From contig NZ_CP039451.1 of NCBI RefSeq assembly GCF_004843725.1, positions 1,548,501 through 1,612,500 of the forward strand: 64,000 nucleotides of DNA, written 5' to 3'. This document shows positions 1 through 64,000 of this stretch, one piece after another. The DNA is from Psychroserpens sp. NJDZ02. Lineage in GTDB: Bacteria; Bacteroidota; Bacteroidia; Flavobacteriales; Flavobacteriaceae. The notes beneath the pieces are model-generated. The model saw only the letters and a program-made list of their open reading frames with translations. It searched no databases and was not told the DNA's origin. Position 1 is the first letter of the stretch; the number at the start of each line of letters is the position of its first letter. The position numbers were made by a program, and so were the translations under genes.

Positions 1-2347
1 CAAAGGTTTCAATTTTATTGGTTGTCCAAGCAGTACCTAAATGGTAATTAAAAAACCCTTTAAAAGCAGACCGTAACTCTAATCCATAATTATAATTATT
101 AGACACCACTGTTCTTAAATTAGAATTGTTTACTACGTTTTTAAATTCGTTTTTGGTGTAGCCTAAATCTAACTTTAGGTTAGATGACATAAACTTAAAA
201 TAGTAATCAAACTTGGTATTAATAGTTAAAAACTGACTGTCTTTTATAAGTGTTTTCTGGGTTTGCGTATAGTTTTGATTAATTAGCGTGTTGGTTGACA
301 AAAAATCATGATTTTTAGTATAAAGCACCAAAGTGTTTGCAAAAAACCGATTTGCCCAATTACCCAATTGATAATTAAGCATCATACTAGAGGCTTTTAA
401 TTGGTTAAACATATTTGTTCCTTTACTAAACGATCTAAATCCTGTTAACACATAATCACTGTACACATCCAATACATTGGCATTAGTCGTATTATAAGTA
501 TAAGTGGTTTGTATTTTATTATTACTATTTATAGTCCACTCTGCACCAACACTTGGATTAATATAAAAAGGGGTTTGTTGGGTAGACGTATTGTTACTGC
601 GTAATGTATTAAACAGCTGATGCGCTTCAAGGTTACCACTTAATGCAATATTATCTAGTTTTATCCTGTATTTGCTTTTAAAATATAAATCGTTAACCTG
701 ATATTTAGCCTGATTTTGGTAATCAATCGGCTGATGTAACGATACATTATCTTCCAATAGTGTAAAACTGGTGTTTAATTTATCCTCTCTAAACTGGTTA
801 CCAAATTGCAACTCTAATAAATGTCCATTTGATTTACGGTCTAAAATATGCGCATTTACACCAACAAACTGCATTTGGTTGTTGCTAACCTGAAAGACAT
901 TATTTGCAGTACTATACTCCGGAAATAAATCTTGATACAAAAACTGATTTATAGTATAATTTTGTGGCTTTTTTTCGGTTATAAATCGACCGGTAAGTAA
1001 CAGTACTTTTTTATCTTTAAACTTATTAGTATAATTTAGTTTTTGATCAAAAAAAGTATTGTTCTGTTCTAAATTTTGAAGTGTGGACACGCCATTAAAA
1101 ACTAAATTAGCATCATTATTATAATTACCACTATTGTACTTTGTAGTGGATTCTAACATTTTAGTTTTAGAAGGCTTGTAAATAAAATCTAGCTTTCCAA
1201 AAGCCAATTGCCTTTTATTATTTAGCTTATAATCTTCCGTGTTAATAAAACTGTTAGTATTTGTAGTAATATTATCCACTTGATTTCTAAAAAAAGAGGT
1301 TTCGTCCCGATTAAAAAATCCTAACGTTTTAATCTTTAACTTATCAGATGGATTAAATATGGCATTTAAAGAAACTAACTCGGCATTATTAAAATTGGTC
1401 CGTTCTTTTTTAAAATTAGAATCCGAATCCGATAACCCTATTAAATTACTAACCGACTGATTATCTCCGGTACTTGCTGGCTGATTAAACCTAAATGGTT
1501 TTATTAATTGCTGTATATCTCCAGTCGCATCATAACCAATACTATTGGCATTGGCTAAAAAATAGTATTTATTTTTCTTTCCAAAATTCATTAAATTGGC
1601 TTTGTATTGATAAAAACTATCATTACCAACATTAGCCTCTAGATTACCAAACCAAATGCGTTTTGACTTATCGTTTAATTTTAAGTTTAAAGCCACCTTA
1701 TCGCTTTCTTCAATTCCTTTTAGCAAATGGTTGTTGGAGTAGTTTTGTAACACCTCGACCTCTTCTATGGGATAAGCAGGCATGTTTTTGGATAATATTT
1801 TATACCCTTTTTCAAAAAGATCATCACCATCAATCATTAGTTTTTCAATCTCTTTATTACCAACTTTTATAGTCCCCTCACTATCTATATTTAAACCGGG
1901 TATTACTTTTAATAAATCTTCGACTGTTTGCTCGTTACCTTTAGTAAAAAATCTTGTTTTAAATGTTATGGTATCCTTTTTTACAATAATGGGTCGTGTC
2001 GATTTAATGATCACCTCTTCTAGTGTAAAAGGATCTTCCTCTAAAATAACATTTAACTTGATTTCCTTTATTGTCTTACCTAAAACTAGAGGTACCGTTT
2101 TTGTTTTGTAACCTAACGCATGAAAAACTAAATTAAACGCACCTTGCCTCTCTGTCGTTAGGCTATAATCACCTTTAGCATTAGAATACGTGTACTCAAC
2201 AATACGTTTAGATAAACTATCTTTTATGGTGACACTAACAGAAGTCAAGCCCCCAGTACTATCCGTTATAACACCAGAAAGTGTTGTTTGCGATAAGCAT
2301 ATAGTTTGGAGTACTAATAAGAGTACAGTAACCTTTATTTTTTTCAA
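1..2347 (-). CDS. TonB-dependent receptor-type outer-membrane barrel protein (C-terminus beyond window)
   Basis: Open reading frame of 782 codons that runs off the left edge, so the C-terminal barrel is incomplete. I read it from a TTG at 2345-2347: an in-frame TGA lies three codons upstream, and the ATG at 2355-2357 is in another frame and soon stops. The N-terminus is a signal peptide (KKIKVTVLLLVLQ, ending near a Ser-Gln). Next comes a carboxypeptidase-regulatory-like beta-sandwich (about residues 22-110, with SVTIKDS and GDYSL) and a plug-like part with VEDLLKVIPGLNID. The rest has the alternating polar/aromatic pattern of a barrel. Such proteins sit in the outer membrane; many are TonB-dependent transporters, others are related barrels without a proven substrate. 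The neighbouring GLPGLI gene is a usual partner. Substrate unknown. Confidence 0.85.
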   Translation of the reverse strand, partial: MKKIKVTVLLLVLQTICLSQTTLSGVITDSTGGLTSVSVTIKDSLSKRIVEYTYSNAKGDYSLTTERQGAFNLVFHALGYKTKTVPLVLGKTIKEIKLNVILEEDPFTLEEVIIKSTRPIIVKKDTITFKTRFFTKGNEQTVEDLLKVIPGLNIDSEGTIKVGNKEIEKLMIDGDDLFEKGYKILSKNMPAYPIEEVEVLQNYSNNHLLKGIEESDKVALNLKLNDKSKRIWFGNLEANVGNDSFYQYKANLMNFGKKNKYYFLANANSIGYDATGDIQQLIKPFRFNQPASTGDNQSVSNLIGLSDSDSNFKKERTNFNNAELVSLNAIFNPSDKLKIKTLGFFNRDETSFFRNQVDNITTNTNSFINTEDYKLNNKRQLAFGKLDFIYKPSKTKMLESTTKYNSGNYNNDANLVFNGVSTLQNLEQNNTFFDQKLNYTNKFKDKKVLLLTGRFITEKKPQNYTINQFLYQDLFPEYSTANNVFQVSNNQMQFVGVNAHILDRKSNGHLLELQFGNQFREDKLNTSFTLLEDNVSLHQPIDYQNQAKYQVNDLYFKSKYRIKLDNIALSGNLEAHQLFNTLRSNNTSTQQTPFYINPSVGAEWTINSNNKIQTTYTYNTTNANVLDVYSDYVLTGFRSFSKGTNMFNQLKASSMMLNYQLGNWANRFFANTLVLYTKNHDFLSTNTLINQNYTQTQKTLIKDSQFLTINTKFDYYFKFMSSNLKLDLGYTKNEFKNVVNNSNLRTVVSNNYNYGLELRSAFKGFFNYHLGTAWTTNKIETF

Positions 2348-2563
2348 TAGTCTTCATTTTCTGTTTATAATTCTCCTCTTTAAGTTACCTATAGTTATAA
2401 AAGATAACCATAATACTACAAAGTAATTCTTACTTAATTACTATATATTATTTATAACTAAAATTGCTAACCCAGCCTTATATCTTTAAAACAACAAAAC
2501 TTTTTTAAATCAATGTTTACCCGTTACCACTTTACTTCTGGCATATGTTGCAAAACAGTTGCC

Positions 2564-3325
2564 TTAGTTATTATCAATAACTTCAACTTCCCATTCATAA
2601 CTAATCTCTTGTTGGGTATTTCTATTTGGCAGATTCATCTCAACCGTACCGTCTCTTGGCATTTTAGACCTCATTTTTTTTTCAATTTCTTTCAAATACT
2701 GTGGCTTGGCATTAATAAAACTTTGTAGTTCAATAGCTTCATCTGTATTAATCACATCCAACATCACTGTCCCAATACTTACTTTTTTAGCCCTATAACT
2801 AACCCTATTCTGATCATCATTAGCCTCTAAAATTAACCCAGGTAAACCTTGTAATTTCCATGGGCCAAATCTGACTGGAATATCTTGTGTAAACCAAGCA
2901 TGATAGGTCCTTCCTCTAAATTTTCCAATAGCCAACTGACACTTAAATTCTCCAATTGTTTTAGTACTGTCTTGAAGCTTCCATGGGATAACAGTTGTTT
3001 TTTCTTTTGTAATAGGTGTTTGTTTAAAGAATACTTCTTGATTAAATAATGAGTCTTTTTCCAAATCATTTAAAACAAATTGCTTAGTCTTAGATCTCAA
3101 AATGAGCGACACACCATCTGTTTTATCATCAATAGTCACTTCAGAATCACTTTCAACCTTTTTAAGCGCTGTAAATATGGATTGTGTCGCATTAAAACTT
3201 AACGTTTTAACAGTGTGAAAGTCCCACGCGAAATTTCTACTGACATCATACTCCACATAACCATTTGTTTGACTAGTTACAAAAAATGAATTTAAAATAA
3301 ATACTAAAACTATGTGATTTCTCAT
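2564..3325 (-). CDS. GLPGLI family protein
   Basis: 253 residues with a cleavable signal peptide (about 1-18, ending FVTSQ) and the family-defining GLPGLI motif at residues 160-165, preceded by GPWKLQ. GLPGLI proteins are secreted or periplasmic proteins of Bacteroidota, usually encoded beside a TonB-dependent or carboxypeptidase-regulatory-like barrel gene, as here (216 bases upstream of it, same strand). Their biochemical role is not known. The ATG at 3325 is well placed before the signal peptide. A near-perfect inverted repeat lies just upstream of it (3344-3373). Confidence 0.9.
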   Translation of the reverse strand: MRNHIVLVFILNSFFVTSQTNGYVEYDVSRNFAWDFHTVKTLSFNATQSIFTALKKVESDSEVTIDDKTDGVSLILRSKTKQFVLNDLEKDSLFNQEVFFKQTPITKEKTTVIPWKLQDSTKTIGEFKCQLAIGKFRGRTYHAWFTQDIPVRFGPWKLQGLPGLILEANDDQNRVSYRAKKVSIGTVMLDVINTDEAIELQSFINAKPQYLKEIEKKMRSKMPRDGTVEMNLPNRNTQQEISYEWEVEVIDNN

Positions 3326-3343
3326 TACTATTAAATTTATAAA

Positions 3344-3373
3344 GACTTAGAGTAAATTAATTTACTCTGAGTC
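3344..3373. repeat. Imperfect 30-bp inverted repeat upstream of the GLPGLI gene
   Basis: Arms GACTTAGAGTAAAT and ATTTACTCTGAGTC with a 2-base centre and one non-matching pair that would be G-U in RNA. It lies 19-48 bases upstream of the start codon of the GLPGLI gene. That position fits a 5' leader hairpin or an operator for a dimeric regulator; the sequence does not decide which. Confidence 0.5.
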
Positions 3374-3442
3374 TATTTTACTATCGACAAGTCTAAGCTA
3401 AGTTTAAAAAAATAAAACCATAGCTTCTTAATCATTTTTTTT

Positions 3443-3499
3443 GCTTTTTATCGAAAACAGTGACTTTTACTCATTTCTAGATGTGGTAAAAACCACACT
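3443..3499 (+). repeat. Diverged direct repeat, copy A
   Basis: Shares an ordered series of short blocks with 4253-4309: GCTTTT, ATCGAAAA, CTCATTT, then a GTGGT/GCGGT box, AAAACCA and ACTT. Copy A also contains the small inverted repeat TGTGGTAAAAACCACA. The two copies bracket the small ORF remnant at 3640-3963. Function unknown. Confidence 0.5.
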
Positions 3500-3639
3500 T
3501 GTTTGTTTTTGAGTCTATTAAATCTATAAAAAGGTGCGTTTTTTACAATTTAAAACCCACTTTAAACATGATAATCCTTGGTAAAATAAAAGATTGGCTA
3601 TCCTGAATCAAAAAGTCACTAAAGTTACTTGAATAAATA

Positions 3640-3963
3640 AAATACCAGTTAGAAGATTTACAGCATCCCATTTTAGAATCTTTAACTGGTCGTACTAGTG
3701 ATTTTATTTCGCTTCCTACCGGAAAAAAAGCAGTAATGACTACAAACGCTAATGTTAAAGAGTTTATAGTCGAACAAATTAAAATTGACACTTTTAAAAT
3801 TGCTTATATTGCTACCGAAGCCTTAAGCCAACTTCAGCAAAAGGCTGTATTATTAGCTGTAGATACGTATTTGGAATCTAATTTAAATTTGATTTTTGAA
3901 CAGAAAGTTAATTTAGAACGGGAAGTTAGTGGTAAACTGAAACAGTTTAGGTCTATATTGTAG
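3640..3963 (+). pseudogene. Small ORF or gene remnant, unrecognised
   Basis: An ATG at 3736 opens 75 codons ending at 3963 (MTTNANVKEFIVEQ... KLKQFRSIL), predicted mostly helical. The frame stays open and protein-like upstream of that ATG back to about 3640 (KYQLEDLQHPILESLTG), where it meets a stop. It therefore looks like the tail of a longer decayed gene rather than an intact small gene. I do not recognise the family. No clear ribosome-binding signal is visible at 3736. It could still be an expressed small protein. Confidence 0.3.
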
Positions 3964-4252
3964 GTTAGCATTGAAACTACAAACACAAAAGTAGATACAA
4001 ATCTAAAACTATTACACTGTATTCCAATACAACATTAGTACCATAAAGACACATTTAAACCGTATTTAAATTGATAATGAGCATCAATAAACAGCAAGAC
4101 ATAAACCAAAAAAATTAAAATACTAGCGCTAGTTAAAATTAAAATTCGTCAAAAATTGGTTTTTTAATGACTAAATCAAATGTGTTTCTAATTGACAAGG
4201 CGAAACTATGATTTTTCTGACACATCGCTAAAAAGTTTATCGATTTTATATG

Positions 4253-4309
4253 GCTTTTATCGAAAATATGTGGTTTTGCTCATTTACTACTGCGGTTAAA
4301 ACCATACTT
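4253..4309 (+). repeat. Diverged direct repeat, copy B
   Basis: Partner of 3443-3499, in the same orientation and 810 bases away, just downstream of the last gene of the polysaccharide operon (stop at 4341, minus strand). Blocks GCTTTT, ATCGAAAA, CTCATTT, GCGGTTAAAACCA and ACTTT are shared in the same order. Confidence 0.5.
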
Positions 4310-4340
4310 TTAAACATTTTCAATTATTTATGTACTAAAT

Positions 4341-5114
4341 TTACCTGATGGAGACAATTAATTTTGATTTAACAAAAAGCTGTTCTCTTACAAAAATGAG
4401 CATGCGATATAAAGATTTTAAAGTAGAAAATCCTAATCCTTTTTTATAGACCCAATAGTTATATTTTAATAACGCTAATTTATTTGAAGATATTGAATCG
4501 GATCTGATGCGATAATACGCCAAGGACTCTTGAATACCTAGAGCCGGTTTACTAGACTTTTTTATTGCAGACAACCATAACAACCAATCTTGACGCTTAC
4601 GTAAATTAGGAGCTGTTATTTTGCCTAAGGTTTTAGCATTATACATTCCTGTAAGGTTACCTATATAATTTGTTTTCAAATATTTATTATAAGTCAGTCT
4701 TGGCAATGCCTTCACTAGTTTATTTAACGGTCTTCCCGCCTCATCGATTTGCTCATAACTACTATAAGACACCTCACAATTATTAGTCAACATAAACTTA
4801 ATTTGAACCTCCAACTTATTAGGTTTCCATAAATCGTCGGCATCCAAAAAAGCAATAAAATTACCTTTTGCAGCATTAATCCCTTTGTTTCTAGACACAG
4901 CTGCACCACAATTCGTCTTATTTTTTAAAACTATTATATTAGGATAAGTGTTTGCAAATGTATTTGCTATCTGCACTGTAGAATCTGTTGAAAAATCGTC
5001 AATTAAAAACAGTTCCCAATTAGTATACGTCTGACTTAATATACTATTAATGGTGCCCTCGATAAAGGCTTCAGAATTGTATAATGGTGTTATTATAGAG
5101 ACTAATGCTTTCAT
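4341..5114 (-). CDS. Glycosyltransferase family 2
   Basis: 257 residues, a typical length for a small GT2 (GT-A fold). It starts with SIITPLYNSEAFIEGTI, followed by LFLIDDFSTDST (nucleotide-binding acidic residues), NKGINAAKG, and the DXD-type metal site FLDADDLWKP near residue 95. It transfers a sugar from a nucleotide donor onto a lipid-linked acceptor at the cytoplasmic face of the inner membrane. It is the last gene of the minus-strand polysaccharide operon, 3 bases after the upstream phosphoglycosyl transferase. Sugar specificity cannot be read. Confidence 0.9.
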   Translation of the reverse strand: MKALVSIITPLYNSEAFIEGTINSILSQTYTNWELFLIDDFSTDSTVQIANTFANTYPNIIVLKNKTNCGAAVSRNKGINAAKGNFIAFLDADDLWKPNKLEVQIKFMLTNNCEVSYSSYEQIDEAGRPLNKLVKALPRLTYNKYLKTNYIGNLTGMYNAKTLGKITAPNLRKRQDWLLWLSAIKKSSKPALGIQESLAYYRIRSDSISSNKLALLKYNYWVYKKGLGFSTLKSLYRMLIFVREQLFVKSKLIVSIR

Positions 5115-5117
5115 CTT

Positions 5118-6527
5118 CTAATAAGCTTCTTTTTGACCCGTAAACACATTAATTATAGTCTTAAAAATAATTTTCATATCCAAAAGTAAAGACCAATTTT
5201 CGATATAATAATTATCAAATTTTATACGATTGATAATATCTTCGTCATTTTTAATCTCTCCTCTATAGCCTCGTATTTGCGCTAATCCCGTCACTCCAGG
5301 TTTAACATTATGCCTAAAAATAAAATTATATTTATCAATCTTTTTTGAATAATCATCCGTGTAAGACAGCATATGTGGACGTGGACCAACCACACTCATC
5401 TCACTTTTTAAAACATTATAAAATTGAGGAAACTCGTCTAAACTTGTTTTACGTAAAAATTTTCCAATATTAGTTACCCGATCATCATTCTGAGTGATGT
5501 AAGTTCCTTCTATTTCTTTATTGATTTTTAAAGACCTAAACTTGTAACAATAAAACTCTTTATAGTTTATACCATTACGTTTGTGCTTATAAAATAATGG
5601 GCCCTTGGATTCCAACTTAATTAAGACAAACAATACTGGGGTTAACCAGGACAACACTAATATGATAATCATTAAAGCAAAAATGACATCAAAAACACGT
5701 TTAACAAACTTATTCAAATCATTATTCAACGTTACTTTGGGCATTGATAAAATGGGCAAGTAGTTATAATAATCAGTTTGTAATCTCTTGGTCAACAATT
5801 TATTAGTTGTGGGTATAAATTTTATATTACAGTGATTAACCTCTGCATATTTAACATAATCGTTTACTTCTTTTTCAGACAGCTCATCTATTGCGCAATA
5901 AATTTCGTCAATACCGTTACCTTCATTCAAAAATATAAAACTATCTGCAATATTACCTGTAAACTTATGATTGTCGCTATTTGCAAAAACACCTTTTATA
6001 CTATATCCTAATGCTTTTCGTTGGGTAAACAGCTGCTTTAACTCTTGTGCCCCTTCACCTTTACCGACTATTATTACACGTCTTACATTCCCTTTTAAAA
6101 AAGTACGAAAGGATTTTAAACCAAAATAGCTTACTAATTTAGCAGTAGTAATACCTGCAAAACATAAAAGTAAGTATTCCAAGGCGCTATAAGACGGTAT
6201 ATCAATACTTCTATACGCCCCTAAAAAAGCATATACAATAATGGTAAAAACCAAAACCTGCTTGACTATAAGCGAAAAAATATTAACGGTTGAAGTATAG
6301 CGATACACTTCGTAAAACTTGAGAAACGAAGTTGATATTAACCATAGTACTGTGGCGTATAAACCATATAAAATATGTTTATTATTCAAAAAATCAAAAG
6401 AAAAATAATTTAGATTGCTTTGATTAAAATCAAAAAAATAAAACGCCAAAACATTTATGACAATAAGATCAAAAATGATAAGAAAAGGTCGGAGTAACCA
6501 GGAATACCTTCCGCGTTTATACTCCAT
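5118..6527 (-). CDS. Polyprenyl glycosylphosphotransferase (WcaJ/WbaP type)
   Basis: 469 residues. The N-terminal half has about four to five membrane segments and a Rossmann-like CoA-binding-type region (VIIVGKGEGAQELK near 150). The C-terminal catalytic domain begins at KRVFDVIFAL and carries the family blocks YKHKRNG, CYKFRSL, LRKTSLDEFPQFYNVLK, SVVGPRPHM and VKPGVTGLAQIRGYRGE. It transfers a hexose-1-phosphate onto undecaprenyl phosphate and so primes repeat-unit synthesis. Long PGTs of this kind usually use UDP-glucose or UDP-galactose; this is family knowledge, not seen directly. Two further short PGTs are encoded at 12014 and 13421. Confidence 0.93.
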   Translation of the reverse strand: MEYKRGRYSWLLRPFLIIFDLIVINVLAFYFFDFNQSNLNYFSFDFLNNKHILYGLYATVLWLISTSFLKFYEVYRYTSTVNIFSLIVKQVLVFTIIVYAFLGAYRSIDIPSYSALEYLLLCFAGITTAKLVSYFGLKSFRTFLKGNVRRVIIVGKGEGAQELKQLFTQRKALGYSIKGVFANSDNHKFTGNIADSFIFLNEGNGIDEIYCAIDELSEKEVNDYVKYAEVNHCNIKFIPTTNKLLTKRLQTDYYNYLPILSMPKVTLNNDLNKFVKRVFDVIFALMIIILVLSWLTPVLFVLIKLESKGPLFYKHKRNGINYKEFYCYKFRSLKINKEIEGTYITQNDDRVTNIGKFLRKTSLDEFPQFYNVLKSEMSVVGPRPHMLSYTDDYSKKIDKYNFIFRHNVKPGVTGLAQIRGYRGEIKNDEDIINRIKFDNYYIENWSLLLDMKIIFKTIINVFTGQKEAY

Positions 6528-6530
6528 AAT

Positions 6531-7523
6531 TTATTCCTTATTATAGTTTGAAAAATCTTTATGTTCGCTTTTATAAAGCTCTGCTTCTGTTAAGTTTTTA
6601 AAATAATCGTAGGTTTTTCTCATACCCTCTTCTCGTTCTACTTCAGGTTCCCATCCTAACAATTTTTTAGCCAAAGTAGTATCTGGTTGACGTTGCATTG
6701 GATCGTCAACAGGTAAATCTTTGTAGATTACTTTTTGGGACGTTCCTGTTAATTTTATAATTTCTTCAGCAAAATCTTTAATAGTAATTTCATGCGGATT
6801 TCCAATATTTACTGGATTTGCATAATCACTTAGCAACAGTCTATAAATACCTTCCACTTGATCAGTAACATAGCAAAACGAACGGGTCTGTATTCCTTCT
6901 CCAAAAACAGTTAAGTCTTCACCTCGAAGGGCCTGTCCCATAAACGCAGGAATAACACGACCATCATTAAGTCGCATTCTTGGTCCATAGGTATTAAATA
7001 TTCTGACAATACGTGTTTCTAAACCGTGAAACCTATGATACGCCATCGTAATGGATTCTTGAAAACGTTTTGCTTCATCGTAAACCCCTCTTGGCCCTAT
7101 AGTATTAACATTACCATAATAATCTTCTGTTTGAGGATGCACTAAAGGATCGCCATAAACCTCAGAGGTCGATGCTATTAATAACCTTGCTTTTTTAGCT
7201 TTTGCTAAGCCTAATAAATTATGAGTCCCTAAGCTGCCTACCTTTAAGGTTTGAATCGGAATTTTAAGATAATCTATTGGACTTGCTGGTGAAGCAAAAT
7301 GAAGAATATAATCTAAATCTCCTTCTATATTTATAAAATTGGTAACATCATGTTGAATAAAAAGAAAACTTGAATTTGAAGCTAAATGTGCTATGTTTTT
7401 AGGATCTCCAGTTATAAAATTATCCATTCCAATAACATAATACCCTTCACTAATAAATCGATCACACAAATGCGAACCCAAAAAACCTGCTGCTCCCGTA
7501 ATTAAAACTCTCTTTTGACTCAT
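6531..7523 (-). CDS. UDP-glucuronate decarboxylase (UDP-xylose synthase), SDR family
   Basis: 330 residues, short-chain dehydrogenase fold. NAD-binding motif [12 protein letters not shown] near residue 11, active-site Thr/Ser region [10 protein letters not shown], and catalytic YxxxK (Y..EAKR) in [14 protein letters not shown]. The segments [12 protein letters not shown] and [12 protein letters not shown] are typical of UXS enzymes. It oxidises and decarboxylates UDP-glucuronate to UDP-xylose. The UDP-glucose dehydrogenase that makes its substrate is encoded immediately upstream with no gap, which supports the assignment. Confidence 0.9.
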
Positions 7524-8822
7524 TTATCTTCCTATTGACACGTATTTAAACCCTTCGTTAACAACATCTTTTACATCGTATAAATTGCGACCATCAAAGA
7601 TTATAGGACTAGACATTAAGCCTTTCATTTTATCAAAATTTGGCGTTCTAAAAATACTCCACTCCGTGCAAATAATCAATGCATCAGCGTTTTGCAACGT
7701 ATCATACATACTATCTGCATAATTAATTTGATCGCCCAATTTACGTTTAACGTTAGGCATTGCTTCTGGATCAAACGCTGTAACACGACAACCAGCCTCC
7801 AGTAAAGCCTCTATCATGTATAACGCAGGCGCTTCGCGTATGTCATCCGTTTCTGGTTTAAATGCTAATCCCCAAATCGCAATATTTTTTCCTTTTAAAT
7901 CATTATTAAAATGAGTTTCAATTTTAGGAATTAACACCAACTTTTGTCTAGCATTAACATTAATAACAGCATCTAAAATTTTGAAATCATAATTATTATC
8001 TAATCCAGATTTATGTAACGCCTTTACGTCTTTAGGAAAACATGATCCACCATAACCAATTCCCGGGAATAAAAAACGTTTACCAATACGAGAATCTGTA
8101 CCCATACCGATTCTAACTTTATCCACATCAGCACCTACTTTTTCACAAAAGTTAGCAATCTCGTTCATAAACGTGATTTTAGCTGCTAAAAAGGAATTAG
8201 AAGCGTATTTAGTTAGCTCTGCAGACTTTTCATCCATAACAATGATTGGATTACCTGACCTTACATACGGTTTATAAAGCTTTTGCATAAGCTCTGTAGC
8301 ACGATCACTACTTGACCCAACAACGATACGTTCAGGCTTTAAAAAGTCGTCCACAGCAAATCCTTCACGTAAAAATTCAGGATTAGACACCACATCAAAA
8401 TCTACTTTTGCATGTTTTGCAATAGCAGCCTTAACCTTATCAGAAGTACCAACAGGGACTGTACTTTTATCGACAATAACTTTATAATCTTTTATTAACT
8501 TACCGATATCATTTGCGACACCCAAAATATATTTTAAATCTGCAGAGCCATCTTCGTCTTCAGGCGTAGGCAGTGCTAAAAATATAATATCACCATGCTC
8601 TAGACCCTCTTCTAGATTAGTAGAAAACTTAAGTCTGTTTGCTTTTATGTTTCTTTCAAACAAAACGTCCAAATGAGGTTCATAAATAGGCACCTCTCCT
8701 GCTTGCATTTGTTTTACTTTAGCCTTGTCTATGTCTATACAAAGCACTTCGTTACCTGTTTCTGCTAAACACGTCCCCGTTACTAAACCAACGTAACCTG
8801 TACCAATTACTGCTATTTTCAT
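7524..8822 (-). CDS. ugd: UDP-glucose 6-dehydrogenase
   Basis: 432 residues, the normal length. N-terminal NAD motif GTGYVGLVTGTCLAE, central dimer helix, catalytic Cys in the block GYGGSCFPKDVKAL (about residues 250-263), and substrate residues in NPEFLREGFAVDDF. C-terminal domain with GLAFKPETDDIREAP. Converts UDP-glucose to UDP-glucuronate with two NAD+. It abuts the UDP-xylose synthase gene, so the pair supplies UDP-GlcA and UDP-Xyl for the polymer. Confidence 0.95.
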   Translation of the reverse strand: MKIAVIGTGYVGLVTGTCLAETGNEVLCIDIDKAKVKQMQAGEVPIYEPHLDVLFERNIKANRLKFSTNLEEGLEHGDIIFLALPTPEDEDGSADLKYILGVANDIGKLIKDYKVIVDKSTVPVGTSDKVKAAIAKHAKVDFDVVSNPEFLREGFAVDDFLKPERIVVGSSSDRATELMQKLYKPYVRSGNPIIVMDEKSAELTKYASNSFLAAKITFMNEIANFCEKVGADVDKVRIGMGTDSRIGKRFLFPGIGYGGSCFPKDVKALHKSGLDNNYDFKILDAVINVNARQKLVLIPKIETHFNNDLKGKNIAIWGLAFKPETDDIREAPALYMIEALLEAGCRVTAFDPEAMPNVKRKLGDQINYADSMYDTLQNADALIICTEWSIFRTPNFDKMKGLMSSPIIFDGRNLYDVKDVVNEGFKYVSIGR

Positions 8823-8827
8823 TTAAA

Positions 8828-10798
8828 TTAAACTATTTTTTTATCAAAAATTTCAAAGTCTGAATTCATACTCAAAAATTCAGGAACAATTTCTTTCATT
8901 TTAATAACTATTGCATTTTTATCTTTTTCTGTAGCAATAGTAATTAAATCTTGAATATCTCTATCTATTTGCTTATGTGTGCAGTTCTCAACCTTAGCTA
9001 TCATAATCTTTTCATTATACGTAGGTAATGTTGTCGACTTATCACTCAGTAGTTCTTCATATAATTTTTCTCCAGGCCGCAATCCAACCACCTTAATATC
9101 AATTTCTTTATAAGGTGTAAAACCTGCTAATTTTATAATTTTTTTAGCTAAATCTATAATCTTAACCGCCTCACCCATATCAAATATAAAAATCTCTCCA
9201 CCATTACCCATTGCTCCTGCTTCTAACACTAATTGACAAGCTTCTGGGATCGTCATAAAATATCTAATAATATCAGGATGCGTGATTGTTACAGGACCTC
9301 CTTCTTCAATTTGACGTTTAAACAAAGGGACCACAGAACCATTACTTCCTAAAACATTACCAAATCTTGTAGTTACAAAATGTGTTTCATTTTTACTGTC
9401 TAACATGACTTTCTTTTGTAATGCTTGTACATAGATTTCCGCGATACGCTTAGAGGCACCCATAACATTACTTGGATTAACAGCTTTATCTGTTGATACC
9501 ATTACAAATTTCTCTGTTTTATAAAGGTGTGATAAGTCCGCTATATTTTTAGTTCCTAAAACATTGGCAAAAATAGCTTCCGAAGGATGACTTTCCATTA
9601 AGGGTACATGTTTATATGCAGCAGCATGATAAACGACTTGAGGTTTATGCGTTTTAAAGATTTCGTCAAGCACATCTAGTTTTCTAACATCTGCTATAAC
9701 AGCCTCAAAATTAAGGTCAGGAAAATCATGTCTTATTTCTAATTGAATATTATATAACGGGGATTCTGCTTGATCTAATATTAAAAGTTTACTTGGTTTA
9801 TAACCTGCGACCTGTCTTACAATTTCACTACCAATAGATCCCGCACCTCCTGTAACTAGAATACATTTATTGAAAATTTCTTTAGCAACTAGTTTATTAT
9901 CTAGCTGTATAGGATCCCTTTCCAAGATATCCTCTATTTGAATTTTTTGTATCTGATTTGAAAGTGTCGTGTTTTTTTCAATATCAGACAGTAGTGGCGC
10001 TCTAAACACCTTATAATTAAACTCCAAACAACTATCCACAATCTTAATACTCTCCTCTTTAGTAAGCGTACTATCAGCTATAATTAGGGCTTGAGCATTA
10101 TATATCCTTAATAAAACTGCAGTTTTACGATTTAAATGTGTGATTGGCAACCCTAATATTTCTTTACTTTTATTTTTACCGTCTTTATCGATAAAACCTA
10201 ATACTTTGTATCGTGATGGCTTTTCTGATTTTAAAGCACTTGCGATGGCTATTGCATTTTCTCCAGTACCGTAAACTAATACATTTAATCTAGCTTCCTC
10301 TTCACTATAACGTTGATATACTTCAAAAACTTGTTTTACCAAAATCCTAAACAAAAATAAACCACAAAAGGAAATTATTGAATAAATAAATAATTGTGGA
10401 ATAGAAAATAATTCCTCTTTAGAGAAAACAAAATAACCATAATACAATCCTAAAGCCAACAGCAAAGTTGCTACAGAGGCCAAAAAGAATTTCGCCGCAT
10501 CTATAAACGTTGAATGCCGTATTAAGCCTGCATACGTCCTAAACAGAATAAAAAACAAGACATTAATTAATACTATTACAAGCTCTTCTTTAGAAAAACC
10601 TAAATTAAAAAATGAAGCCTTCTGAATTTTGCTAACAATAATTTTTGTAAAAAATAAAGAAAGCAACAGAATAGACGTATCAAAACAAAGTATCGCCCAC
10701 CTAGGAAGGTAATTAACACTTTTAAAATCTATTCGTTTTCGACTAGATTGTAAAACTTGAAATAGAGCTTGTTTTAGTTGTTTAAGCATTTGTATCAT
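8828..10798 (-). CDS. Membrane nucleotide-sugar 4,6-dehydratase (FlaA1/CapD/PglF/WbpM family)
   Basis: 656 residues: four predicted N-terminal membrane helices (about 25-165), a first Rossmann domain (LNVLVYGTGENAIAIA near 172) and the catalytic SDR domain starting at [15 protein letters not shown] (about 311). Catalytic and binding blocks: AAAYKHVPLMESHP, VSTDKAVNPSNVMGASKR, TTRFGNVLGSNGSVVP and GLRPGEKLYEELL. As in this family, the classic SDR Tyr of YxxxK is Met (MGASK). It converts UDP-GlcNAc to a UDP-4-keto-6-deoxy sugar. The aminotransferase gene just upstream is the expected next step. Confidence 0.92.
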   Translation of the reverse strand: MIQMLKQLKQALFQVLQSSRKRIDFKSVNYLPRWAILCFDTSILLLSLFFTKIIVSKIQKASFFNLGFSKEELVIVLINVLFFILFRTYAGLIRHSTFIDAAKFFLASVATLLLALGLYYGYFVFSKEELFSIPQLFIYSIISFCGLFLFRILVKQVFEVYQRYSEEEARLNVLVYGTGENAIAIASALKSEKPSRYKVLGFIDKDGKNKSKEILGLPITHLNRKTAVLLRIYNAQALIIADSTLTKEESIKIVDSCLEFNYKVFRAPLLSDIEKNTTLSNQIQKIQIEDILERDPIQLDNKLVAKEIFNKCILVTGGAGSIGSEIVRQVAGYKPSKLLILDQAESPLYNIQLEIRHDFPDLNFEAVIADVRKLDVLDEIFKTHKPQVVYHAAAYKHVPLMESHPSEAIFANVLGTKNIADLSHLYKTEKFVMVSTDKAVNPSNVMGASKRIAEIYVQALQKKVMLDSKNETHFVTTRFGNVLGSNGSVVPLFKRQIEEGGPVTITHPDIIRYFMTIPEACQLVLEAGAMGNGGEIFIFDMGEAVKIIDLAKKIIKLAGFTPYKEIDIKVVGLRPGEKLYEELLSDKSTTLPTYNEKIMIAKVENCTHKQIDRDIQDLITIATEKDKNAIVIKMKEIVPEFLSMNSDFEIFDKKIV

Positions 10799-10884
10799 TA
10801 ATAATAGTTAACAAATATCTTAAATTATAATGACAATTCATCAAAATTATACGCAAAGCCAAGATGTGAAAGGAATATACTTAT

Positions 10885-12006
10885 TTACAACAAGTCTTTT
10901 ACGACTTTAGTAATCCTGTCCAAATCCTTTTGTTCCAAATTAGAACCACTTGGCAGACACAACCCTTTATTAAATAAGGCCTCACTTAATTTATCACCAA
11001 AATACAAAGCCCCCTCAAAGACTGGTTGCATATGCATAGGTTTCCATAACGGTCTAGTTTCTATATTTGCAGCTTCCATAGCACTTTGAAACTGTGCTTT
11101 TGTAAAAGGCGCGTCTTTATGAATTAATATACAACTTAACCAAAAATTAGAATAAAAATCGCTGTTAGGTTGTTTCTGAACTTCAACTCCTTTGATCCCT
11201 TTAAACAAGTTAACATAAAACGCATTCATATCTCTTCTCAGCCCAATATGTTTATCTAAAACTTCCATTTGTCCACGGCCTATTCCTGCACTAATATTAC
11301 TCATTCTGTAATTATAGCCTATTTTAGAATGCTCATAATGTGGCGCATTATCCCTTGCTTGTGTAGCATAAAAGATCGTCTGCTTTTTATCCTCTTCTGT
11401 ATTACAAACCATAGCTCCTCCACCAGAAGTTGTTATAATTTTGTTACCGTTAAACGATAGTATAGAAAAATCTCCAAACGTACCACATTGTCTACCTTTA
11501 TAAGTAGATCCCAAAGCTTCTGCTGCATCTTCCACAACAGGAATTTTATATTTTGCAGCAACTTCTAACAACTCATCAATTTTAGAAGGCATACCATACA
11601 AATGAACAATGATAATTGCTTTTGGCTTTACACCTTTCGAAATTCTATCCTTTATAGCCGTTTCTAGATGGTTAGGACACATATTCCAAGTCTCAGGCTC
11701 ACTATCTACAAAAACCGGCGTAGCGCCTTGGTAAGCGATAGGATTGGACGACCCGCAAAAGGTAAAGGTTTGGCAAATTACTTCGTCATTTAAAGTGACC
11801 CCTAATTGCAATAATGCTAAATGTATGGCTGCAGTACCTGATGATAACGCTGCAACATAACGATCTTCCTTAAGATAAAGCTCTAAATCGGCTTCAAAGC
11901 CTTCTAAGTTTTCGCCTTTAGTAAGCTCATTATTATTTATAGCTTTTGTAATAAAAGTTAATTCTTGTACGCCAAGGTGAGATGATGATAAAGGAATTTT
12001 ACGCAT
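10885..12006 (-). CDS. DegT/DnrJ/EryC1/StrS sugar aminotransferase (PglE-like)
   Basis: 373 residues, PLP fold type I. PLP region LSSGTAAIHLAL (about 54-65), VEDAAEALGSTYKG, and the Schiff-base Lys in ILSFNGNKIITTSGGG. Adds an amino group from glutamate to a 4-keto (or 3-keto) nucleotide sugar. It precedes the CapD/PglF-like dehydratase in the same transcription unit, so a UDP-4-amino-4,6-dideoxy sugar is the likely product. The N-terminus IPLSSSHLGVQELTFI resembles PglE-type enzymes. It is distinct from the second DegT enzyme at 28924. Confidence 0.9.
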   Translation of the reverse strand: MRKIPLSSSHLGVQELTFITKAINNNELTKGENLEGFEADLELYLKEDRYVAALSSGTAAIHLALLQLGVTLNDEVICQTFTFCGSSNPIAYQGATPVFVDSEPETWNMCPNHLETAIKDRISKGVKPKAIIIVHLYGMPSKIDELLEVAAKYKIPVVEDAAEALGSTYKGRQCGTFGDFSILSFNGNKIITTSGGGAMVCNTEEDKKQTIFYATQARDNAPHYEHSKIGYNYRMSNISAGIGRGQMEVLDKHIGLRRDMNAFYVNLFKGIKGVEVQKQPNSDFYSNFWLSCILIHKDAPFTKAQFQSAMEAANIETRPLWKPMHMQPVFEGALYFGDKLSEALFNKGLCLPSGSNLEQKDLDRITKVVKDLL

Positions 12007-12013
12007 AATACTA

Positions 12014-12583
12014 TTAAAAAACAGTTTTCAAAATATAATATAAGTCTTTTAAAAAAGAATATTCTTGTATATATATTTTATTAATCTCTATCTTTTTGGG
12101 CCAAATAACATTTAAATTATATTGGTCTGCATCTTGTTGTTTTTCTAACAATTTATCTTCATTTTTAAAATAAATTGAAGCTGGACCTGTTAGTCCTGGT
12201 TTGACCGATAGAATAATTCCATTATTTCCTGTTAGCTTATCTGCAAAACCAGGTAGGTCTGGTCTAGGACCAACAACACTCATATCTCCTATAAGTATAT
12301 TATAAAACTGTGGCAACTCGTCTAATTTTGTGCGCCTAATAAAAGAACCATATTGGCGAGCTCCTTTTTTACAGCTACTTGTTTTATTTATTGATCTTAC
12401 TTTATATATGGTAAACGGTCTCGCTCTATAGCCAATTCTTTCTTGCCTGAAAACACCTTTTTGGTTAAAAAAGTAAATTGAAAGTAGTATTAATATAATA
12501 ATTATGACACTAAAAAAAGTCAAAGCTGATATAGCAAAAACAACATCAAAACCTCTTTTTACGTTTTTTTGAGTTTTAGTCAA
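12014..12583 (-). CDS. Short sugar transferase (PglC-like phosphoglycosyl transferase)
   Basis: 189 residues: one N-terminal re-entrant or membrane segment (about 13-38) and the catalytic PGT core: RQERIGYRARPFTIYKVRS, RRTKLDELPQFYNILIGDMSVVGPRP and VKPGLTGPASI. This is the monotopic small-PGT architecture that moves a phospho-sugar onto undecaprenyl phosphate. It overlaps the upstream formyltransferase-like gene by 8 bases, so translation is probably coupled. After the LDELPQ block it lacks the usual GWAQ stretch and has GPAS instead, a mild variation. Confidence 0.88.
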   Translation of the reverse strand: MTKTQKNVKRGFDVVFAISALTFFSVIIIILILLSIYFFNQKGVFRQERIGYRARPFTIYKVRSINKTSSCKKGARQYGSFIRRTKLDELPQFYNILIGDMSVVGPRPDLPGFADKLTGNNGIILSVKPGLTGPASIYFKNEDKLLEKQQDADQYNLNVIWPKKIEINKIYIQEYSFLKDLYYILKTVF

Positions 12584-13418
12584 GAATTAATTGTCTTTCA
12601 AAATTTGTAGCATAAAAATAGCCATTATATAGTTTAAGCTCTAAATAACTGTCATTATCCATTTTCTTTTCAGAAGGTACGCCTTCCCAAATAATCGTTT
12701 TATAGTCTCCATCAATAATAAAAGCTCCAGGATAAGGTTTTGTTGTTGCTCTTACTAATTTATCTACTTTATCTAAAGACATGTTTAGTAGTATTTTTCC
12801 ATCTTCAGGTTTTCTACCCTCCCAATACGTTGCTTTACTATCGTCTTGTTTTAAAGCAACCACTTTATTTTCTTCTAATTTTTTATATAATACTTTTATG
12901 AAATCTTCGTGCGCTGTATTTACTTTATTATAAAGTGTAGTTGCAGTTTCTTTTTCACTTAAAGGAATTATTTCTTGACCTAGAATTAAGCCAGTATCAA
13001 CACCTTTATCCATTTTAAAAAAGGATACTCCGGTTTTATCTAACCCTTTAATAATAGCCCAAGGAATAGCAGCACGACCTCTTCCAACTGGTAATAGTGT
13101 TGGGTGCGCGCCTATCGCTCCAAGTTTTGGCGCATGTATTACGTTTTCTGATGCTATTTGAGACCATCCAATTATAAATAACCAGTCGATATCGTGTGCT
13201 ATAATTGTCTCTATCGCAATATCATCGTTTATATGATTTACTTTTAAGACCGGAATGTCATGTTTATTAGCGAATTCATCTACATAAATTCTACCAGATT
13301 TTTTCTTAGCTTTTTCATCTGGAATAGTGATAATTAAATCTAATTTACCATTACTATTGTAAATAGATTTCATACAACTTAGTCCAATTTGAACACAGGT
13401 TACAAATGCGAATTTCAT
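12576..13418 (-). CDS. Formyltransferase-like protein (Fmt/ArnA-type fold), possible sugar N-formyltransferase
   Basis: 280 residues. The Rossmann-like N-terminal domain has GRGRAAIPWAI and the cofactor/active-site block IGAHPTLLP, followed by MDKGVDTGLILGQ. In the formyltransferase family the catalytic trio is Asn-His-Asp. Here His105 and Asp141 are present, but the Asn position is Gly103. A short C-terminal domain follows (KLVRATTKPYPGAF, as in Fmt/ArnA C-terminal regions). It sits between two phosphoglycosyl transferases and near a DegT aminotransferase, so a role in modifying an amino sugar is more likely than initiator-tRNA formylation. Activity is uncertain because of the Asn change. 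Confidence 0.75.
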   Translation of the reverse strand: MKFAFVTCVQIGLSCMKSIYNSNGKLDLIITIPDEKAKKKSGRIYVDEFANKHDIPVLKVNHINDDIAIETIIAHDIDWLFIIGWSQIASENVIHAPKLGAIGAHPTLLPVGRGRAAIPWAIIKGLDKTGVSFFKMDKGVDTGLILGQEIIPLSEKETATTLYNKVNTAHEDFIKVLYKKLEENKVVALKQDDSKATYWEGRKPEDGKILLNMSLDKVDKLVRATTKPYPGAFIIDGDYKTIIWEGVPSEKKMDNDSYLELKLYNGYFYATNFERQLILD

Positions 13419-13420
13419 AA

Positions 13421-13984
13421 TTAATATGTTGGAGGTTTTTTAGTAAAATAGACTACTGTTTTAAGTAAAATTAAGAAATCCATTTTTAAAGAAATTCTAC
13501 TTGCATACTCGCCATCGAATTGTGCTTTCTTTTCTTCAGGCATATTATCGTAAGAGTTTACCTGTGCCCAACCTGTAAGTCCAGGTTTTAAAAATAAGGA
13601 TTTATTTTCTTTTCTTAATTTTATTAATTTATTTTGAGATGGTATTGGTGGTCTTGGCCCAATAAAACTCATATCTCCTTTTAATACGTTAAAAAACTGA
13701 GGAAGCTCGTCTAAATTAGATCTTCTAATAAACTTACCAAAAGGTGTAATAGTTAATTTTCCTTTTTCGTGAGACTCTACATTAGGTGTTTTAAGTGGCA
13801 TACTTCTAAATTTATAAAACATAAATTTATTGCCTCCATACCCAACTCTTAATTGTTTAAAAATTGGTGTACCGCCATCTTGTAAAAAAATTATTAGTGC
13901 AATTATTGCATATAACGGAAAAAGAAAAATTATTAAACAAATAGACACAAAAACATCTAGTAGTCTTTTAAATAGTAAAAACAT
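13421..13984 (-). CDS. Short sugar transferase (PglC-like phosphoglycosyl transferase)
   Basis: 187 residues: N-terminal hydrophobic segment (about 10-33), then the PGT blocks KQLRVGYGGNKFMFYKFRSM, RRSNLDELPQFFNVLKGDMSFIGPRPP and LKPGLTGWAQVNSYDN. Complete small-PGT signature including the DE pair of LDELPQ. Primes glycan assembly by transfer of a phospho-amino-sugar (family knowledge) to undecaprenyl phosphate at the inner membrane. It lies 2 bases upstream of the formyltransferase-like gene and 11 bases downstream of the PIG-L gene. Confidence 0.9.
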   Translation of the reverse strand: MFLLFKRLLDVFVSICLIIFLFPLYAIIALIIFLQDGGTPIFKQLRVGYGGNKFMFYKFRSMPLKTPNVESHEKGKLTITPFGKFIRRSNLDELPQFFNVLKGDMSFIGPRPPIPSQNKLIKLRKENKSLFLKPGLTGWAQVNSYDNMPEEKKAQFDGEYASRISLKMDFLILLKTVVYFTKKPPTY

Positions 13985-13995
13985 TTATTTGATGT

Positions 13996-14694
13996 TTAAG
14001 GTTCAATAATATTCATCGCTGTTTGGAAGGCTTCACAATAGTGTCGACCTACTTGCGACCCTCTTAAAGTTGCTAAAGCCTTAATAGCTTCATCACTTCT
14101 AGGATGAGGATAAGGACGCATAACACCTTCGTAAGCATAAAGTGCTTTTAATTTTTGTTCAACACCTATTTCTCCAACTTCTATAAAGGTATCTGGTGTA
14201 AAATTTTGACCATCTACAGGAAAAGCCCAGTCTGTAGATGATGGTATCTCCATAAAATACAATCCTGTAAGCGGTTTGCATGGTTTTCTTTGAAATAGTC
14301 TAGCTGCTGCTTGACATGCTTTAGAAGTATGGTAGTGATCGTTGTTTAAATCGTATGGATGATGTGTAATAATAACATCTGGCTGTACTCGATCTATAAC
14401 ATCTTCTATATATTGTACGAGGTCCAAATGTGGTACCGTATTAAATTTAATATTGGGAAATTCTCCTAGAATTACAGGCTCTGCACCCATAAATTTTTGA
14501 GCATTTTCAGTATGTTCTTTTAATTTATCTTCGTCTGGCCTATGCCTTCTAGCATCTACTTTACCAGATAAGATACAATTAAATATTTTATGTCCTTTTT
14601 GAGACAATACAAAAGAGCTTGCGCCAAAACCTAAAGCTTCGTCGTCTGGATGCGCTGTTACTGTCAGATAAATTTTTTTAGAAGTTGTTATCAT
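13996..14694 (-). CDS. PIG-L/LmbE family deacetylase
   Basis: 232 residues. Zinc and catalytic motif HPDDE at residues 15-19, second metal region HHPYDLNNDHYHTS, and the C-terminal His region in YEGVMRPYPHPRSDEA. These zinc enzymes remove N-acetyl groups from GlcNAc-type substrates (or related amides). Between the short PGT gene and membrane protein genes, it probably deacetylates a sugar in the repeat unit or a precursor. If so, it could expose an amine for another acyl group. Exact substrate not readable. Confidence 0.88.
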   Translation of the reverse strand: MITTSKKIYLTVTAHPDDEALGFGASSFVLSQKGHKIFNCILSGKVDARRHRPDEDKLKEHTENAQKFMGAEPVILGEFPNIKFNTVPHLDLVQYIEDVIDRVQPDVIITHHPYDLNNDHYHTSKACQAAARLFQRKPCKPLTGLYFMEIPSSTDWAFPVDGQNFTPDTFIEVGEIGVEQKLKALYAYEGVMRPYPHPRSDEAIKALATLRGSQVGRHYCEAFQTAMNIIEP

Positions 14695-14751
14695 TATTTT
14701 TTATTAAGTACCCAATAGTTTCTAATGTATTTATTTTTAAAGGAAAATCTT

Positions 14752-15948
14752 TTAATTATTGAAATATATGTTTTTTTCTCCAATCATAGTTGATAACAAA
14801 AATAAGTATATCATAGCCATTACACTAAGAAAAAAGCCACCACTTAGCAATCCGCAAATTAAAACTGCCATAATTAAACTGTTATATATAAGATTACCAG
14901 CAACTAAATAATGCCTATAAAATAGCCATAAATATAGTAACACCCCTACAACTCCAAAAAACAAAAGCAAATCAGGCCCATCCATCTGAGTAATTCTGAA
15001 ATCTTCGGTATAAAAAGCCCCTCCTATCCAATAATTTATAAAATCCCAATTTAACCCAACATATTCTAAATTATCTTTAAGTAAATAGTCTCTTTTTGAA
15101 AACAAAAGAGAAGTAATACTATATTGATCTAGTAAATTATTCCAAAAAGGAATTAACTTAAAATAAAATCTAGCTATCTCTTCAAACAAAAAAGCCCCTA
15201 CTATTGCAACAGTTGCTACAAATCCTTTTATAATTTTATTAATTGATGAAACTAAAAAAATATGCACTCCTAAAATCAAAACTAAAAACAAAATAACAGT
15301 CTTGGTCCCTAGAAAAAAACTAACTATAATTATAAATAAAAGTTTTCCTAAACCTTTCCTCTTCTTGATGTATTTATAATACAAAGATATAATATAAATT
15401 ATATATAAATAGGATGTTTCATTAACCTTATTAAATACTCCATCACTACCAAACCTTGGTGATCTAGCATAAGATGCTAGCAAATCCAAATCAGTTACAA
15501 AACCTATCAAAATTAAAAAAGCATTAAAAAAAAGAAGATATTCAATCAGCTTTAAAACTTTTTTTGCAATTAAGACATAGTTTGTTGTTGTCTTAAAAAT
15601 AAGAATAAAAATAAAAATATATAAAAAACGGTATGCATAATAAACACTTCCTTTCAAAAAACTAACATCGATGGTTTTATAAAGGATTGGGTTTAATAAA
15701 AATTGATTTATTACAAATAGAGAGGCTAAACAAATAAGTACTACAAAACTACTCTTATCAAGTTTTTTAAGTTTCACTACAAAAAAAATAGTAAATAAAA
15801 AAAGGATTTTATACCCACCAACTAACCTTGTGCTAGTAGATAAAGAATATTCTAAATATATAGTAGCAAATAGCTCAATAAAAAAAAGAAAGAAAATCAA
15901 AAAGACAATACCACATTCTTTATTTAGAACAGACTTTAAACTAGACAT
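14752..15948 (-). CDS. Multi-pass membrane protein, candidate polysaccharide polymerase or ligase
   Basis: 398 residues with about ten hydrophobic segments over its whole length and a larger loop near residues 255-315 (RFYFKLIPFWNNLLDQY to YTEDFRITQMDGPDLLLF). This is the general plan of Wzy polymerases and O-antigen ligases, which are too diverse for a firm call by eye. Its stop overlaps nothing downstream. Its start overlaps the upstream glycosyltransferase gene by 8 bases. The gene is very AT-rich, as is common for Wzy genes. Confidence 0.65.
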   Translation of the reverse strand: MSSLKSVLNKECGIVFLIFFLFFIELFATIYLEYSLSTSTRLVGGYKILFLFTIFFVVKLKKLDKSSFVVLICLASLFVINQFLLNPILYKTIDVSFLKGSVYYAYRFLYIFIFILIFKTTTNYVLIAKKVLKLIEYLLFFNAFLILIGFVTDLDLLASYARSPRFGSDGVFNKVNETSYLYIIYIISLYYKYIKKRKGLGKLLFIIIVSFFLGTKTVILFLVLILGVHIFLVSSINKIIKGFVATVAIVGAFLFEEIARFYFKLIPFWNNLLDQYSITSLLFSKRDYLLKDNLEYVGLNWDFINYWIGGAFYTEDFRITQMDGPDLLLFFGVVGVLLYLWLFYRHYLVAGNLIYNSLIMAVLICGLLSGGFFLSVMAMIYLFLLSTMIGEKNIYFNN

Positions 15949-17173
15949 AAAGTGATTCGAATATTAAGATATAGTCATCTGCTAATTTCTCATAAGTAAA
16001 ATGCTTTAACAAACTTACTTTACCTCTTTTTCCCATTTCAATACTTTCTATAAAGTTCATATTTTTAAATTCCTTTATTTTCTCAACCAAAGTATTAATA
16101 TCTTGAGGAAGAACAACCATACCACAATTTGCTTTTTCAACAATATTTTTTGGTGCAGATGTTGAAAGCAATATAGGTTTTTCTGAAAACATATAATCAA
16201 AAGTCTTATTCATTGAAATCCCAAATCTATATAAAGGCAAATCCCGAATACCGAGATACAACAAATCACATTCCTGTAAAAAGGATTGTACCTGAGCCTT
16301 TTTAACTTTACCTAAAAAAACAATATTATCATACCCTTCTGCTCTTTTCTTTAAACTATGCATTTCATCACCAATACCCAACAAGCATAAACTATAAACA
16401 TTTTTATCTAGTTTTTTAAAACCATCTATAAGAAACTCCATTGCATTTGCTTTACCCAAAGAACCAGCATAACCAACAATAAATTTATCTTTTGGTATTT
16501 TTAATAATGTTGCCTCCGGTATATTATTATAATAGCCTGCTTTTTGCAATTGATAACCATTAGAAATCCATTTATAATTAAAATTATTATGTTTTAATAC
16601 CGTGTTAATGTGTTTATCAGTAAATTCTAATAAAGAAACTAAATAATCTGCTTTCTGATAACCTAGTCTTTCCACCCAAGATAAAACTTTAATAAAAATA
16701 TTTTTTTTAGAAAAACCACCTATTTCTATCAGTGTAAGTGGCCAAATATCTCTAATCTCTAAAATGAATCTCACCTTTTTAAATCTTTTTTTAAAGTAAA
16801 AAATCACGTTTAAAATCGGAAGTAAAGAGTTAGAAGAAACTATAATTATATCTGGTTTAGGAATTTTTTTGGTTGGAATAAAAAACAAAAAAAAACAAAA
16901 AACCAACCAACTTAAAACCCTTTTAAAACCTTGGGTTTCAGAATATTTATTACCTTTTATTAAAAGCGTTCTAATATTACTATTATCTATTTTAAAGATC
17001 CCTTTAAATTTATTTTCTCTAAAAGGAACATGTGAAAAAGAAGAGGTAATAAGTGTTACGTCATAACCTTTATTTTTCCATTCTTCTGCTAAAAAAGAAT
17101 GCCTATGACCATCTCCATTAAGCTCCGGAGTACACAAATACTGATTTATAAGCCAAACTGATTTTTTTTTCAT
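15941..17173 (-). CDS. Glycosyltransferase family 4 (GT-B)
   Basis: 410 residues. N-terminal part: INQYLCTPELNGDGHRHSFLAEEW, ILEIRDIWPLTLIEIGG. C-terminal Rossmann part: FIVGYAGSLGKANAME (about 230), VFLGKVKKAQVQSFL, and the donor-binding block FGISMNKTFDYMFSEKPILLST. The pattern, including the FDYM..KP motif, matches WbuB-like GT4 enzymes that transfer an amino sugar such as FucNAc or GlcNAc; the specific donor is inference. First gene of the minus-strand unit running to 4341, facing away from the lipoprotein gene at 17311. Confidence 0.9.
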   Translation of the reverse strand: MKKKSVWLINQYLCTPELNGDGHRHSFLAEEWKNKGYDVTLITSSFSHVPFRENKFKGIFKIDNSNIRTLLIKGNKYSETQGFKRVLSWLVFCFFLFFIPTKKIPKPDIIIVSSNSLLPILNVIFYFKKRFKKVRFILEIRDIWPLTLIEIGGFSKKNIFIKVLSWVERLGYQKADYLVSLLEFTDKHINTVLKHNNFNYKWISNGYQLQKAGYYNNIPEATLLKIPKDKFIVGYAGSLGKANAMEFLIDGFKKLDKNVYSLCLLGIGDEMHSLKKRAEGYDNIVFLGKVKKAQVQSFLQECDLLYLGIRDLPLYRFGISMNKTFDYMFSEKPILLSTSAPKNIVEKANCGMVVLPQDINTLVEKIKEFKNMNFIESIEMGKRGKVSLLKHFTYEKLADDYILIFESLYV

Positions 17174-17281
17174 TTAAAATATTTTATTGAAACAAAAATA
17201 AAACTATTCTTCATATTTGATTAAATAAAACTGAGTAGTTTTTAAACTAAGGATATTAAGTCACCATTTAACGTAATTTAT

Positions 17282-17289
17282 TACCTTTG
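17282..17289 (+). promoter_or_regulatory. TAnnTTTG box (Bacteroidota-type promoter element)
   Basis: TACCTTTG lies 21 bases before the ATG of the lipoprotein gene at 17311, matching the known Bacteroidota -7 consensus TAnnTTTG. A clear -33 TTTG partner is not seen. Confidence 0.45.
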
Positions 17290-17310
17290 AGAAAATTTAA
17301 AACTAAATAA

Positions 17311-18072
17311 ATGAAATTAAGCACATTAACAATCGCTTTTATTGCGCTAACATGTTTTTCTTGTGGTAACAAAAAAGAAAATAAAAAAAACACTACTGAA
17401 TCAAATGTAGTAATTGAAGAAAAAAAAATAACTATTGAGGGTTTATCGTATGAACTATTATTTGACGGTATTAGAAAAGAAGGAGATTACGATGAAGTAG
17501 TAGGTACATATACTGAAAACAGACTTGGAAACAAGAAAAAAGCCTTATCCATGGATGGGTTAAGCGAATATGTGAAAATAGAAAATCATGATAACATAAA
17601 CCCTAAAAAAGGTTTAACTCTGTCAATATGGTACAAACCTATATCCTTTAAAGGTAGTGGTAATGACCCAATAATTGTTAAACCGTTTTCTGGTAGCGGT
17701 GCTCCTTTTGCCCAATACCATTTAAATGTCACAGGAAACGAGTATATCAAATCTAAGGGTGTATTTAAATTTGGTCTGTCTATTAATGGTAAATACAGCT
17801 CGATTAAAACTGCCGTTAACACATGGACACCTGACAATTGGTATAACATTACAGCTACTTATGATGGCTTGGTTATGAAGTTATATGTAAATGGTGTACT
17901 TAAAAATAGTAGAGCTATTGAAGGGCAACTTGATGTTTACAATACCGATTTATTTATTGGTAAAAATGAAGTTAAGCCTAATAAATTTATAAACACACCT
18001 GGTACTTATGATAACTTTAGAATTTATAATAGAGCATTGACAAAGGAAGAGGTTAATATGCTTAATGAATAA
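17311..18072 (+). CDS. LamG/concanavalin A-like lipoprotein
   Basis: 253 residues. Lipoprotein signal peptide with lipobox LTCFSC (Cys18), then a charged linker. A LamG-type jelly-roll domain covers most of the rest: GNKKKALSMDGLSEYVKIENHD, LTLSIWYKPISF, WYNITATYDGLVMKLYVNGVL and YDNFRIYNRALTKEEV, the last being the typical LamG_3 ending. Such domains bind carbohydrate or other surface ligands. The protein is probably anchored in the outer membrane. It lies alone on the plus strand between two polysaccharide operons and converges on the lipoprotein gene at 18076 with only 3 bases between. Confidence 0.8.
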   Translation: MKLSTLTIAFIALTCFSCGNKKENKKNTTESNVVIEEKKITIEGLSYELLFDGIRKEGDYDEVVGTYTENRLGNKKKALSMDGLSEYVKIENHDNINPKKGLTLSIWYKPISFKGSGNDPIIVKPFSGSGAPFAQYHLNVTGNEYIKSKGVFKFGLSINGKYSSIKTAVNTWTPDNWYNITATYDGLVMKLYVNGVLKNSRAIEGQLDVYNTDLFIGKNEVKPNKFINTPGTYDNFRIYNRALTKEEVNMLNE

Positions 18073-18075
18073 TTT

Positions 18076-19374
18076 CTATATCTCCTCTACAATTAAATCT
18101 ATATTATTAGGTGTTATCCAATAAGCACCATCAAAAATAATATAGATTTTTTGGTTAATATTAGAGTTAAAATTATACTCAATAGCTGTTGAACAACACA
18201 GATTTGTTAAAGGCTGTTTGTAGTTTAAAAAAGTGGATGAAGACTCTTTAAACACACTAAAATGTGTTTGTATTCCATCTCCATATGCACCATATGGAAC
18301 TGTACTTGTTAAGGTAATTTTGTAGTTTTTATTTGCTTCTGCATTAAAATCTAATAGTTTTGTTTCCCCTAAATCCATTCCAACACTATAATTGGTGTCT
18401 AAATTATAACTACTTGATGTTAGTTTGGTGATTTTTACACCATATGTACCACTAACAGGTATATAAGTGTCATCTCCTTTTATATTTAAATACACACGTT
18501 CATTGGCTGGTGCAATTATTGGCATTGGTGATCCAGTCATTGGAATTAATCTTTCGTTTTGAAAATAATAATTTGTTCCGTCTTGGTTATATGCGGAAAC
18601 TACTAAACTTGCGGCAGAATAACTGTCATCAACTATATTATCAATCCACTGTATGGCATATGCTTCTCCTTGTTGTGCTTCAAAATATAGCGTTTGTTCT
18701 TCATCTGGATTAAGATAATACTCATTAGTAATGTTTACTGTAATCTCCTCGTTGTATGCATAACTACCTATGGATGCATTTACTATATTACTACCACCAA
18801 GTAGTCCAAATTCATCTAAAACAAATACTCTAAAATAAGTGTTGGAGTTATGAGGAAGTTGAAGTGTAAATTCTAATTCATTACTAATCGTTGTTACATG
18901 TATTAACTCAGCTGTGTTCTCGTCAATTCCACTAGTATCATGTTTGTATAGTTTGTATTCTCTAAAGTCATCACCTGTGTATTGGCTCCAATTTAAGGTT
19001 ACTGTATTACCATCAATACTACTAACTATTAGAGCCTCATTAAGTATTACGGGTTCTGGTAATTGAATTTCGTTAAGATTAATATTACTATTTGAAACCA
19101 CAACCCTTTCACTAATAGTGGTAAAACCTCCAGTTTCTATCCCTTTTTTTGCTTCTAAATTATAATCTCCTGGACTTACGTTAGTAATTTCAAAATAACC
19201 ATTTGTATCTGTTGTAGTTGAAAACTGTATTAAGTTATCTAGACTTACTTCTGCATTAACAACAGGGATTGTTTGGTTTTTAATAATACCCGAAATGGTA
19301 TAATTAGAAGATTGATTATCCTCTTTGGAACAACTAAAAGCAACTAATGCTAGTAAAATTATTATTTTTCTCAT
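18076..19374 (-). CDS. Lipoprotein with carboxypeptidase-regulatory-like and FN3-like domains
   Basis: 432 residues. Signal peptide with lipobox LVAFSC (Cys15). A carboxypeptidase-regulatory-like domain follows (about 25-95, with TDTNGYFEITNVSPGDYNL), then an FN3-like segment (VTLNWSQYTGDDFREYKLYK near 130). The C-terminal half (about 210-432) is beta-rich and unrecognised, resembling pre-peptidase C-terminal-type beta sandwiches by pattern only (EQTLYFEAQQGEAYAIQW, GYNLKG-like turns). Probably a surface or periplasmic lipoprotein. It follows the broken lipoprotein gene by 6 bases and may be co-transcribed with the wecB operon upstream. Confidence 0.7.
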   Translation of the reverse strand: MRKIIILLALVAFSCSKEDNQSSNYTISGIIKNQTIPVVNAEVSLDNLIQFSTTTDTNGYFEITNVSPGDYNLEAKKGIETGGFTTISERVVVSNSNINLNEIQLPEPVILNEALIVSSIDGNTVTLNWSQYTGDDFREYKLYKHDTSGIDENTAELIHVTTISNELEFTLQLPHNSNTYFRVFVLDEFGLLGGSNIVNASIGSYAYNEEITVNITNEYYLNPDEEQTLYFEAQQGEAYAIQWIDNIVDDSYSAASLVVSAYNQDGTNYYFQNERLIPMTGSPMPIIAPANERVYLNIKGDDTYIPVSGTYGVKITKLTSSSYNLDTNYSVGMDLGETKLLDFNAEANKNYKITLTSTVPYGAYGDGIQTHFSVFKESSSTFLNYKQPLTNLCCSTAIEYNFNSNINQKIYIIFDGAYWITPNNIDLIVEEI

Positions 19375-19380
19375 AACTAT

Positions 19381-20502
19381 TTAGTTTAAATTAAACTTAC
19401 TAATCTCTAATTTTGTTAAATTAAGAGCTCTATTCTCTGGTTCTAAAACACCACCACCACTGTAGTCACTAGTGTCAGAATGCACTTGAAAAGTAATACT
19501 GTTTACTGTTGATGGATTATATTCTATTTTAAAACGTTCTGTAATGTTTATGTGATCTGAAATAATTTTCAGTTCTGGCACACTACTTCCGTTGTAATAA
19601 ATATAAAAATCTAAATCTCTGTTAGATAAATTGTATCTATTTAAAAAAAATTCTCTTTTCTGTCCTTCTAAATAATCACACCACCAAACACTACTATAGT
19701 CTTTAAAACTAATTTTATAATCATTGATTTGAACAATAAAATCACCAATATCTTGTTCGCCATCAAAAAAGTGTAATCTACTTGTAAACAATTCTCCTTG
19801 TAATTGTATAGACACTTTTAAATTGTCTGTTTCAGTTATATTAAGATTATCAATATTCTTACTTGCAGTTCTATAAAGATAAGAACCTGTTTCTATTGCT
19901 AAGCTATTATTAATTGTTATTCCACCACCTTCTGAATTCCCTTGATAAATGTAGCCGACAAGAGGGTTGTCTTCTCGAAATTGCTCCTTAGAGTATGAAT
20001 CTAAAACCCAGCTATTAATAGAAGAAAAATCTTCAGTAAAGATGTTATTATATGAAAATTCTGGTATTTCGTTTAATACATTTATAGTAAAATCATTAGA
20101 GGATAATTCCACCTCATTTTCATCTAAAATTTTTAAATTAATAGTATATCCACCTATTTGTCTAGCTAAAAATGATAATTCTGGAGTATCTGTATAATAG
20201 GTTAAAACCTCATCAATAAAAATTCCTGTTGGGCCATCTATATAATGATGACAATCTGATTTATAACAATCAAAATTATTAGGTGCTTCTATTAACTTCC
20301 ACTTAAAAATAGCGCCTTCTTATTGACTACCTGTTAAGTCTGTAGCATCTAAAATTGCTGTATTATTGTAAATAGTAATTTCATTAGTTAAATCTGGTGG
20401 TAATACTATTGGTTCACTTTCTTGAGTTTCATCAGAGGAGCAACTAATTAATACTACAGTAAACATTAAAATTATTGTTGTAAATAAGCTGTTCGTTTTC
20501 AT
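19381..20502 (-). pseudogene. Lipoprotein gene interrupted by one in-frame TAA
   Basis: The frame starts at 20502 with a lipoprotein signal peptide (lipobox VVLISC, Cys21) and runs 60 codons to a TAA at 20320-20322. The same frame then continues with no further stop to 19381 (EGAIFKWKLIEAP, GGYTINLKILDENEVEL and so on, 312 further codons). No frameshift is involved: the whole gene would be about 373 codons with a single nonsense codon. The middle has a PKD/Ig-like stretch (FLARQIGGYTINLKILDENEV). The C-terminal half is a beta-rich region with no family I recognise. A GTG at 20112 could in principle restart translation, without a signal peptide. It begins 4 bases after the wecB-like gene ends. 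A real mutation, stop readthrough or a sequence error are all possible. Confidence 0.8.
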
Positions 20503-20506
20503 TTTA

Positions 20507-21598
20507 TTAAGAATTTAATATTAAGCTTTTTAAGATAGCATTACTTGATTTTCCATTACCATACAACTCTTCTTTAATCACTAATTTAAAGTTATTTTCT
20601 TTAATACTATTAAAACTTGCTAAAATTTTCGCTTCATCACTTCCAACAATAACATTATACCCATTGTCTAAAAGTTCTACCCATTCGGTTTCTTCTCTTA
20701 ATGTAATGCATGGTTTATTAAAGAAATAAGCTTCTTTTTGTAAACCACCACTATCTGTCATTACTAATTTACACTTATCGAGCAAGTAGACCATTTGTAA
20801 ATAACCTACTGGGTCTATACAAATGATGTTACTATCTATTTTAATGTTGTTTTTAGCCAATATCTTTTTAGTTCTTGGGTGTAATGGTATTACTATTGCT
20901 AACTCTTTAGCTATATCGCTTAAAGCGTTAAATATAGACTTAAGGTTGTCTAAATTATCTGTGTTTTCTGCTCTGTGGATTGTAGAAAGGATAAAGTTAT
21001 CTGGTAAATATAAATCTTCTGGTTTTTCTGCAAACTGTTTGTAATGTAAAGCTGCATCTTTCATTACATCTCCTGGTAGTTCTATTACAGAATCTATGTT
21101 TTTATAGCCTTCTTTATCTAAATTGTCTACTGCTTTTTGGGTTGGGCAGAATAAAATGTCGCTAATTCTATCGGTTAGAATTCTATTAATTTCTTCTGGC
21201 ATTTTATTATTAAAAGATCTTAAACCTGCTTCTACATGTGCGACTTTTATGTGTAATTTTTTTGCTGCTAAAGCACCAGCCAAAGTAGAGTTAGTATCTC
21301 CATATACCAATAACCAATCTGGTTTCTCTTTTATTAATATCTCTTCTATCTTAGACATCATAAGTCCAGTCATCGCACCATGAGAGAGGCTATGGATTTC
21401 TAGGTTATAATCTGGTTTTCTAATTTTCATTTGATCAAAAAATATTTTACTCATATTTTCATCAAAATGCTGACCTGTGTGTACAATTAATTCTTCTACT
21501 TTATTGTCAGATTCTTTGTTGTGGTCATCAATTGCTTTACTTACTATTGCTGCTTTTACAAACTGTGGTCTTGCACCTATTACCGTTACTATTTTCAT
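20507..21598 (-). CDS. wecB: UDP-N-acetylglucosamine 2-epimerase (non-hydrolysing)
   Basis: 363 residues, the usual length. Family motifs: GARPQFVKAAIVSKA at the N-terminus, VHTGQHFDENMSKIFFDQM, VYGDTNSTLAGALAA, HVEAGLRSFNNKMPEEINR, TIHRAENTDN and MTDSGGLQKEAYFF. Interconverts UDP-GlcNAc and UDP-ManNAc, or the 2,3-diacetamido uronic acid version in WbpI enzymes. The presence of WbpA/B/D/E-like genes at 27.9-32.9 kb makes the WbpI role plausible. Start overlaps the end of the upstream GT4 gene by 4 bases (ATGA). Confidence 0.93.
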   Translation of the reverse strand: MKIVTVIGARPQFVKAAIVSKAIDDHNKESDNKVEELIVHTGQHFDENMSKIFFDQMKIRKPDYNLEIHSLSHGAMTGLMMSKIEEILIKEKPDWLLVYGDTNSTLAGALAAKKLHIKVAHVEAGLRSFNNKMPEEINRILTDRISDILFCPTQKAVDNLDKEGYKNIDSVIELPGDVMKDAALHYKQFAEKPEDLYLPDNFILSTIHRAENTDNLDNLKSIFNALSDIAKELAIVIPLHPRTKKILAKNNIKIDSNIICIDPVGYLQMVYLLDKCKLVMTDSGGLQKEAYFFNKPCITLREETEWVELLDNGYNVIVGSDEAKILASFNSIKENNFKLVIKEELYGNGKSSNAILKSLILNS

Positions 21599-22692
21599 AA
21601 TATTTCTTCGTATAATTTTATTAATTTCTTCTCTTCAGAAGCCCAATTAAATTTATTCATTACAGCTTTTTTACCATTTTCTCCCATCTTTTGGGCTTTC
21701 TTAGGTTTGTCTATAAGCTCTTTAATGGCCGCTCTAATTTCTTCTGACGACTCTGGATCTACACAAATCCCACAATCGTAATCCTCAACTATTTGTTTCC
21801 ATAAATCAAAATTAGACGCTATAACAGGGATTCCTGCCGACATATATTCAAATAATTTATTGGGCTGAGAATATATATGGTTAGGACTTGGTAAATAGGT
21901 GACAATTCCAACTTTAGAGTTTGCTAAAATAGTTTTAACATCTTGTCTTGTTACCAAACCAAGCTCGTTAACATTATTCCATCCTTTAGTTTTGGTTAAT
22001 TTATCCCTAAAACTAACTTGATTACTTTTTCCTGCTAAATTTAACTTAACATCTAAACCATCCATTGCGTTTACAACTTGTTCAAGCCCTCTAATTTCAG
22101 AAATAGCACCTACAAAACATACTTCTTGTTTTTTTTCTAAGTAATTCTTCTCTTCTGATAAAAGTTCATTTTTAAAGGGATAGTTATTAATATCTATGGC
22201 TTTGTTACGATTGTCAAATAAGCTTTTTATATGAGGTGTTGCGGTTATAATATAACTATATCGTTTTGAGAAAAAATGTTCAAGGGTTTTTAATGCTAGA
22301 GCTATTGGTTTTCTAAAAACCGGCTTAATATAAGGTTTACCCATAGTTTGTCCTGGTAAATCTTCATGTACATCATAAATAACATATTTACCTTTTTTTA
22401 TTAATTTAAAACCAGCAGGCATTAAGTCTGGGTCATGAAAGTGATATAAATCAGCATTTATTTCAACTGCTTTCTTATAAATTTTTTTTGTAGTTTTAAT
22501 AAATCTATTAAGTCTCCCTTCTAATTTTCCTATATCATATATTTTTACGCCTTCAACCACATCATCCCCTTTTCCATCAGCAACTATTAAGGATACATTG
22601 TAGCCGTTATTTTTAAGAGAAATACACTCTTTCTTAAAAATTCTAATATCATCTCTGGCATGTGCCGAGGTTAGGTGACAAATTTTATTCAT
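21595..22692 (-). CDS. Glycosyltransferase family 4
   Basis: 365 residues. N-terminal CHLTSAHARDDIRIFKKEC and DLYHFHDPDLMPAGF; C-terminal donor-binding part EVCFVGAISEIRGLEQVV (about 190) and LFEYMSAGIPVIASNF with the family E(x7)E-type acidic pattern. Cytoplasmic GT-B enzyme for repeat-unit assembly. The pattern DIRIFKKEC near the start is common in GT4 enzymes of Bacteroidota that act with WecB-type 2-epimerases, here encoded directly downstream. Donor not determined. Confidence 0.9.
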   Translation of the reverse strand: MNKICHLTSAHARDDIRIFKKECISLKNNGYNVSLIVADGKGDDVVEGVKIYDIGKLEGRLNRFIKTTKKIYKKAVEINADLYHFHDPDLMPAGFKLIKKGKYVIYDVHEDLPGQTMGKPYIKPVFRKPIALALKTLEHFFSKRYSYIITATPHIKSLFDNRNKAIDINNYPFKNELLSEEKNYLEKKQEVCFVGAISEIRGLEQVVNAMDGLDVKLNLAGKSNQVSFRDKLTKTKGWNNVNELGLVTRQDVKTILANSKVGIVTYLPSPNHIYSQPNKLFEYMSAGIPVIASNFDLWKQIVEDYDCGICVDPESSEEIRAAIKELIDKPKKAQKMGENGKKAVMNKFNWASEEKKLIKLYEEIL

Positions 22693-22694
22693 AA

Positions 22695-23969
22695 TTATTT
22701 AAGTTTTTCATGAGTGTTTTTTAAAAAAAATGCAGATATAAATAGTAATACTATTCCGCCATGTGTTAATAAAATTGTAGTCAAAGATGAGCTAATTATA
22801 GAAACAAATAGAAAAATAAACAAACCAAAAAATTTACTACTAATATTTAATTTATTAATAATAGAAAAATATACAGATACAATAAAAACATTAATAAAAA
22901 CACCAATTAATCCTGCGTTCATAAATCCATCAGAAACGATTCCATTGTTTGCTGCCATATCCTTAAGCCTAAAATATTTGTCAGCAATAACAAAAGGGTG
23001 GGGCCTATCGTATTTGTAATCTGTTATGCCCTTTAAAACACCTTCTGACCAATATTGAGAATTATCATTAAATAAATCAAAATACGCAAAATCTAATACT
23101 GCAGGTGTAAAAAAGGCTCTTCTAAGTGTGAAAACACCAATTATGTCGTTGTTAAAAAACCTAGATGAAATATAGGTTAGTAGAATAGTAATTAACACCA
23201 CTTTAAACACGAGACTTATAACTTTCAAATAACTTAGTCTATAAGTAAACAAAACAAAAATAGTACCGTAAAGTACAGATTTATGTGCCCCAAGAAGATA
23301 TAAAAAAACTAATAACAAAAAGGAAAACACAACTAACTTTCGGTTTTTAAAATAAATTGCAAATACAAACAATGCAGGAATAATAAACCGATTAAACCAA
23401 CCATAAGTATAACCAAAATAAATATCAGCATTTTCTTTTATTAATAATCTTGTTTTGTAAATATTTTTCAAAAGTAAATTACTAAAATCAATGTAAGGCA
23501 TAAGACGTAAATAAGGAACCACGCCTATTATGGTTATTAAAAAAAGCAGGAAAAATGATTTTTTGGCGCTAAACTCTCTAATCGGTATTTTAATTGTAAT
23601 TAACGAAAAGAAAAGAATACCATAAAACAATAAATTATGAGAAAAGAAAATTCTACCATCAATATTACTTGATATAGAAAATAAAATTGCAGATGGCGTT
23701 AACAGTACAATAAAAATTAAACACAAGATATTGTATATAAAATCCTTAATTTTAATAGCATTAATTAACCATGCGTTAAATATTACAATTAATGACGCTA
23801 TGAAATATTTTGAATAACTTATATTTTGAAATGATATACCATCTGCATAATGAGAATACCTCCTTAAACTCCAATATTCATTTAAAACATTGAAAAAGCA
23901 AAACGACAATGCAAAATAAAAGATTATTGCTAATTTAAGTAGTCTATATTTTTCTATTGATATTCTCAT
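22695..23969 (-). CDS. Wzy-like polysaccharide polymerase (multi-pass membrane protein)
   Basis: 424 residues with about eleven hydrophobic segments and a periplasmic-type loop near 290-335 (FDLFNDNSQYWSEGVLKGITDYKYDRPHP). That topology fits O-antigen/capsule polymerases. Sequence identity within this family is normally too low to assign by eye, and the context carries most of the weight: glycosyltransferase downstream and an O-antigen-ligase-like gene directly upstream. Very AT-rich. Confidence 0.7.
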   Translation of the reverse strand: MRISIEKYRLLKLAIIFYFALSFCFFNVLNEYWSLRRYSHYADGISFQNISYSKYFIASLIVIFNAWLINAIKIKDFIYNILCLIFIVLLTPSAILFSISSNIDGRIFFSHNLLFYGILFFSLITIKIPIREFSAKKSFFLLFLITIIGVVPYLRLMPYIDFSNLLLKNIYKTRLLIKENADIYFGYTYGWFNRFIIPALFVFAIYFKNRKLVVFSFLLLVFLYLLGAHKSVLYGTIFVLFTYRLSYLKVISLVFKVVLITILLTYISSRFFNNDIIGVFTLRRAFFTPAVLDFAYFDLFNDNSQYWSEGVLKGITDYKYDRPHPFVIADKYFRLKDMAANNGIVSDGFMNAGLIGVFINVFIVSVYFSIINKLNISSKFFGLFIFLFVSIISSSLTTILLTHGGIVLLFISAFFLKNTHEKLK

Positions 23970-23972
23970 TAA

Positions 23973-25229
23973 TTATAAAACTTCTAAATTTTTATTGTTA
24001 TTTATTAGTAGGCAAAAGAAAAAACTATAAAACATAATACCAGAATACTGATTAAATATACTTTCAAACATTGAATTAAAACTTATAATTATAAAAAATG
24101 CCATTAAAATCATTTTAATATCTTTCCTTAACACAGCTTGTTTGTATAAACTAAAAAGCTGAGTAAAAAACAGTAAAAAAGCAATTAAACCACACTCAAC
24201 AAGTAACTGAAAATATTGATTATGAGAATTTAAGCTATCTCTATATGGTTTTACATATCTTTTTTTTCTATACTCTTCCTTTAATTCTTTATAAGCATCT
24301 CCTACTCCAACACCAATAATTATATTTTTTTTAATGACTTGTAATGATGCATCCCAGGTCATTAGCCTTAATGAAGAACTACCGATGTCTTCATTGTGAA
24401 AACTCACAAAACTTGAAATAACGTTTTTGGAGGCGTTTTTTAATCTTGGATTTAAAATTAATAAAGAAGGCAGTGCTATAAGCAAAATTAATACAGATAT
24501 TAATTTAAATAGTTTTTTATTAAAAATTTTATACACGTAGATAAAAGTAAGCATAATTAAAGTTACAACTCCTGCTCTAGATGAAACTTGGAAAACAGTA
24601 ATACTAAATACTATAATTACTAAAAGATTAAAAGCCCTGTTTTTGATTGTTTTTGGTTTAAAAAGTAATATCGAAATAGCCAAACATAAAAACATCGCAT
24701 AGTATACAGTCTGATGTAGAACTGAAAAATAATTTCCATAAAAATAATTTCCACCTTTTACAGAAGACTCAATAAAAGTTAATTCAGGATTTATTTCTGG
24801 CTTAAATACTATTGTATTATCAATAAAATCTATTGAATTATATAATGCAAAACTGTAACAATAAAAAACAGAAATTACACAACCAATAACAAAAAAAAAC
24901 AGAGCTCTATTAAATATTTTAGAATTATATTTATAACCATTTAAATAAAAAATTATAGGAAAGGCTAGCAGTGTTCCTTTTTGCTCAAAAAATTTTAAAC
25001 TAAATTCTTCTGTATAAGTTAGAGATAAAATGTAAACAAAATATAATGCAGGTAATAAGAAAAGCCTTTTATTAAAGACTTTTTTTGATTGCTTGATAAA
25101 AACCAAAGATGATAAAATCCAAATAATTAATACATAAGTGGATAATTTTTGACCTAATGGAATACATAGAGCAAACATATACAATAAATTAATATTTACT
25201 TTATCTTTTAGATTTACAAAAAAACTCAT
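23973..25229 (-). CDS. O-antigen ligase family membrane protein (Wzy_C domain)
   Basis: 418 residues, about eleven membrane segments. The periplasmic loop around residues 285-335 contains SSLRLMTWDASLQVI, IIIGVGVGDAYKEL and DSLNSHNQYFQLLVECG. The conserved His in the SHNQY motif is the hallmark of the Wzy_C/WaaL superfamily. Either an O-antigen ligase or a polymerase of the WaaL type. First gene of the minus-strand unit that runs towards 20507, with a TAnnTTTG box 19 bases upstream. Confidence 0.85.
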   Translation of the reverse strand: MSFFVNLKDKVNINLLYMFALCIPLGQKLSTYVLIIWILSSLVFIKQSKKVFNKRLFLLPALYFVYILSLTYTEEFSLKFFEQKGTLLAFPIIFYLNGYKYNSKIFNRALFFFVIGCVISVFYCYSFALYNSIDFIDNTIVFKPEINPELTFIESSVKGGNYFYGNYFSVLHQTVYYAMFLCLAISILLFKPKTIKNRAFNLLVIIVFSITVFQVSSRAGVVTLIMLTFIYVYKIFNKKLFKLISVLILLIALPSLLILNPRLKNASKNVISSFVSFHNEDIGSSSLRLMTWDASLQVIKKNIIIGVGVGDAYKELKEEYRKKRYVKPYRDSLNSHNQYFQLLVECGLIAFLLFFTQLFSLYKQAVLRKDIKMILMAFFIIISFNSMFESIFNQYSGIMFYSFFFCLLINNNKNLEVL

Positions 25230-25247
25230 TTACTTATAATTGAAATG

Positions 25248-25255
25248 CAAATTTA
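25248..25255 (-). promoter_or_regulatory. TAnnTTTG box for the O-antigen ligase-like operon
   Basis: TAAATTTG on the minus strand, 19 bases before the ATG at 25229. It matches the Bacteroidota -7 consensus and is divergent from the similar box at 25301-25308. Confidence 0.5.
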
Positions 25256-25300
25256 TTGTATTAAATACTCTTTAACTAAGGACGTTGTTGATTTTTTGAA

Positions 25301-25308
25301 TAAATTTG
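25301..25308 (+). promoter_or_regulatory. TAnnTTTG box for wzx
   Basis: TAAATTTG on the plus strand, 25 bases before the TTG start of the flippase gene. With 25248-25255 it forms a divergent promoter pair in the 104-base gap. Confidence 0.5.
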
Positions 25309-25333
25309 ACACTTGTAACTAATTCTACTTTAT

Positions 25334-26587
25334 TTGAATTCAAATAAAATTTTAAAAAATGTTTTAACATTGTTAAGCGGGACCGCTTTGGCTCAAGCAA
25401 TTCCTGTTTTAATTAGCCCAATATTAACACGTATTTATTCGCCAAGTGAAATTGGTGTATACACCATTTTTTTTGCCACTGTTAATATTTTAGCAATTTT
25501 AAGTACTGGAAGGTTAGAATTAGCAATACTTATACCAAAACACAAAAAAGATAGTTATTCAATTTTAAAATTATCATTAGCTTTTTCTGTAATAATATCC
25601 GCAATTTCATTATTAATCCTTCTACTTTTTAAAAAGTCAATTGGAAACATTTTAGGGTTGCAAAGTATTTCTAACTGGATATTAATTATTCCTTTAACCT
25701 CTCTTTTTTTAGCAGCCTTCCAAACTTATAATTATTGGTTAAATAGAAACGATATTTACTTTGCAATTTCTAAAGGTAAGGTATTACAGGGGGTAATAAT
25801 GGGGTTTATACAGGTAACCTGTTCTATTTTAGGTTCTTTGGGACTATTATTGGGTCGTGTTTTAAGTGTTATACTATCCTCATTATTTCTCGTTTTTACT
25901 TCCAGAAAAAAATCACCAAAACTATTACCAATTAATAAAAATGAACTAAAAAACTCTTTACGAGAGAACAAAGATTTTCCTTTATATACAATGCCAAATG
26001 CAGTACTAAACTCGTTTTCAAATAACCTACCATTATATTTACTAGAAAATTTATTTAGTGCCAAAATAACAGGTTTTTACTCTTGGTCAGTAAGAATTAT
26101 TCAAGCGCCAATGGGAATGATAATAGGATCAATTCAGCAAGTGTTTTATAGAGAAGCAAGTAAAAAACATAATGAAAAAGAGTCTTTATACTCAATAACC
26201 TTTAAGACTGCTAAATATTTGTTTTTTATTGGATTAATACCTTATATTTTTATTTACTTTTTTGCGCCACAAATATTTGCTTTTGTTTTTGGTGAAAAAT
26301 GGAGAGTTGCGGGAGAATATACTAAGTATCTAATACCATGGTTTTTCTTGGTTTTTATTAACTCCCCCATTAGCTCTTTAGTTCTAATATTAGGCAAACA
26401 AAAACCTTATTTTATTTATGAGCTTTTCCTTTTTATATTTAGAGGAATAGCTCTTTATTTAGGTTATAGACTGTATAATGACCCTAAATATTCGATTATA
26501 TTTTACGGTATTGTCGGTTTTGTTTTTAATTTTATATTATTATTTATATTATTAAACCTTTCAAAAAATTCTAATAAATTTAAATAA
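25334..26587 (+). CDS. Wzx-type oligosaccharide flippase
   Basis: 417 residues with about 12-14 membrane segments, MOP-superfamily polysaccharide flippase. Typical N-terminus VLTLLSGTALAQAIPVLISPILTRIYSPSEIGVY, and an internal repeat-like block NSFSNNLPLYLLENLF. Moves undecaprenyl-pyrophosphate-linked repeat units across the inner membrane. The start is a TTG at 25334; no ATG or GTG lies upstream before a stop, and the downstream sequence matches the family N-terminus. Its stop codon overlaps the ATG of the following gene (TAATG). Confidence 0.88.
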   Translation: MNSNKILKNVLTLLSGTALAQAIPVLISPILTRIYSPSEIGVYTIFFATVNILAILSTGRLELAILIPKHKKDSYSILKLSLAFSVIISAISLLILLLFKKSIGNILGLQSISNWILIIPLTSLFLAAFQTYNYWLNRNDIYFAISKGKVLQGVIMGFIQVTCSILGSLGLLLGRVLSVILSSLFLVFTSRKKSPKLLPINKNELKNSLRENKDFPLYTMPNAVLNSFSNNLPLYLLENLFSAKITGFYSWSVRIIQAPMGMIIGSIQQVFYREASKKHNEKESLYSITFKTAKYLFFIGLIPYIFIYFFAPQIFAFVFGEKWRVAGEYTKYLIPWFFLVFINSPISSLVLILGKQKPYFIYELFLFIFRGIALYLGYRLYNDPKYSIIFYGIVGFVFNFILLFILLNLSKNSNKFK

Positions 26588-27885
26588 TGAAAAACACATC
26601 TTTACTTATTGATTTATCTTATAAAATTAAAAGCAGAAATGATTTTAATTACTACAAAGGCTTTAAGCAGAATTTCAATAAACCTTTAGACTTGTTAGAA
26701 CAAGAGCAATTAGTAGCTTTTCATAACCTATTTGTTTTTTGTAAAAAAAATGTACCCTATTACGATAAGCTATTTAACACACTTAAGCTGGAAGTTTCAG
26801 ACTTTAAATCTCTAGAAGACTTACAAAAAATCCCCCTTTTAGATAAAGCAATAATCTTAAATAATTATAACGATTTTTCCCCAAGAAACTATGACAAAAA
26901 AACTGTTTCTGGTGCCACAGGGGGATCTACAGGAGAGCCTCTTAAATATAAAATGAGTGTAGACGACTACTCTAGAGGGGTTGCACTACTTTACAGAGGT
27001 CTTAATCAAGGTGGTTATAATCCAGGTGATAAAATTGCTGTTTTAGCCGGTGGATCTCTGGTAAAAAACAAAACTAGTATATCGTCTAAAATAAATAATG
27101 TAATTCTAAATTATAAAAAGTTTTCTTCATTTGGTGTTGATAATAACGATTTAGAACTATACTATAATACATTAAACAAATGGAAGCCTAATTTTTTTAG
27201 AGGCTATGCAAGCTCTTTAGTCTTATTTGCAAAATTTTGTTTAGACAATAATAAAGATTTAAAATTCCAGTCCGTATTCTCTACTGCAGAAATGTTATTA
27301 CCAGCACAACGACAATTAATTGAAACTGCTTTTAACACTAAAGTTTACAACAATTATGGATTAAATGATGGCGGTGTTTCTGCTTATGAAATTAATAAAA
27401 ATAACGAGTTTATAATTGATACTGAAAGAAGTATACTAGAAATTGTAAATGAACAAGAAAACGTGTACAATACTAATGGAAAAATAATTGCAACGTCATT
27501 ATACAATTATGCTTTACCATTTATAAGATATGATACTGGCGATAATGGTACTCAAATACTAGGAGATAAGAATTGTCGTAAAAAATTAATAGATTTAAGA
27601 GGACGAACAACAGATTATATTACTATTAATGATAAAACAATAAGTAGTCCTGTTCTTACTGTTTTAATGGGTAAAATTGACGCTATTAAATACCAAATAA
27701 TACAAAAGAAAAACCAGTCTTTAGAAATACGTATTTTAAAAGGAAAAGGATACAATTTGGAACAAGAAAAGTATATAATTGAATCTTTAACTTCTAATAT
27801 TGACAAAGGTTTAGATATTAATTTTATTTATACCGACGATTTTATAAAATCTGCCAACAAGCATAAATTTATAATTAAAGAATAA
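26587..27885 (+). CDS. CapK/PaaK-like adenylate-forming enzyme
   Basis: 432 residues. Adenylate-forming (ANL) motif TVSGATGGSTGEPLKYKMS near residue 107, KWKPNFFRGYASSLVLFA, FSTAEMLLPAQRQLIE, NNYGLNDGG, and the C-terminal ATP-binding part YALPFIRYDTGDNG with IDLRGRTTDYI. The family is related to phenylacetate-CoA ligase, and in capsule loci members are called CapK. The substrate is probably an acid that is activated for attachment to, or modification of, the polymer; the acid cannot be told. Co-translated with wzx. Confidence 0.85.
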   Translation: MKNTSLLIDLSYKIKSRNDFNYYKGFKQNFNKPLDLLEQEQLVAFHNLFVFCKKNVPYYDKLFNTLKLEVSDFKSLEDLQKIPLLDKAIILNNYNDFSPRNYDKKTVSGATGGSTGEPLKYKMSVDDYSRGVALLYRGLNQGGYNPGDKIAVLAGGSLVKNKTSISSKINNVILNYKKFSSFGVDNNDLELYYNTLNKWKPNFFRGYASSLVLFAKFCLDNNKDLKFQSVFSTAEMLLPAQRQLIETAFNTKVYNNYGLNDGGVSAYEINKNNEFIIDTERSILEIVNEQENVYNTNGKIIATSLYNYALPFIRYDTGDNGTQILGDKNCRKKLIDLRGRTTDYITINDKTISSPVLTVLMGKIDAIKYQIIQKKNQSLEIRILKGKGYNLEQEKYIIESLTSNIDKGLDINFIYTDDFIKSANKHKFIIKE

Positions 27886-27888
27886 GAA

Positions 27889-27919
27889 AAGGGCATTATA
27901 TTAATAATATAATGCCCTT
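27889..27919. terminator. Bidirectional hairpin terminator between convergent genes
   Basis: Perfect 14-bp arms, AAGGGCATTATATT (27889-27902) and AATATAATGCCCTT (27906-27919), with a 3-base loop. It lies between the stop of the CapK-like gene (27885) and that of the oxidoreductase (27925), serving both strands. Confidence 0.85.
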
Positions 27920-27924
27920 CTTTA

Positions 27925-28893
27925 CTATTTTGAGAAAGGATGCTTAGATAATGCCTTTTTTGCGAATGGATGATAGTCTCCTACTAGTCCCTTTACTTCT
28001 GCATGTCTGATATTATGTACAATCTCGATAGCTTGCCTAGCATCTTCCAAACCATAACCTTTACCATCTAAAATACCTTCGTAAACCCTATTGTGTAAGT
28101 CTGTAAAACCTCCGCTAAACTCTAACTCTTCTCCTTCAATTGTAATAGACCTATAAGTACGTTGTCCTTTGGCTTTAATATCATCAGGCAATACATCCTC
28201 ATTAATTGACAAAAACCATCTTACACGCGCTCTTTCTAACTCTAAATAACCAGCAGCACGATCATGCTCATGTACGTGAACAATGTTTTCTTTTACATCT
28301 CCAAAAATCCAAGATAGCATATCATAAAAATGAACACCTATATTAGTAGCAATACCACCCGATTTTGATTTATCTCCTTTCCAAGAGGTATAATACCAAT
28401 TACCACGAGAAGTTAAATAAGTCAAGTCAACATCAAAAATTTTATCCTTAGGTGCGTTTTCAATTTTTTTCTTTAAATCAATAATCGATTGGTGCACACG
28501 CAACTGTAATATATTATATACTTTCTGACCTGTTTCTTTTTCAACTTTACTTAATGCGTCAATATTCCATGGATTTAAAACTAGTGGTTTCTCACATATA
28601 GCATCCGCCCCATGACGTAAAGCAGTTCTAATATGTGAATCATGCAAATAATTTGGAGTACATATACTAACAAAATCTAAATCAACATTTTTTTCATATT
28701 TCAATTTTTCTAAATGACGATCAAAACGTTCAAATTCCACAAAAAAATCTGCATCTGGAAAATAACTATCCATTATCCCGACACTATCAAATCTGTCGTA
28801 GGCAGCAACTAAGTTATTATTTGTTTCTTTTATAGCTTTTAAATGTCTTGGAGCAATATAGCCAGAGGCTCCTATTAATGCGAAATTTTTCAT
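27925..28893 (-). CDS. Gfo/Idh/MocA family oxidoreductase (WbpB-like)
   Basis: 322 residues. N-terminal NAD-binding fold FALIGASGYIAPRHLKAI and the family signature CEKPLVLNPW near residue 91, then GGIATNIGVHFYDML with the conserved His. WbpB-type enzymes oxidise the C3 hydroxyl of UDP-GlcNAcA so that an aminotransferase can add nitrogen. The gene order here (oxidoreductase, DegT aminotransferase, acetyltransferase, epimerase, dehydrogenase) strongly supports that role. Last gene of the long minus-strand unit that starts at 37282 or earlier. Confidence 0.9.
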   Translation of the reverse strand: MKNFALIGASGYIAPRHLKAIKETNNNLVAAYDRFDSVGIMDSYFPDADFFVEFERFDRHLEKLKYEKNVDLDFVSICTPNYLHDSHIRTALRHGADAICEKPLVLNPWNIDALSKVEKETGQKVYNILQLRVHQSIIDLKKKIENAPKDKIFDVDLTYLTSRGNWYYTSWKGDKSKSGGIATNIGVHFYDMLSWIFGDVKENIVHVHEHDRAAGYLELERARVRWFLSINEDVLPDDIKAKGQRTYRSITIEGEELEFSGGFTDLHNRVYEGILDGKGYGLEDARQAIEIVHNIRHAEVKGLVGDYHPFAKKALSKHPFSK

Positions 28894-28923
28894 GTTTATT
28901 GTTCTTATGTTCTTAATGAATTA

Positions 28924-30018
28924 TTATAGACTGTCTTTAAAATTTTCTACAATGTATTCAATTTCTTTAGTTGTAAGGTAAGGATTCATTGGTAAACTAA
29001 TTATTTCATTAGCCACTCTTTCAGAAAAAGGAAAATCTCCTTTTTTATATCCCAAATAATCAAAACATTGCTGCAAATGTAAAGGTAGAGGATAATGTAT
29101 TGCTGTGGGAATTCCTTTTTCTGTTAATTTTTCTTGTACTTCTTCTCTGTTTTTCAATCTTATTGAGTATTGCGCCCAAACAGACGTTTTGTTAGACGAT
29201 ATAGTTGGTTTAATTATATCATCACCTAATAAATTAGTATACGTTTTAGCTACTCTCTGTCTTTCTAGAATATCTTTGTTATAATATTTTAATTTTACAT
29301 TAAGTATAGCCGCCTGTATAGAGTCGAGCCTTCCTCCCATGCCTATATACTGGTGATAATATCTTTTAGTTTGCCCATGTAATCTTAGACTACTCATTTT
29401 GTTTGCTAACCCAAGATCATTTGTGAAAACAGCTCCTCCATCTCCAAAACAACCTAATGGTTTTGCTGGAAAAAAACTAGTACATCCAATTGTACTTAAG
29501 TTACAACTCTTTTTTGAATTATAAGTAGCTCCAAAACTTTGCGCAGCATCTTCTATTACTGGTAAATTATATTTCTTAGCAATAGCATTAATCGCATCCA
29601 TATCTGCTACTTGACCATATAATGATACAGGCATAATTGCCTTTGTTTTATCCGTAATCTTTTCTTCAATTTTATTCGCGTCAATATTATATGAAGATTC
29701 ATCAATATCTACAAAAACAGGAGTTGCTCCCAAAAAAGCTATAGTCTCTGCCGTTGCAATAAAAGTAAACGGCGTCGTTATTATTTCATCTCCTGGCTTA
29801 ATATTTAAAGCCCTCATTGCTAACAATAATGCATCTGTACCTGATGAACAAGAAATTGCATATTTTGCTCCTGTAAATTTTTTTAGCTTTTCTTCTAAAG
29901 CTTTTACTTTAGGTCCCATTATATATCCAGCAGAAGCTCCAACTTCTAGCATTGCAGCCTCAAATTCTTCTTTATGATCTTTATAGGCTAACTTTAAATT
30001 CGCGAAATCAATTATCAT
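28924..30018 (-). CDS. DegT/DnrJ/EryC1/StrS aminotransferase (WbpE-like)
   Basis: 364 residues. PLP-binding blocks [18 protein letters not shown] (about 55-72), [18 protein letters not shown], and Lys in [20 protein letters not shown], the last being characteristic of 3-aminotransferases of the WbpE/WlbC type. Transfers an amino group from glutamate to the 3-keto intermediate of UDP-GlcNAcA. Overlaps the upstream acetyltransferase gene by 4 bases. Confidence 0.92.
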
Positions 30019-30587
30019 TTTATTTTTGTTACTTTATTATTTTCTAATTTATATGTCTGATTACCTTCGGGACAAATTGCCGTACCTTTATTACTAAATT
30101 GTAATTTATGACCATATTCACTCATCCAACCAATTTGCTTTGCTGGGTTACCAACGACTAGCGCGTAGTCAGCGACCTCTTTAGTTACAACAGTACCAGC
30201 ACCGATAAACGCAAATCTACCTATATTATTGCCACAAACTATTGTTGCATTAGCACCTATGGAAGCTCCCGTTTTAACAGTTGTTTTTAAATATTGGTCT
30301 TTTCGGTTTACAGCACTTCTTGGGTTAATTACATTTGTAAAAACCATGGAAGGTCCTAAAAAAACATCATCCTCACATATAACTCCTGTGTAAATTGAAA
30401 CGTTGTTCTGAACTTTTACATTATGTCCTAATATCACCTCTGGAGAAACTACAACATTTTGTCCTAAATTACAATTTTTTCCAATTTTACAATTTGGCAT
30501 TATATGAGAAAAATGCCATATTTTTGTTCCTTCTTCTATTTGACAGCCTTCATCAATTATAGCTGTTTGATGTGCAAAATATTTCAT
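30015..30587 (-). CDS. Left-handed beta-helix N-acetyltransferase (WbpD-like)
   Basis: 190 residues made of hexapeptide repeats ([57 protein letters not shown]) and ending [18 protein letters not shown]. This is the WbpD/WlbB pattern: acetyl-CoA-dependent N-acetylation of the 3-amino group, giving a 2,3-diacetamido-uronic acid nucleotide. The gene is embedded between the cognate aminotransferase and an epimerase. Confidence 0.92.
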
Positions 30588-31556
30588 TTAATTAAAAAAA
30601 GATTTTATAGTTAATTTTATACCTTCATCAAAAGTAATTGTGGGATTATATCCCAATAGCATTTTAGCTCTATCTATACTAGCTAAAGAATGCCTTATAT
30701 CTCCAACTCTTTCTGGCCCATATATAGTTTTTATCATTGTCGTGTTAATCCCCTTCTCTTTTATTTCACTTTTTATTACTTCTATTAATTGATTGAGATT
30801 TGTACCTCGTCCACAAGCAATATTGTAAACTTTATTTAACGATTCCAAATTTGTTGTAGTTGCTGCTAGTTGATTTGCTTGAACAACATTATCAATGTAT
30901 GTAAAATCTCTTGAGTGTAATCCATCACCGTTGACTATTGGAGAATGTCCTTCCTTAATTAAATTAATGAACTTAGGAATGACCGCAGCATAATCACCAT
31001 TAGGGTCCTGCTTTGGTCCAAAGACATTAAAATATCTAAGCCCTACTGTTTCAATATTATATGTTTTTGCAAATATTTTCGCATACAATTCATTAACTAA
31101 CTTGGTTACAGCATAAGGAGATAACGGATCACCAGTATTGTCTTCTACCTTTGGTAATTCTATATTATCGCCGTAAGTGGAAGAACTGGCAGCATATACC
31201 ACCCTTTTAACCTTGTTAGTTACTGCCGACCATAAAATATTAACAAAACCTAAAACATTAACTTCACTGCTTGCAACTGGGTTTTTTATGGATCTAGGAA
31301 CGGATCCTAATGCAGCCTGATGCAATATAAAATCAACATCCTTAGAAGCCAAAACACAAGTTTCTAAATCTCTTATATCTCCTTTTATAAATTTAAAATT
31401 TGGGTTTGCTAAATTATCTTTTATATTTCTTTTATGCCCCGTCGAAAGATTATCTAAACAAATAACTATATTATTGTTTTTCAAAAGCTGGTCTACAAGG
31501 TTAGAACCGATAAAACCAGCACCTCCTGTAACTAAAACTTTTTTATTGATAATCAT
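30588..31556 (-). CDS. UDP-N-acetylglucosamine 4-epimerase-like SDR (WbpP/TviC type)
   Basis: 322 residues. [19 protein letters not shown] (NAD site), YAASSSTYGDN, catalytic YxxxK in SPYAVTKLVNELYA, and the C-terminal GPERVGDIRHSLASIDRAK block seen in WbpP/TviC enzymes. It epimerises C4 of UDP-GlcNAc or its uronic acid. With the WbpA/TviB-like dehydrogenase encoded next to it, a galacto-configured amino uronic acid is possible. Starts directly at the end of the upstream spacer; the downstream acetyltransferase gene begins immediately. Confidence 0.88.
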   Translation of the reverse strand: MIINKKVLVTGGAGFIGSNLVDQLLKNNNIVICLDNLSTGHKRNIKDNLANPNFKFIKGDIRDLETCVLASKDVDFILHQAALGSVPRSIKNPVASSEVNVLGFVNILWSAVTNKVKRVVYAASSSTYGDNIELPKVEDNTGDPLSPYAVTKLVNELYAKIFAKTYNIETVGLRYFNVFGPKQDPNGDYAAVIPKFINLIKEGHSPIVNGDGLHSRDFTYIDNVVQANQLAATTTNLESLNKVYNIACGRGTNLNQLIEVIKSEIKEKGINTTMIKTIYGPERVGDIRHSLASIDRAKMLLGYNPTITFDEGIKLTIKSFFN

Positions 31557-31631
31557 AGTTATTATTATAATTGAATCCTAATATTGCTATCAGAGAAATT
31601 AATATTAAAAGTACAGCCCCTAATTTAAGCT

Positions 31632-32900
31632 TTATAGTCGTTTATCAATTTGCGTTGTGTCCAATGTCCCTTTTACATCGTAAACAATACCTTTTGTTGA
31701 CTTCATATCACTTAAATTTAATTCTAAAAATTTATCATGAGCTACGACATGTATAATAGCATCATACTTACCACTTAAATCATTTATTATATCTATACTA
31801 TACTCCTCTTTTACTTCCTTTGAGTCCGCCCATGGATCATAAACGTCAACGTCCATTTTAAAATCCATTAACGAATGATATACATCTATGGCTTTTGTGT
31901 TTCTTATGTCTGGACAATTCTCTTTAAATGTAATCCCCAACATTAAAACTTTTGCTTTTCTAATAGTAATGTCATTAGTTACCATCAGTTTTAAAACTTC
32001 AGTTGCAACATATTCTCCCATACTATCATTTACTCTTCTACCCGCAAGTATAATTTCTGGGTGATAACCTACTTCTTGCGCTTTTTGTGCTAAATAAAAA
32101 GGATCGACTCCAATACAATGCCCTCCAACAAGTCCTGGTTTAAACTTTAAAAAATTCCATTTTGTACCTGCAGCATCTAATACAGCATGTGTATCGATGT
32201 TTAACTTATTAAATATTTTAGCTAATTCATTTACAAAAGCAATATTAATATCTCTTTGAGCATTTTCTATAACTTTTGCCGCTTCAGCAACCTTAATTGT
32301 TGGAGCTAAATGCGTACCTGCTGTAATAATTGAAGCATATAAATTATTAACTTTTTGACCTATGTCAGGAGTGGATCCTGAAGTCACTTTTAAAATATTT
32401 GCTACCGTATGCTGTTTATCACCTGGATTAATACGTTCTGGCGAGTAACCACAAAAGAAATCTACATTAAATTTTAATCCACTTTCCCCTTCCAGAACAG
32501 GAACGCAAACATCTTCTGTGACTCCAGGATAGACTGTTGATTCATAAATAACAATATCTCCTTTTTTTAATAATTTCCCAATAGTTTCAGAAGATTTTAT
32601 TAAAGGTATTAATATTGGCCGATTATTTATATCTACAGGAGTTGGTACTGTAACTATATATATATTACAATCAGAGATGGACTCTGCATTTGTTGACAGT
32701 TCTAAACCAACATCTCCTTGTTTTAAAACAGCTTTTAAATTATCGTCTGAAACTTCCAGAGTAGCATCGTGTCCGCCATTTAAAGCATCTACTCTTGACT
32801 GATTAATATCAAAACCTACTACCTTGTATTTTTTAGCGAATTCTACAGCTAAAGGTAGCCCTACATATCCTAGACCGATTATTGCAATTTTATTATTCAT
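31632..32900 (-). CDS. Nucleotide-sugar 6-dehydrogenase (WbpA/TviB type)
   Basis: 422 residues. NAD motif IAIIGLGYVGLPLAVEFA, IYESTVYPGVTED, CGYSPERINPGD, catalytic Cys in GLVGGHCIGVDPFYLA (about residues 255-270), and C-terminal GITFKENCPDIRNTKAIDVY. These features place it with UDP-GlcNAc (or GalNAc) dehydrogenases rather than with UDP-glucose dehydrogenase; compare the ugd at 7524, which has GGSCFPKD. It supplies the uronic acid for the WbpB/E/D-like enzymes encoded downstream. Confidence 0.92.
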   Translation of the reverse strand: MNNKIAIIGLGYVGLPLAVEFAKKYKVVGFDINQSRVDALNGGHDATLEVSDDNLKAVLKQGDVGLELSTNAESISDCNIYIVTVPTPVDINNRPILIPLIKSSETIGKLLKKGDIVIYESTVYPGVTEDVCVPVLEGESGLKFNVDFFCGYSPERINPGDKQHTVANILKVTSGSTPDIGQKVNNLYASIITAGTHLAPTIKVAEAAKVIENAQRDINIAFVNELAKIFNKLNIDTHAVLDAAGTKWNFLKFKPGLVGGHCIGVDPFYLAQKAQEVGYHPEIILAGRRVNDSMGEYVATEVLKLMVTNDITIRKAKVLMLGITFKENCPDIRNTKAIDVYHSLMDFKMDVDVYDPWADSKEVKEEYSIDIINDLSGKYDAIIHVVAHDKFLELNLSDMKSTKGIVYDVKGTLDTTQIDKRL

Positions 32901-32905
32901 TTTTT

Positions 32906-33757
32906 CTATAAATTATTTAAACAACGCTTTAAACTATCTCTCCAATAAGGAACAGTTATAGCTAAATTATTTGTGATTTTTTCTTTATTTAATACACTAA
33001 AAGTTGGTCTCTTAGCTGGTGTTGGATAACTAGTTGTTGGTATTGGCTCAACCTTAGTACTAATATTTTTTATATCAAATATAGCTTTAGTAAAATCATA
33101 CCAACTAGCAACCCCTTGATTACTATAGTGATAACAACCATAGTTTTTAGTATCCGAATTAATTGTTTCTAATAATACTCGGGCCAAATCAACAGCATAA
33201 GTTGGAGTGCCTATTTGATCTGAGATAATGGTTAATCTATCCTTAACTTTTCCAAACTTAAGCATGGTTTTTACAAAATTATTTTCAAATTCTGAATACA
33301 ACCAAGAGGTTCTAAATATATAATAATTAGAAAGTCTATTACTAATTATTACCTCTCCCTCCAGTTTGGTTTTGCCATATACTGAGAGCGGATTAGTTAC
33401 ATCTTTTTCAGTGTAAGGTAAATTACTTAATCCGTCGAAAACAAAATCTGTCGAAATATGTAATAATGTTACGCCATAAGTTTTACAAGCTAAGGCTAAA
33501 TTTTGAACACCTAGTACATTAATTTTATTTGCAAGCTCAATATTTTCCTCTGCTTTATCTACCGCTGTATAAGCTGCACAATTTATGCAATACTTTATTT
33601 TATTTTGTTTAAAAAAGTCATCTACTAGAGCATTAGAGGTTATATCTAATTCCTTTGATCCTAAAAAAATAAACTCAAAGTTATTATAGTCATTAATTAA
33701 AGACTGAATACACTGTCCTAATTGCCCTTTTCCTCCCGCTATTAATACTTTCTTCAT
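32906..33757 (-). CDS. rfbD: dTDP-4-dehydrorhamnose reductase
   Basis: 283 residues. NADPH site VLIAGGKGQLGQCIQ, INCAAYTAVDKAEE, STDFVFDG, catalytic YxxxK in PLSVYGKTKLEGE and FRTSWLYSE. Final step to dTDP-L-rhamnose. It completes an rmlABCD block with rfbC, rfbA and rfbB directly upstream, spaced by 1-3 bases or overlapping. Confidence 0.93.
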   Translation of the reverse strand: MKKVLIAGGKGQLGQCIQSLINDYNNFEFIFLGSKELDITSNALVDDFFKQNKIKYCINCAAYTAVDKAEENIELANKINVLGVQNLALACKTYGVTLLHISTDFVFDGLSNLPYTEKDVTNPLSVYGKTKLEGEVIISNRLSNYYIFRTSWLYSEFENNFVKTMLKFGKVKDRLTIISDQIGTPTYAVDLARVLLETINSDTKNYGCYHYSNQGVASWYDFTKAIFDIKNISTKVEPIPTTSYPTPAKRPTFSVLNKEKITNNLAITVPYWRDSLKRCLNNL

Positions 33758-33759
33758 TA

Positions 33760-34299
33760 CTAAATATTACTAACTGTTGGTAGTACCTTATCCTTCTCCG
33801 ATATCAAAAGTACACTATCATCTAATAACCAATCAATATTAAGTTTAGGATCATTATAAATCACACCTAATTCAGCTTCTTTTTGATACCAATTATCACA
33901 TTTATAATTAAAAACAGCGGTTTCACTTAAAACAACAAAACCATGTAAAAATCCTCTAGGTATAAATAACTGCTTTTTATTTTCAGATGATAATTTCACT
34001 GACACGTGCTGTAAATAAGTAGCGGAGTCTGGTCTAAAATCAACAGCCACATCTAACACCTCACCTTGTGTCACTCTTACTAATTTAGCTTGAGAATATT
34101 CCCCTCTCTGATTATGTAGACCTCTAAGTACTCCTTTACTTGAATACGACTCATTATCTTGAATAAAAGTTATATTTTGATTTATAAGCTTATCAAATAT
34201 ATGTTTATTATAACTTTCAAAAAAATAACCTCTAGAGTCACCAAATACGGTTGGCTCTAAGACAAAACACCCTTTTAATTTAGTCTCTATTGCTTGCAT
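33760..34299 (-). CDS. rfbC: dTDP-4-dehydrorhamnose 3,5-epimerase
   Basis: 179 residues, the usual length. Cupin-type core with FGDSRGYFFESYNK, NESYSSKGVLRGLHNQ (catalytic His), VTQGEVLDVAVDFR, LFIPRGFLHGFVVLSE and FNYKCDNWYQKE. Epimerises C3 and C5 of dTDP-4-keto-6-deoxyglucose. It lies between rfbD and rfbA in the same operon. Confidence 0.95.
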   Translation of the reverse strand: MQAIETKLKGCFVLEPTVFGDSRGYFFESYNKHIFDKLINQNITFIQDNESYSSKGVLRGLHNQRGEYSQAKLVRVTQGEVLDVAVDFRPDSATYLQHVSVKLSSENKKQLFIPRGFLHGFVVLSETAVFNYKCDNWYQKEAELGVIYNDPKLNIDWLLDDSVLLISEKDKVLPTVSNI

Positions 34300-34300
34300 A

Positions 34301-35167
34301 TTATTCTTGATTTACTAAACTAATTAAATGCTCGCCATAGCCACTTTTAAGCAAAGGTGTTGCTAGATTTATTAACTGTTGTTTAGAAATAAAACCACTA
34401 CTATAAGCAGCTTCTTCAATGGCTCCTATTTTCAACCCTTGACGCTCTTCAATAACCTGTACAAATTGAGACGCTTGCATTAGAGAATTAAACGTACCGG
34501 TATCTAACCAAGCAGTCCCTTTATCCAAAATTGAAACCTGCAGTTTACCTTGTCTTAAGTATTCTTTATTGACATCTGTTATCTCTAACTCGCCTCTATG
34601 ACTTGGCTTTATATTTTTGGCTATTTGGACGACACTATTATCATAGAAATAAATACCTGGTACAGCATAGTTCGATTTTGGCTTTTCTGGTTTTTCTTCG
34701 ATTGATAAAGCAGTTCCATTATCATCAAAATTTACTACTCCGTAACGCTCTGGATCTGTAACATGATACGCATAGACAATACCTCCATCTGGATCATTAT
34801 TCGCTTTTAAAAGCTCTGCTAGCCCCGTTCCATAAAATATATTATCTCCTAAAATTAAAGCTACTTTATCCTTTCCTATAAAATCAGCTCCAATTACAAA
34901 AGCCTCTGCTAATCCATTAGGAGCTTCCTGTATAGCATATTGAAACTCGCATCCTAATTGACTTCCATCTCCTAATAATTGTTTAAACAAAGGTAAATGA
35001 TCAGGAGTCGAAATGATTAGTATGTCTCTAATACCCGCATTCATTAATGTGGACAAAGGATAATAAATCATTGGTTTATCATAAATAGGCATCAGCTGCT
35101 TGCTTAACACTTTTGTTAAGGGGTGCAATCTAGTACCTGATCCGCCAGCGAGTATGATGCCTTTCAT
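34301..35167 (-). CDS. rfbA: Glucose-1-phosphate thymidylyltransferase
   Basis: 288 residues. Nucleotidyltransferase signature [50 protein letters not shown] (metal Asp), [20 protein letters not shown] and [14 protein letters not shown]. Makes dTDP-glucose from Glc-1-P and dTTP. Overlaps the end of rfbB by 1 base. Confidence 0.96.
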
Positions 35168-36186
35168 TATTTATTATATTTTTTTAAGTACCAATTTATC
35201 GTTTTTCGTATACCTGATTCAAAATTTTCATCAGCCTTCCAACCTAATTCCTTTTCTATTTTAGTTGCGTCAATAGCATATCTAAAATCATGTCCTGGTC
35301 TATCCTTAACAAATGTAATTTGCTCCTTGTACGATTTTTTAGATGGTTGTAATTCATCTAGAATTGAACAAATTACATCTACAATATAAAGGTTATTACG
35401 TTCGTTTCTACCACCAATATTATACGTTTCTCCTGATTTACCTAATTTATAAGCCAGATCAATCCCTTTACAATGATCTAAAACATATAACCAATCTCTA
35501 ATATTCTTTCCATCACCATAAATTGGTATTTCTTCACCATTAATAGCTTTTCTAATAATAGTTGGAATTAACTTTTCATTATGTTGTTTTGGTCCATAAT
35601 TATTGGAACAGTTAGTGGTGACGACATTCATTCCATAAGTATGAAAATAGCTTCTTACAACAAAGTCCGATGCTGCTTTTGAAGCACTATATGGACTGTT
35701 TGGAGCATAATGCGTATCTTCAGTAAATAATCCTTTTTCTCCTAATGTACCGTACACTTCATCTGTTGAAATATGATGGAATCTATTGTTTTCTTTTCCT
35801 TCCACATATTGAAAAGGTGCAGGCATCCAATGCGTCTTAGCAACATCAATAAGATTGAATGTACCCGTAATATTAGTATTTATAAAAGCTCCAGGATTAG
35901 TTATTGAATTATCAACGTGAGACTCCGCAGCGAAATGAATCACCCCATCAAATTGATATTTCTCAAACAGTTGTTCAATTAATTTTCTATCACAAATATC
36001 CCCTTTAATAAAAGTATAATTTGAATTATCCGATATTTCTGTTAAATTAGATAACTCTCCAGCATATGTTAAGTTATCTAAGTTTATTAAATGTACATCC
36101 GGATTACTTTTTAAAAAATAAGGTACAAAATTAGATCCTATAAATCCAGCTCCTCCCGTCACAAGTATTGTTTCACCCCTCATCAT
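35167..36186 (-). CDS. rfbB: dTDP-glucose 4,6-dehydratase
   Basis: 339 residues. NAD motif [33 protein letters not shown], catalytic [10 protein letters not shown] (Asp-Glu pair) and YxxxK in [12 protein letters not shown], then [18 protein letters not shown] and RDWLYVLDH. Two ATG codons stand in tandem at the start; the second may be the one used. First enzyme of the rhamnose branch after RfbA, in one operon. Confidence 0.95.
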
Positions 36187-36202
36187 TATTTCAACTATTT
36201 TA

Positions 36203-37282
36203 CTATTGATTTTGTTTTTTCAAAAAACGATTTAAATTAACCATCATTATTGTAATAAATATTAAAATAAACGCCGCGATTGGAAAAGTATATTTTTTGT
36301 AATCCGTCCATTCTGAGATATTATATCCAGAACGTGGAAAATCAGAAACCACATCAATAATGTTTTGATTTAAAACAAATTCGTTTTCTAGTTCTGTTTT
36401 TTCAATTGATAACTCATACAACAACGTTGTAATTTTAGATTCATCCACCAGTAAGGCATTAGGTTGAGCATTACCCATATACAAATTAGTTCCATTACCA
36501 CCTGTATTACTAACCGACTTATCAGACTCTTTTATACGAATGGCTAAATAACTATTTTTTAAAGAATCTAAAACCTTTATTTGGCTACTAATATCCTTAA
36601 TTCTTCCTTTTATATTGACTAAATTAATCTGTTTTAAAGAATCTAAATACGGATTTTTTCTTAAAAATGTAATAAAATTAGTCTTTAAGCTATTATACAC
36701 ATTTTTATCTGTAGCCAACACCCCTATTTTATGACTTTTAAAATTATACTTACTAAGGTCATCCACATATGCTTTATATGTCAATTGTGTTAATGCCAGA
36801 GAGTCTAAACCTTCTTTATACTCAAGGTACATCTGCATCTGGATATTTGGATCAATATCAGGTTCAATAAAAAAGCCTTTAATGTGACTTGCATCCTCTT
36901 CACTTATTTTTAGTTGCTTGGCAATCTCTTTGCTGTCTTTATCAATTGCTGCGAGTTGACTTAAATTTCGTATATTTTCATAGACCTGCCGAGTAGAATT
37001 AAAATTGGTATTAATATACATATTAGCGCCATACTTTTTCTCTGTTTTTTTATCTAAAACGTATCCTAAGACAAAACTTAACACCAACCCTATAGCGTAC
37101 CATTTTGCAGACTTAAACAAATGCAATAAAATAGCTATTATTAGTTTATAAATAACTTTTGCAATACTCTCGAAAAAGGAATACACTTTACCAAAAGCAT
37201 TCCCAATTAGGTTAAAAAAGACTAATAAATCGACCTCTTCTGATTTATTATCGTTATTTTTTTTAGGTAATTCTTGACTCAT
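36203..37282 (-). CDS. Wzz-like chain-length/export membrane protein
   Basis: 359 residues with two membrane segments: about 60-76 (KWYAIGLVLSFVLGYVL) and near the C-terminus (FPIAAFILIFITIMMVNL). Between them lies a long, mostly helical periplasmic region. This arrangement matches Wzz chain-length regulators. The N-terminus is charged and no kinase domain is present. It lies upstream of rfbB with a 16-base gap and heads the polysaccharide genes. The assignment rests on topology and context; sequence motifs are weak. Confidence 0.65.
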   Translation of the reverse strand: MSQELPKKNNDNKSEEVDLLVFFNLIGNAFGKVYSFFESIAKVIYKLIIAILLHLFKSAKWYAIGLVLSFVLGYVLDKKTEKKYGANMYINTNFNSTRQVYENIRNLSQLAAIDKDSKEIAKQLKISEEDASHIKGFFIEPDIDPNIQMQMYLEYKEGLDSLALTQLTYKAYVDDLSKYNFKSHKIGVLATDKNVYNSLKTNFITFLRKNPYLDSLKQINLVNIKGRIKDISSQIKVLDSLKNSYLAIRIKESDKSVSNTGGNGTNLYMGNAQPNALLVDESKITTLLYELSIEKTELENEFVLNQNIIDVVSDFPRSGYNISEWTDYKKYTFPIAAFILIFITIMMVNLNRFLKKQNQ

Positions 37283-37297
37283 TATTTAATCTAATTA

Positions 37298-39010
37298 TTA
37301 ATTGAATATTTGTTGTAATATTTTCCTAGTTATTAAATAGGTTGGTTTGACACCTGACGTCCCTAAACCTCCTGACGCTAATGTTCCTCCTGTCTCTAGT
37401 GGATTATCACTGGCGTAATATGCATATCTTACCTTTACATCAGGTCTTATACTTCCTCTAACTTTAGACGCTGCTTGTATTGCTTTTTGGTAATGTGCGC
37501 CTTCCATCTCTAACCCAATAACATTCCAAGTAGAATTATAAAAGAATTTTAAAATGTCTTTATTTTGAAGTGACGTTCCTAAAACAGAAATCATTGCCCC
37601 TTCGTAAACTGCGACACCTTGCCCTTCTAAATCAGCTTTGCTCAACTCATTTTTAAATGGATAATTGTCCGCAGTTCCTTCAAAAATATGTGCAGAAGGA
37701 ATCATAATATCCCCTTTACCACCTTCTAATATACCTGCTTTACCCATTATTGAGATAGACTCTACATTTAGATGCGTTTTACTTTGTCCGTCACTAAAAG
37801 GCTTTAAAAACTCGTCTATCGTTTCATAAGCTTGTTCTCCAAACGCATAATCCATTACAAAAAGTACAGGTGCTTCTGTATTTTTATCTTGCTTTGGTAT
37901 ATTTAAGTCGGTTTTAGATAGGTCTATTTTAGATGTATCAAAAATTTGCACATCAATATTAGTTCCGGAAGTATCTTTAATAAAAATCATTCCTTGTTGC
38001 TCTGCTTTTAACGTCACTTTATTACGCAAGGCTTTACTATCACTTTGACTTAAAGCTTCGTAAACTTTAAAAATCTCCGTTTTTGACGTTTCTGTTTTTA
38101 AGGCTATTGGTGCATATAGCGTATTCATAACGCTATGTAAATTCGCACTAATAATATGTATCGGTCTTTCTAAAAGGCCTTCTTGCTTTAAAGTTTCTTT
38201 AATTGTATTCGCCCACATTTCGCCATGGATATGATGCCCTAAACGTTCTCTTAGTACGGGGCTAAAAGTTACGGTACGTTTATCATTACGCACAACCTCT
38301 TCAATAGCTAATTTACCTAACCAATAGACAATATATAATAAACGTTCTGGTTTACTTGGTAAAGCAAACACATTATAAACGGTTGATAATTCTTTAAATG
38401 TACGACCTAGTATATTCGCGGTATGTGTAATTGCAATTTCGCGTTCTTTTTGTGTTAGCTTTTTCTTAGTTAAAACTGCGGCTTCCAATTTTTGCCAATC
38501 TCTAGTAGTCGCCCCGTTTTCGTCAATAATAACGCGTTTACTAATTTTATGCGATTCTACAAATAGAAAAGTTAAATGCGTTAAAATATCGTAAATTTCA
38601 GAACGTCCTCTAGTAATCTCAATGTTCATCTGCTCATCATCAATACGATAACAATTACGTCTGCGTTTTGGCGGAATTATTGGCTCAAAATGAGAATCTT
38701 TATAACCTTCGTCACTTGTTAAGTTAATAAAACGACACTCCTCAATACCATGAGGTAATCTGTCTATTACATATAGTAAACCTTCTAATTCTGCTTTTTC
38801 GTCTGCTATGGATCCGTAAATTTCAGGTCTTAACACTAATAATGCCTCACGAAGCGTCTCTCCGGAAACACCCATTGGCTTGTAAAACCCTCTATTAAAC
38901 AAATGACGCATAGTGATATACATACGTTCTATTGCATTTGAGCTTTCTTGCGCTCTCGTTCTTTCATGTTTCTTAATCATACTACTCATTCTAGTGTCTT
39001 TAATTGGCAA
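37298..39010 (-). CDS. Conserved protein with a phosphorylase-like C-terminal part
   Basis: 570 residues with no signal peptide or membrane segment. I recall this as a conserved Bacteroidota protein (probably the DUF6909 family), but could not check. The C-terminal third contains GKAGILEGGKGDIMIPSAHIF, NVIGLEMEGAHYQKAI and KVRYAYYASDNPLETGG. The EMEG block resembles the ribose-binding Met-Glu of nucleoside phosphorylases and AMP nucleosidases. The N-terminal half is helical with basic stretches. A nucleoside or nucleotide-binding role is inferred; no reaction is claimed. It lies 15 bases upstream of the Wzz-like gene. Confidence 0.6.
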   Translation of the reverse strand: MPIKDTRMSSMIKKHERTRAQESSNAIERMYITMRHLFNRGFYKPMGVSGETLREALLVLRPEIYGSIADEKAELEGLLYVIDRLPHGIEECRFINLTSDEGYKDSHFEPIIPPKRRRNCYRIDDEQMNIEITRGRSEIYDILTHLTFLFVESHKISKRVIIDENGATTRDWQKLEAAVLTKKKLTQKEREIAITHTANILGRTFKELSTVYNVFALPSKPERLLYIVYWLGKLAIEEVVRNDKRTVTFSPVLRERLGHHIHGEMWANTIKETLKQEGLLERPIHIISANLHSVMNTLYAPIALKTETSKTEIFKVYEALSQSDSKALRNKVTLKAEQQGMIFIKDTSGTNIDVQIFDTSKIDLSKTDLNIPKQDKNTEAPVLFVMDYAFGEQAYETIDEFLKPFSDGQSKTHLNVESISIMGKAGILEGGKGDIMIPSAHIFEGTADNYPFKNELSKADLEGQGVAVYEGAMISVLGTSLQNKDILKFFYNSTWNVIGLEMEGAHYQKAIQAASKVRGSIRPDVKVRYAYYASDNPLETGGTLASGGLGTSGVKPTYLITRKILQQIFN

Positions 39011-39018
39011 AGATATAA

Positions 39019-40521
39019 TTATTTGGCTACAATGTCGGCTTTTAAAGCGTCTGCAATTTTACGATCGTTTGCTAAACGCGGTATTTTATTTTGACCACCT
39101 AATTTACCTATTGATTTCATATAATTTTGAAATCCATTTTTTTCAATCTTTGTAATTTTAAGCGGCTGTAAAACTTTTCCGACTAACAAATCTAAGTAAT
39201 AACTATTTTGTTCTTGCAAGGCGTTATCTATTTTTTTCGCTAAAGCGGAAATATCCTCTGGTTCGTTTTCAAATTCGATAAACCATTCATGATAAGGTAA
39301 ACCTGACTCTGGACTAATTTGTGGAGCCACCGTAAACTCGTTAATTCTGACTTCTGTCCCTTCTGTAGCTTCCTTCATGGCTTGCTCCACCTCTTTTCCG
39401 ATAACATGTTCTCCAAACGCAGAAATAAAATGTTTAATTCGCCCAGACACAATGACTCTATAGGGTTTAGTATCTGTAAACATAATAGTGTCTCCAAGAT
39501 TATATCCCCAAAGTCCCGCATTCGTTGAAATAATCATAACATAGTTTATGCCAACCTCAACGTCTTTAATAGTGATTCGTTTAGGATTATCATCAAAAAA
39601 CTCATCCGCCTTTACAAACTCATAAAACATACCAGAATCTAATTGTAGTAACATCCCTTTGGTATCTTGCTTATCTTGAAAAGCAAAAAAACCTTCACTT
39701 GCTGGATACAACTCTATACTATCTACTTTTCGACCTATTAAATTCTCGAATTTAGCTCTGTAAGGTTCATAATTAACGCCTCCAAAAATAAATAGGTTAA
39801 AGTTTTTAAAAATATCACCAACCTTTTTCCCTGTCTTTTGTTGCAATTTTTCAAAATACATTTGCACCCACGATGGAATACCTGAAATGATTGACATGTC
39901 CTCGTTTACGGTCTCTTCGACTATAGCGTCGACTTTAGTTTCCCAATCTTCAATACAATTAGTGTCCCAAGAAGGCATTCTGTTTTTTTGAAGATACTTT
40001 GGTACAAAATGAGCTACAATACCAGACAAACGCCCTAATTGCACGCCGTTTTGTTCTTTTAAAACTGGGCTACCTTGCAGGAAAATCATTTTTCCATCCA
40101 CAAATTTTGCATGTCCTGTTTCATGAATATAGAGCAATATTGCATTTTTTGCAGCATTGACATGATTAGGCATACTCTCTTTAGTTAACGGTATATATTT
40201 TGCACCAGAAGTTGTCCCTGACGTTTTTGCAAAATAAAGCGGTTTCCCTTTCCAAAGGATATTTGCTTCTCCGGCAACCACACGATCAACATAAGGTTTC
40301 AACCCTTCATAATCCCTAATTGGAATCCGTTTTACAAAATCTTGATAATTATTAATACTAATAAAGTCATGATCCACACCAAATACTGTACCTGCTGCTT
40401 CACTTATCAAGTGTTTAAACACTTTATCTTGTGTTTCTATAGGGTTATTGGCCCATTTCTGAATTTTCTTGTAAACCCGTTTTGCATACGGTTTTGCTAA
40501 AGCTGATTTTAGTGAAAGCAT
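39019..40521 (-). CDS. GH3-family acyl-adenylate/amide synthetase-like protein
   Basis: 500 residues. ATP motif AKTSGTTSGAKYIPLTK (about residues 107-123), FGGVNYEPYRAKFENLIG, SIELYPASEGFFAFQD and the later GYNLGDTIMFTDTKPYRVIVSGR with FGEHVIGKEVEQAM. These match the GH3 family, which conjugates amino acids to acyl substrates in plants; the bacterial members have no settled substrate. Overlaps the M23 peptidase gene by 1 base, so the two are co-translated. Confidence 0.85.
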   Translation of the reverse strand: MLSLKSALAKPYAKRVYKKIQKWANNPIETQDKVFKHLISEAAGTVFGVDHDFISINNYQDFVKRIPIRDYEGLKPYVDRVVAGEANILWKGKPLYFAKTSGTTSGAKYIPLTKESMPNHVNAAKNAILLYIHETGHAKFVDGKMIFLQGSPVLKEQNGVQLGRLSGIVAHFVPKYLQKNRMPSWDTNCIEDWETKVDAIVEETVNEDMSIISGIPSWVQMYFEKLQQKTGKKVGDIFKNFNLFIFGGVNYEPYRAKFENLIGRKVDSIELYPASEGFFAFQDKQDTKGMLLQLDSGMFYEFVKADEFFDDNPKRITIKDVEVGINYVMIISTNAGLWGYNLGDTIMFTDTKPYRVIVSGRIKHFISAFGEHVIGKEVEQAMKEATEGTEVRINEFTVAPQISPESGLPYHEWFIEFENEPEDISALAKKIDNALQEQNSYYLDLLVGKVLQPLKITKIEKNGFQNYMKSIGKLGGQNKIPRLANDRKIADALKADIVAK

Positions 40522-41390
40522 TATTTAAAATCTATAAAATTAGTTGGGTTTACAGAGTATCCATCACTCCATAACTCAAAATGTAAATGTGGTCCTGTGG
40601 TTAAATCTCCTGTATTACCTGAAGCAGCAATGACCTCTCCAGCTTTTACTAAATCACCTTGACTTTTATTTAATGAGGCATTATGCTTGTAAACAGATAT
40701 TAAACCATAACTATGTTCAAGGATTATAACATACCCCGTTTGTGCCGTCCATTCTGCAAAAATCACTGTACCATCTGCAGTTGCCTTTATTGGTGTCTCG
40801 TTTGCTAAAACAATATCCACCGCGTAGTGTCTTGTTTTACTATTATAGTTTTCGCTAATAGTCCCGTTTGCTGGCGGAAACAAAACAAAATTAGCTCTAG
40901 ACTTTGCTGTCTCAAATAAATTATATTTATCCTCTTTATCTACTTTTTGACGCAACAAGGAGTCTTCTCTAATTGGACTTAGATCCACCTGACTAGCCTC
41001 AAGCTTTGCTGCCTGAATTATAGAGTCTCTATTAAACTGTACCGTACTGACTTCTCCTTGCAATACTTTTTTTATTGAAGTAAAATATTTGTCATTTAAA
41101 TCAATGACACGCTGCAAAGAATCGGTTTTAAAACTTAACTGTACTGCTTTCTTTTTAAGAGTCGTAGATGAGTATCCAGGGATATATTCTTTTAACGGTG
41201 TAAACGCGATTAAAATGGTTGTAAACACTATTAAAAGGATTGCAGAGATTGTGCCTAAAACGAACACATTTAGTCGCGTTAAATTAAGAGATAAGCGTTC
41301 TTCAAAAGTATCATCATTTAAAATAACCAAACGATACCTGTGCAGTAACTTCTTTTTAATTTTTTTAGATTTTTTTTCGGGTGTTGTCAT
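40521..41390 (-). CDS. M23 family metallopeptidase (LytM domain)
   Basis: 289 residues. Charged N-terminus, one membrane helix (about 45-68), a helical linker, then a C-terminal LytM domain with metal ligands in TRHYAVDIVL (HxxxD) and TGPHLHFELW (HxH). The topology puts the catalytic domain in the periplasm, where it would cut peptidoglycan crosslinks or act as a division or shape regulator. A TAnnTTTG box (41399-41406, minus strand) is only 8 bases before the ATG. Confidence 0.9.
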   Translation of the reverse strand: MTTPEKKSKKIKKKLLHRYRLVILNDDTFEERLSLNLTRLNVFVLGTISAILLIVFTTILIAFTPLKEYIPGYSSTTLKKKAVQLSFKTDSLQRVIDLNDKYFTSIKKVLQGEVSTVQFNRDSIIQAAKLEASQVDLSPIREDSLLRQKVDKEDKYNLFETAKSRANFVLFPPANGTISENYNSKTRHYAVDIVLANETPIKATADGTVIFAEWTAQTGYVIILEHSYGLISVYKHNASLNKSQGDLVKAGEVIAASGNTGDLTTGPHLHFELWSDGYSVNPTNFIDFK

Positions 41391-41398
41391 ATTAAAAA

Positions 41399-41406
41399 CA
41401 AAAGTA
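41399..41406 (-). promoter_or_regulatory. TAnnTTTG box close to the M23 peptidase start
   Basis: TACTTTTG on the minus strand ends 8 bases before the ATG at 41390. If functional it gives a very short or absent 5' leader. Confidence 0.4.
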
Positions 41407-41480
41407 AATAAAATTTTGTGCGCACAACTTTAGGTTAAGCTAAAGTTAGTCTTTTAACGTTATTATTAAAGTTTAATTAT

Positions 41481-41488
41481 TAACTTTG
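41481..41488 (+). promoter_or_regulatory. TAnnTTTG box for tatA
   Basis: TAACTTTG, 18 bases before the tatA ATG; fits the Bacteroidota -7 consensus. Confidence 0.5.
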
Positions 41489-41506
41489 TGGTCTAAATTT
41501 TAAGTT

Positions 41507-41686
41507 ATGATTTCAGCAAGTATATTTTTAGGAATGGTTGGACCTTGGCAAATCGCAATAGTAGTGGTTTTAGTCTTATTATTATTTGGAGGAAAGAAAA
41601 TCCCTGAATTAATGCGCGGACTAGGTAGCGGAATTAAAGAGTTTAAAGACGCTAGTAAAGAAGAAGAAAACGAAGATAAAAAGTAA
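41507..41686 (+). CDS. tatA: Sec-independent translocase subunit TatA/TatE
   Basis: 59 residues: short periplasmic start with GMVGPWQ, one membrane helix (about 15-27, IAIVVVLVLLLFG), the conserved hinge FGGKKIPELMRGLG and an amphipathic helix GSGIKEFKDA ending in an acidic tail. The family length is usually 55-90 residues. TatA forms the pore for folded twin-arginine substrates at the inner membrane. It stands alone here, divergent from the M23 gene and closed by a strong terminator. tatC is not in this window. Confidence 0.93.
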   Translation: MISASIFLGMVGPWQIAIVVVLVLLLFGGKKIPELMRGLGSGIKEFKDASKEEENEDKK

Positions 41687-41705
41687 TTTTTTTACTTTAT
41701 CATAT

Positions 41706-41739
41706 AAAAAAAACCAATGCAAAAGCATTGGTTTTTTTT
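41706..41739. terminator. Bidirectional terminator between tatA and the DUF4837 gene
   Basis: AAAAAAAACCAATGC / AAAA loop / GCATTGGTTTTTTTT: a perfect 15-bp stem with A and T tracts on both sides, between converging genes. Confidence 0.92.
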
Positions 41740-41757
41740 ATACTCAAAATAGAACTT

Positions 41758-42738
41758 CTAATTATTAATACTTAACGACTTAAGTATGGATTCTAACTCT
41801 AAAATATAGTCACGTTTACCTACTGATGGAGCAAACGTAAACCCTTCCAAAACAATATATCGGTTATTTATTTTATCCTCTACCATGTAATTTACAAATG
41901 GACCAGCATTAAAGGTCCCTTTAATGTCCCAAGTGCTTCTTACTTCATACGTTGGCTTGTTATCTATAATTGTATTAAATAGAAATGGTGTATAAGCCTC
42001 TTCTGTCTTCATATAAGACCCCTCTATTGGTCCTGGTATATATTTTTTACCCACGCTGTCTCTTATACTAATAACCTGTTGGATAATGTCTCCTTCTCTA
42101 TCAATAGCACTTAATGGAATTTGATATACCATAAAATTATTAGTTCCTGTCGTTAAGTTTTTTCTAACCCAAAAGAACGTACTATCTTCTTTTGCTATTC
42201 TGTACACCGATGGAAACTTAAGTTTTAGACCTAAAACCTTTTCGATATTATTTGTAACATGAAGAGATTTATTAGTCAAACTTTGACGTGCCTCTATCTC
42301 TTGGCTTTTAAAGGTTTCCAACAATTTTTCTTTATTAGCTTCTAAGAGCTCTATAATTTGATTGTTATTTTTTCCTTTTACAATTATTAATTTTTGAGGT
42401 CTAGCAAAGGCATCTGTCGCTATCTTAAACTCGGACTCCTCACCCTTTTCTATTTTTAAAACAATTCTGTTTTGCGCAGCAAAACCAGAAAACACTTGAG
42501 GAGGCATTTGATTAATATCAAACATAGGTTCGTTTTGAGGTAAACCAGGTACGGTAGTAGTCAAAACATCTCTAACTACATCTCCAACGCGTCCTTTCCA
42601 AAGCTCATTATCTACAACAACATTAACATTGTATAGATTTCCTGATGATTTTGGAATCAGACGCTGATTGCCTTTTGATCCTTCTTTGCATGATACAATG
42701 GTACCTAGCACTAAAAATAATAGAGCGATTTTTTTCAT
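41758..42738 (-). CDS. DUF4837 family lipoprotein
   Basis: 326 residues. Lipoprotein signal (lipobox GTIVSC, Cys17). The body (RLIPKSSGNLYNVNVVVDN, GLPQNEPMFDINQMP, ESTFFWVRKNL-like) matches what I recall as DUF4837, a Bacteroidota envelope lipoprotein of unknown role. Directly downstream of the MltD-like gene on the same strand (25-base gap), so a cell-wall-related role is possible but unproven. Confidence 0.8.
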   Translation of the reverse strand: MKKIALLFLVLGTIVSCKEGSKGNQRLIPKSSGNLYNVNVVVDNELWKGRVGDVVRDVLTTTVPGLPQNEPMFDINQMPPQVFSGFAAQNRIVLKIEKGEESEFKIATDAFARPQKLIIVKGKNNNQIIELLEANKEKLLETFKSQEIEARQSLTNKSLHVTNNIEKVLGLKLKFPSVYRIAKEDSTFFWVRKNLTTGTNNFMVYQIPLSAIDREGDIIQQVISIRDSVGKKYIPGPIEGSYMKTEEAYTPFLFNTIIDNKPTYEVRSTWDIKGTFNAGPFVNYMVEDKINNRYIVLEGFTFAPSVGKRDYILELESILKSLSINN

Positions 42739-42763
42739 TTTAATATCGTATTTAAGAGACTAA

Positions 42764-44350
42764 TTAACCTTTAGAAACAATTAACTTCATTCCTGGTTTC
42801 AATTTAGTACCACTAATATCGTTCCAATCTCTAATATTTTGAACAGAAACACCAGTCAATTTTTGAGAAATACTCCAAAGACTATCGCCTTGCTGTACTG
42901 TATAGCTCTTTCCGTTAATTGGTTTTTTACTTTTTTTTGTTGAAGCTGAAGCTTTTGAACGACTTACAGAAACCCCATTTCTAGGATAAATAGTTAATCG
43001 TTGTCCAATTTTTAGGTTATTATTTCTTAAACCATTCCATTGTTTAATTTGACTTACCCGAACACCAAATTTTCTGGCAATTTTCCCGAGGTAATCACCC
43101 TGCTGGACCTTATACCTTGTTTTTGTTTCTGAATCTTGAAACTTAGGTAATGGTTTTTCACGCTTATCTAATTCGGCTTTAGCCTGAGCATATAATTGGT
43201 CTTCATTATTAACAAAAGACCCCATAATACTCCTTGGCAAACGTAAAGTGTAGTTTTTACCTTCAATAAAAGGAATAACATCTAATTTGTAAGCCGGATT
43301 TAAAAACTGAAGCGTTTCCACCTCTACACCTGTATACTCTGACACTTGATCTAAAGTAATCATCTGTTTGACGTGTATTGTATCCGTCTCAATCAAATGA
43401 AACTCGGGTTTGTATTGCATAAAACCATGCTCTTTAGCGTATTCAAAAATATACATTGTTGCTAAAAAAGCGGGCACATAACCAGCTGTTTCACGTGGTA
43501 AATTTGGTCTAATATTCCAATAATTCTGATAACCGCCAGAGCGTCTTATTGCCTTACTTACATTACCTGGCCCAGAGTTATATGCTGCTAATGCTAAATC
43601 CCAATCACCAAATAATTTATACAATTTAGATAAGTATTGTGATGCTGCAATAGTTGCTTTTATAGGATCGCTACGTTCATCCACATAACTACTAACATCC
43701 AAACCGTACTCTTTACCTGTAGCAAACATAAATTGCCATAAACCTGTCGCTCCCACTCTAGAGCGTGCGCGTGGTTTTAAAGCAGATTCTACTATTGCTA
43801 GATATTTCATTTCTAACGGAATGTCATAATTATCTAACTCGCGCTCAAACATTGGGAAGTAATAATTACTTAAACCCATTAAACGTTCAAACGAACGGTG
43901 ACGTCTTTTTAAAAAGGACTTTATAACACTTTCTAACTCAGGATTATATTCCACATTAAAAGGGGTTCTAGCATTTAAACGCTGTAATCTTGCTTTTAAC
44001 GTATCTGTTGTTAACTCTGGATAATCAACTGCGTTATATTTTAATCCCGAAACATCTCTATAAATGGTATCATACAGTGTATTACTGTATAGCTCTTCCA
44101 TCCATTTTTTATCTATATCTGCAGCAAACTCATGATCTTGTAAGACCTTAGGAAGCTCCACTAGATCAATAGTTTTAATCGCTTTTTTAAAATAAGTTTG
44201 ACCATCGATTATTGTATCGATAACATAGTCTTGTCCTTCTTGTAATTGATCTTGCCTTAATCTAGTTTGTTGGTTAGTATCTTGGCCTAATCCAAAACCT
44301 AATCCAAAAATCATTAACAAGAAAGTAATATATATTTTTACTTGATGCAT
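42764..44350 (-). CDS. MltD-like lytic transglycosylase with two LysM domains
   Basis: 528 residues. Signal peptide about 1-22. SLT domain around 160-290: DIPLEMKYLAIVESALKP (catalytic Glu in VESALKP), GATGLWQFMFATGKEYGL and LALAAYNSGPGNVSKAI. Two LysM repeats follow: YKVQQGDYLGKIARKFGV (about 412) and YTVQQGDSLWSISQKLTG (about 480). Cleaves glycan strands of peptidoglycan in the periplasm; the LysM repeats anchor it to the wall. Sits between the DUF4837 gene and pgk on one strand. Confidence 0.93.
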   Translation of the reverse strand: MHQVKIYITFLLMIFGLGFGLGQDTNQQTRLRQDQLQEGQDYVIDTIIDGQTYFKKAIKTIDLVELPKVLQDHEFAADIDKKWMEELYSNTLYDTIYRDVSGLKYNAVDYPELTTDTLKARLQRLNARTPFNVEYNPELESVIKSFLKRRHRSFERLMGLSNYYFPMFERELDNYDIPLEMKYLAIVESALKPRARSRVGATGLWQFMFATGKEYGLDVSSYVDERSDPIKATIAASQYLSKLYKLFGDWDLALAAYNSGPGNVSKAIRRSGGYQNYWNIRPNLPRETAGYVPAFLATMYIFEYAKEHGFMQYKPEFHLIETDTIHVKQMITLDQVSEYTGVEVETLQFLNPAYKLDVIPFIEGKNYTLRLPRSIMGSFVNNEDQLYAQAKAELDKREKPLPKFQDSETKTRYKVQQGDYLGKIARKFGVRVSQIKQWNGLRNNNLKIGQRLTIYPRNGVSVSRSKASASTKKSKKPINGKSYTVQQGDSLWSISQKLTGVSVQNIRDWNDISGTKLKPGMKLIVSKG

Positions 44351-44389
44351 TTATTTATTATTTATTGGCAAACGTTTAAATGTCAACTA

Positions 44390-45577
44390 TTATTCTAAAA
44401 TAGCTGCAATACCTGGTAATGTTTTTCCTTCTAAGCTTTCTAACATTGCTCCACCTCCTGTACTTACGTAGCTAACTTTGTCTTCAAACCCAAATTGCTT
44501 TACTGCCGCAACAGAATCACCTCCACCTACTAAAGAAAACGCTCCGTTTTTAGTAGCTTCTGCAATTGCGTCTCCTAAAGCAATTGTTCCTTTTGCAAAC
44601 GTTTCCATTTCAAAAACACCTAATGGTCCATTCCAAAGAATAGTTTTACACTGCAGCACAACATCATGGAACATTTGAATAGATTTTGGACCAGCATCCA
44701 AACCTTGCCATCCTTCTGGTATTTTAGTCACATCCATAACTTGCGTTTCTGCGTCGTTACTAAAGGCATTTGCTGCTAGTACATCCACAGGAATGTGTAT
44801 TTGTACATTTTTAGCTTTTGCTTGCTTTAAAATGTCTAAAGCTAATTCCATCTTATCATCTTCACAAATAGAATCGCCAACACTTCCGCCTTGTGCCTTA
44901 ATAAAAGTAAACGTCATACCACCACCAATAATTAAGTGATCTACTTTGTCTAAAATATTTTCGATTATCGTAATTTTAGAAGATACTTTTGCGCCTCCTA
45001 GTACTGCTAAAACTGGTTTTTCTCCAGTTTTCATTACTTTATCAATACTCTTAATTTCTTTTTCTAATAAATAACCAAAGCATTTTCTTTCTGGAAAAAA
45101 CTGTGCAATTACTGTTGTAGAAGCGTGTGCTCTGTGCGCTGTTCCAAATGCATCATTAACATAAATATCTCCTAGCTTGGCTAATTTTTCCGCGAAAGCG
45201 ACATCTCCCTTAGTTTCTTCCTCATGGAAACGTAGATTTTCTAAAATCAGAATTTTACCTGGCTCTAGATTTGTAGCAGCCTTTTCGGCTTCCTCACCTA
45301 CACAATCGGATACAAACTGAGTTTCTACACCAATAATATCTTCTACTTTATTAACAATATGTTTTAGTGAAAACTGATCCTGTACACCATTAGGTCTTCC
45401 TAAATGAGACATTAAAATACAGCTTCCGCCATCTTCTAATATTTTTATAATTGTTGGTTTAGCAGCTTCTATTCTAGTGGCATCGGTAACCTTAAAACCC
45501 GCATCTAAAGGGACATTAAAATCTACACGAATTAAAGCTTTTTTGTTTTTAAAATTAAAGTCGTTAAGTGTCTTCAT
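44390..45577 (-). CDS. pgk: Phosphoglycerate kinase
   Basis: 395 residues, normal length. [12 protein letters not shown] (substrate site), [52 protein letters not shown], and the ATP site [13 protein letters not shown] with STGGGAMLE. Glycolytic transfer of phosphate from 1,3-bisphosphoglycerate to ADP in the cytoplasm. Starts 15 bases after the upstream adhesin-head/SPOR gene ends. Confidence 0.97.
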
Positions 45578-45592
45578 CTGTTTTGTATGTGT

Positions 45593-47167
45593 TTAATCTA
45601 GGTTTGCTTTTAAAACCCAAGTATCTCTGTATCTATAATTTGTTTTTAACTCTTCTGTTAGTTTAAAAGCGTCTTCAGCAGTATCACTTCTTAGCAAGTA
45701 AATATAATTCCAACCGTTTTTGGGATTTATAAAAGCTTTAGCATCCAATTCTTTTTTTATTAATTTAGCCATCCATTTTTCAGACCTAGCAGACTCTGCA
45801 AAAACACCTGATATGACATAATAGCCGCCTTCAATACCAGCTATAGCAGTTGATTTCTTGTTTTTTAAATATTTGAAGGCTTTAGAATTTAAACCTCTTT
45901 TCTTATACTTATAAGCTTTACGCTTTTCTTTAGTATTATAACTTGGATCTGATTCTGGTTGCGCTCTTACAATTTCTGGAGACACGTTTGCTGTTTTACT
46001 AGCACTTGAATTGTTATCCTGAACAATATCGTCAAAATAAGTTTGCTCTATTTCGGTCTGAAAAGCTGTAAAATATAAGTAAAACCTATCCGATTCTGTT
46101 TTTAAACGTAAGGTGGTTTCGTTAGTACTATTATTAATTATTGCATTATTATAATTAGGAATATCCAATTTAGCGATATCAAAACCTAATGTGTTTTCAC
46201 TATTTGGTAGTCTATCTCTATTTTTCATACTATTGTTTGTAATAGAACTATTGAAAAAGTTTTGTTGAAAACGAGCACCGTTACTTAATGATTGAAAGCT
46301 ACCATCACGTTGTTTGATAATTGCAAATTCGTCTCCTCTCAAATCTGAATCTCCTTCTAAAACAGAAACTACAACGGACGTTTTTACATCTCCTTTTTCT
46401 ACAGACTTAAAGTTTTTGAATGTTAGATCTACCGGTTCTTCTTTATTAACTAAAGCAAATCCATGATAAGTAGAAATATATTTTGGATTATCCGTTGGTG
46501 ATTGATACACCACATATAACATCCAACCTCCACCACTACCACCTGACAAATACCCCTCAGTAGCCTTTATATTGGCAACCACGTAATCTCCAGATTTAGT
46601 TTCAGAAGATTTTAAAAGCTCTGTCACATCGGCATAACAAACGTAAGGTGAATTTATAGCATGCGTAGGACTAGTTATACCGTCATAAATTATATCTCCA
46701 ACTACATCTTGATACTCTTGATTTGGCAATTTAAATTTAATTTGATTTACTAATAGAGAGCGTTCTCCATTTCCTGTGTAAACATAATCACCCTTTTGTT
46801 CTTTACGCGTTCCTTTTTCATAAGCATACGTCGCGGACCAGTATAAACCCGCGTATGCAATTTTTTTAAAATCGGAAGGTAGCTTTAATGTCGCTTGACT
46901 TGAACTAAAAGTTGCCTTATCCCTATCAATATCAACATAACTCATTTTGGTGTCATCATTATTAACTTGTAAAATATTAAAAGCTTTCTTATCATCTTTG
47001 CTTAAAATATTATTACCAATAACCACAGCATCCCCAAAAATATAAAATTCATTATGAGATTTAAACGCCGCGCCACCAATGGACGTAGAATCTGTAGTTT
47101 TTATTTCTTGTGCATTAGCTAGATTTAATCCTATTACACATAATAGTAAACTTAATAGTCTTTTCAT
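45593..47167 (-). CDS. Secreted protein with adhesin-head-like and SPOR-like parts
   Basis: I place the start at the ATG at 47165-47167 (MKRLLSLLLCVIGLNLANAQ), which gives a clean signal peptide and 524 residues. An in-frame ATG at 47245 would add 26 residues without a better signal. The first 380 residues have SGGSGGGWMLYVVYQSP, YISTYHGFALVNKEEPVDL and NTLGFDIAKLDIPNYNN, a pattern shared with the N-terminal domain of large flavobacterial surface proteins. The last 90 residues (GYYVISGVFAESARSEKWMAKL ... GWNYIYLLRSDTAEDAF) resemble a SPOR-type peptidoglycan-binding domain. Function unknown; probably periplasmic or outer-membrane associated. Confidence 0.7.
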   Translation of the reverse strand: MKRLLSLLLCVIGLNLANAQEIKTTDSTSIGGAAFKSHNEFYIFGDAVVIGNNILSKDDKKAFNILQVNNDDTKMSYVDIDRDKATFSSSQATLKLPSDFKKIAYAGLYWSATYAYEKGTRKEQKGDYVYTGNGERSLLVNQIKFKLPNQEYQDVVGDIIYDGITSPTHAINSPYVCYADVTELLKSSETKSGDYVVANIKATEGYLSGGSGGGWMLYVVYQSPTDNPKYISTYHGFALVNKEEPVDLTFKNFKSVEKGDVKTSVVVSVLEGDSDLRGDEFAIIKQRDGSFQSLSNGARFQQNFFNSSITNNSMKNRDRLPNSENTLGFDIAKLDIPNYNNAIINNSTNETTLRLKTESDRFYLYFTAFQTEIEQTYFDDIVQDNNSSASKTANVSPEIVRAQPESDPSYNTKEKRKAYKYKKRGLNSKAFKYLKNKKSTAIAGIEGGYYVISGVFAESARSEKWMAKLIKKELDAKAFINPKNGWNYIYLLRSDTAEDAFKLTEELKTNYRYRDTWVLKANLD

Positions 47168-47282
47168 TTTGAAATTTAAAACCGTTAATATTTTTTCAAA
47201 TATATGCAAATACAACGATACTATATATTCTACAACTAAAATCAATATCCAATAAAAAATAGTTTTTAATTACCAAGACAAC

Positions 47283-47290
47283 TATATTTG
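47283..47290 (+). promoter_or_regulatory. TAnnTTTG box abutting the delta prime gene
   Basis: TATATTTG ends 4 bases before the ATG at 47295. If it is the -7 element, transcription would start at or within a few bases of the start codon. Confidence 0.45.
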
Positions 47291-47294
47291 CCCT

Positions 47295-48449
47295 ATGCTT
47301 TTTAGTGATATTTTAGGATTAAATCATATTAAAAAACACTTGACTACAAGTGCAGACAATGGTCGTATACCACATGCCCAACTATTTGTTGGTCCTGAAG
47401 GTTCGGGTACATTACCTATGGCTGTTGCCTATGCGCAGTATGTTTTGTGTAAAAATACGACAGGAGAAAACGTAGGAGAAAACGAAATTTGCAATATAAA
47501 ATTCAATAATTTTTCTCACCCAGACCTACATTTTGCTTTCCCAGTCACCACTACAGATAAGGTCAAAAAACACCCTGTATCCTCTTACTTTTTAGAAGAA
47601 TGGAGGCAATTATTAAAAGAACAACCTTACGGAAACCTCTTTGATTGGTACAGAATTCTGGGCGTAGATAACAAACAAGGACAAATTGGTGTTGACGAAG
47701 CTTTGGACATTGTCAAAGCTTTAAGTCTAAAATCTTATGAAGGTGGTTACAAAATCATGCTAATTTGGATGGCTGAAAAGATGAATACGCAAGCAGCCAA
47801 CAAATTGCTGAAGCTTATTGAAGAACCGCCAAATAACACTGTTTTTATATTAATAGCTGAAGAAGAAGAGCAGATTATTAATACCATTAGATCACGTTGT
47901 CAAATCATACATTTTCCGCCATTAGCAGAAAATGATATTAAAGCTGGGATTACAAAACAGTTTAAATTGGATGACGCGACAGCTACTAAAATTGCTCATC
48001 AAGCTGATGGAAACTATAATAAAGCTTGTGATTTAGTTTTTCACGATAGCGAGGACGACCAATTTGAACAATGGTTTATTTTTTGGATTCGCGCTGCTTT
48101 TAAGGCTAAAGGAAACAAAGCAGCCATCCACGATTTAATTGGTTGGAGTGAAGATATTGCCAAAACAGGTCGTGAAACCCAAAAGCAATTTCTGAATTTT
48201 TGTTTAGACTTTTTCAGGCAAGCCATGTTGCTTAATTATGGCGCACAAGAATTAGTGTATTTTGAAACTAAAAGCAAAGGTTTTGATCTTTCTAAGTTTG
48301 CTCCTTTTATTCATAACAACAACATTATGGATATTTCTAACGAACTAAATGACGCTATTTACCATATTGAACGTAACGGAAATTCCAAAATTATACTTAC
48401 CGATTTAAGCATAAAATTAACACGCTTGCTCCACGCGAAACAAGATTAA
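47295..48449 (+). CDS. holB: DNA polymerase III delta prime subunit
   Basis: 384 residues. AAA+ clamp-loader fold: LGLNHIKKHLTTSADNGRIPHAQLF at the start, P-loop region GPEGSGTLPMA in which the usual Lys is lost, as in many delta prime proteins, HPDLHFAFPV, sensor region LWMAEKMN-like, NKLLKLIEEPPNNTVFIL and SRCQIIHFPPL. Loads the sliding clamp with tau/gamma and delta. First gene of a plus-strand group with the lipid kinase gene 1 base downstream. Confidence 0.88.
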   Translation: MLFSDILGLNHIKKHLTTSADNGRIPHAQLFVGPEGSGTLPMAVAYAQYVLCKNTTGENVGENEICNIKFNNFSHPDLHFAFPVTTTDKVKKHPVSSYFLEEWRQLLKEQPYGNLFDWYRILGVDNKQGQIGVDEALDIVKALSLKSYEGGYKIMLIWMAEKMNTQAANKLLKLIEEPPNNTVFILIAEEEEQIINTIRSRCQIIHFPPLAENDIKAGITKQFKLDDATATKIAHQADGNYNKACDLVFHDSEDDQFEQWFIFWIRAAFKAKGNKAAIHDLIGWSEDIAKTGRETQKQFLNFCLDFFRQAMLLNYGAQELVYFETKSKGFDLSKFAPFIHNNNIMDISNELNDAIYHIERNGNSKIILTDLSIKLTRLLHAKQD

Positions 48450-48450
48450 A

Positions 48451-49368
48451 ATGTCTTCAAAAAAAGCGTTTTTTGTCATTATTAATCCTGTTTCTGGTAA
48501 TGGGAAAGGCAAAAAAATATGGACAACCGTACAACGTAAATTACAATACACTTATAACATTGCGTATCAATTTACAACTCACACCAATCATGAAATTGAA
48601 ATAACGTTAGCCGCCATAAAAAAGGGTTTTAAACATTTTATAATAATTGGTGGTGATGGTACTCTTAATAAATTTATTACAGGTGTTTTTAGTCAAAATG
48701 TTGTCGATTCTAAAAATATAACGTTTGGTGTTATAGCCATAGGAACAGGTAATGATTGGATAAAAACACACCACATTCCTACAAACATAACTAAAGCCTT
48801 AGCTCTTATAATTAACGGAAAAACAGATACGCAAGATATTGGTTGTGTAAGCTATTTAAAGTCTAGCCTACCTAACACCTATTTTATAAATCTCTGTGGG
48901 ATTGGTTTTGATGGCTTGGTTGTCGATATTGTAAGTAACAACAGAACATTTGGTAAATTAACCTATCTATTAGGAGCCTTAAAAGCCTTATTTCTTTTTA
49001 AACCATTTAATCTTAATTTGACTCAAGATTTAAAGACTAAATCATATAAATCTTGCTTTATGATTCAGTTAGGTATTTGTAGATACACAGGTTCTGGGAT
49101 GCAACTTACAGAACAACCTAACCACAAAGATGGTCTATTTGACGTCTCTATTGCCACTAAATTGACTAGATGGGATATTATAAAAAACATAGTTGGCCTT
49201 TTTAATGGGAAAATTGTGTTTCATAAAAAAGTCAAGACATTTAAAACCAATCATCTACAATTAAATTTTGATCAAAACAAACCATTAATTCAGGCCGATG
49301 GAGAGTCAATAAAAACTGAAGATATCGATGTATCCATACGCCCTAAAGCCATCAATTTTTATTGTTAA
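48451..49368 (+). CDS. Diacylglycerol/sphingosine-type lipid kinase (YegS/DgkB family)
   Basis: 305 residues. FVIINPVSGNGKGKKIW (nucleotide-binding start), IIIGGDGTLNKFITGV (GGDGT motif near residue 69), GVIAIGTGNDWIKTH and FDGLVVDIVSNN, closing with QADGESIKTEDIDVSI. Phosphorylates a lipid at the inner membrane. It follows holB with a 1-base gap. The exact lipid is not readable. Confidence 0.92.
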   Translation: MSSKKAFFVIINPVSGNGKGKKIWTTVQRKLQYTYNIAYQFTTHTNHEIEITLAAIKKGFKHFIIIGGDGTLNKFITGVFSQNVVDSKNITFGVIAIGTGNDWIKTHHIPTNITKALALIINGKTDTQDIGCVSYLKSSLPNTYFINLCGIGFDGLVVDIVSNNRTFGKLTYLLGALKALFLFKPFNLNLTQDLKTKSYKSCFMIQLGICRYTGSGMQLTEQPNHKDGLFDVSIATKLTRWDIIKNIVGLFNGKIVFHKKVKTFKTNHLQLNFDQNKPLIQADGESIKTEDIDVSIRPKAINFYC

Positions 49369-49412
49369 TTTCTACATTATAAATTAATACCTTTAAACCA
49401 CAATCACCATAC

Positions 49413-49808
49413 ATGGACAATCTAATAAATAACATTACCCAGATATTACTACTTGCTTTTTTAGCCATCACTTTTTTGCAATCAGGATTAGACAAGGCAC
49501 TAGATTGGAAGGCTACTATTACTTGGTTAAAAGGTCATTTTTCAAAAACCTTTATGGCCAAAATAGTACCCTTAAATGTTGGAATTATTTTTGTTTTAGA
49601 AACTATAGCTGGTGTATTTGCGGTCATTGGCATCTGTACTATAGTAATTGATGGTAACACTGTATTTGGCTATTATTCGGCTATTTTAAGCGCGATTGTG
49701 CTACTTTTATTATTATTCGGGCAACGTGTAGCAAAAGACTATGAAGGCGCAAAAACAATAGTTGTATACTTTATTCCAACAATTATCGCTTTGTACTTAT
49801 TAAAGTAA
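49413..49808 (+). CDS. DoxX family membrane protein
   Basis: 131 residues with four hydrophobic segments (about 7-20, 48-70, 80-105, 112-130) and the DoxX-type QSGLDKALDWKATITWLKGHF. Small inner-membrane protein of unclear function; some relatives link to redox stress. Last gene of the holB group. Confidence 0.82.
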   Translation: MDNLINNITQILLLAFLAITFLQSGLDKALDWKATITWLKGHFSKTFMAKIVPLNVGIIFVLETIAGVFAVIGICTIVIDGNTVFGYYSAILSAIVLLLLLFGQRVAKDYEGAKTIVVYFIPTIIALYLLK

Positions 49809-50733
49809 ACGACCAACACGTCTTATTTACTATAAAACAACCATTTCCTCCATTAAGACTCATTTATAATTGGTATTTTATGTTGCACATAAACGTCATA
49901 AAAGTTTTCTGTTTGAAACTTATATACATAAAACAACGTTTGGTTTTCTTCAATTAAAATAACGCTCCCATCACCACTTTTTTTTTAGACGATTTTACCA
50001 AGCTATTGCATGTCTAAGTTTAGTAAATAACTTGGCTATTACATAATATGTTTTTATACCACCTTTATGTAAACAGTATTTATCTCTATAAGTAATTTAA
50101 AATACTGACTACCCAGCATTTTACTCTCTAATTTCTAATCTATTTTAAAACAATTTTAATGAATAAATCACACCCCTTTAGCTATTAGTTCTTACAGAAC
50201 TGAGTCTCCAGAAAACTTTAAGATATACTTATAATTAACTATTTAGTAACAAGTTAAGAACTAAAACTTTTACTTTTTTTGGTAATTATTTAACTATAAT
50301 CGACCGTTCAAACGATTACTAAATTACACCTCTAACTAATATCGATACAACTTCTACCTTAGACTGAACAATTTATAGTTATTGATCCCTGTTGAAGTAC
50401 TAATTTTAGCACAAATAATTATTTATCATTCACCCTTAAGACAATCACTATGTTCTTATGTGATTTAGACTTATCCCAAGACATAACAACTGTATTTTAG
50501 AGACAATATGTCCTATCTCAAAAAAAATAAAAATCAACTTCTTGAATTGCAGTAAAAATTAGACAAACCAATGCTGTTTACGTTTAATAATAAATCCAAC
50601 TTTGTACGTAAAATTGGTTAAAACTATTTCTTTATTAGTGGTTAACGTAAATGATCCAATATCAACACATAATGAATTATCAGTACCAAGTTAATGATTT
50701 TGAATACTTTGATTTGAAGATGATATTAGATTA

Positions 50734-50919
50734 CTAAAAAAACAAAACCTCTTCATTACTCTTTAATCCTTTTAAACTTCTAATTAAAAGATCAAGCCAC
50801 ACCTTTAAAAATCCACTAAAAGTTGCGCTACAATTAAGTGTTTTTACTGCCATGTTATACACAACATACAACACCCAACCAACTCCACTAACAACAAACA
50901 AAAAAGCGCTCTGAAGCAC
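50734..50919 (-). pseudogene. Remnant of an adhesin-head-like gene
   Basis: Open for 61 codons. FVVSGVGWVLYVVYNMAVKT aligns with SGGSGGGWMLYVVYQSP of the intact gene at 45593, and SATFSGFLKVWLDLL aligns with ISTYHGFALVNKEEPVDL in the same order. Further along (50640-50700, other frame) NSLCVDIGSFTL matches NTLGFDIAKLDI. Start, signal peptide and the rest of the protein are missing. Best read as a decayed relative of that protein or of a large surface adhesin. Confidence 0.5.
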
Positions 50920-51410
50920 TATTATTTACTATGAACCATCGACTAACAAACGTCTTAGCCTTAGGTCAATATTTTAATATATAAGCAAAACAAATAAAGG
51001 GAGAATTTAAAGCAAAAGGCGAGAGTATAGCACAAACGAAAAAGAAGCAAACCTAATAGCTTTTTGTAATTATAATCAGCCAATTTAAGTCTAATTCTAA
51101 TCCATAAATTTGTGTTTAATTAATCATTATCTTAAAAGTAGAACTGAGGAATTCACCTCTCATAATTCTTTTTATAAAACTATAATTAACTAACTTATAA
51201 AAAGTAGTATGCGTCATGTATTTCTGATTATCTGCTAATTAAAGTATTGCTAGACTTCAAGAACAGGCAGCAAAACTCTATGCATATCAGAACTTACCAA
51301 GTCAATATCAGCATTAATTAGCTCATCATCCTTGCACCGCCTACAAGCGTCATTGCACAGTATATTGCCTCACTATTCCATGATAATCCATAAATATTAA
51401 TGATTGGTGC

Positions 51411-51503
51411 ATCTTAAAAGAATGGTTTGCTCAGCAGGTCTAACAGTTAGAAGGAGAAGACCACAACAACGGATAAGAGCAGGTTTTTAATGAGTTTTTT
51501 TAA
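51411..51503 (+). pseudogene. Coding-like remnant with internal stops
   Basis: One frame reads ILKEWFAQQV-stop-QLEGEDHNNG-stop-EQVFNEFF-stop. The stops are TAA at 51441-51443, 51474-51476 and 51501-51503. The amino-acid composition between stops looks like a real C-terminus. Family not recognised. Confidence 0.25.
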
Positions 51504-51560
51504 CCCAACTAAATATAAATATCTAAAATAACCACACTGATATTTAAACTAAAATATCAT

Positions 51561-51595
51561 AAAAAAAGGCGATTAACTGTTGTTAATCGCCTTTT
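51561..51595 (-). terminator. Hairpin terminator of the ompH-like gene
   Basis: Perfect 14-bp arms AAAAGGCGATTAAC and GTTAATCGCCTTTT with a TGTT loop, followed by T residues on the minus strand, 24 bases after the stop of the gene at 51619. Confidence 0.92.
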
Positions 51596-51618
51596 GAAAA
51601 TGTAGTATTTCTTATTTT

Positions 51619-52131
51619 CTATTTTTTATAAGAAGCATTTAAACCTTCAATAATAGTATTAGAAAGATCATTATCTGATTTACCAAATAAAACAGAAGGA
51701 CTAGCATCACTTGTACCTAATATATAGTCGTAACCATTGCTTTTACCGTACTCATTTACATAGGTTTTTACCTTAGAAATTAAAGAATCCATTTCTTTTT
51801 GAAAAGGTTCTGAAATTTTTTGTTGTTCAGCTTGCAGTTGTTGTTGTAACATTTGCTGTTTTTGACCTAACTCGTCATATTTAGCCTGAGCTGTTTTAGC
51901 TGGCATACTTTGTGCATCCATTTGAAACTTTTGAGCTTGCATTTGAAAATCTTTACCTAGACTATCTCTCCTCTGATTGAATTTATCTAAAGTTGTTTTA
52001 TAATTTTCTTCCAGATCTAATTTTTCCTGAATTTTGTTAATTACTTCACCATTATCAATAAAAGCAATTTTTTGTTTTTGGCATGATGTAAAAACAGAAG
52101 CCACTAATAGTAATCCGAATACTTTTTTCAT
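51619..52131 (-). CDS. OmpH/Skp-like periplasmic chaperone, lipoprotein form
   Basis: 170 residues. N-terminus MKKVFGLLLVASVFTSC has a lipobox (Cys17). KIAFIDNGEVINKIQEKL begins the OmpH domain, then a long coiled coil rich in Gln/Lys (about 50-125), and a compact end LISKVKTYVNEYGKSNGYDYILG. Skp-type proteins hold unfolded outer-membrane proteins in the periplasm; the lipid anchor is a variation. It has its own promoter box and terminator, so it is probably a single-gene unit. Confidence 0.88.
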   Translation of the reverse strand: MKKVFGLLLVASVFTSCQKQKIAFIDNGEVINKIQEKLDLEENYKTTLDKFNQRRDSLGKDFQMQAQKFQMDAQSMPAKTAQAKYDELGQKQQMLQQQLQAEQQKISEPFQKEMDSLISKVKTYVNEYGKSNGYDYILGTSDASPSVLFGKSDNDLSNTIIEGLNASYKK

Positions 52132-52154
52132 TTTATATTTTTTATGAATTTGAG

Positions 52155-52162
52155 CAAATGTA
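52155..52162 (-). promoter_or_regulatory. TAnnTTTG box for the ompH-like gene
   Basis: TACATTTG on the minus strand, 23 bases before the ATG at 52131; matches the Bacteroidota -7 consensus. Confidence 0.45.
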
Positions 52163-52361
52163 AATAATTAACTAAACTCAATTTCATTTTTTTTATAGAT
52201 TTTACACTAAATAACTATTTCTTATGGTAAATAATATCAATTATAAGCAAACACTATTAAAAACGACCTCAAATAAAGCCCTTTAAGCTACTTTTAAAAA
52301 AACCTAATGTGATTACACATTACAAGACCACATCATCTAACCAGGTTTCTTATATTTATTT

Positions 52362-53252
52362 TTAGCTGTTTTTAAGCACATAAATCAACGAAGAATACTC
52401 TCCTGAAGACTTTGCTTTGTAATTTGACATGAATCCTGACCTGAATGCCTTGAAGACTTTCATCCTACCAGATTTATATTTTTCCGATAATAAACTAACA
52501 TAATACGAATCAAAGAACATTGGATTTGTACTTTCAACCGTCATACTAATACTATAAAACAAGTTAGAAATTGATTTTTGATCAAAATGCCATAAGTGTC
52601 TAGGCACATCATATGCCGCCCAAAACTCTTTATAATAGATAGCATCATAACTTTTATGATTAGGAACAGCAATTAATAAGACCCCATTTGGCTTAAGTAA
52701 AGACTTAAGAACAGCTATCTTTTCTTCTAAATCTGGAACATGTTCTAGTACATGCCACAAGGTAATCACATCAAAACTCTTTTTTTCGAACGTATTTAGG
52801 TATTTTGATTCAAAAACAGAGCTATTAGTTTTACTATTTGCTATACCTCTAGCAGCCTCATTTGGTTCAATTCCCGCAACATTCCAGCCATTACTTTGAG
52901 CAGTTTTAAGAAAATCACCCGTTCCAGATCCAAAATCTAATAGCCTTTTTCCCTCTAATTCAAACGAATTAATCAGGTTTAATTTGCGCTTTAAGGACAC
53001 CTTTCGGATAGCATGATACACCTTTTCAAACAAGTTTCTTCTAGAATCTGTATGAGAAATATAGTTTTCTGTTTGATAATACTCTCCCAATTTACCTAAT
53101 GGCGGTTTAGGGATTGTCTTCAAATAGCCATACTTTTTATGTTCTAACAAATGAAATTCTTCACCAGAAACAGAGTGATCCTTTACTTTAAACAACACTT
53201 TTTTACCATTTTCACTTACCACAATCAATACTATTTTAGATAGCTTACCCAA
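52362..53252 (-). CDS. Class I SAM-dependent methyltransferase
   Basis: Up to 296 residues. SAM-binding motif LLDFGSGTGDFLKTA (about residue 104), WNVAGIEPNEAARGIA, FDVITLWHVLEHVPD and VLLIAVPNHKSYD. The first domain, HSVSGEEFHLLEHKKYGYLKTIPKP, resembles the short N-terminal region of flavobacterial methyltransferases of this kind. The true start is doubtful: the TTG at 53252 gives 18 extra residues, while GTG at 53196-53198 or the next TTG would begin just before FKVKDHSVSG, which I favour. Substrate unknown. It stands alone beside the parS region. Confidence 0.8.
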   Translation of the reverse strand: MGKLSKIVLIVVSENGKKVLFKVKDHSVSGEEFHLLEHKKYGYLKTIPKPPLGKLGEYYQTENYISHTDSRRNLFEKVYHAIRKVSLKRKLNLINSFELEGKRLLDFGSGTGDFLKTAQSNGWNVAGIEPNEAARGIANSKTNSSVFESKYLNTFEKKSFDVITLWHVLEHVPDLEEKIAVLKSLLKPNGVLLIAVPNHKSYDAIYYKEFWAAYDVPRHLWHFDQKSISNLFYSISMTVESTNPMFFDSYYVSLLSEKYKSGRMKVFKAFRSGFMSNYKAKSSGEYSSLIYVLKNS

Positions 53253-53298
53253 AAAAGGCAGCTTATTTATACTTTTTTTTATTTTAATAACGACTCAT

Positions 53299-53314
53299 TG
53301 TTCCACGAGGAACA
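53299..53314. other. parS: parS-like site 1
   Basis: TGTTCCACGAGGAACA. Known chromosomal parS is a 16-bp near-palindrome, TGTTNCACGTGNAACA; here one centre base differs (GAGG for GTGG). Same sequence as sites 2-4. Confidence 0.8.
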
Positions 53315-53739
53315 TTAAACCACAAATAAACAACTCTATTTTCACATGCACCCACTTATTAATAGTAATAACTATCCTAAAAAAACAACATAATTTCAAT
53401 TTAAACTAAGAATTTATGGCATGTAAACTAATAAAAAAGACGCTTATAAGACTACTTACGCCCCAATAAAACCTTTAAATATGTCTTTACAAAACTACTT
53501 AACGCAAGATTATCCTATCACAACAGAGCGTCATCCAGCAACACGCTTTGCTTTTAATTCTTTACACACCTCTGTATTTACCCTATAATATTTAAAAAAA
53601 CAACTACAGAAAGACACAAACCACTCGATAAACACATTCTTTATAGAACTTCAAACAGCTAAAAAAAACCTTCTGCAAGCCAAAAACAATCTCAAAAAAA
53701 GCTTTTTACCCACTCTTTACACATCAAATAACACACCAT
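53299..53739 (+). repeat. parS-carrying tandem repeat, unit 1
   Basis: 441 bases from parS site 1 up to site 2. It aligns along its length with unit 2; shared ordered blocks include CTATTTTCACA, TTTAAATATGTC, TTACAAAAC, CCTCTGTATTTA and AAGCCAAAAA. Confidence 0.75.
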
Positions 53740-53759
53740 TGTTCCACGAGGAACATTAA
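53481..53759 (+). pseudogene. Decayed small ORF inside repeat unit 1
   Basis: ATG at 53481 (MSLQNYLTQDYPITTE), TAA at codon 36 (53586-53588), then the same frame stays open for 56 more codons (YLKKQLQKDTNHS ... LLQAKNNLKKSF) to a TAA at 53757-53759 inside parS site 2. The equivalent ATG in unit 2 (53925) opens only 12 codons. Looks like a once-coding sequence copied and decaying; it could also be chance. Confidence 0.3.
53740..53755. other. parS: parS-like site 2
   Basis: TGTTCCACGAGGAACA, 441 bases after site 1, at the junction between repeat units 1 and 2. Confidence 0.8.
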
Positions 53760-54183
53760 AAAACTCCAATAAACAAATCTATTTTCACACCCACCGACCT
53801 ATTATTAGTATTCATTACCATAAAAAAACATCTTAATATCAACTTAAACCTAAGACTTCCGTCATATAAACCAATCAAAAAAGGCGTTTATAACACGACT
53901 TACGGTTAACTAAACCCTTTAAATATGTCATTACAAAACGACTTAGTGAACGAATACTCATGATAAAAGAGCCCAATACGCCAATAATATTAGCTTTTAA
54001 TTTATAATAAACCTCTGTATTTATACTCTAATACTAAAAAAAAGCATCTAAATAAAGACACAAATAACGCGATAAACAACACTCTTTAAAGAACTTTAAA
54101 CAGTTAAACTAGCCCTCCGTAAGCCAAAAAAACCAAAAAAAACGAGTTCTCGCCACTCCTCTATACACTAAACAAAAGCAAAT
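53740..54183 (+). repeat. parS-carrying tandem repeat, unit 2
   Basis: 444 bases from parS site 2 up to site 3, homologous to unit 1 with many substitutions and small indels. Confidence 0.75.
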
Positions 54184-54199
54184 TGTTCCACGAGGAACA
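54184..54199. other. parS: parS-like site 3
   Basis: TGTTCCACGAGGAACA, followed by CTAAAA much as at the other GAGG sites. Confidence 0.8.
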
Positions 54200-54412
54200 C
54201 TAAAACATGAATAATAACCAGCGTTATACCCCATGTTATCCTAAACTATCGACACTTTAATCAACAGAAAAAACATATAAAAAACGAATAAATGAAACAA
54301 AAAAAAACACTTATTACAAACATTTAAAACTACAAAACCGCACATGTTCTAGGACTTTTAAGAGCTAATAAATCATAATATATTCACTTTACCACTACAA
54401 ATAGAGTCAAAA

Positions 54413-54428
54413 TGTTCCACGAGGAACA
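54413..54428. other. parS: parS-like site 4
   Basis: TGTTCCACGAGGAACA followed by CTAAAA; 229 bases after site 3. Confidence 0.8.
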
Positions 54429-55552
54429 CTAAAAATCCATAAATTAAGAAATAAAAACACCCATCAATTCACGTCAATCACCGCTGAAATCAATAAAAAA
54501 ACATCCATACTAGGAGTAAAACCACAACTCAAAAAAGAGTATTTCACCAATTTAGACTACTAAATAAGTCATTATTTAACCCATTTCTAAACCAATAAAG
54601 CGCAAAATTCATCCCATTTTAACAACAAACAATACAAAAATATTACCCGAGAAACACACAACACTAGTAAATACACAACGTTATTTTAAATTACAAGCAA
54701 CCCAATTAACGACATAACAGTCAAAATATAATCAATTAAAAGAAATAAATAACCTTTAGAAAAACAATTTATAGCGCGATTTAATCGAAAACAACATCAC
54801 GAAACCTACCATATAGGGGTAAAAAAAACAACAATTAAGCCTTATAGTTTGCCATAATACAAGATGCAAATCAAAATAAACGACCAAAATAAACCGCAAA
54901 ATATCGACTTCCTACTCCTCTATTAAACTATTTGAGATAAAATAAGAGCATAATTACAGACTGTAAAAGCTTAAAAACTGAACAAAAAAACACTAAAAAC
55001 TACAGGCATTCTAGATCAAAAAACTTTAAATCGAGGCATTTAATTGACCATTACAGGGTAAATAAAACATAGCAATTCAAATATTTCAGCCTCTATTAAG
55101 ACACTCTTCTTAAAAACATAAACGAAAAAAAACAACTAAAAAACACACAAACCCAATCGAAAACGGCTTTAAAAAAACCATATATTCCATCTAAATGAAC
55201 CAAAAAAAATACTTAAAAACAATACAAAAGGATTAAACAAACAACATCAAAAAAAGGTAAATTAGATATAATTAGACTTAAAAAAAAAGACCTAAACAAC
55301 GTTCCAAAACTCATCTTAATCCTTCATTACAAACTCTAAGAAAAAGAATGTTTAAACGCCTACAAAAAGAAATAACACTCACAAAAAGAAAAGAAGCCAT
55401 AGCAATAAACACATAAATAAGCCTTAAAAAAAAAAGAACAACAAACAGTCCAAATAGACAAAACAAACGACCTAATTAAACAAACTAATCTCCCATATTC
55501 TCTTAATACAAACCCGAAATGCAACACCATTTATAAACAATAGAAACAAAAA

Positions 55553-55584
55553 AAAGGGAACGTTCCACGTGGAACGTTCCCTTT
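55553..55584 (-). terminator. parS: Perfect 32-bp palindrome: parS site 5 inside the mnmG terminator
   Basis: Arms AAAGGGAACGTTCCAC and GTGGAACGTTCCCTTT with no loop. The centre (55561-55576) is CGTTCCACGTGGAACG, a perfect parS core. On the minus strand it lies 11 bases after the mnmG stop and runs into a T tract (55548-55555 are all A on plus), so it can also end mnmG transcription. Confidence 0.82.
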
Positions 55585-55595
55585 AAAACTTAAAT

Positions 55596-57467
55596 CTATC
55601 TTCCCATATACACTAACAAAACGGAAATATCAGAAGGAGAAACCCCACTAATTCTTGAGGCCTGAGATATAGTTACCGGTTGTATTTTACCCAACTTTTC
55701 CCTTGCTTCAAAACTCATAGATTGTAATTTAGAGTAATCAAAACCTTCAGGTATCTTAATGTTTTCCAGTCGTGTTAACTTATCTGCATTACTCTTTTCC
55801 TTAGCAATATACCCAGAATATTTAACCTGGATTTCGGCTTGCTCAATGATTTCATTATCTAAATCATGATCATTAATATACTGAGAAACCGACGCCACTT
55901 GCTTCATATCCTCTATAGTCACATTAGGTCGCGCAAACATTTTAAACATCTTATCCTGTTGTCTAATCGCAGTAGAACCCTTAGCTTCCAATGCTGGATT
56001 TATCTCGTCTGGCGTCACACTTGTATCTCTAAAAAACTGCACAAACTTCTCTGCCGCATCATGCTTCTCCTCCATCCTACGCAAACGTTTCTCTGATGCC
56101 AAACCTAAATCAAAACCTTTTGGCGTTAACCTAATATCCCCATTATCCTGACGCAACAACGTTCTATATTCAGCACGAGAAGTAAACATACGATAAGGCT
56201 CTTCTGTTCCTTTTGTAATTAAATCATCTACTAACACCCCTATATAAGCCTCATCTCTCTTAAGAATAAAAGGATCGCGTTCTTGAACTTTTAACGCAGC
56301 ATTTATACCCGCCATTAATCCTTGCGATGCTGCTTCCTCATAACCCGTCGTTCCATTAATTTGACCTGCAAAAAACAAACCATCAACCAATTTAGTTTCT
56401 AACGTATGCTTTAATTGTGTCGGCGGAAAATAATCATACTCTATAGCATAACCAGGTCTGAAAAATTTCACATTTTCAAATCCAACCACAGACCGCAATG
56501 CTTTAAATTGAATATCCTCCGGCAACGAAGTTGAGAAACCATTTATATAATATTCAACCGTATTCCAACCTTCAGGCTCGACAAATAATTGGTGACTATT
56601 TTTATCCGCAAAACGATTTATTTTATCTTCAATAGACGGACAATACCTTGGCCCTAAACTTTTAATTCGACCATTAAACATTGGCGACCGATCAAAACCT
56701 TCACGAAGTAAATCATGAACCTTTTGACTTGTATGAGACATGTGACAAGACCGTTGATGCGTTAATGGTTTTGTCGTATCCAAATATGAAAATTTTTCTG
56801 GATTAACATCTCCAGGTTGCTCGACCATTTTAGAAAAATCTAAAGAACGACCATCCACTCTTGGAGGTGTTCCCGTTTTCATTCTACCTGATTCAAAACC
56901 TAAATTAACCAACTGCTCTGTAATACCAGTTGCCGCTCTTTCACCTGCTCTTCCTCCCCCAAAGTTTTTATCTCCAATATGGATTAACCCATTCAAAAAA
57001 GTACCATTAGTAAGCACAACTGTTTTAGATTTAATCTTAACACCAAGAGACGTTACTACTCCACCAACTTTTCCGTTTTCAACAATTAAACCAGAAACCA
57101 TTTCTTGATAAAAATCTAAATTTTTAGTCTGCTCCAAAATCAAACGCCAATCTTCTGCAAAACGCATTCTATCACTTTGCACCCTTGGACTCCACATTGC
57201 AGGTCCTTTTGATTTATTCAACATTTTAAATTGAATTGCAGAAGTATCACTCACAATCCCAGAGTAACCTCCAAGCGCATCAATCTCTCTAACAATTTGT
57301 CCTTTTGCAATTCCACCCATCGCAGGATTACAAGACATCTGTGCAATGTTTTGTAAATTCATAGTGATAAGCAAAGTCTTGCTTCCCATGTTAGCTGCCG
57401 ATGCTGCAGCCTCACTTCCTGCATGACCACCACCAACGACTATTACATCATAAACTTCGTTAAACAT
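55596..57467 (-). CDS. mnmG: tRNA uridine-5-carboxymethylaminomethyl modification enzyme MnmG (GidA)
   Basis: 623 residues, normal length. FAD motif VIVVGGGHAGSEAAASAANMG, SCNPAMGGIAKGQIVREIDALGG, GPAMWSPRVQSDRM, GTPPRVDGRSLDFS, GLFFAGQINGTTGYEEAASQGL and EYRTLLRQDNGDIRLT; C-terminal tRNA-binding helical part to VSPSDISVLLVYMGR. With MnmE it modifies the wobble uridine of certain tRNAs. gidA lies near the replication origin in many bacteria; the parS sites on both sides of it here agree with that. Confidence 0.97.
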   Translation of the reverse strand: MFNEVYDVIVVGGGHAGSEAAASAANMGSKTLLITMNLQNIAQMSCNPAMGGIAKGQIVREIDALGGYSGIVSDTSAIQFKMLNKSKGPAMWSPRVQSDRMRFAEDWRLILEQTKNLDFYQEMVSGLIVENGKVGGVVTSLGVKIKSKTVVLTNGTFLNGLIHIGDKNFGGGRAGERAATGITEQLVNLGFESGRMKTGTPPRVDGRSLDFSKMVEQPGDVNPEKFSYLDTTKPLTHQRSCHMSHTSQKVHDLLREGFDRSPMFNGRIKSLGPRYCPSIEDKINRFADKNSHQLFVEPEGWNTVEYYINGFSTSLPEDIQFKALRSVVGFENVKFFRPGYAIEYDYFPPTQLKHTLETKLVDGLFFAGQINGTTGYEEAASQGLMAGINAALKVQERDPFILKRDEAYIGVLVDDLITKGTEEPYRMFTSRAEYRTLLRQDNGDIRLTPKGFDLGLASEKRLRRMEEKHDAAEKFVQFFRDTSVTPDEINPALEAKGSTAIRQQDKMFKMFARPNVTIEDMKQVASVSQYINDHDLDNEIIEQAEIQVKYSGYIAKEKSNADKLTRLENIKIPEGFDYSKLQSMSFEAREKLGKIQPVTISQASRISGVSPSDISVLLVYMGR

Positions 57468-57541
57468 AATATCTGTTTTACTAAATCATAAAACGTTTAG
57501 AAAACCTAAACATAAAATAATTTAAATATTTTTTTAATTAT

Positions 57542-57557
57542 TGTTCCACGTGGAACG
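57542..57557. other. parS: parS-like site 6
   Basis: TGTTCCACGTGGAACG with perfect CACGTG centre, in the 135-base gap between ybeY and mnmG, upstream of the mnmG start. It could also overlap the mnmG promoter region. Confidence 0.82.
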
Positions 57558-57602
57558 TTTCTATTTTTATATAAAATTAAGCTTGAAATTTTTCTACGCT
57601 AA

Positions 57603-58019
57603 TTACATCGCTTTTAGAATTGCTAAAGCTTCATCTTCTTTACTTCGCATTACAATAGCATCAGCATCCGTTTTATCTTTATATCCACAATAATGTAAAA
57701 TACCATGAACGATTACACGATGTAACTCGTCAACAAATTCAACCTCAAAATCCTTCGCATTATCCTCCACTCTTTCAATAGAAATAAAAATATCGCCTTG
57801 TAGTGTTTTTCCTACTGAGTAATCAAAACTGATTACATCAGTTAAAGTGTCATGTTGTAAAAACTCAACATTTAATTTATGGAGATAATCGTCATTACAA
57901 AACACATAGTTTATCTCGTCCTCCTTGCAGTTTTCCTTATTTATTATAGTAGATATCCATTTCGTGATTTTAGCGTCATCTAGACCCTTAAAATCGATTT
58001 CGTAATTAAAACTAATCAT
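57603..58019 (-). CDS. ybeY: rRNA maturation endoribonuclease YbeY
   Basis: 138 residues, a typical length. INYVFCNDDYLHKLNVEFLQHD and DVISFDYS are family blocks; metal site HGILHYCGYKDKTDAD at 105-120. His105 and His109 are kept, but the third position, usually His (GYDH), is Asp115, a variation I recall as common in Bacteroidota. Takes part in 16S rRNA 3' processing and ribosome quality control. Start overlaps the DUF4175 gene by 8 bases. Confidence 0.92.
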   Translation of the reverse strand: MISFNYEIDFKGLDDAKITKWISTIINKENCKEDEINYVFCNDDYLHKLNVEFLQHDTLTDVISFDYSVGKTLQGDIFISIERVEDNAKDFEVEFVDELHRVIVHGILHYCGYKDKTDADAIVMRSKEDEALAILKAM

Positions 58020-61000
58020 TTTTCTGTTTAAAGTACTGTTGTGCTTTTTGTTTATACAATTCTTGCAAAGGTAATGTTTGCTTATTCAATATTTCTGTAG
58101 TGTTAAAATATTGTTTCGCTTTATCCAATTGATTAGTCGTTGTCTTTTTAAAATCTTTAGAATTTGTTTCAGATTCTCGTTTTTGTTCCTGTCCCTGTTC
58201 CAAGGTTGCATTTTCTAATTTTAGCAATTGATGCTGTAAATTTTTCATTTTACTTAAAGTCTCATTAGTAAAACCGTTATTTATAAGATCCATCTCCACC
58301 TCTTCCATATCTCTAAGAAGTTGTCTAGCATCTCTACTTTCACCCAAACCATCCCTATCCAATCTTTCTTCTAAAGCTTGACGTAACATTTGTTGTTCTT
58401 GATAAATTTTAAATAACTCACCATTGACATCTTCACTAAATCCGTTTGTTCCTTTTTGATCACCGCCTTGCCCCTCTTTCCCGTCTTTACCAGAATTACC
58501 TTGCTTTCCATCCTTACCACCTTCTCCTTCACCCTCACCTTCTCCTTCTTTACCTTTTTCTCCCGCTTCACCTTTATCTCCATCCTCATCTTTTTCGCCA
58601 TCTTTACCCTTTTTAACACCTTTCTCCATTTTTTTAGCCAATGCTTCCTGACTAATAATAATGTCCGGCATAGGCGTGCCTCCCTCGCCTTCTCCTGGCA
58701 TTGGCATACCCATTTGATTTTGTAGATTATCTAATGCATCACTTAAAAAATCTGCTAAGTTATTTGCTCCAGTAACCACGTATTGCTGAGATGCGACCCC
58801 TTGAAAAATTCCATTTTCAGAGAACTCTTCTAAAGATTTATCTATATAATAATACACTTCATTAAGTTCCCTATTTATATCTTCAGAAAATTTAGGTTGT
58901 CGTAATGATATTGCAAACAAACTATCATCGACATGTTCAAAATGTGTTCGCAACTCCTTCTGTTTCTTAAGATAATTAGCATACTCACTATGATTGATTT
59001 CAATACTTTTAAATTGATTCATTAAGGCTTCCTCATTCATAGAAAAGATGACAAGATTATCCAAAATTTGACGTAACATCACTATATCTTCTTCCAATTG
59101 ATCCTTAGCAGCTCCAGACATTTGCATTTGCATACTCATGCTCATCTTTTTCATTTTCTGAGCTGCGTTTTTCTGTTTCTTTTTAGCAGACTCTTGCTTC
59201 TCTTGTTTTTCCTGTTGATCTTGAGCATCTTGTTTATCCTTTAAATCCTCGCTCGCCTCCTTTTGCTCTTCTTTGATGTTATCCTCGTTGTTTTTATCAC
59301 GCGGCACATCCATAGGTTTTTTTAAATCGTTATTATCCTTTTCTAACTGTTGTAATTGCTCCTGTAACTCGTCAAACTTCTTATTAATATCGTCCTGCTT
59401 TTCTTTTGTATTATCCTCTGCTTTAGCATTTGCTAATTTATCTTGCTCTTTTGCCAATTTATCAAGCTCCTCAGCAATCTTCTCCATTTTTTTTGTCACA
59501 TAATATCTTTTAGTCAACTCCACTAATTGCTCCAAACTCCGTTTTTGACTTTTAGCTTTTTTAGCCAAATTATCCAATCGCTTGGAAAAATTTTCTTTAC
59601 TAAACTTCTCTCTAAGTTTCTCCAACTCGTCCAAAAGTTTTTCATCTTGTTCAAGCTGTTCCTCGTTATCTTTTAATCGTTCTTTTAAATCCTCCTTAAA
59701 TTGATCTTTTTCCTGCTTATCCTTTTGAAATTCATTTAAATTATCTTTCAACTTTTTATTAAATTGCTTCATCATCTGATCCTGCTCTTTTTGACGTTTT
59801 AAAAAGCTTTCCAACTTTTTCTTATCGTTAAAATTAAGCTCCGACTTTTCTTTTTGAGTTTTAGACAATTCTTGCAATTCTTTCTGCTGCTTATCAAATT
59901 TTTCTAAAGACTGACTTAAGTTCTGAATCGTTTGATTCTGTTCTTGTAATTGCTTTTTTTCTTCTTCATCTTGGGTACGTTTCCTATAACTAAAAACGGA
60001 ACTTTTGGTACGCTTATTTTTATTTACTGCATCATTGTCAAACACCTCAAAATACAAATCGTAAGACTTACCATCTTCAATAGGTAGGTTATTAGGAAAT
60101 GCACTAATAAATTGATCAAAATTAGTTTTAGAAACAGGTATATTAACAACTTTCTTTTCGCCTTCATTTCCGCTAGGATAATACACCAACTGCAATTTAT
60201 TTAAACCATAATCATCTGTAACCTCTCCCCTAAAATACAAAGATTGCTGATCCAAACTATCCGTTTTAACTTCCACCTTAAGTTCTGGATACTGGTCTTT
60301 TATAACCTGAATGCTATAAGCTAAAGTTTCGTAATTTTTTAAGTCCTTATTACTTGTACTAATGTTATAATTAAAGTTGTTATAGACACTTTTGGAAGCT
60401 TCAAATAGACCTACTTTATCACTTGAAAATGCTATGGTATCAAGTCCAATTAGTTCTACTTGGTCCGTAGCCTTAGTTTGTAATTGCCATGCTACTTTTG
60501 TCCCTTGAGGTACAATAGCATTACCATTACCTTTTAAAACCTCATCCTGTTTATTAGTATAATTTGGGTAATCCAAAACCATACTAAAACTAAGCAACGT
60601 TGGCACCTCAACCACCTGTAAAGTATATGGTTTAGACGTGATTCCGTTAGCAGATAACGTAAATGTAATATCTTGGTTTGGTTGTTCAAAAACATATTCA
60701 AAACTACCTGCTTGGCGTTGCTGTAAATAATAAGTTTCGCTATTAAAAGTAATCTGTGCGTCTTCCGGAATAACAGCACCTTCCGTTGTTGCCATTAGTC
60801 TAAATTCTTTATTTTGCGTTGTCTGCAAGTCTTCATTCAACACAAAAAATTGAAAAGGTGCTGGTGCCTCATAAGCCGTTTGATAGTTAACCACACGCTC
60901 ATAGCTGTCACTAAACCAATTCATTTTACCAGAAATAGCAGAAATAAGTAGTATTACTAAAGGAATAGCAGCATATTTTAAATATTTAATATTCTGTTTA

Positions 61001-61437
61001 AAATTAATCGCTAATTTAAAAGGGATCGGATCAAGCGCTTCTGCCTTTTGGTCAATACTAGCTAATAGCAACTCTGATGTGTTTGCTTCCTCTTTAAGTT
61101 GTAATACATTTAATAATTTATCGCTTACTTCCGGAAAATGATTACCAATTATTGTTGACGCCTCCTTGTAGCCAATCCCCTTTTGAAGTTTGAATAACTT
61201 AGCCAATGGAAAAACAATAAATTTAACAAAAAGGCCCAATTCTACTGCTACAAACAACCAAAACAAAAGTGTTCTAGCCGAAGAATTTAGCCATAAAAGG
61301 TGTTCTATCAATAAAGTAAAAAGAAAGTACAGCAGTCCTATACTAAAAAATAAAATGACACCTTTTATCAACTCATTAGTGTAATATTTTCTAATAAATT
61401 GTTCTAATTTAGACTGTATATTATAAAAATTATTCAA
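58012..61437 (-). CDS. DUF4175 family large membrane-anchored coiled-coil protein
   Basis: 1141 residues. Three N-terminal hydrophobic segments (about 22-45, 54-75, 150-165), then beta-rich Ig-like parts to about 490, a long highly charged coiled coil (about 490-790, rich in Glu, Lys, Gln), and near 960-1015 a low-complexity run of Gly, Glu, Lys and Asp resembling a collagen-like repeat. Matches DUF4175, a Bacteroidota protein of unknown function. Co-translated with ybeY downstream. Confidence 0.85.
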   Translation of the reverse strand: MNNFYNIQSKLEQFIRKYYTNELIKGVILFFSIGLLYFLFTLLIEHLLWLNSSARTLLFWLFVAVELGLFVKFIVFPLAKLFKLQKGIGYKEASTIIGNHFPEVSDKLLNVLQLKEEANTSELLLASIDQKAEALDPIPFKLAINFKQNIKYLKYAAIPLVILLISAISGKMNWFSDSYERVVNYQTAYEAPAPFQFFVLNEDLQTTQNKEFRLMATTEGAVIPEDAQITFNSETYYLQQRQAGSFEYVFEQPNQDITFTLSANGITSKPYTLQVVEVPTLLSFSMVLDYPNYTNKQDEVLKGNGNAIVPQGTKVAWQLQTKATDQVELIGLDTIAFSSDKVGLFEASKSVYNNFNYNISTSNKDLKNYETLAYSIQVIKDQYPELKVEVKTDSLDQQSLYFRGEVTDDYGLNKLQLVYYPSGNEGEKKVVNIPVSKTNFDQFISAFPNNLPIEDGKSYDLYFEVFDNDAVNKNKRTKSSVFSYRKRTQDEEEKKQLQEQNQTIQNLSQSLEKFDKQQKELQELSKTQKEKSELNFNDKKKLESFLKRQKEQDQMMKQFNKKLKDNLNEFQKDKQEKDQFKEDLKERLKDNEEQLEQDEKLLDELEKLREKFSKENFSKRLDNLAKKAKSQKRSLEQLVELTKRYYVTKKMEKIAEELDKLAKEQDKLANAKAEDNTKEKQDDINKKFDELQEQLQQLEKDNNDLKKPMDVPRDKNNEDNIKEEQKEASEDLKDKQDAQDQQEKQEKQESAKKKQKNAAQKMKKMSMSMQMQMSGAAKDQLEEDIVMLRQILDNLVIFSMNEEALMNQFKSIEINHSEYANYLKKQKELRTHFEHVDDSLFAISLRQPKFSEDINRELNEVYYYIDKSLEEFSENGIFQGVASQQYVVTGANNLADFLSDALDNLQNQMGMPMPGEGEGGTPMPDIIISQEALAKKMEKGVKKGKDGEKDEDGDKGEAGEKGKEGEGEGEGEGGKDGKQGNSGKDGKEGQGGDQKGTNGFSEDVNGELFKIYQEQQMLRQALEERLDRDGLGESRDARQLLRDMEEVEMDLINNGFTNETLSKMKNLQHQLLKLENATLEQGQEQKRESETNSKDFKKTTTNQLDKAKQYFNTTEILNKQTLPLQELYKQKAQQYFKQKND

Positions 61438-61567
61438 GTAATTGGTATTTAACTGACTAAAATACTATTTTATTTTTACACTTAAATACATTGGAATATA
61501 AGTTAATGTTAAAGGTGTATGCTTTCGCAGAAATTATGCCGCGTATTTAATTGTTCTTTATTATTTC

Positions 61568-61599
61568 TTTGTTGTTTCTACTACTCTATTCTATCTTTG
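61568..61599 (+). promoter_or_regulatory. Bacteroidota-type promoter for gltX
   Basis: TTTG at 61568-61571 and TATCTTTG at 61592-61599 with 20 bases between, matching the -33 and -7 consensus (TTTG / TAnnTTTG). The leader to the ATG at 61687 is about 80 bases. Confidence 0.65.
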
Positions 61600-61686
61600 C
61601 AATCTATATCCTGAAACACGTTTAGGATTACAATTTATATGTCGCTTAAACATGGTATGTTAAAGTGCTAATTTTTATAATATAAG

Positions 61687-63195
61687 ATGTCAAAACAAGT
61701 CAGAGTGCGTTTTGCACCAAGTCCAACTGGACCTTTACATATTGGAGGCGTACGTACAGCGCTTTTTAACTATTTATTTGCCAAAAAACATAACGGAACG
61801 TTTGTATTACGTATTGAAGATACAGATCAAAACCGTTACGTTGAAGGTGCAGAACAATATATAGTAGATGCCCTAAATTGGTGTAATATACCTTTTGATG
61901 AAGGCCCAGGTAAAAATGAAAAATTTGGACCATACAGACAAAGTGAACGTAAAGACTTATACAAACAATATGCTGAACAACTAATAGCTAGTGGCAATGC
62001 TTACTACGCTTTTGACACGTCCGAAGAGTTAGATTATCACAGAACAGATCATGAATCTAAAGGTAAAACGTTTATTTACAATTGGCATAACCGTTTAAAA
62101 TTAAGTAATTCTCTATCACTAAGTGCAGAAGAAGTTAGTGCTAAATTAGCGGCAGGAGATGATTTTGTGATTAGATTTAAAAGTCCACAAGACGAAACTT
62201 TACGCTTAAAAGATATTATACGCGGTGATATAAAAATTGATACTAACGTCTTAGATGACAAAGTGTTATTTAAGTCCGATGGTATGCCAACATATCACTT
62301 AGCCAATATTGTAGATGACCATTTAATGGAAATTACACATGTTATCCGTGGTGAAGAATGGTTACCTAGTTTGGCTTTACACTATCAATTATACAAAGCT
62401 TTTGGTTGGGATCAACCAGAATTTGCACACCTACCATTAATTTTAAAACCAACAGGTAAAGGAAAATTAAGCAAACGTGATGGTGATAAATTAGGTTTTC
62501 CAGTGTTTCCTTTAGAATGGAATCCTGAGTTTGGAGATTCCGCAAAAGGGTATAAAGAAGAAGGTTACTTTGCAGATGCAGTCATCAACTTTTTAGCCTT
62601 TCTAGGATGGAATCCAGGAACAGAGCAAGAGATGTTTACTTTAGAACAATTAGTTGCTGCTTTTGATTTAGACCGCGTGAATAAAGCTGGAGCACGTTTT
62701 GATCCAGATAAAATTAAGTGGTTTAATCACCATTATATGCAAGAACAGTCTAATGAAGACTTAGCAGAAGCCTTTCAAAAAAGTCGTACTGAATTGGCGC
62801 CAATTGATGTTAATTACATTGCATTAGTTGTTGGTTTAGTTAAGGAACGTGCCACTTTTGTAAATGACTTTTGGGATTTAAGTAGCTACTTTTTTGTGGC
62901 TCCTCAAACTTATGACGAAAAAGCCTCTAAAAAAGCCTTTAAAGAAGATACTAAGTCTATAATGACTGATGTATTAGCAGTAGTTTCTAACATTACAGAT
63001 TTTGAAGTAGAAACACTTCAAAAAGAAGTTAAAGGTTGGATTACCACTAAAGAGATTGGTTTTGGAAAGGTTATGATGCCTTTACGATTAGCCTTAGTTG
63101 GTGCCTTACAAGGACCAGATGTTTTTGATATCATGTTTATGATTGGAAAAAACGAAAGTACTAAACGTCTCGAAAAACTTATTGAAACGTTATAA
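61687..63195 (+). CDS. gltX: Glutamate--tRNA ligase
   Basis: 502 residues. Class I synthetase: RFAPSPTGPLHIGGVRTALFNYLFA (HIGH-type motif), LRIEDTDQNRYVEGAE, GMPTYHLANIVDDHLMEITHVIRGEEW, and KLSKRDGDKLG as the KMSKS motif. The C-terminal anticodon-binding domain is complete. It charges tRNA-Glu in the cytoplasm. Single-gene unit with its own promoter and terminator. Confidence 0.97.
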   Translation: MSKQVRVRFAPSPTGPLHIGGVRTALFNYLFAKKHNGTFVLRIEDTDQNRYVEGAEQYIVDALNWCNIPFDEGPGKNEKFGPYRQSERKDLYKQYAEQLIASGNAYYAFDTSEELDYHRTDHESKGKTFIYNWHNRLKLSNSLSLSAEEVSAKLAAGDDFVIRFKSPQDETLRLKDIIRGDIKIDTNVLDDKVLFKSDGMPTYHLANIVDDHLMEITHVIRGEEWLPSLALHYQLYKAFGWDQPEFAHLPLILKPTGKGKLSKRDGDKLGFPVFPLEWNPEFGDSAKGYKEEGYFADAVINFLAFLGWNPGTEQEMFTLEQLVAAFDLDRVNKAGARFDPDKIKWFNHHYMQEQSNEDLAEAFQKSRTELAPIDVNYIALVVGLVKERATFVNDFWDLSSYFFVAPQTYDEKASKKAFKEDTKSIMTDVLAVVSNITDFEVETLQKEVKGWITTKEIGFGKVMMPLRLALVGALQGPDVFDIMFMIGKNESTKRLEKLIETL

Positions 63196-63198
63196 AAC

Positions 63199-63230
63199 AA
63201 AAAAGCCATCTACATTTAGATGGCTTTTTT
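63199..63230 (+). terminator. gltX terminator
   Basis: AAAAAAGCCATCTA / CATT / TAGATGGCTTTTTT: perfect 14-bp stem with a T tract, 4 bases after the gltX stop. May also serve the minus-strand gene at 63312. Confidence 0.92.
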
Positions 63231-63311
63231 TATAGGTTTTAATGTCCTAATCGTAATTAAAATACTTTAGCATTTCCACAAATAAGACTTCCAATACAAT
63301 CAGTCAGAATA

Positions 63312-63995
63312 TTAAAATGTAATCATACCTGTAAAAGCAAACATGCTTTGGTGTCCTTTAAAATCTCTACCTAAAGTTTGGTTAAAATCAGCGTCGTTTA
63401 AAGCACCTAAAATATTAGTGAATCCATAAATATATTGTGCTCTGACTTTAAAAAAACCAATACCTAAAGTAGCACCGATAGTACCATTAACATTAAAATT
63501 ATTTAAATCCTTCACTTCTTTAGCAAACACTGTATCAAAATCGGCTAAAATAAAGTCTTCTTGTTGCTCATCACTTAATTCTAGATCACTATTATATTGT
63601 AACATTGGACCAAAATCAATTGTAAAATTAGATGTTCCAAATGGTTTGGCGTGCCATAAAAATTGCAGTTGAGCAGTAAAAATTTTATACTCTACATCTT
63701 CTGTAGTAATTGCTAATGGAAAATCGAATCCAGCAGTGCTTATTGTGTTTTCTGATAGTTGCATACCATAACTAACATTAAACCATTTGTGAGGTATATC
63801 AACAGTTGCCGTCATATTAGCGATCCAGCCCGCCCCCTTTTTGGTCTCAAAATTATCTGTAATAATATCAAATTGCGTGATTCCACCACCTAACGCAAAT
63901 CCGTTTTTAATGTCGTAAGAAGCACGTTGTGCAAAGTTTTTTGTAACAAAACCTATAGTTAGTGCTACTAATAAGATGAATTGTAGTTTTTTCAT
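63312..63995 (-). CDS. Outer-membrane beta-barrel protein, unassigned
   Basis: 227 residues. Signal peptide MKKLQFILLVALTIGFVTKNFAQ (about 1-23). The rest alternates polar and hydrophobic residues in strands (WIANMTATVDI, FNVSYGMQL, IFTAQLQFLWHA, FTIDFGPMLQYN, GATLGIGFFKVRAQYIYGF) and ends in Phe (FAFTGMITF), as outer-membrane barrels do. Eight or so strands suggest a small barrel of the PorT/OmpW-like size class. Function unknown. It starts 5 bases inside the window edge, so its promoter lies outside. Confidence 0.8.
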   Translation of the reverse strand: MKKLQFILLVALTIGFVTKNFAQRASYDIKNGFALGGGITQFDIITDNFETKKGAGWIANMTATVDIPHKWFNVSYGMQLSENTISTAGFDFPLAITTEDVEYKIFTAQLQFLWHAKPFGTSNFTIDFGPMLQYNSDLELSDEQQEDFILADFDTVFAKEVKDLNNFNVNGTIGATLGIGFFKVRAQYIYGFTNILGALNDADFNQTLGRDFKGHQSMFAFTGMITF

Positions 63996-64000
63996 TGTGG

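Follow-up and report, generated by a model that had tools for sequence, protein, structure and literature searches.

The region described here lies in a window of 64,000 nucleotides, the whole stretch of Psychroserpens sp. NJDZ02 DNA that was analysed, and it is centred on mnmG (gidA), which stands between two parS-type sites with a canonical centre and is followed by a long noncoding spacer carrying four further sites of a GAGG type. The features are as follows, in positions of the window.

52362 to 53252, minus strand: class I methyltransferase gene, downstream neighbour of mnmG (open reading frame; UbiG-like, below the curated cut-off).
53253 to 55552, unstranded: noncoding spacer of 2.3 kb from the methyltransferase gene to mnmG, a length that it reaches only here and in the sister genome G006.
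53299 to 53314, plus strand: GAGG-type parS site 1, TGTTCCACGAGGAACA, exact match, identical in G006.
53315 to 53739, plus strand: spacer in repeat unit 1, with its homologue in unit 2 (76% identity, 319/421).
53740 to 53755, plus strand: GAGG-type parS site 2, TGTTCCACGAGGAACA, exact match, identical in G006.
53756 to 54183, plus strand: spacer of repeat unit 2, homologous to that of unit 1.
54184 to 54199, plus strand: GAGG-type parS site 3, TGTTCCACGAGGAACA, exact match, identical in G006.
54413 to 54428, plus strand: GAGG-type parS site 4, TGTTCCACGAGGAACA, exact match; the G006 copy has one substitution.
54641 to 54656, plus strand: possibly a fifth site that has decayed, TATTACCCGAGAAACA, 228 bp beyond site 4, with three mismatches; may be chance.
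55553 to 55584, minus strand: perfect 32-bp palindrome with a T-tract, probable intrinsic terminator of mnmG, containing the parS core of the 55561 site (RNA fold -27 kcal/mol, z -7.3).
55561 to 55576, unstranded: canonical-centre parS, CGTTCCACGTGGAACG, just after mnmG; all 8 genus genomes fetched have these 16 bases in this slot.
55596 to 57467, minus strand: mnmG (gidA), between the two canonical sites (TIGR00136, 840 bits).
57542 to 57557, unstranded: canonical-centre parS, TGTTCCACGTGGAACG, in the ybeY-mnmG interval on the upstream side of mnmG; conserved slot.
57603 to 58019, minus strand: ybeY, upstream neighbour (TIGR00043, 110 bits).

No tRNA was matched in the window, and no Rfam family between 49000 and 59000.

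An earlier note, made from the letters alone, had proposed six parS-like sites in this region, and a sequence scan of the window bears it out for all six, with exact GAGG sites at 53299, 53740, 54184 and 54413 together with the sites at 55561 and 57542. Each GAGG site has one mismatch to the full 16-bp palindrome consensus TGTTNCACGTGNAACA and is asymmetric, one half being intact (GTTCCAC) and the other carrying a single change (GTTCCTC), and the 55561 and 57542 sites have the exact 14-bp core GTTNCACGTGNAAC with two and one outer bases off, respectively. When up to three mismatches were allowed and strands were counted, 16 matches were found against 0.33 expected, a number that none of 100 shuffles reached. 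The full-genome scan that the note had suggested gave a motif that is not scattered: in the 4,319,537-bp genome only six places lie within two mismatches of TGTTCCACGTGGAACA, namely the six sites, and the reversed-pattern control gave none. Two looser matches to TGTTNCACGTGNAACA, with two mismatches, occur in the window at 43487 and 48427. The former was rejected as a seventh site, since its letters encode the conserved motif LPRET of a 528-aa open reading frame and read alike as coding in all 12 places examined (the window and 11 loci).

The canonical pair is not peculiar to this strain. Sites stand on both sides of mnmG in 73 of 80 named mnmG loci, and all 189 canonical sites in these loci fall between -1500 and +4000 relative to the start of mnmG, none of them inside the gene; in the loci seen there is mostly one per mnmG end. 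Exactly two exact cores were found in 54 of 60 family genomes, one per sampled genus (126 in total against seven for the reversed control; core spacings come from part of the 60), which makes for a simple family map in which these two sites are the whole canonical set. Judged by these genomes, a canonical parS pair bracketing mnmG is a trait of the family.

The GC3 skew could be read in 39 of 40 stretches sampled from the genome, the remaining one being all N and left out. All stretches sampled between 0 and 1.62 Mb gave negative values, nearly all of those between 1.75 and 3.7 Mb positive ones, and from 3.8 Mb onwards the sign was negative once more, so that the origin is probably at about 1.63-1.65 Mb. 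Mapping the cluster against the skew, as the note had also suggested, places it close to both minima: the raw cumulative minimum is near 1.644 Mb, about 40 kb away, and the GC3 minimum is at 1.631 Mb, about 24 kb away, beside a 701-bp gap of 21% GC upstream of rpiB. This gap is conserved in all three relatives looked at, and the rpiB start lies 19.0-23.4 kb from the mnmG-upstream parS in three relatives; skew and conservation together suggest that oriC is probably about 24 kb from the cluster. The choice of dnaA as an origin marker failed in this genome, where dnaA is 1.6 Mb from the skew switch; parAB, at 1.1 Mb, is likewise distant from sites and origin. The site pair flanking mnmG marks the origin in the two genomes whose skew is readable, and dnaA does not. 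The sampled skew of a further relative, G008, had no clear switch, which counts against placing a centromere near the origin.

The side of mnmG towards the methyltransferase gene is enlarged here, the next gene following about 30-800 bp after mnmG in seven other genomes of the genus that were looked at. Coding sequence in the spacer was ruled out by a longest open reading frame of 56 aa and by out-of-frame indels relative to G006. An acquisition from another genus was likewise rejected, as only G006 among 149 genomes searched matches the spacer over its length; fragments of less than 100 bp occur in 27 further genomes. The repeat units indicate that the GAGG sites spread partly by a 443-bp tandem duplication, a history that the sequence establishes for sites 1-3. 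The unit spacers are now 76% identical and their sites 100% identical. Likewise, the spacer differs from that of G006 at 256 of 2181 positions outside the sites and at 1 of 64 within the four GAGG sites; by this comparison the sites have changed less than their flanks, though as a test this is modest (windows of the same spacer give a P of about 0.02 for three or more of the four sites unchanged).

It could be argued that only the palindromic pair is parS and that the GAGG array is a relic of decaying duplicated copies which ParB no longer binds. Such a history would suit the off-consensus base in all four sites, the degenerate fifth unit at 54641 and the second change of site 4 in G006, a substitution beyond the GAGG base, as well as the absence of the array from the other eight genomes of the genus searched (one only 75% complete) and the family-wide count, with just 2 exact GAGG carriers among 397 genomes in a sample that misses the Polaribacter clade. 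We consider it unlikely, because decay sits poorly with sites that stayed identical between diverged units and nearly so between sister species, and because the Polaribacter clade regularly has GAGG as its second site. There, an exact GAGG site was found in 44 of 78 genomes (control 0), and in all 21 of these that were examined as loci it adjoins mnmG, 12-92 bp past the last mnmG codon; the other nine of the 30 loci have inexact sites, five of them without mnmG within the locus DNA. In 17 of the 78 genomes there was no GAGG match even at one mismatch. A canonical core occurs exactly once in 34 of 40 genomes of the clade and is absent from four (39 sites in total, reversed control 5), and wherever an exact GAGG site is present (21 of these 40) a canonical one lies 1,911-2,102 bp away. 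A fixed orientation of the asymmetric site was rejected, as it is reversed in 5 of the 21 loci. By these counts, what usually follows mnmG as second site in genomes of the Polaribacter clade is the GAGG variant, and the family-wide figure means that it is rare elsewhere. Since the same variant stands in another clade, it is more than a duplicated accident. Its being kept at a parS slot points to selection, though its family-wide rarity and the modest strength of the within-genus test, taken alone, have to be set against this.

A second explanation is that the sites act as RNA hairpins, that is, as terminators or processing signals with UGUUCC/GGAACA stems in a transcript running on from mnmG. 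The palindrome at 55553-55584 with its T-tract is a textbook terminator, and the only other terminator-like matches of the region, both weak, are at site 3 (minus strand) and at 57542 (plus strand), so that all three fall on parS-type sites; shuffles give as many (2.7, sd 2.0). Sites 1, 2 and 4 had no terminator-like score, and of the GAGG hairpins those of sites 1 and 3 were folded and proved weak, at -10.3 and -8.1 kcal/mol with z about -2. A family-wide terminator role was rejected, a T-rich tail (at least six T in the 10 bases past the stem) being present in only 10 of 76 downstream sites of relatives. Among the inexact GAGG rows of the 78-genome Polaribacter-clade search, which are not independent and in some cases lie away from mnmG, changes in the would-be loop are at positions 7-8 in 27 rows (with the canonical palindrome of G508 left out) and at 9-10 in one, a pattern that fits one half-site of a protein rather than a free loop. 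Hairpin function is accordingly quite improbable as an account of the sites.

The genome has one ParB-family gene (TIGR00180, over the cut-off), the product of which has the GK.R and GH.R motifs found in the aligned solved ParBs and scores 238 bits with the NCBIfam Noc model, below the cut-off of 315. A ParA-like gene adjoins parB and matches ParA models, none of the 25 listed over its cut-off. It seems very improbable that the sites bind a different regulator which shares the CACGTG core by chance: GAGG is indeed off the ParB consensus, but such a regulator would hardly account for sites exclusive to the neighbourhood of the skew origin, for their family-wide pairing round mnmG, or for a sole ParB-family gene with matching DNA-contact motifs. 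In an alignment of 19 of the 22 ParB matches, which left out two G007 fragments and a second, distant G002 match, no change in the helix-turn-helix segment was confined to GAGG carriers. Since this segment lacks a matching change, tolerance of GAGG by an ordinary ParB is likelier than a new ParB preference. Of the two origins that the earlier note had offered for the shared base, duplication thus holds for sites 1-3, and a lineage-specific ParB preference finds no support in this segment.

Four features set the ParB proteins of this strain and G006 apart from those of the other aligned members of the genus. The linker is slightly longer, IAMSY contains a methionine and ILTEKL a threonine; the fourth, a threonine in the ITI that directly follows the GHGRA motif, recurs in the proteins of Algibacter and Bizionia, which have canonical sites.

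Taken together, we regard it as highly probable that a ParABS system has its chromosomal centromere (parS locus) here, some 24 kb from the probable oriC, and that the GAGG array most likely offers the same ParB additional loading sites of lesser strength. The stretch would very probably serve this marine bacterium as the docking site for separating newly copied chromosomes. The centromere near the origin that the earlier note had envisaged is in this way supported by the nearby skew minima, the exclusivity of the sites and the conserved pair round mnmG. We infer ParB binding and loading, the relative strength of the sites and an effect on segregation from sequence. ParB dimers would load at the two canonical sites on either side of mnmG, close on the DNA with CTP and slide into the flanks, and after copying of oriC, ParA would move the ParB-coated region. 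In this lineage, the downstream side has been enlarged into the spacer with its four asymmetric sites, most likely additional and weaker points of loading for that ParB. In two Bacteroidetes no known condensins were found, according to excerpts of PMC10197239; the SMC recruitment known elsewhere may not apply here. As a more tentative reading, less likely than not, the Flavobacteriaceae may possess a centromere of two strengths, in which a canonical parS is fixed at one end of mnmG and the element at the other end evolves to half-weakened sites (Polaribacter clade) or to arrays (this strain), with loading tuned by strength and copy number and the ParB helix-turn-helix showing no visible change.

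Centromeres of Bacteroidota seem to be little described, judging by the few matches in the literature searched, and no report of parS round mnmG in this phylum was found there, mainly in titles and the beginnings of abstracts. A comparative survey of parS sites from 2007 may reportedly already note part of these findings. Most relatives have two sites round one gene, to which this strain adds four slightly altered copies in a row. Sites in canonical, one-base-off and arrayed form make up a natural series with nearly the same ParB, in which it should be possible to measure directly how the strength and the number of sites bear on segregation.

Chromosomal parS (TGTTNCACGTGNAACA) of ParABS systems shares with the present locus the 16-bp core, the clustering near the origin, a single ParB with conserved DNA-contact motifs and a parA-like gene adjoining parB. 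The chromosomal counts given in Table 1 of PMC7022226 are 10 for B. subtilis, 9 for P. aeruginosa and 22 for M. xanthus, whereas here two canonical sites round one gene and a four-copy asymmetric array are the whole-genome set, and neither parAB nor dnaA is near the sites or the origin. Each GAGG site retains one intact GTTCCAC heptamer, like the half-parS of Pseudomonas aeruginosa (GTTCCAC/GTTTCAC); however, the latter are described in excerpts of PMC10419367 as unpaired and scattered in hundreds over the genome, and the GAGG sites have a nearly full second half (GTTCCTC), occur nowhere but at the centromere and owe their spacing in part to duplication. According to excerpts of PMC7383237, bases 6 and 1 distinguish parS from the Noc binding site NBS, which has C at 6 and A at 1. 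The GAGG change also falls on base 6 of one half-site, in the numbering as mapped in this analysis, but it is A to T, affects one half only and occurs in a genome where a single ParB-family gene was found. A further likeness is with Flavobacterium sp. MC2016-06, where a tandem array of one uniform off-consensus variant also lies beside mnmG, as four TGTTCCACATGGAACA sites in units of about 117 bp with spacers 82-89% identical; there, however, the variant base is another one, the array is on the upstream side, the units are shorter, and several canonical sites are present as well.

All six parS-like sites that the earlier note had placed around mnmG were confirmed in the window, four GAGG sites at 53299, 53740, 54184 and 54413 (sites 1 to 4, in a 2.3-kb noncoding spacer downstream of mnmG) and two canonical sites, with both GTTCCAC heptamers exact, at 55561 after mnmG and at 57542 upstream of it. 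With up to three mismatches to TGTTCCACGWGGAACA allowed, the window held 16 matches, both strands counted, versus 0.33 expected, and this number was equalled by none of 100 shuffled windows. The genome-wide motif scan that the note had called for, over C1, a single contig of 4,319,537 bp whose positions 1548501-1612500 make up the window, returned six places within two mismatches of TGTTCCACGTGGAACA, which are the cluster sites, and no such place outside the cluster. A parS-like 16-mer with two mismatches at window 43487-43502 was rejected, being merely the codons of a conserved LPRET motif in what we take, from its sequence, to be a lytic-transglycosylase-like protein; an equivalent coding near-match is present in the loci of 11 relatives. 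Judged by MnmG, the nearest named relative is Olleya marilimosa (94%). As a separate observation, a gap of about 1.8 kb at window 49809-51618 has no ORF of at least 90 aa; six of eight fetched genus relatives have a gene of 589-611 aa in this slot and the sister species G006 has short ORFs only, perhaps reflecting gene loss.

A pair of sites bracketing mnmG is found across the family. Among 80 named mnmG loci, sites were present on both sides of the gene in 73 (a criterion that admits some one- and two-mismatch sites), upstream only in five, downstream only in one and on neither side in one. The exact-heptamer sites in these loci number two in 53, three in 12, one in eight, four to eight in six and none in one, and all 189 lie within -1500 to +4000 of the mnmG start, with none inside mnmG and none elsewhere in the locus DNA examined. 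In a sample of 60 family genomes (one per genus, completeness at least 95%) the exact core was present in every one, with two cores in 54, three in four, five in one and one in one, that is 126 versus 7 for the reversed pattern used as control; the spacing among the matches listed is mostly about 1.9-2.1 kb, which equals the mnmG length plus margins. Within the genus of the window, nine of ten genomes have the pair and the tenth is 75% complete.

The GAGG site, TGTTCCACGAGGAACA, keeps one GTTCCAC half intact and has one base changed in the other. In a family-wide sample it was found in 2 of 397 genomes, both of the window's genus; among the named mnmG loci, its exact form fills the slot after mnmG in two, a Polaribacter and UBA2540. 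In the genus of that Polaribacter, 61 of 78 genomes carry it within one mismatch and 44 exactly (control, 0), and in all 21 fetched loci of this clade with an exact site it lies 12-92 bp past the last mnmG codon, as extrapolated from an alignment. Among 40 genomes of this genus in which canonical cores were counted, exactly one core was present in 34 and none in four; a single genome had two and another had three (39 sites versus 5 for the reversed control). In all 21 exact-GAGG genomes among them, the contig with the GAGG site also has a canonical site, at a distance of 1,911-2,102 bp. The usual bracket of the Polaribacter clade is therefore a canonical site upstream of mnmG and a GAGG site downstream. 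This bracket is strong comparative evidence for a function of the GAGG variant as parS, and it shows that the variant in the window either arose convergently with that of another genus or is equally old. A second recurrent site, TGTTCCACAAGGAACA, with mostly similar flanks, was seen in five loci of the clade (L251, L255, L266, L270 and L271), with no mnmG near it within the locus DNA examined; in several genomes of the clade, about 4.85 kb separates it from another site of this kind. Another one-half variant, TGTTCCACATGGAACA, fills slots beside mnmG in Kordia, Tenacibaculum and Flavobacterium loci, and Flavobacterium sp. MC2016-06 has, upstream of mnmG, an independent array of four identical copies whose units measure about 117 bp (L071:9338-9704). 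A run of canonical-type sites lies further upstream of that array.

The ParB proteins of the window genome and G006, the two that carry the GAGG array, differ from each other by one residue. Seven of the nine genus proteins in the alignment have the same helix-turn-helix segment, LTQEQMSERVGKKRSTIANYLRLLKL; the two that deviate, from G004 and G001, belong to genomes that do not carry GAGG. Outside this segment, the two proteins share features that other genus members do not have, namely Met in IAMSY, Thr in ITI (which also occurs in Algibacter and Bizionia ParB), Thr in ILTEKL and a longer linker. According to PMC7383237, the parS contacts in published structures lie within and directly after the helix-turn-helix segment, and base 6, on which the GAGG change falls by our mapping of the numbering, is one of two bases that separate parS from the Noc site. 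Because ParB glycine 201 can make no specific contact at base 6 (PMC7383237) and a lone GTTCCAC heptamer is bound by some ParBs (PMC7022226, PMC10419367; in the latter, such binding was not observed for B. subtilis ParB), it is plausible that an ordinary ParB would tolerate GAGG sites.

The downstream canonical site lies within a 32-bp palindrome with a T-tract, which is probably the mnmG terminator. This double use is largely local: in relatives, only 10 of the 76 sites downstream of mnmG have a T-rich tail of this kind. Terminator-like scores were also obtained at site 3 on the - strand and at 57542 on the + strand, though three such matches is the number given by shuffles, and the two GAGG hairpins that were folded are weak.

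With regard to the origin, neither dnaA (C1:415) nor parB (at 2.75 Mb, adjoining a parA-like gene) marks it in the window genome. Third-codon GC skew, readable in 39 of 40 sampled stretches, is negative to 1.62 Mb and close to zero or slightly above it at 1.65 Mb. Between 1.75 and 3.7 Mb it is positive, apart from a few weakly deviating stretches, and from 3.8 Mb onwards it is once more negative. The minimum of the raw cumulative skew lies at about 1.644 Mb, and that of GC3 computed gene by gene at 1.631 Mb, adjoining an intergenic gap outside the window:

C1:1630224-1630924 (L146:17724-18424), 701 bp, 21% GC, upstream of rpiB, probable oriC

The name rpiB is one that we assigned from the protein sequence. 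The gap is kept in three relatives, where the distance from the rpiB start to the parS site upstream of mnmG is 23.4 kb (G006), 21.2 kb (G008) and 19.0 kb (G005). It contains the DnaA-box-like TTATCCACA in the window genome and G006, with TTATTCACA instead in G008 and G005; in the window genome it also has GTTAATAAC/TTATTAACA motifs, the latter three times, a number reached by 12 of 1633 windows across 164 kb. This gap, 24 kb away from the mnmG sites and 1.63 Mb from dnaA, is likely to be oriC. In G006 the skew switches between 0.60 and 0.69 Mb, with the parS cluster at 0.71 Mb and dnaA at 2.29 Mb. Unlike the window genome, G008 (a single contig of 3.0 Mb) gave no clear origin or terminus switch in sampled GC and GC3 skew, possibly as a result of recent rearrangements. 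An origin marked by parS and skew but not by dnaA has a precedent (PMC10197239).

The idea that the cluster is near the origin thus holds with respect to the nearby skew minima, but not with respect to dnaA as its marker. The main reading of the earlier note, a chromosome centromere with the origin nearby, is upheld by this proximity, by the lack of sites elsewhere and by the family-wide pair at mnmG. No report of this layout was found in the literature searched, which was mostly available below full-text level and covered subscription papers little. The cluster is very probably a parS centromere of a known kind with an unusual layout, in which the mnmG-bracketing pair is the family standard and the one-base-off GAGG array a lineage-specific enlargement, built from a variant that regularly forms the second site of another clade.
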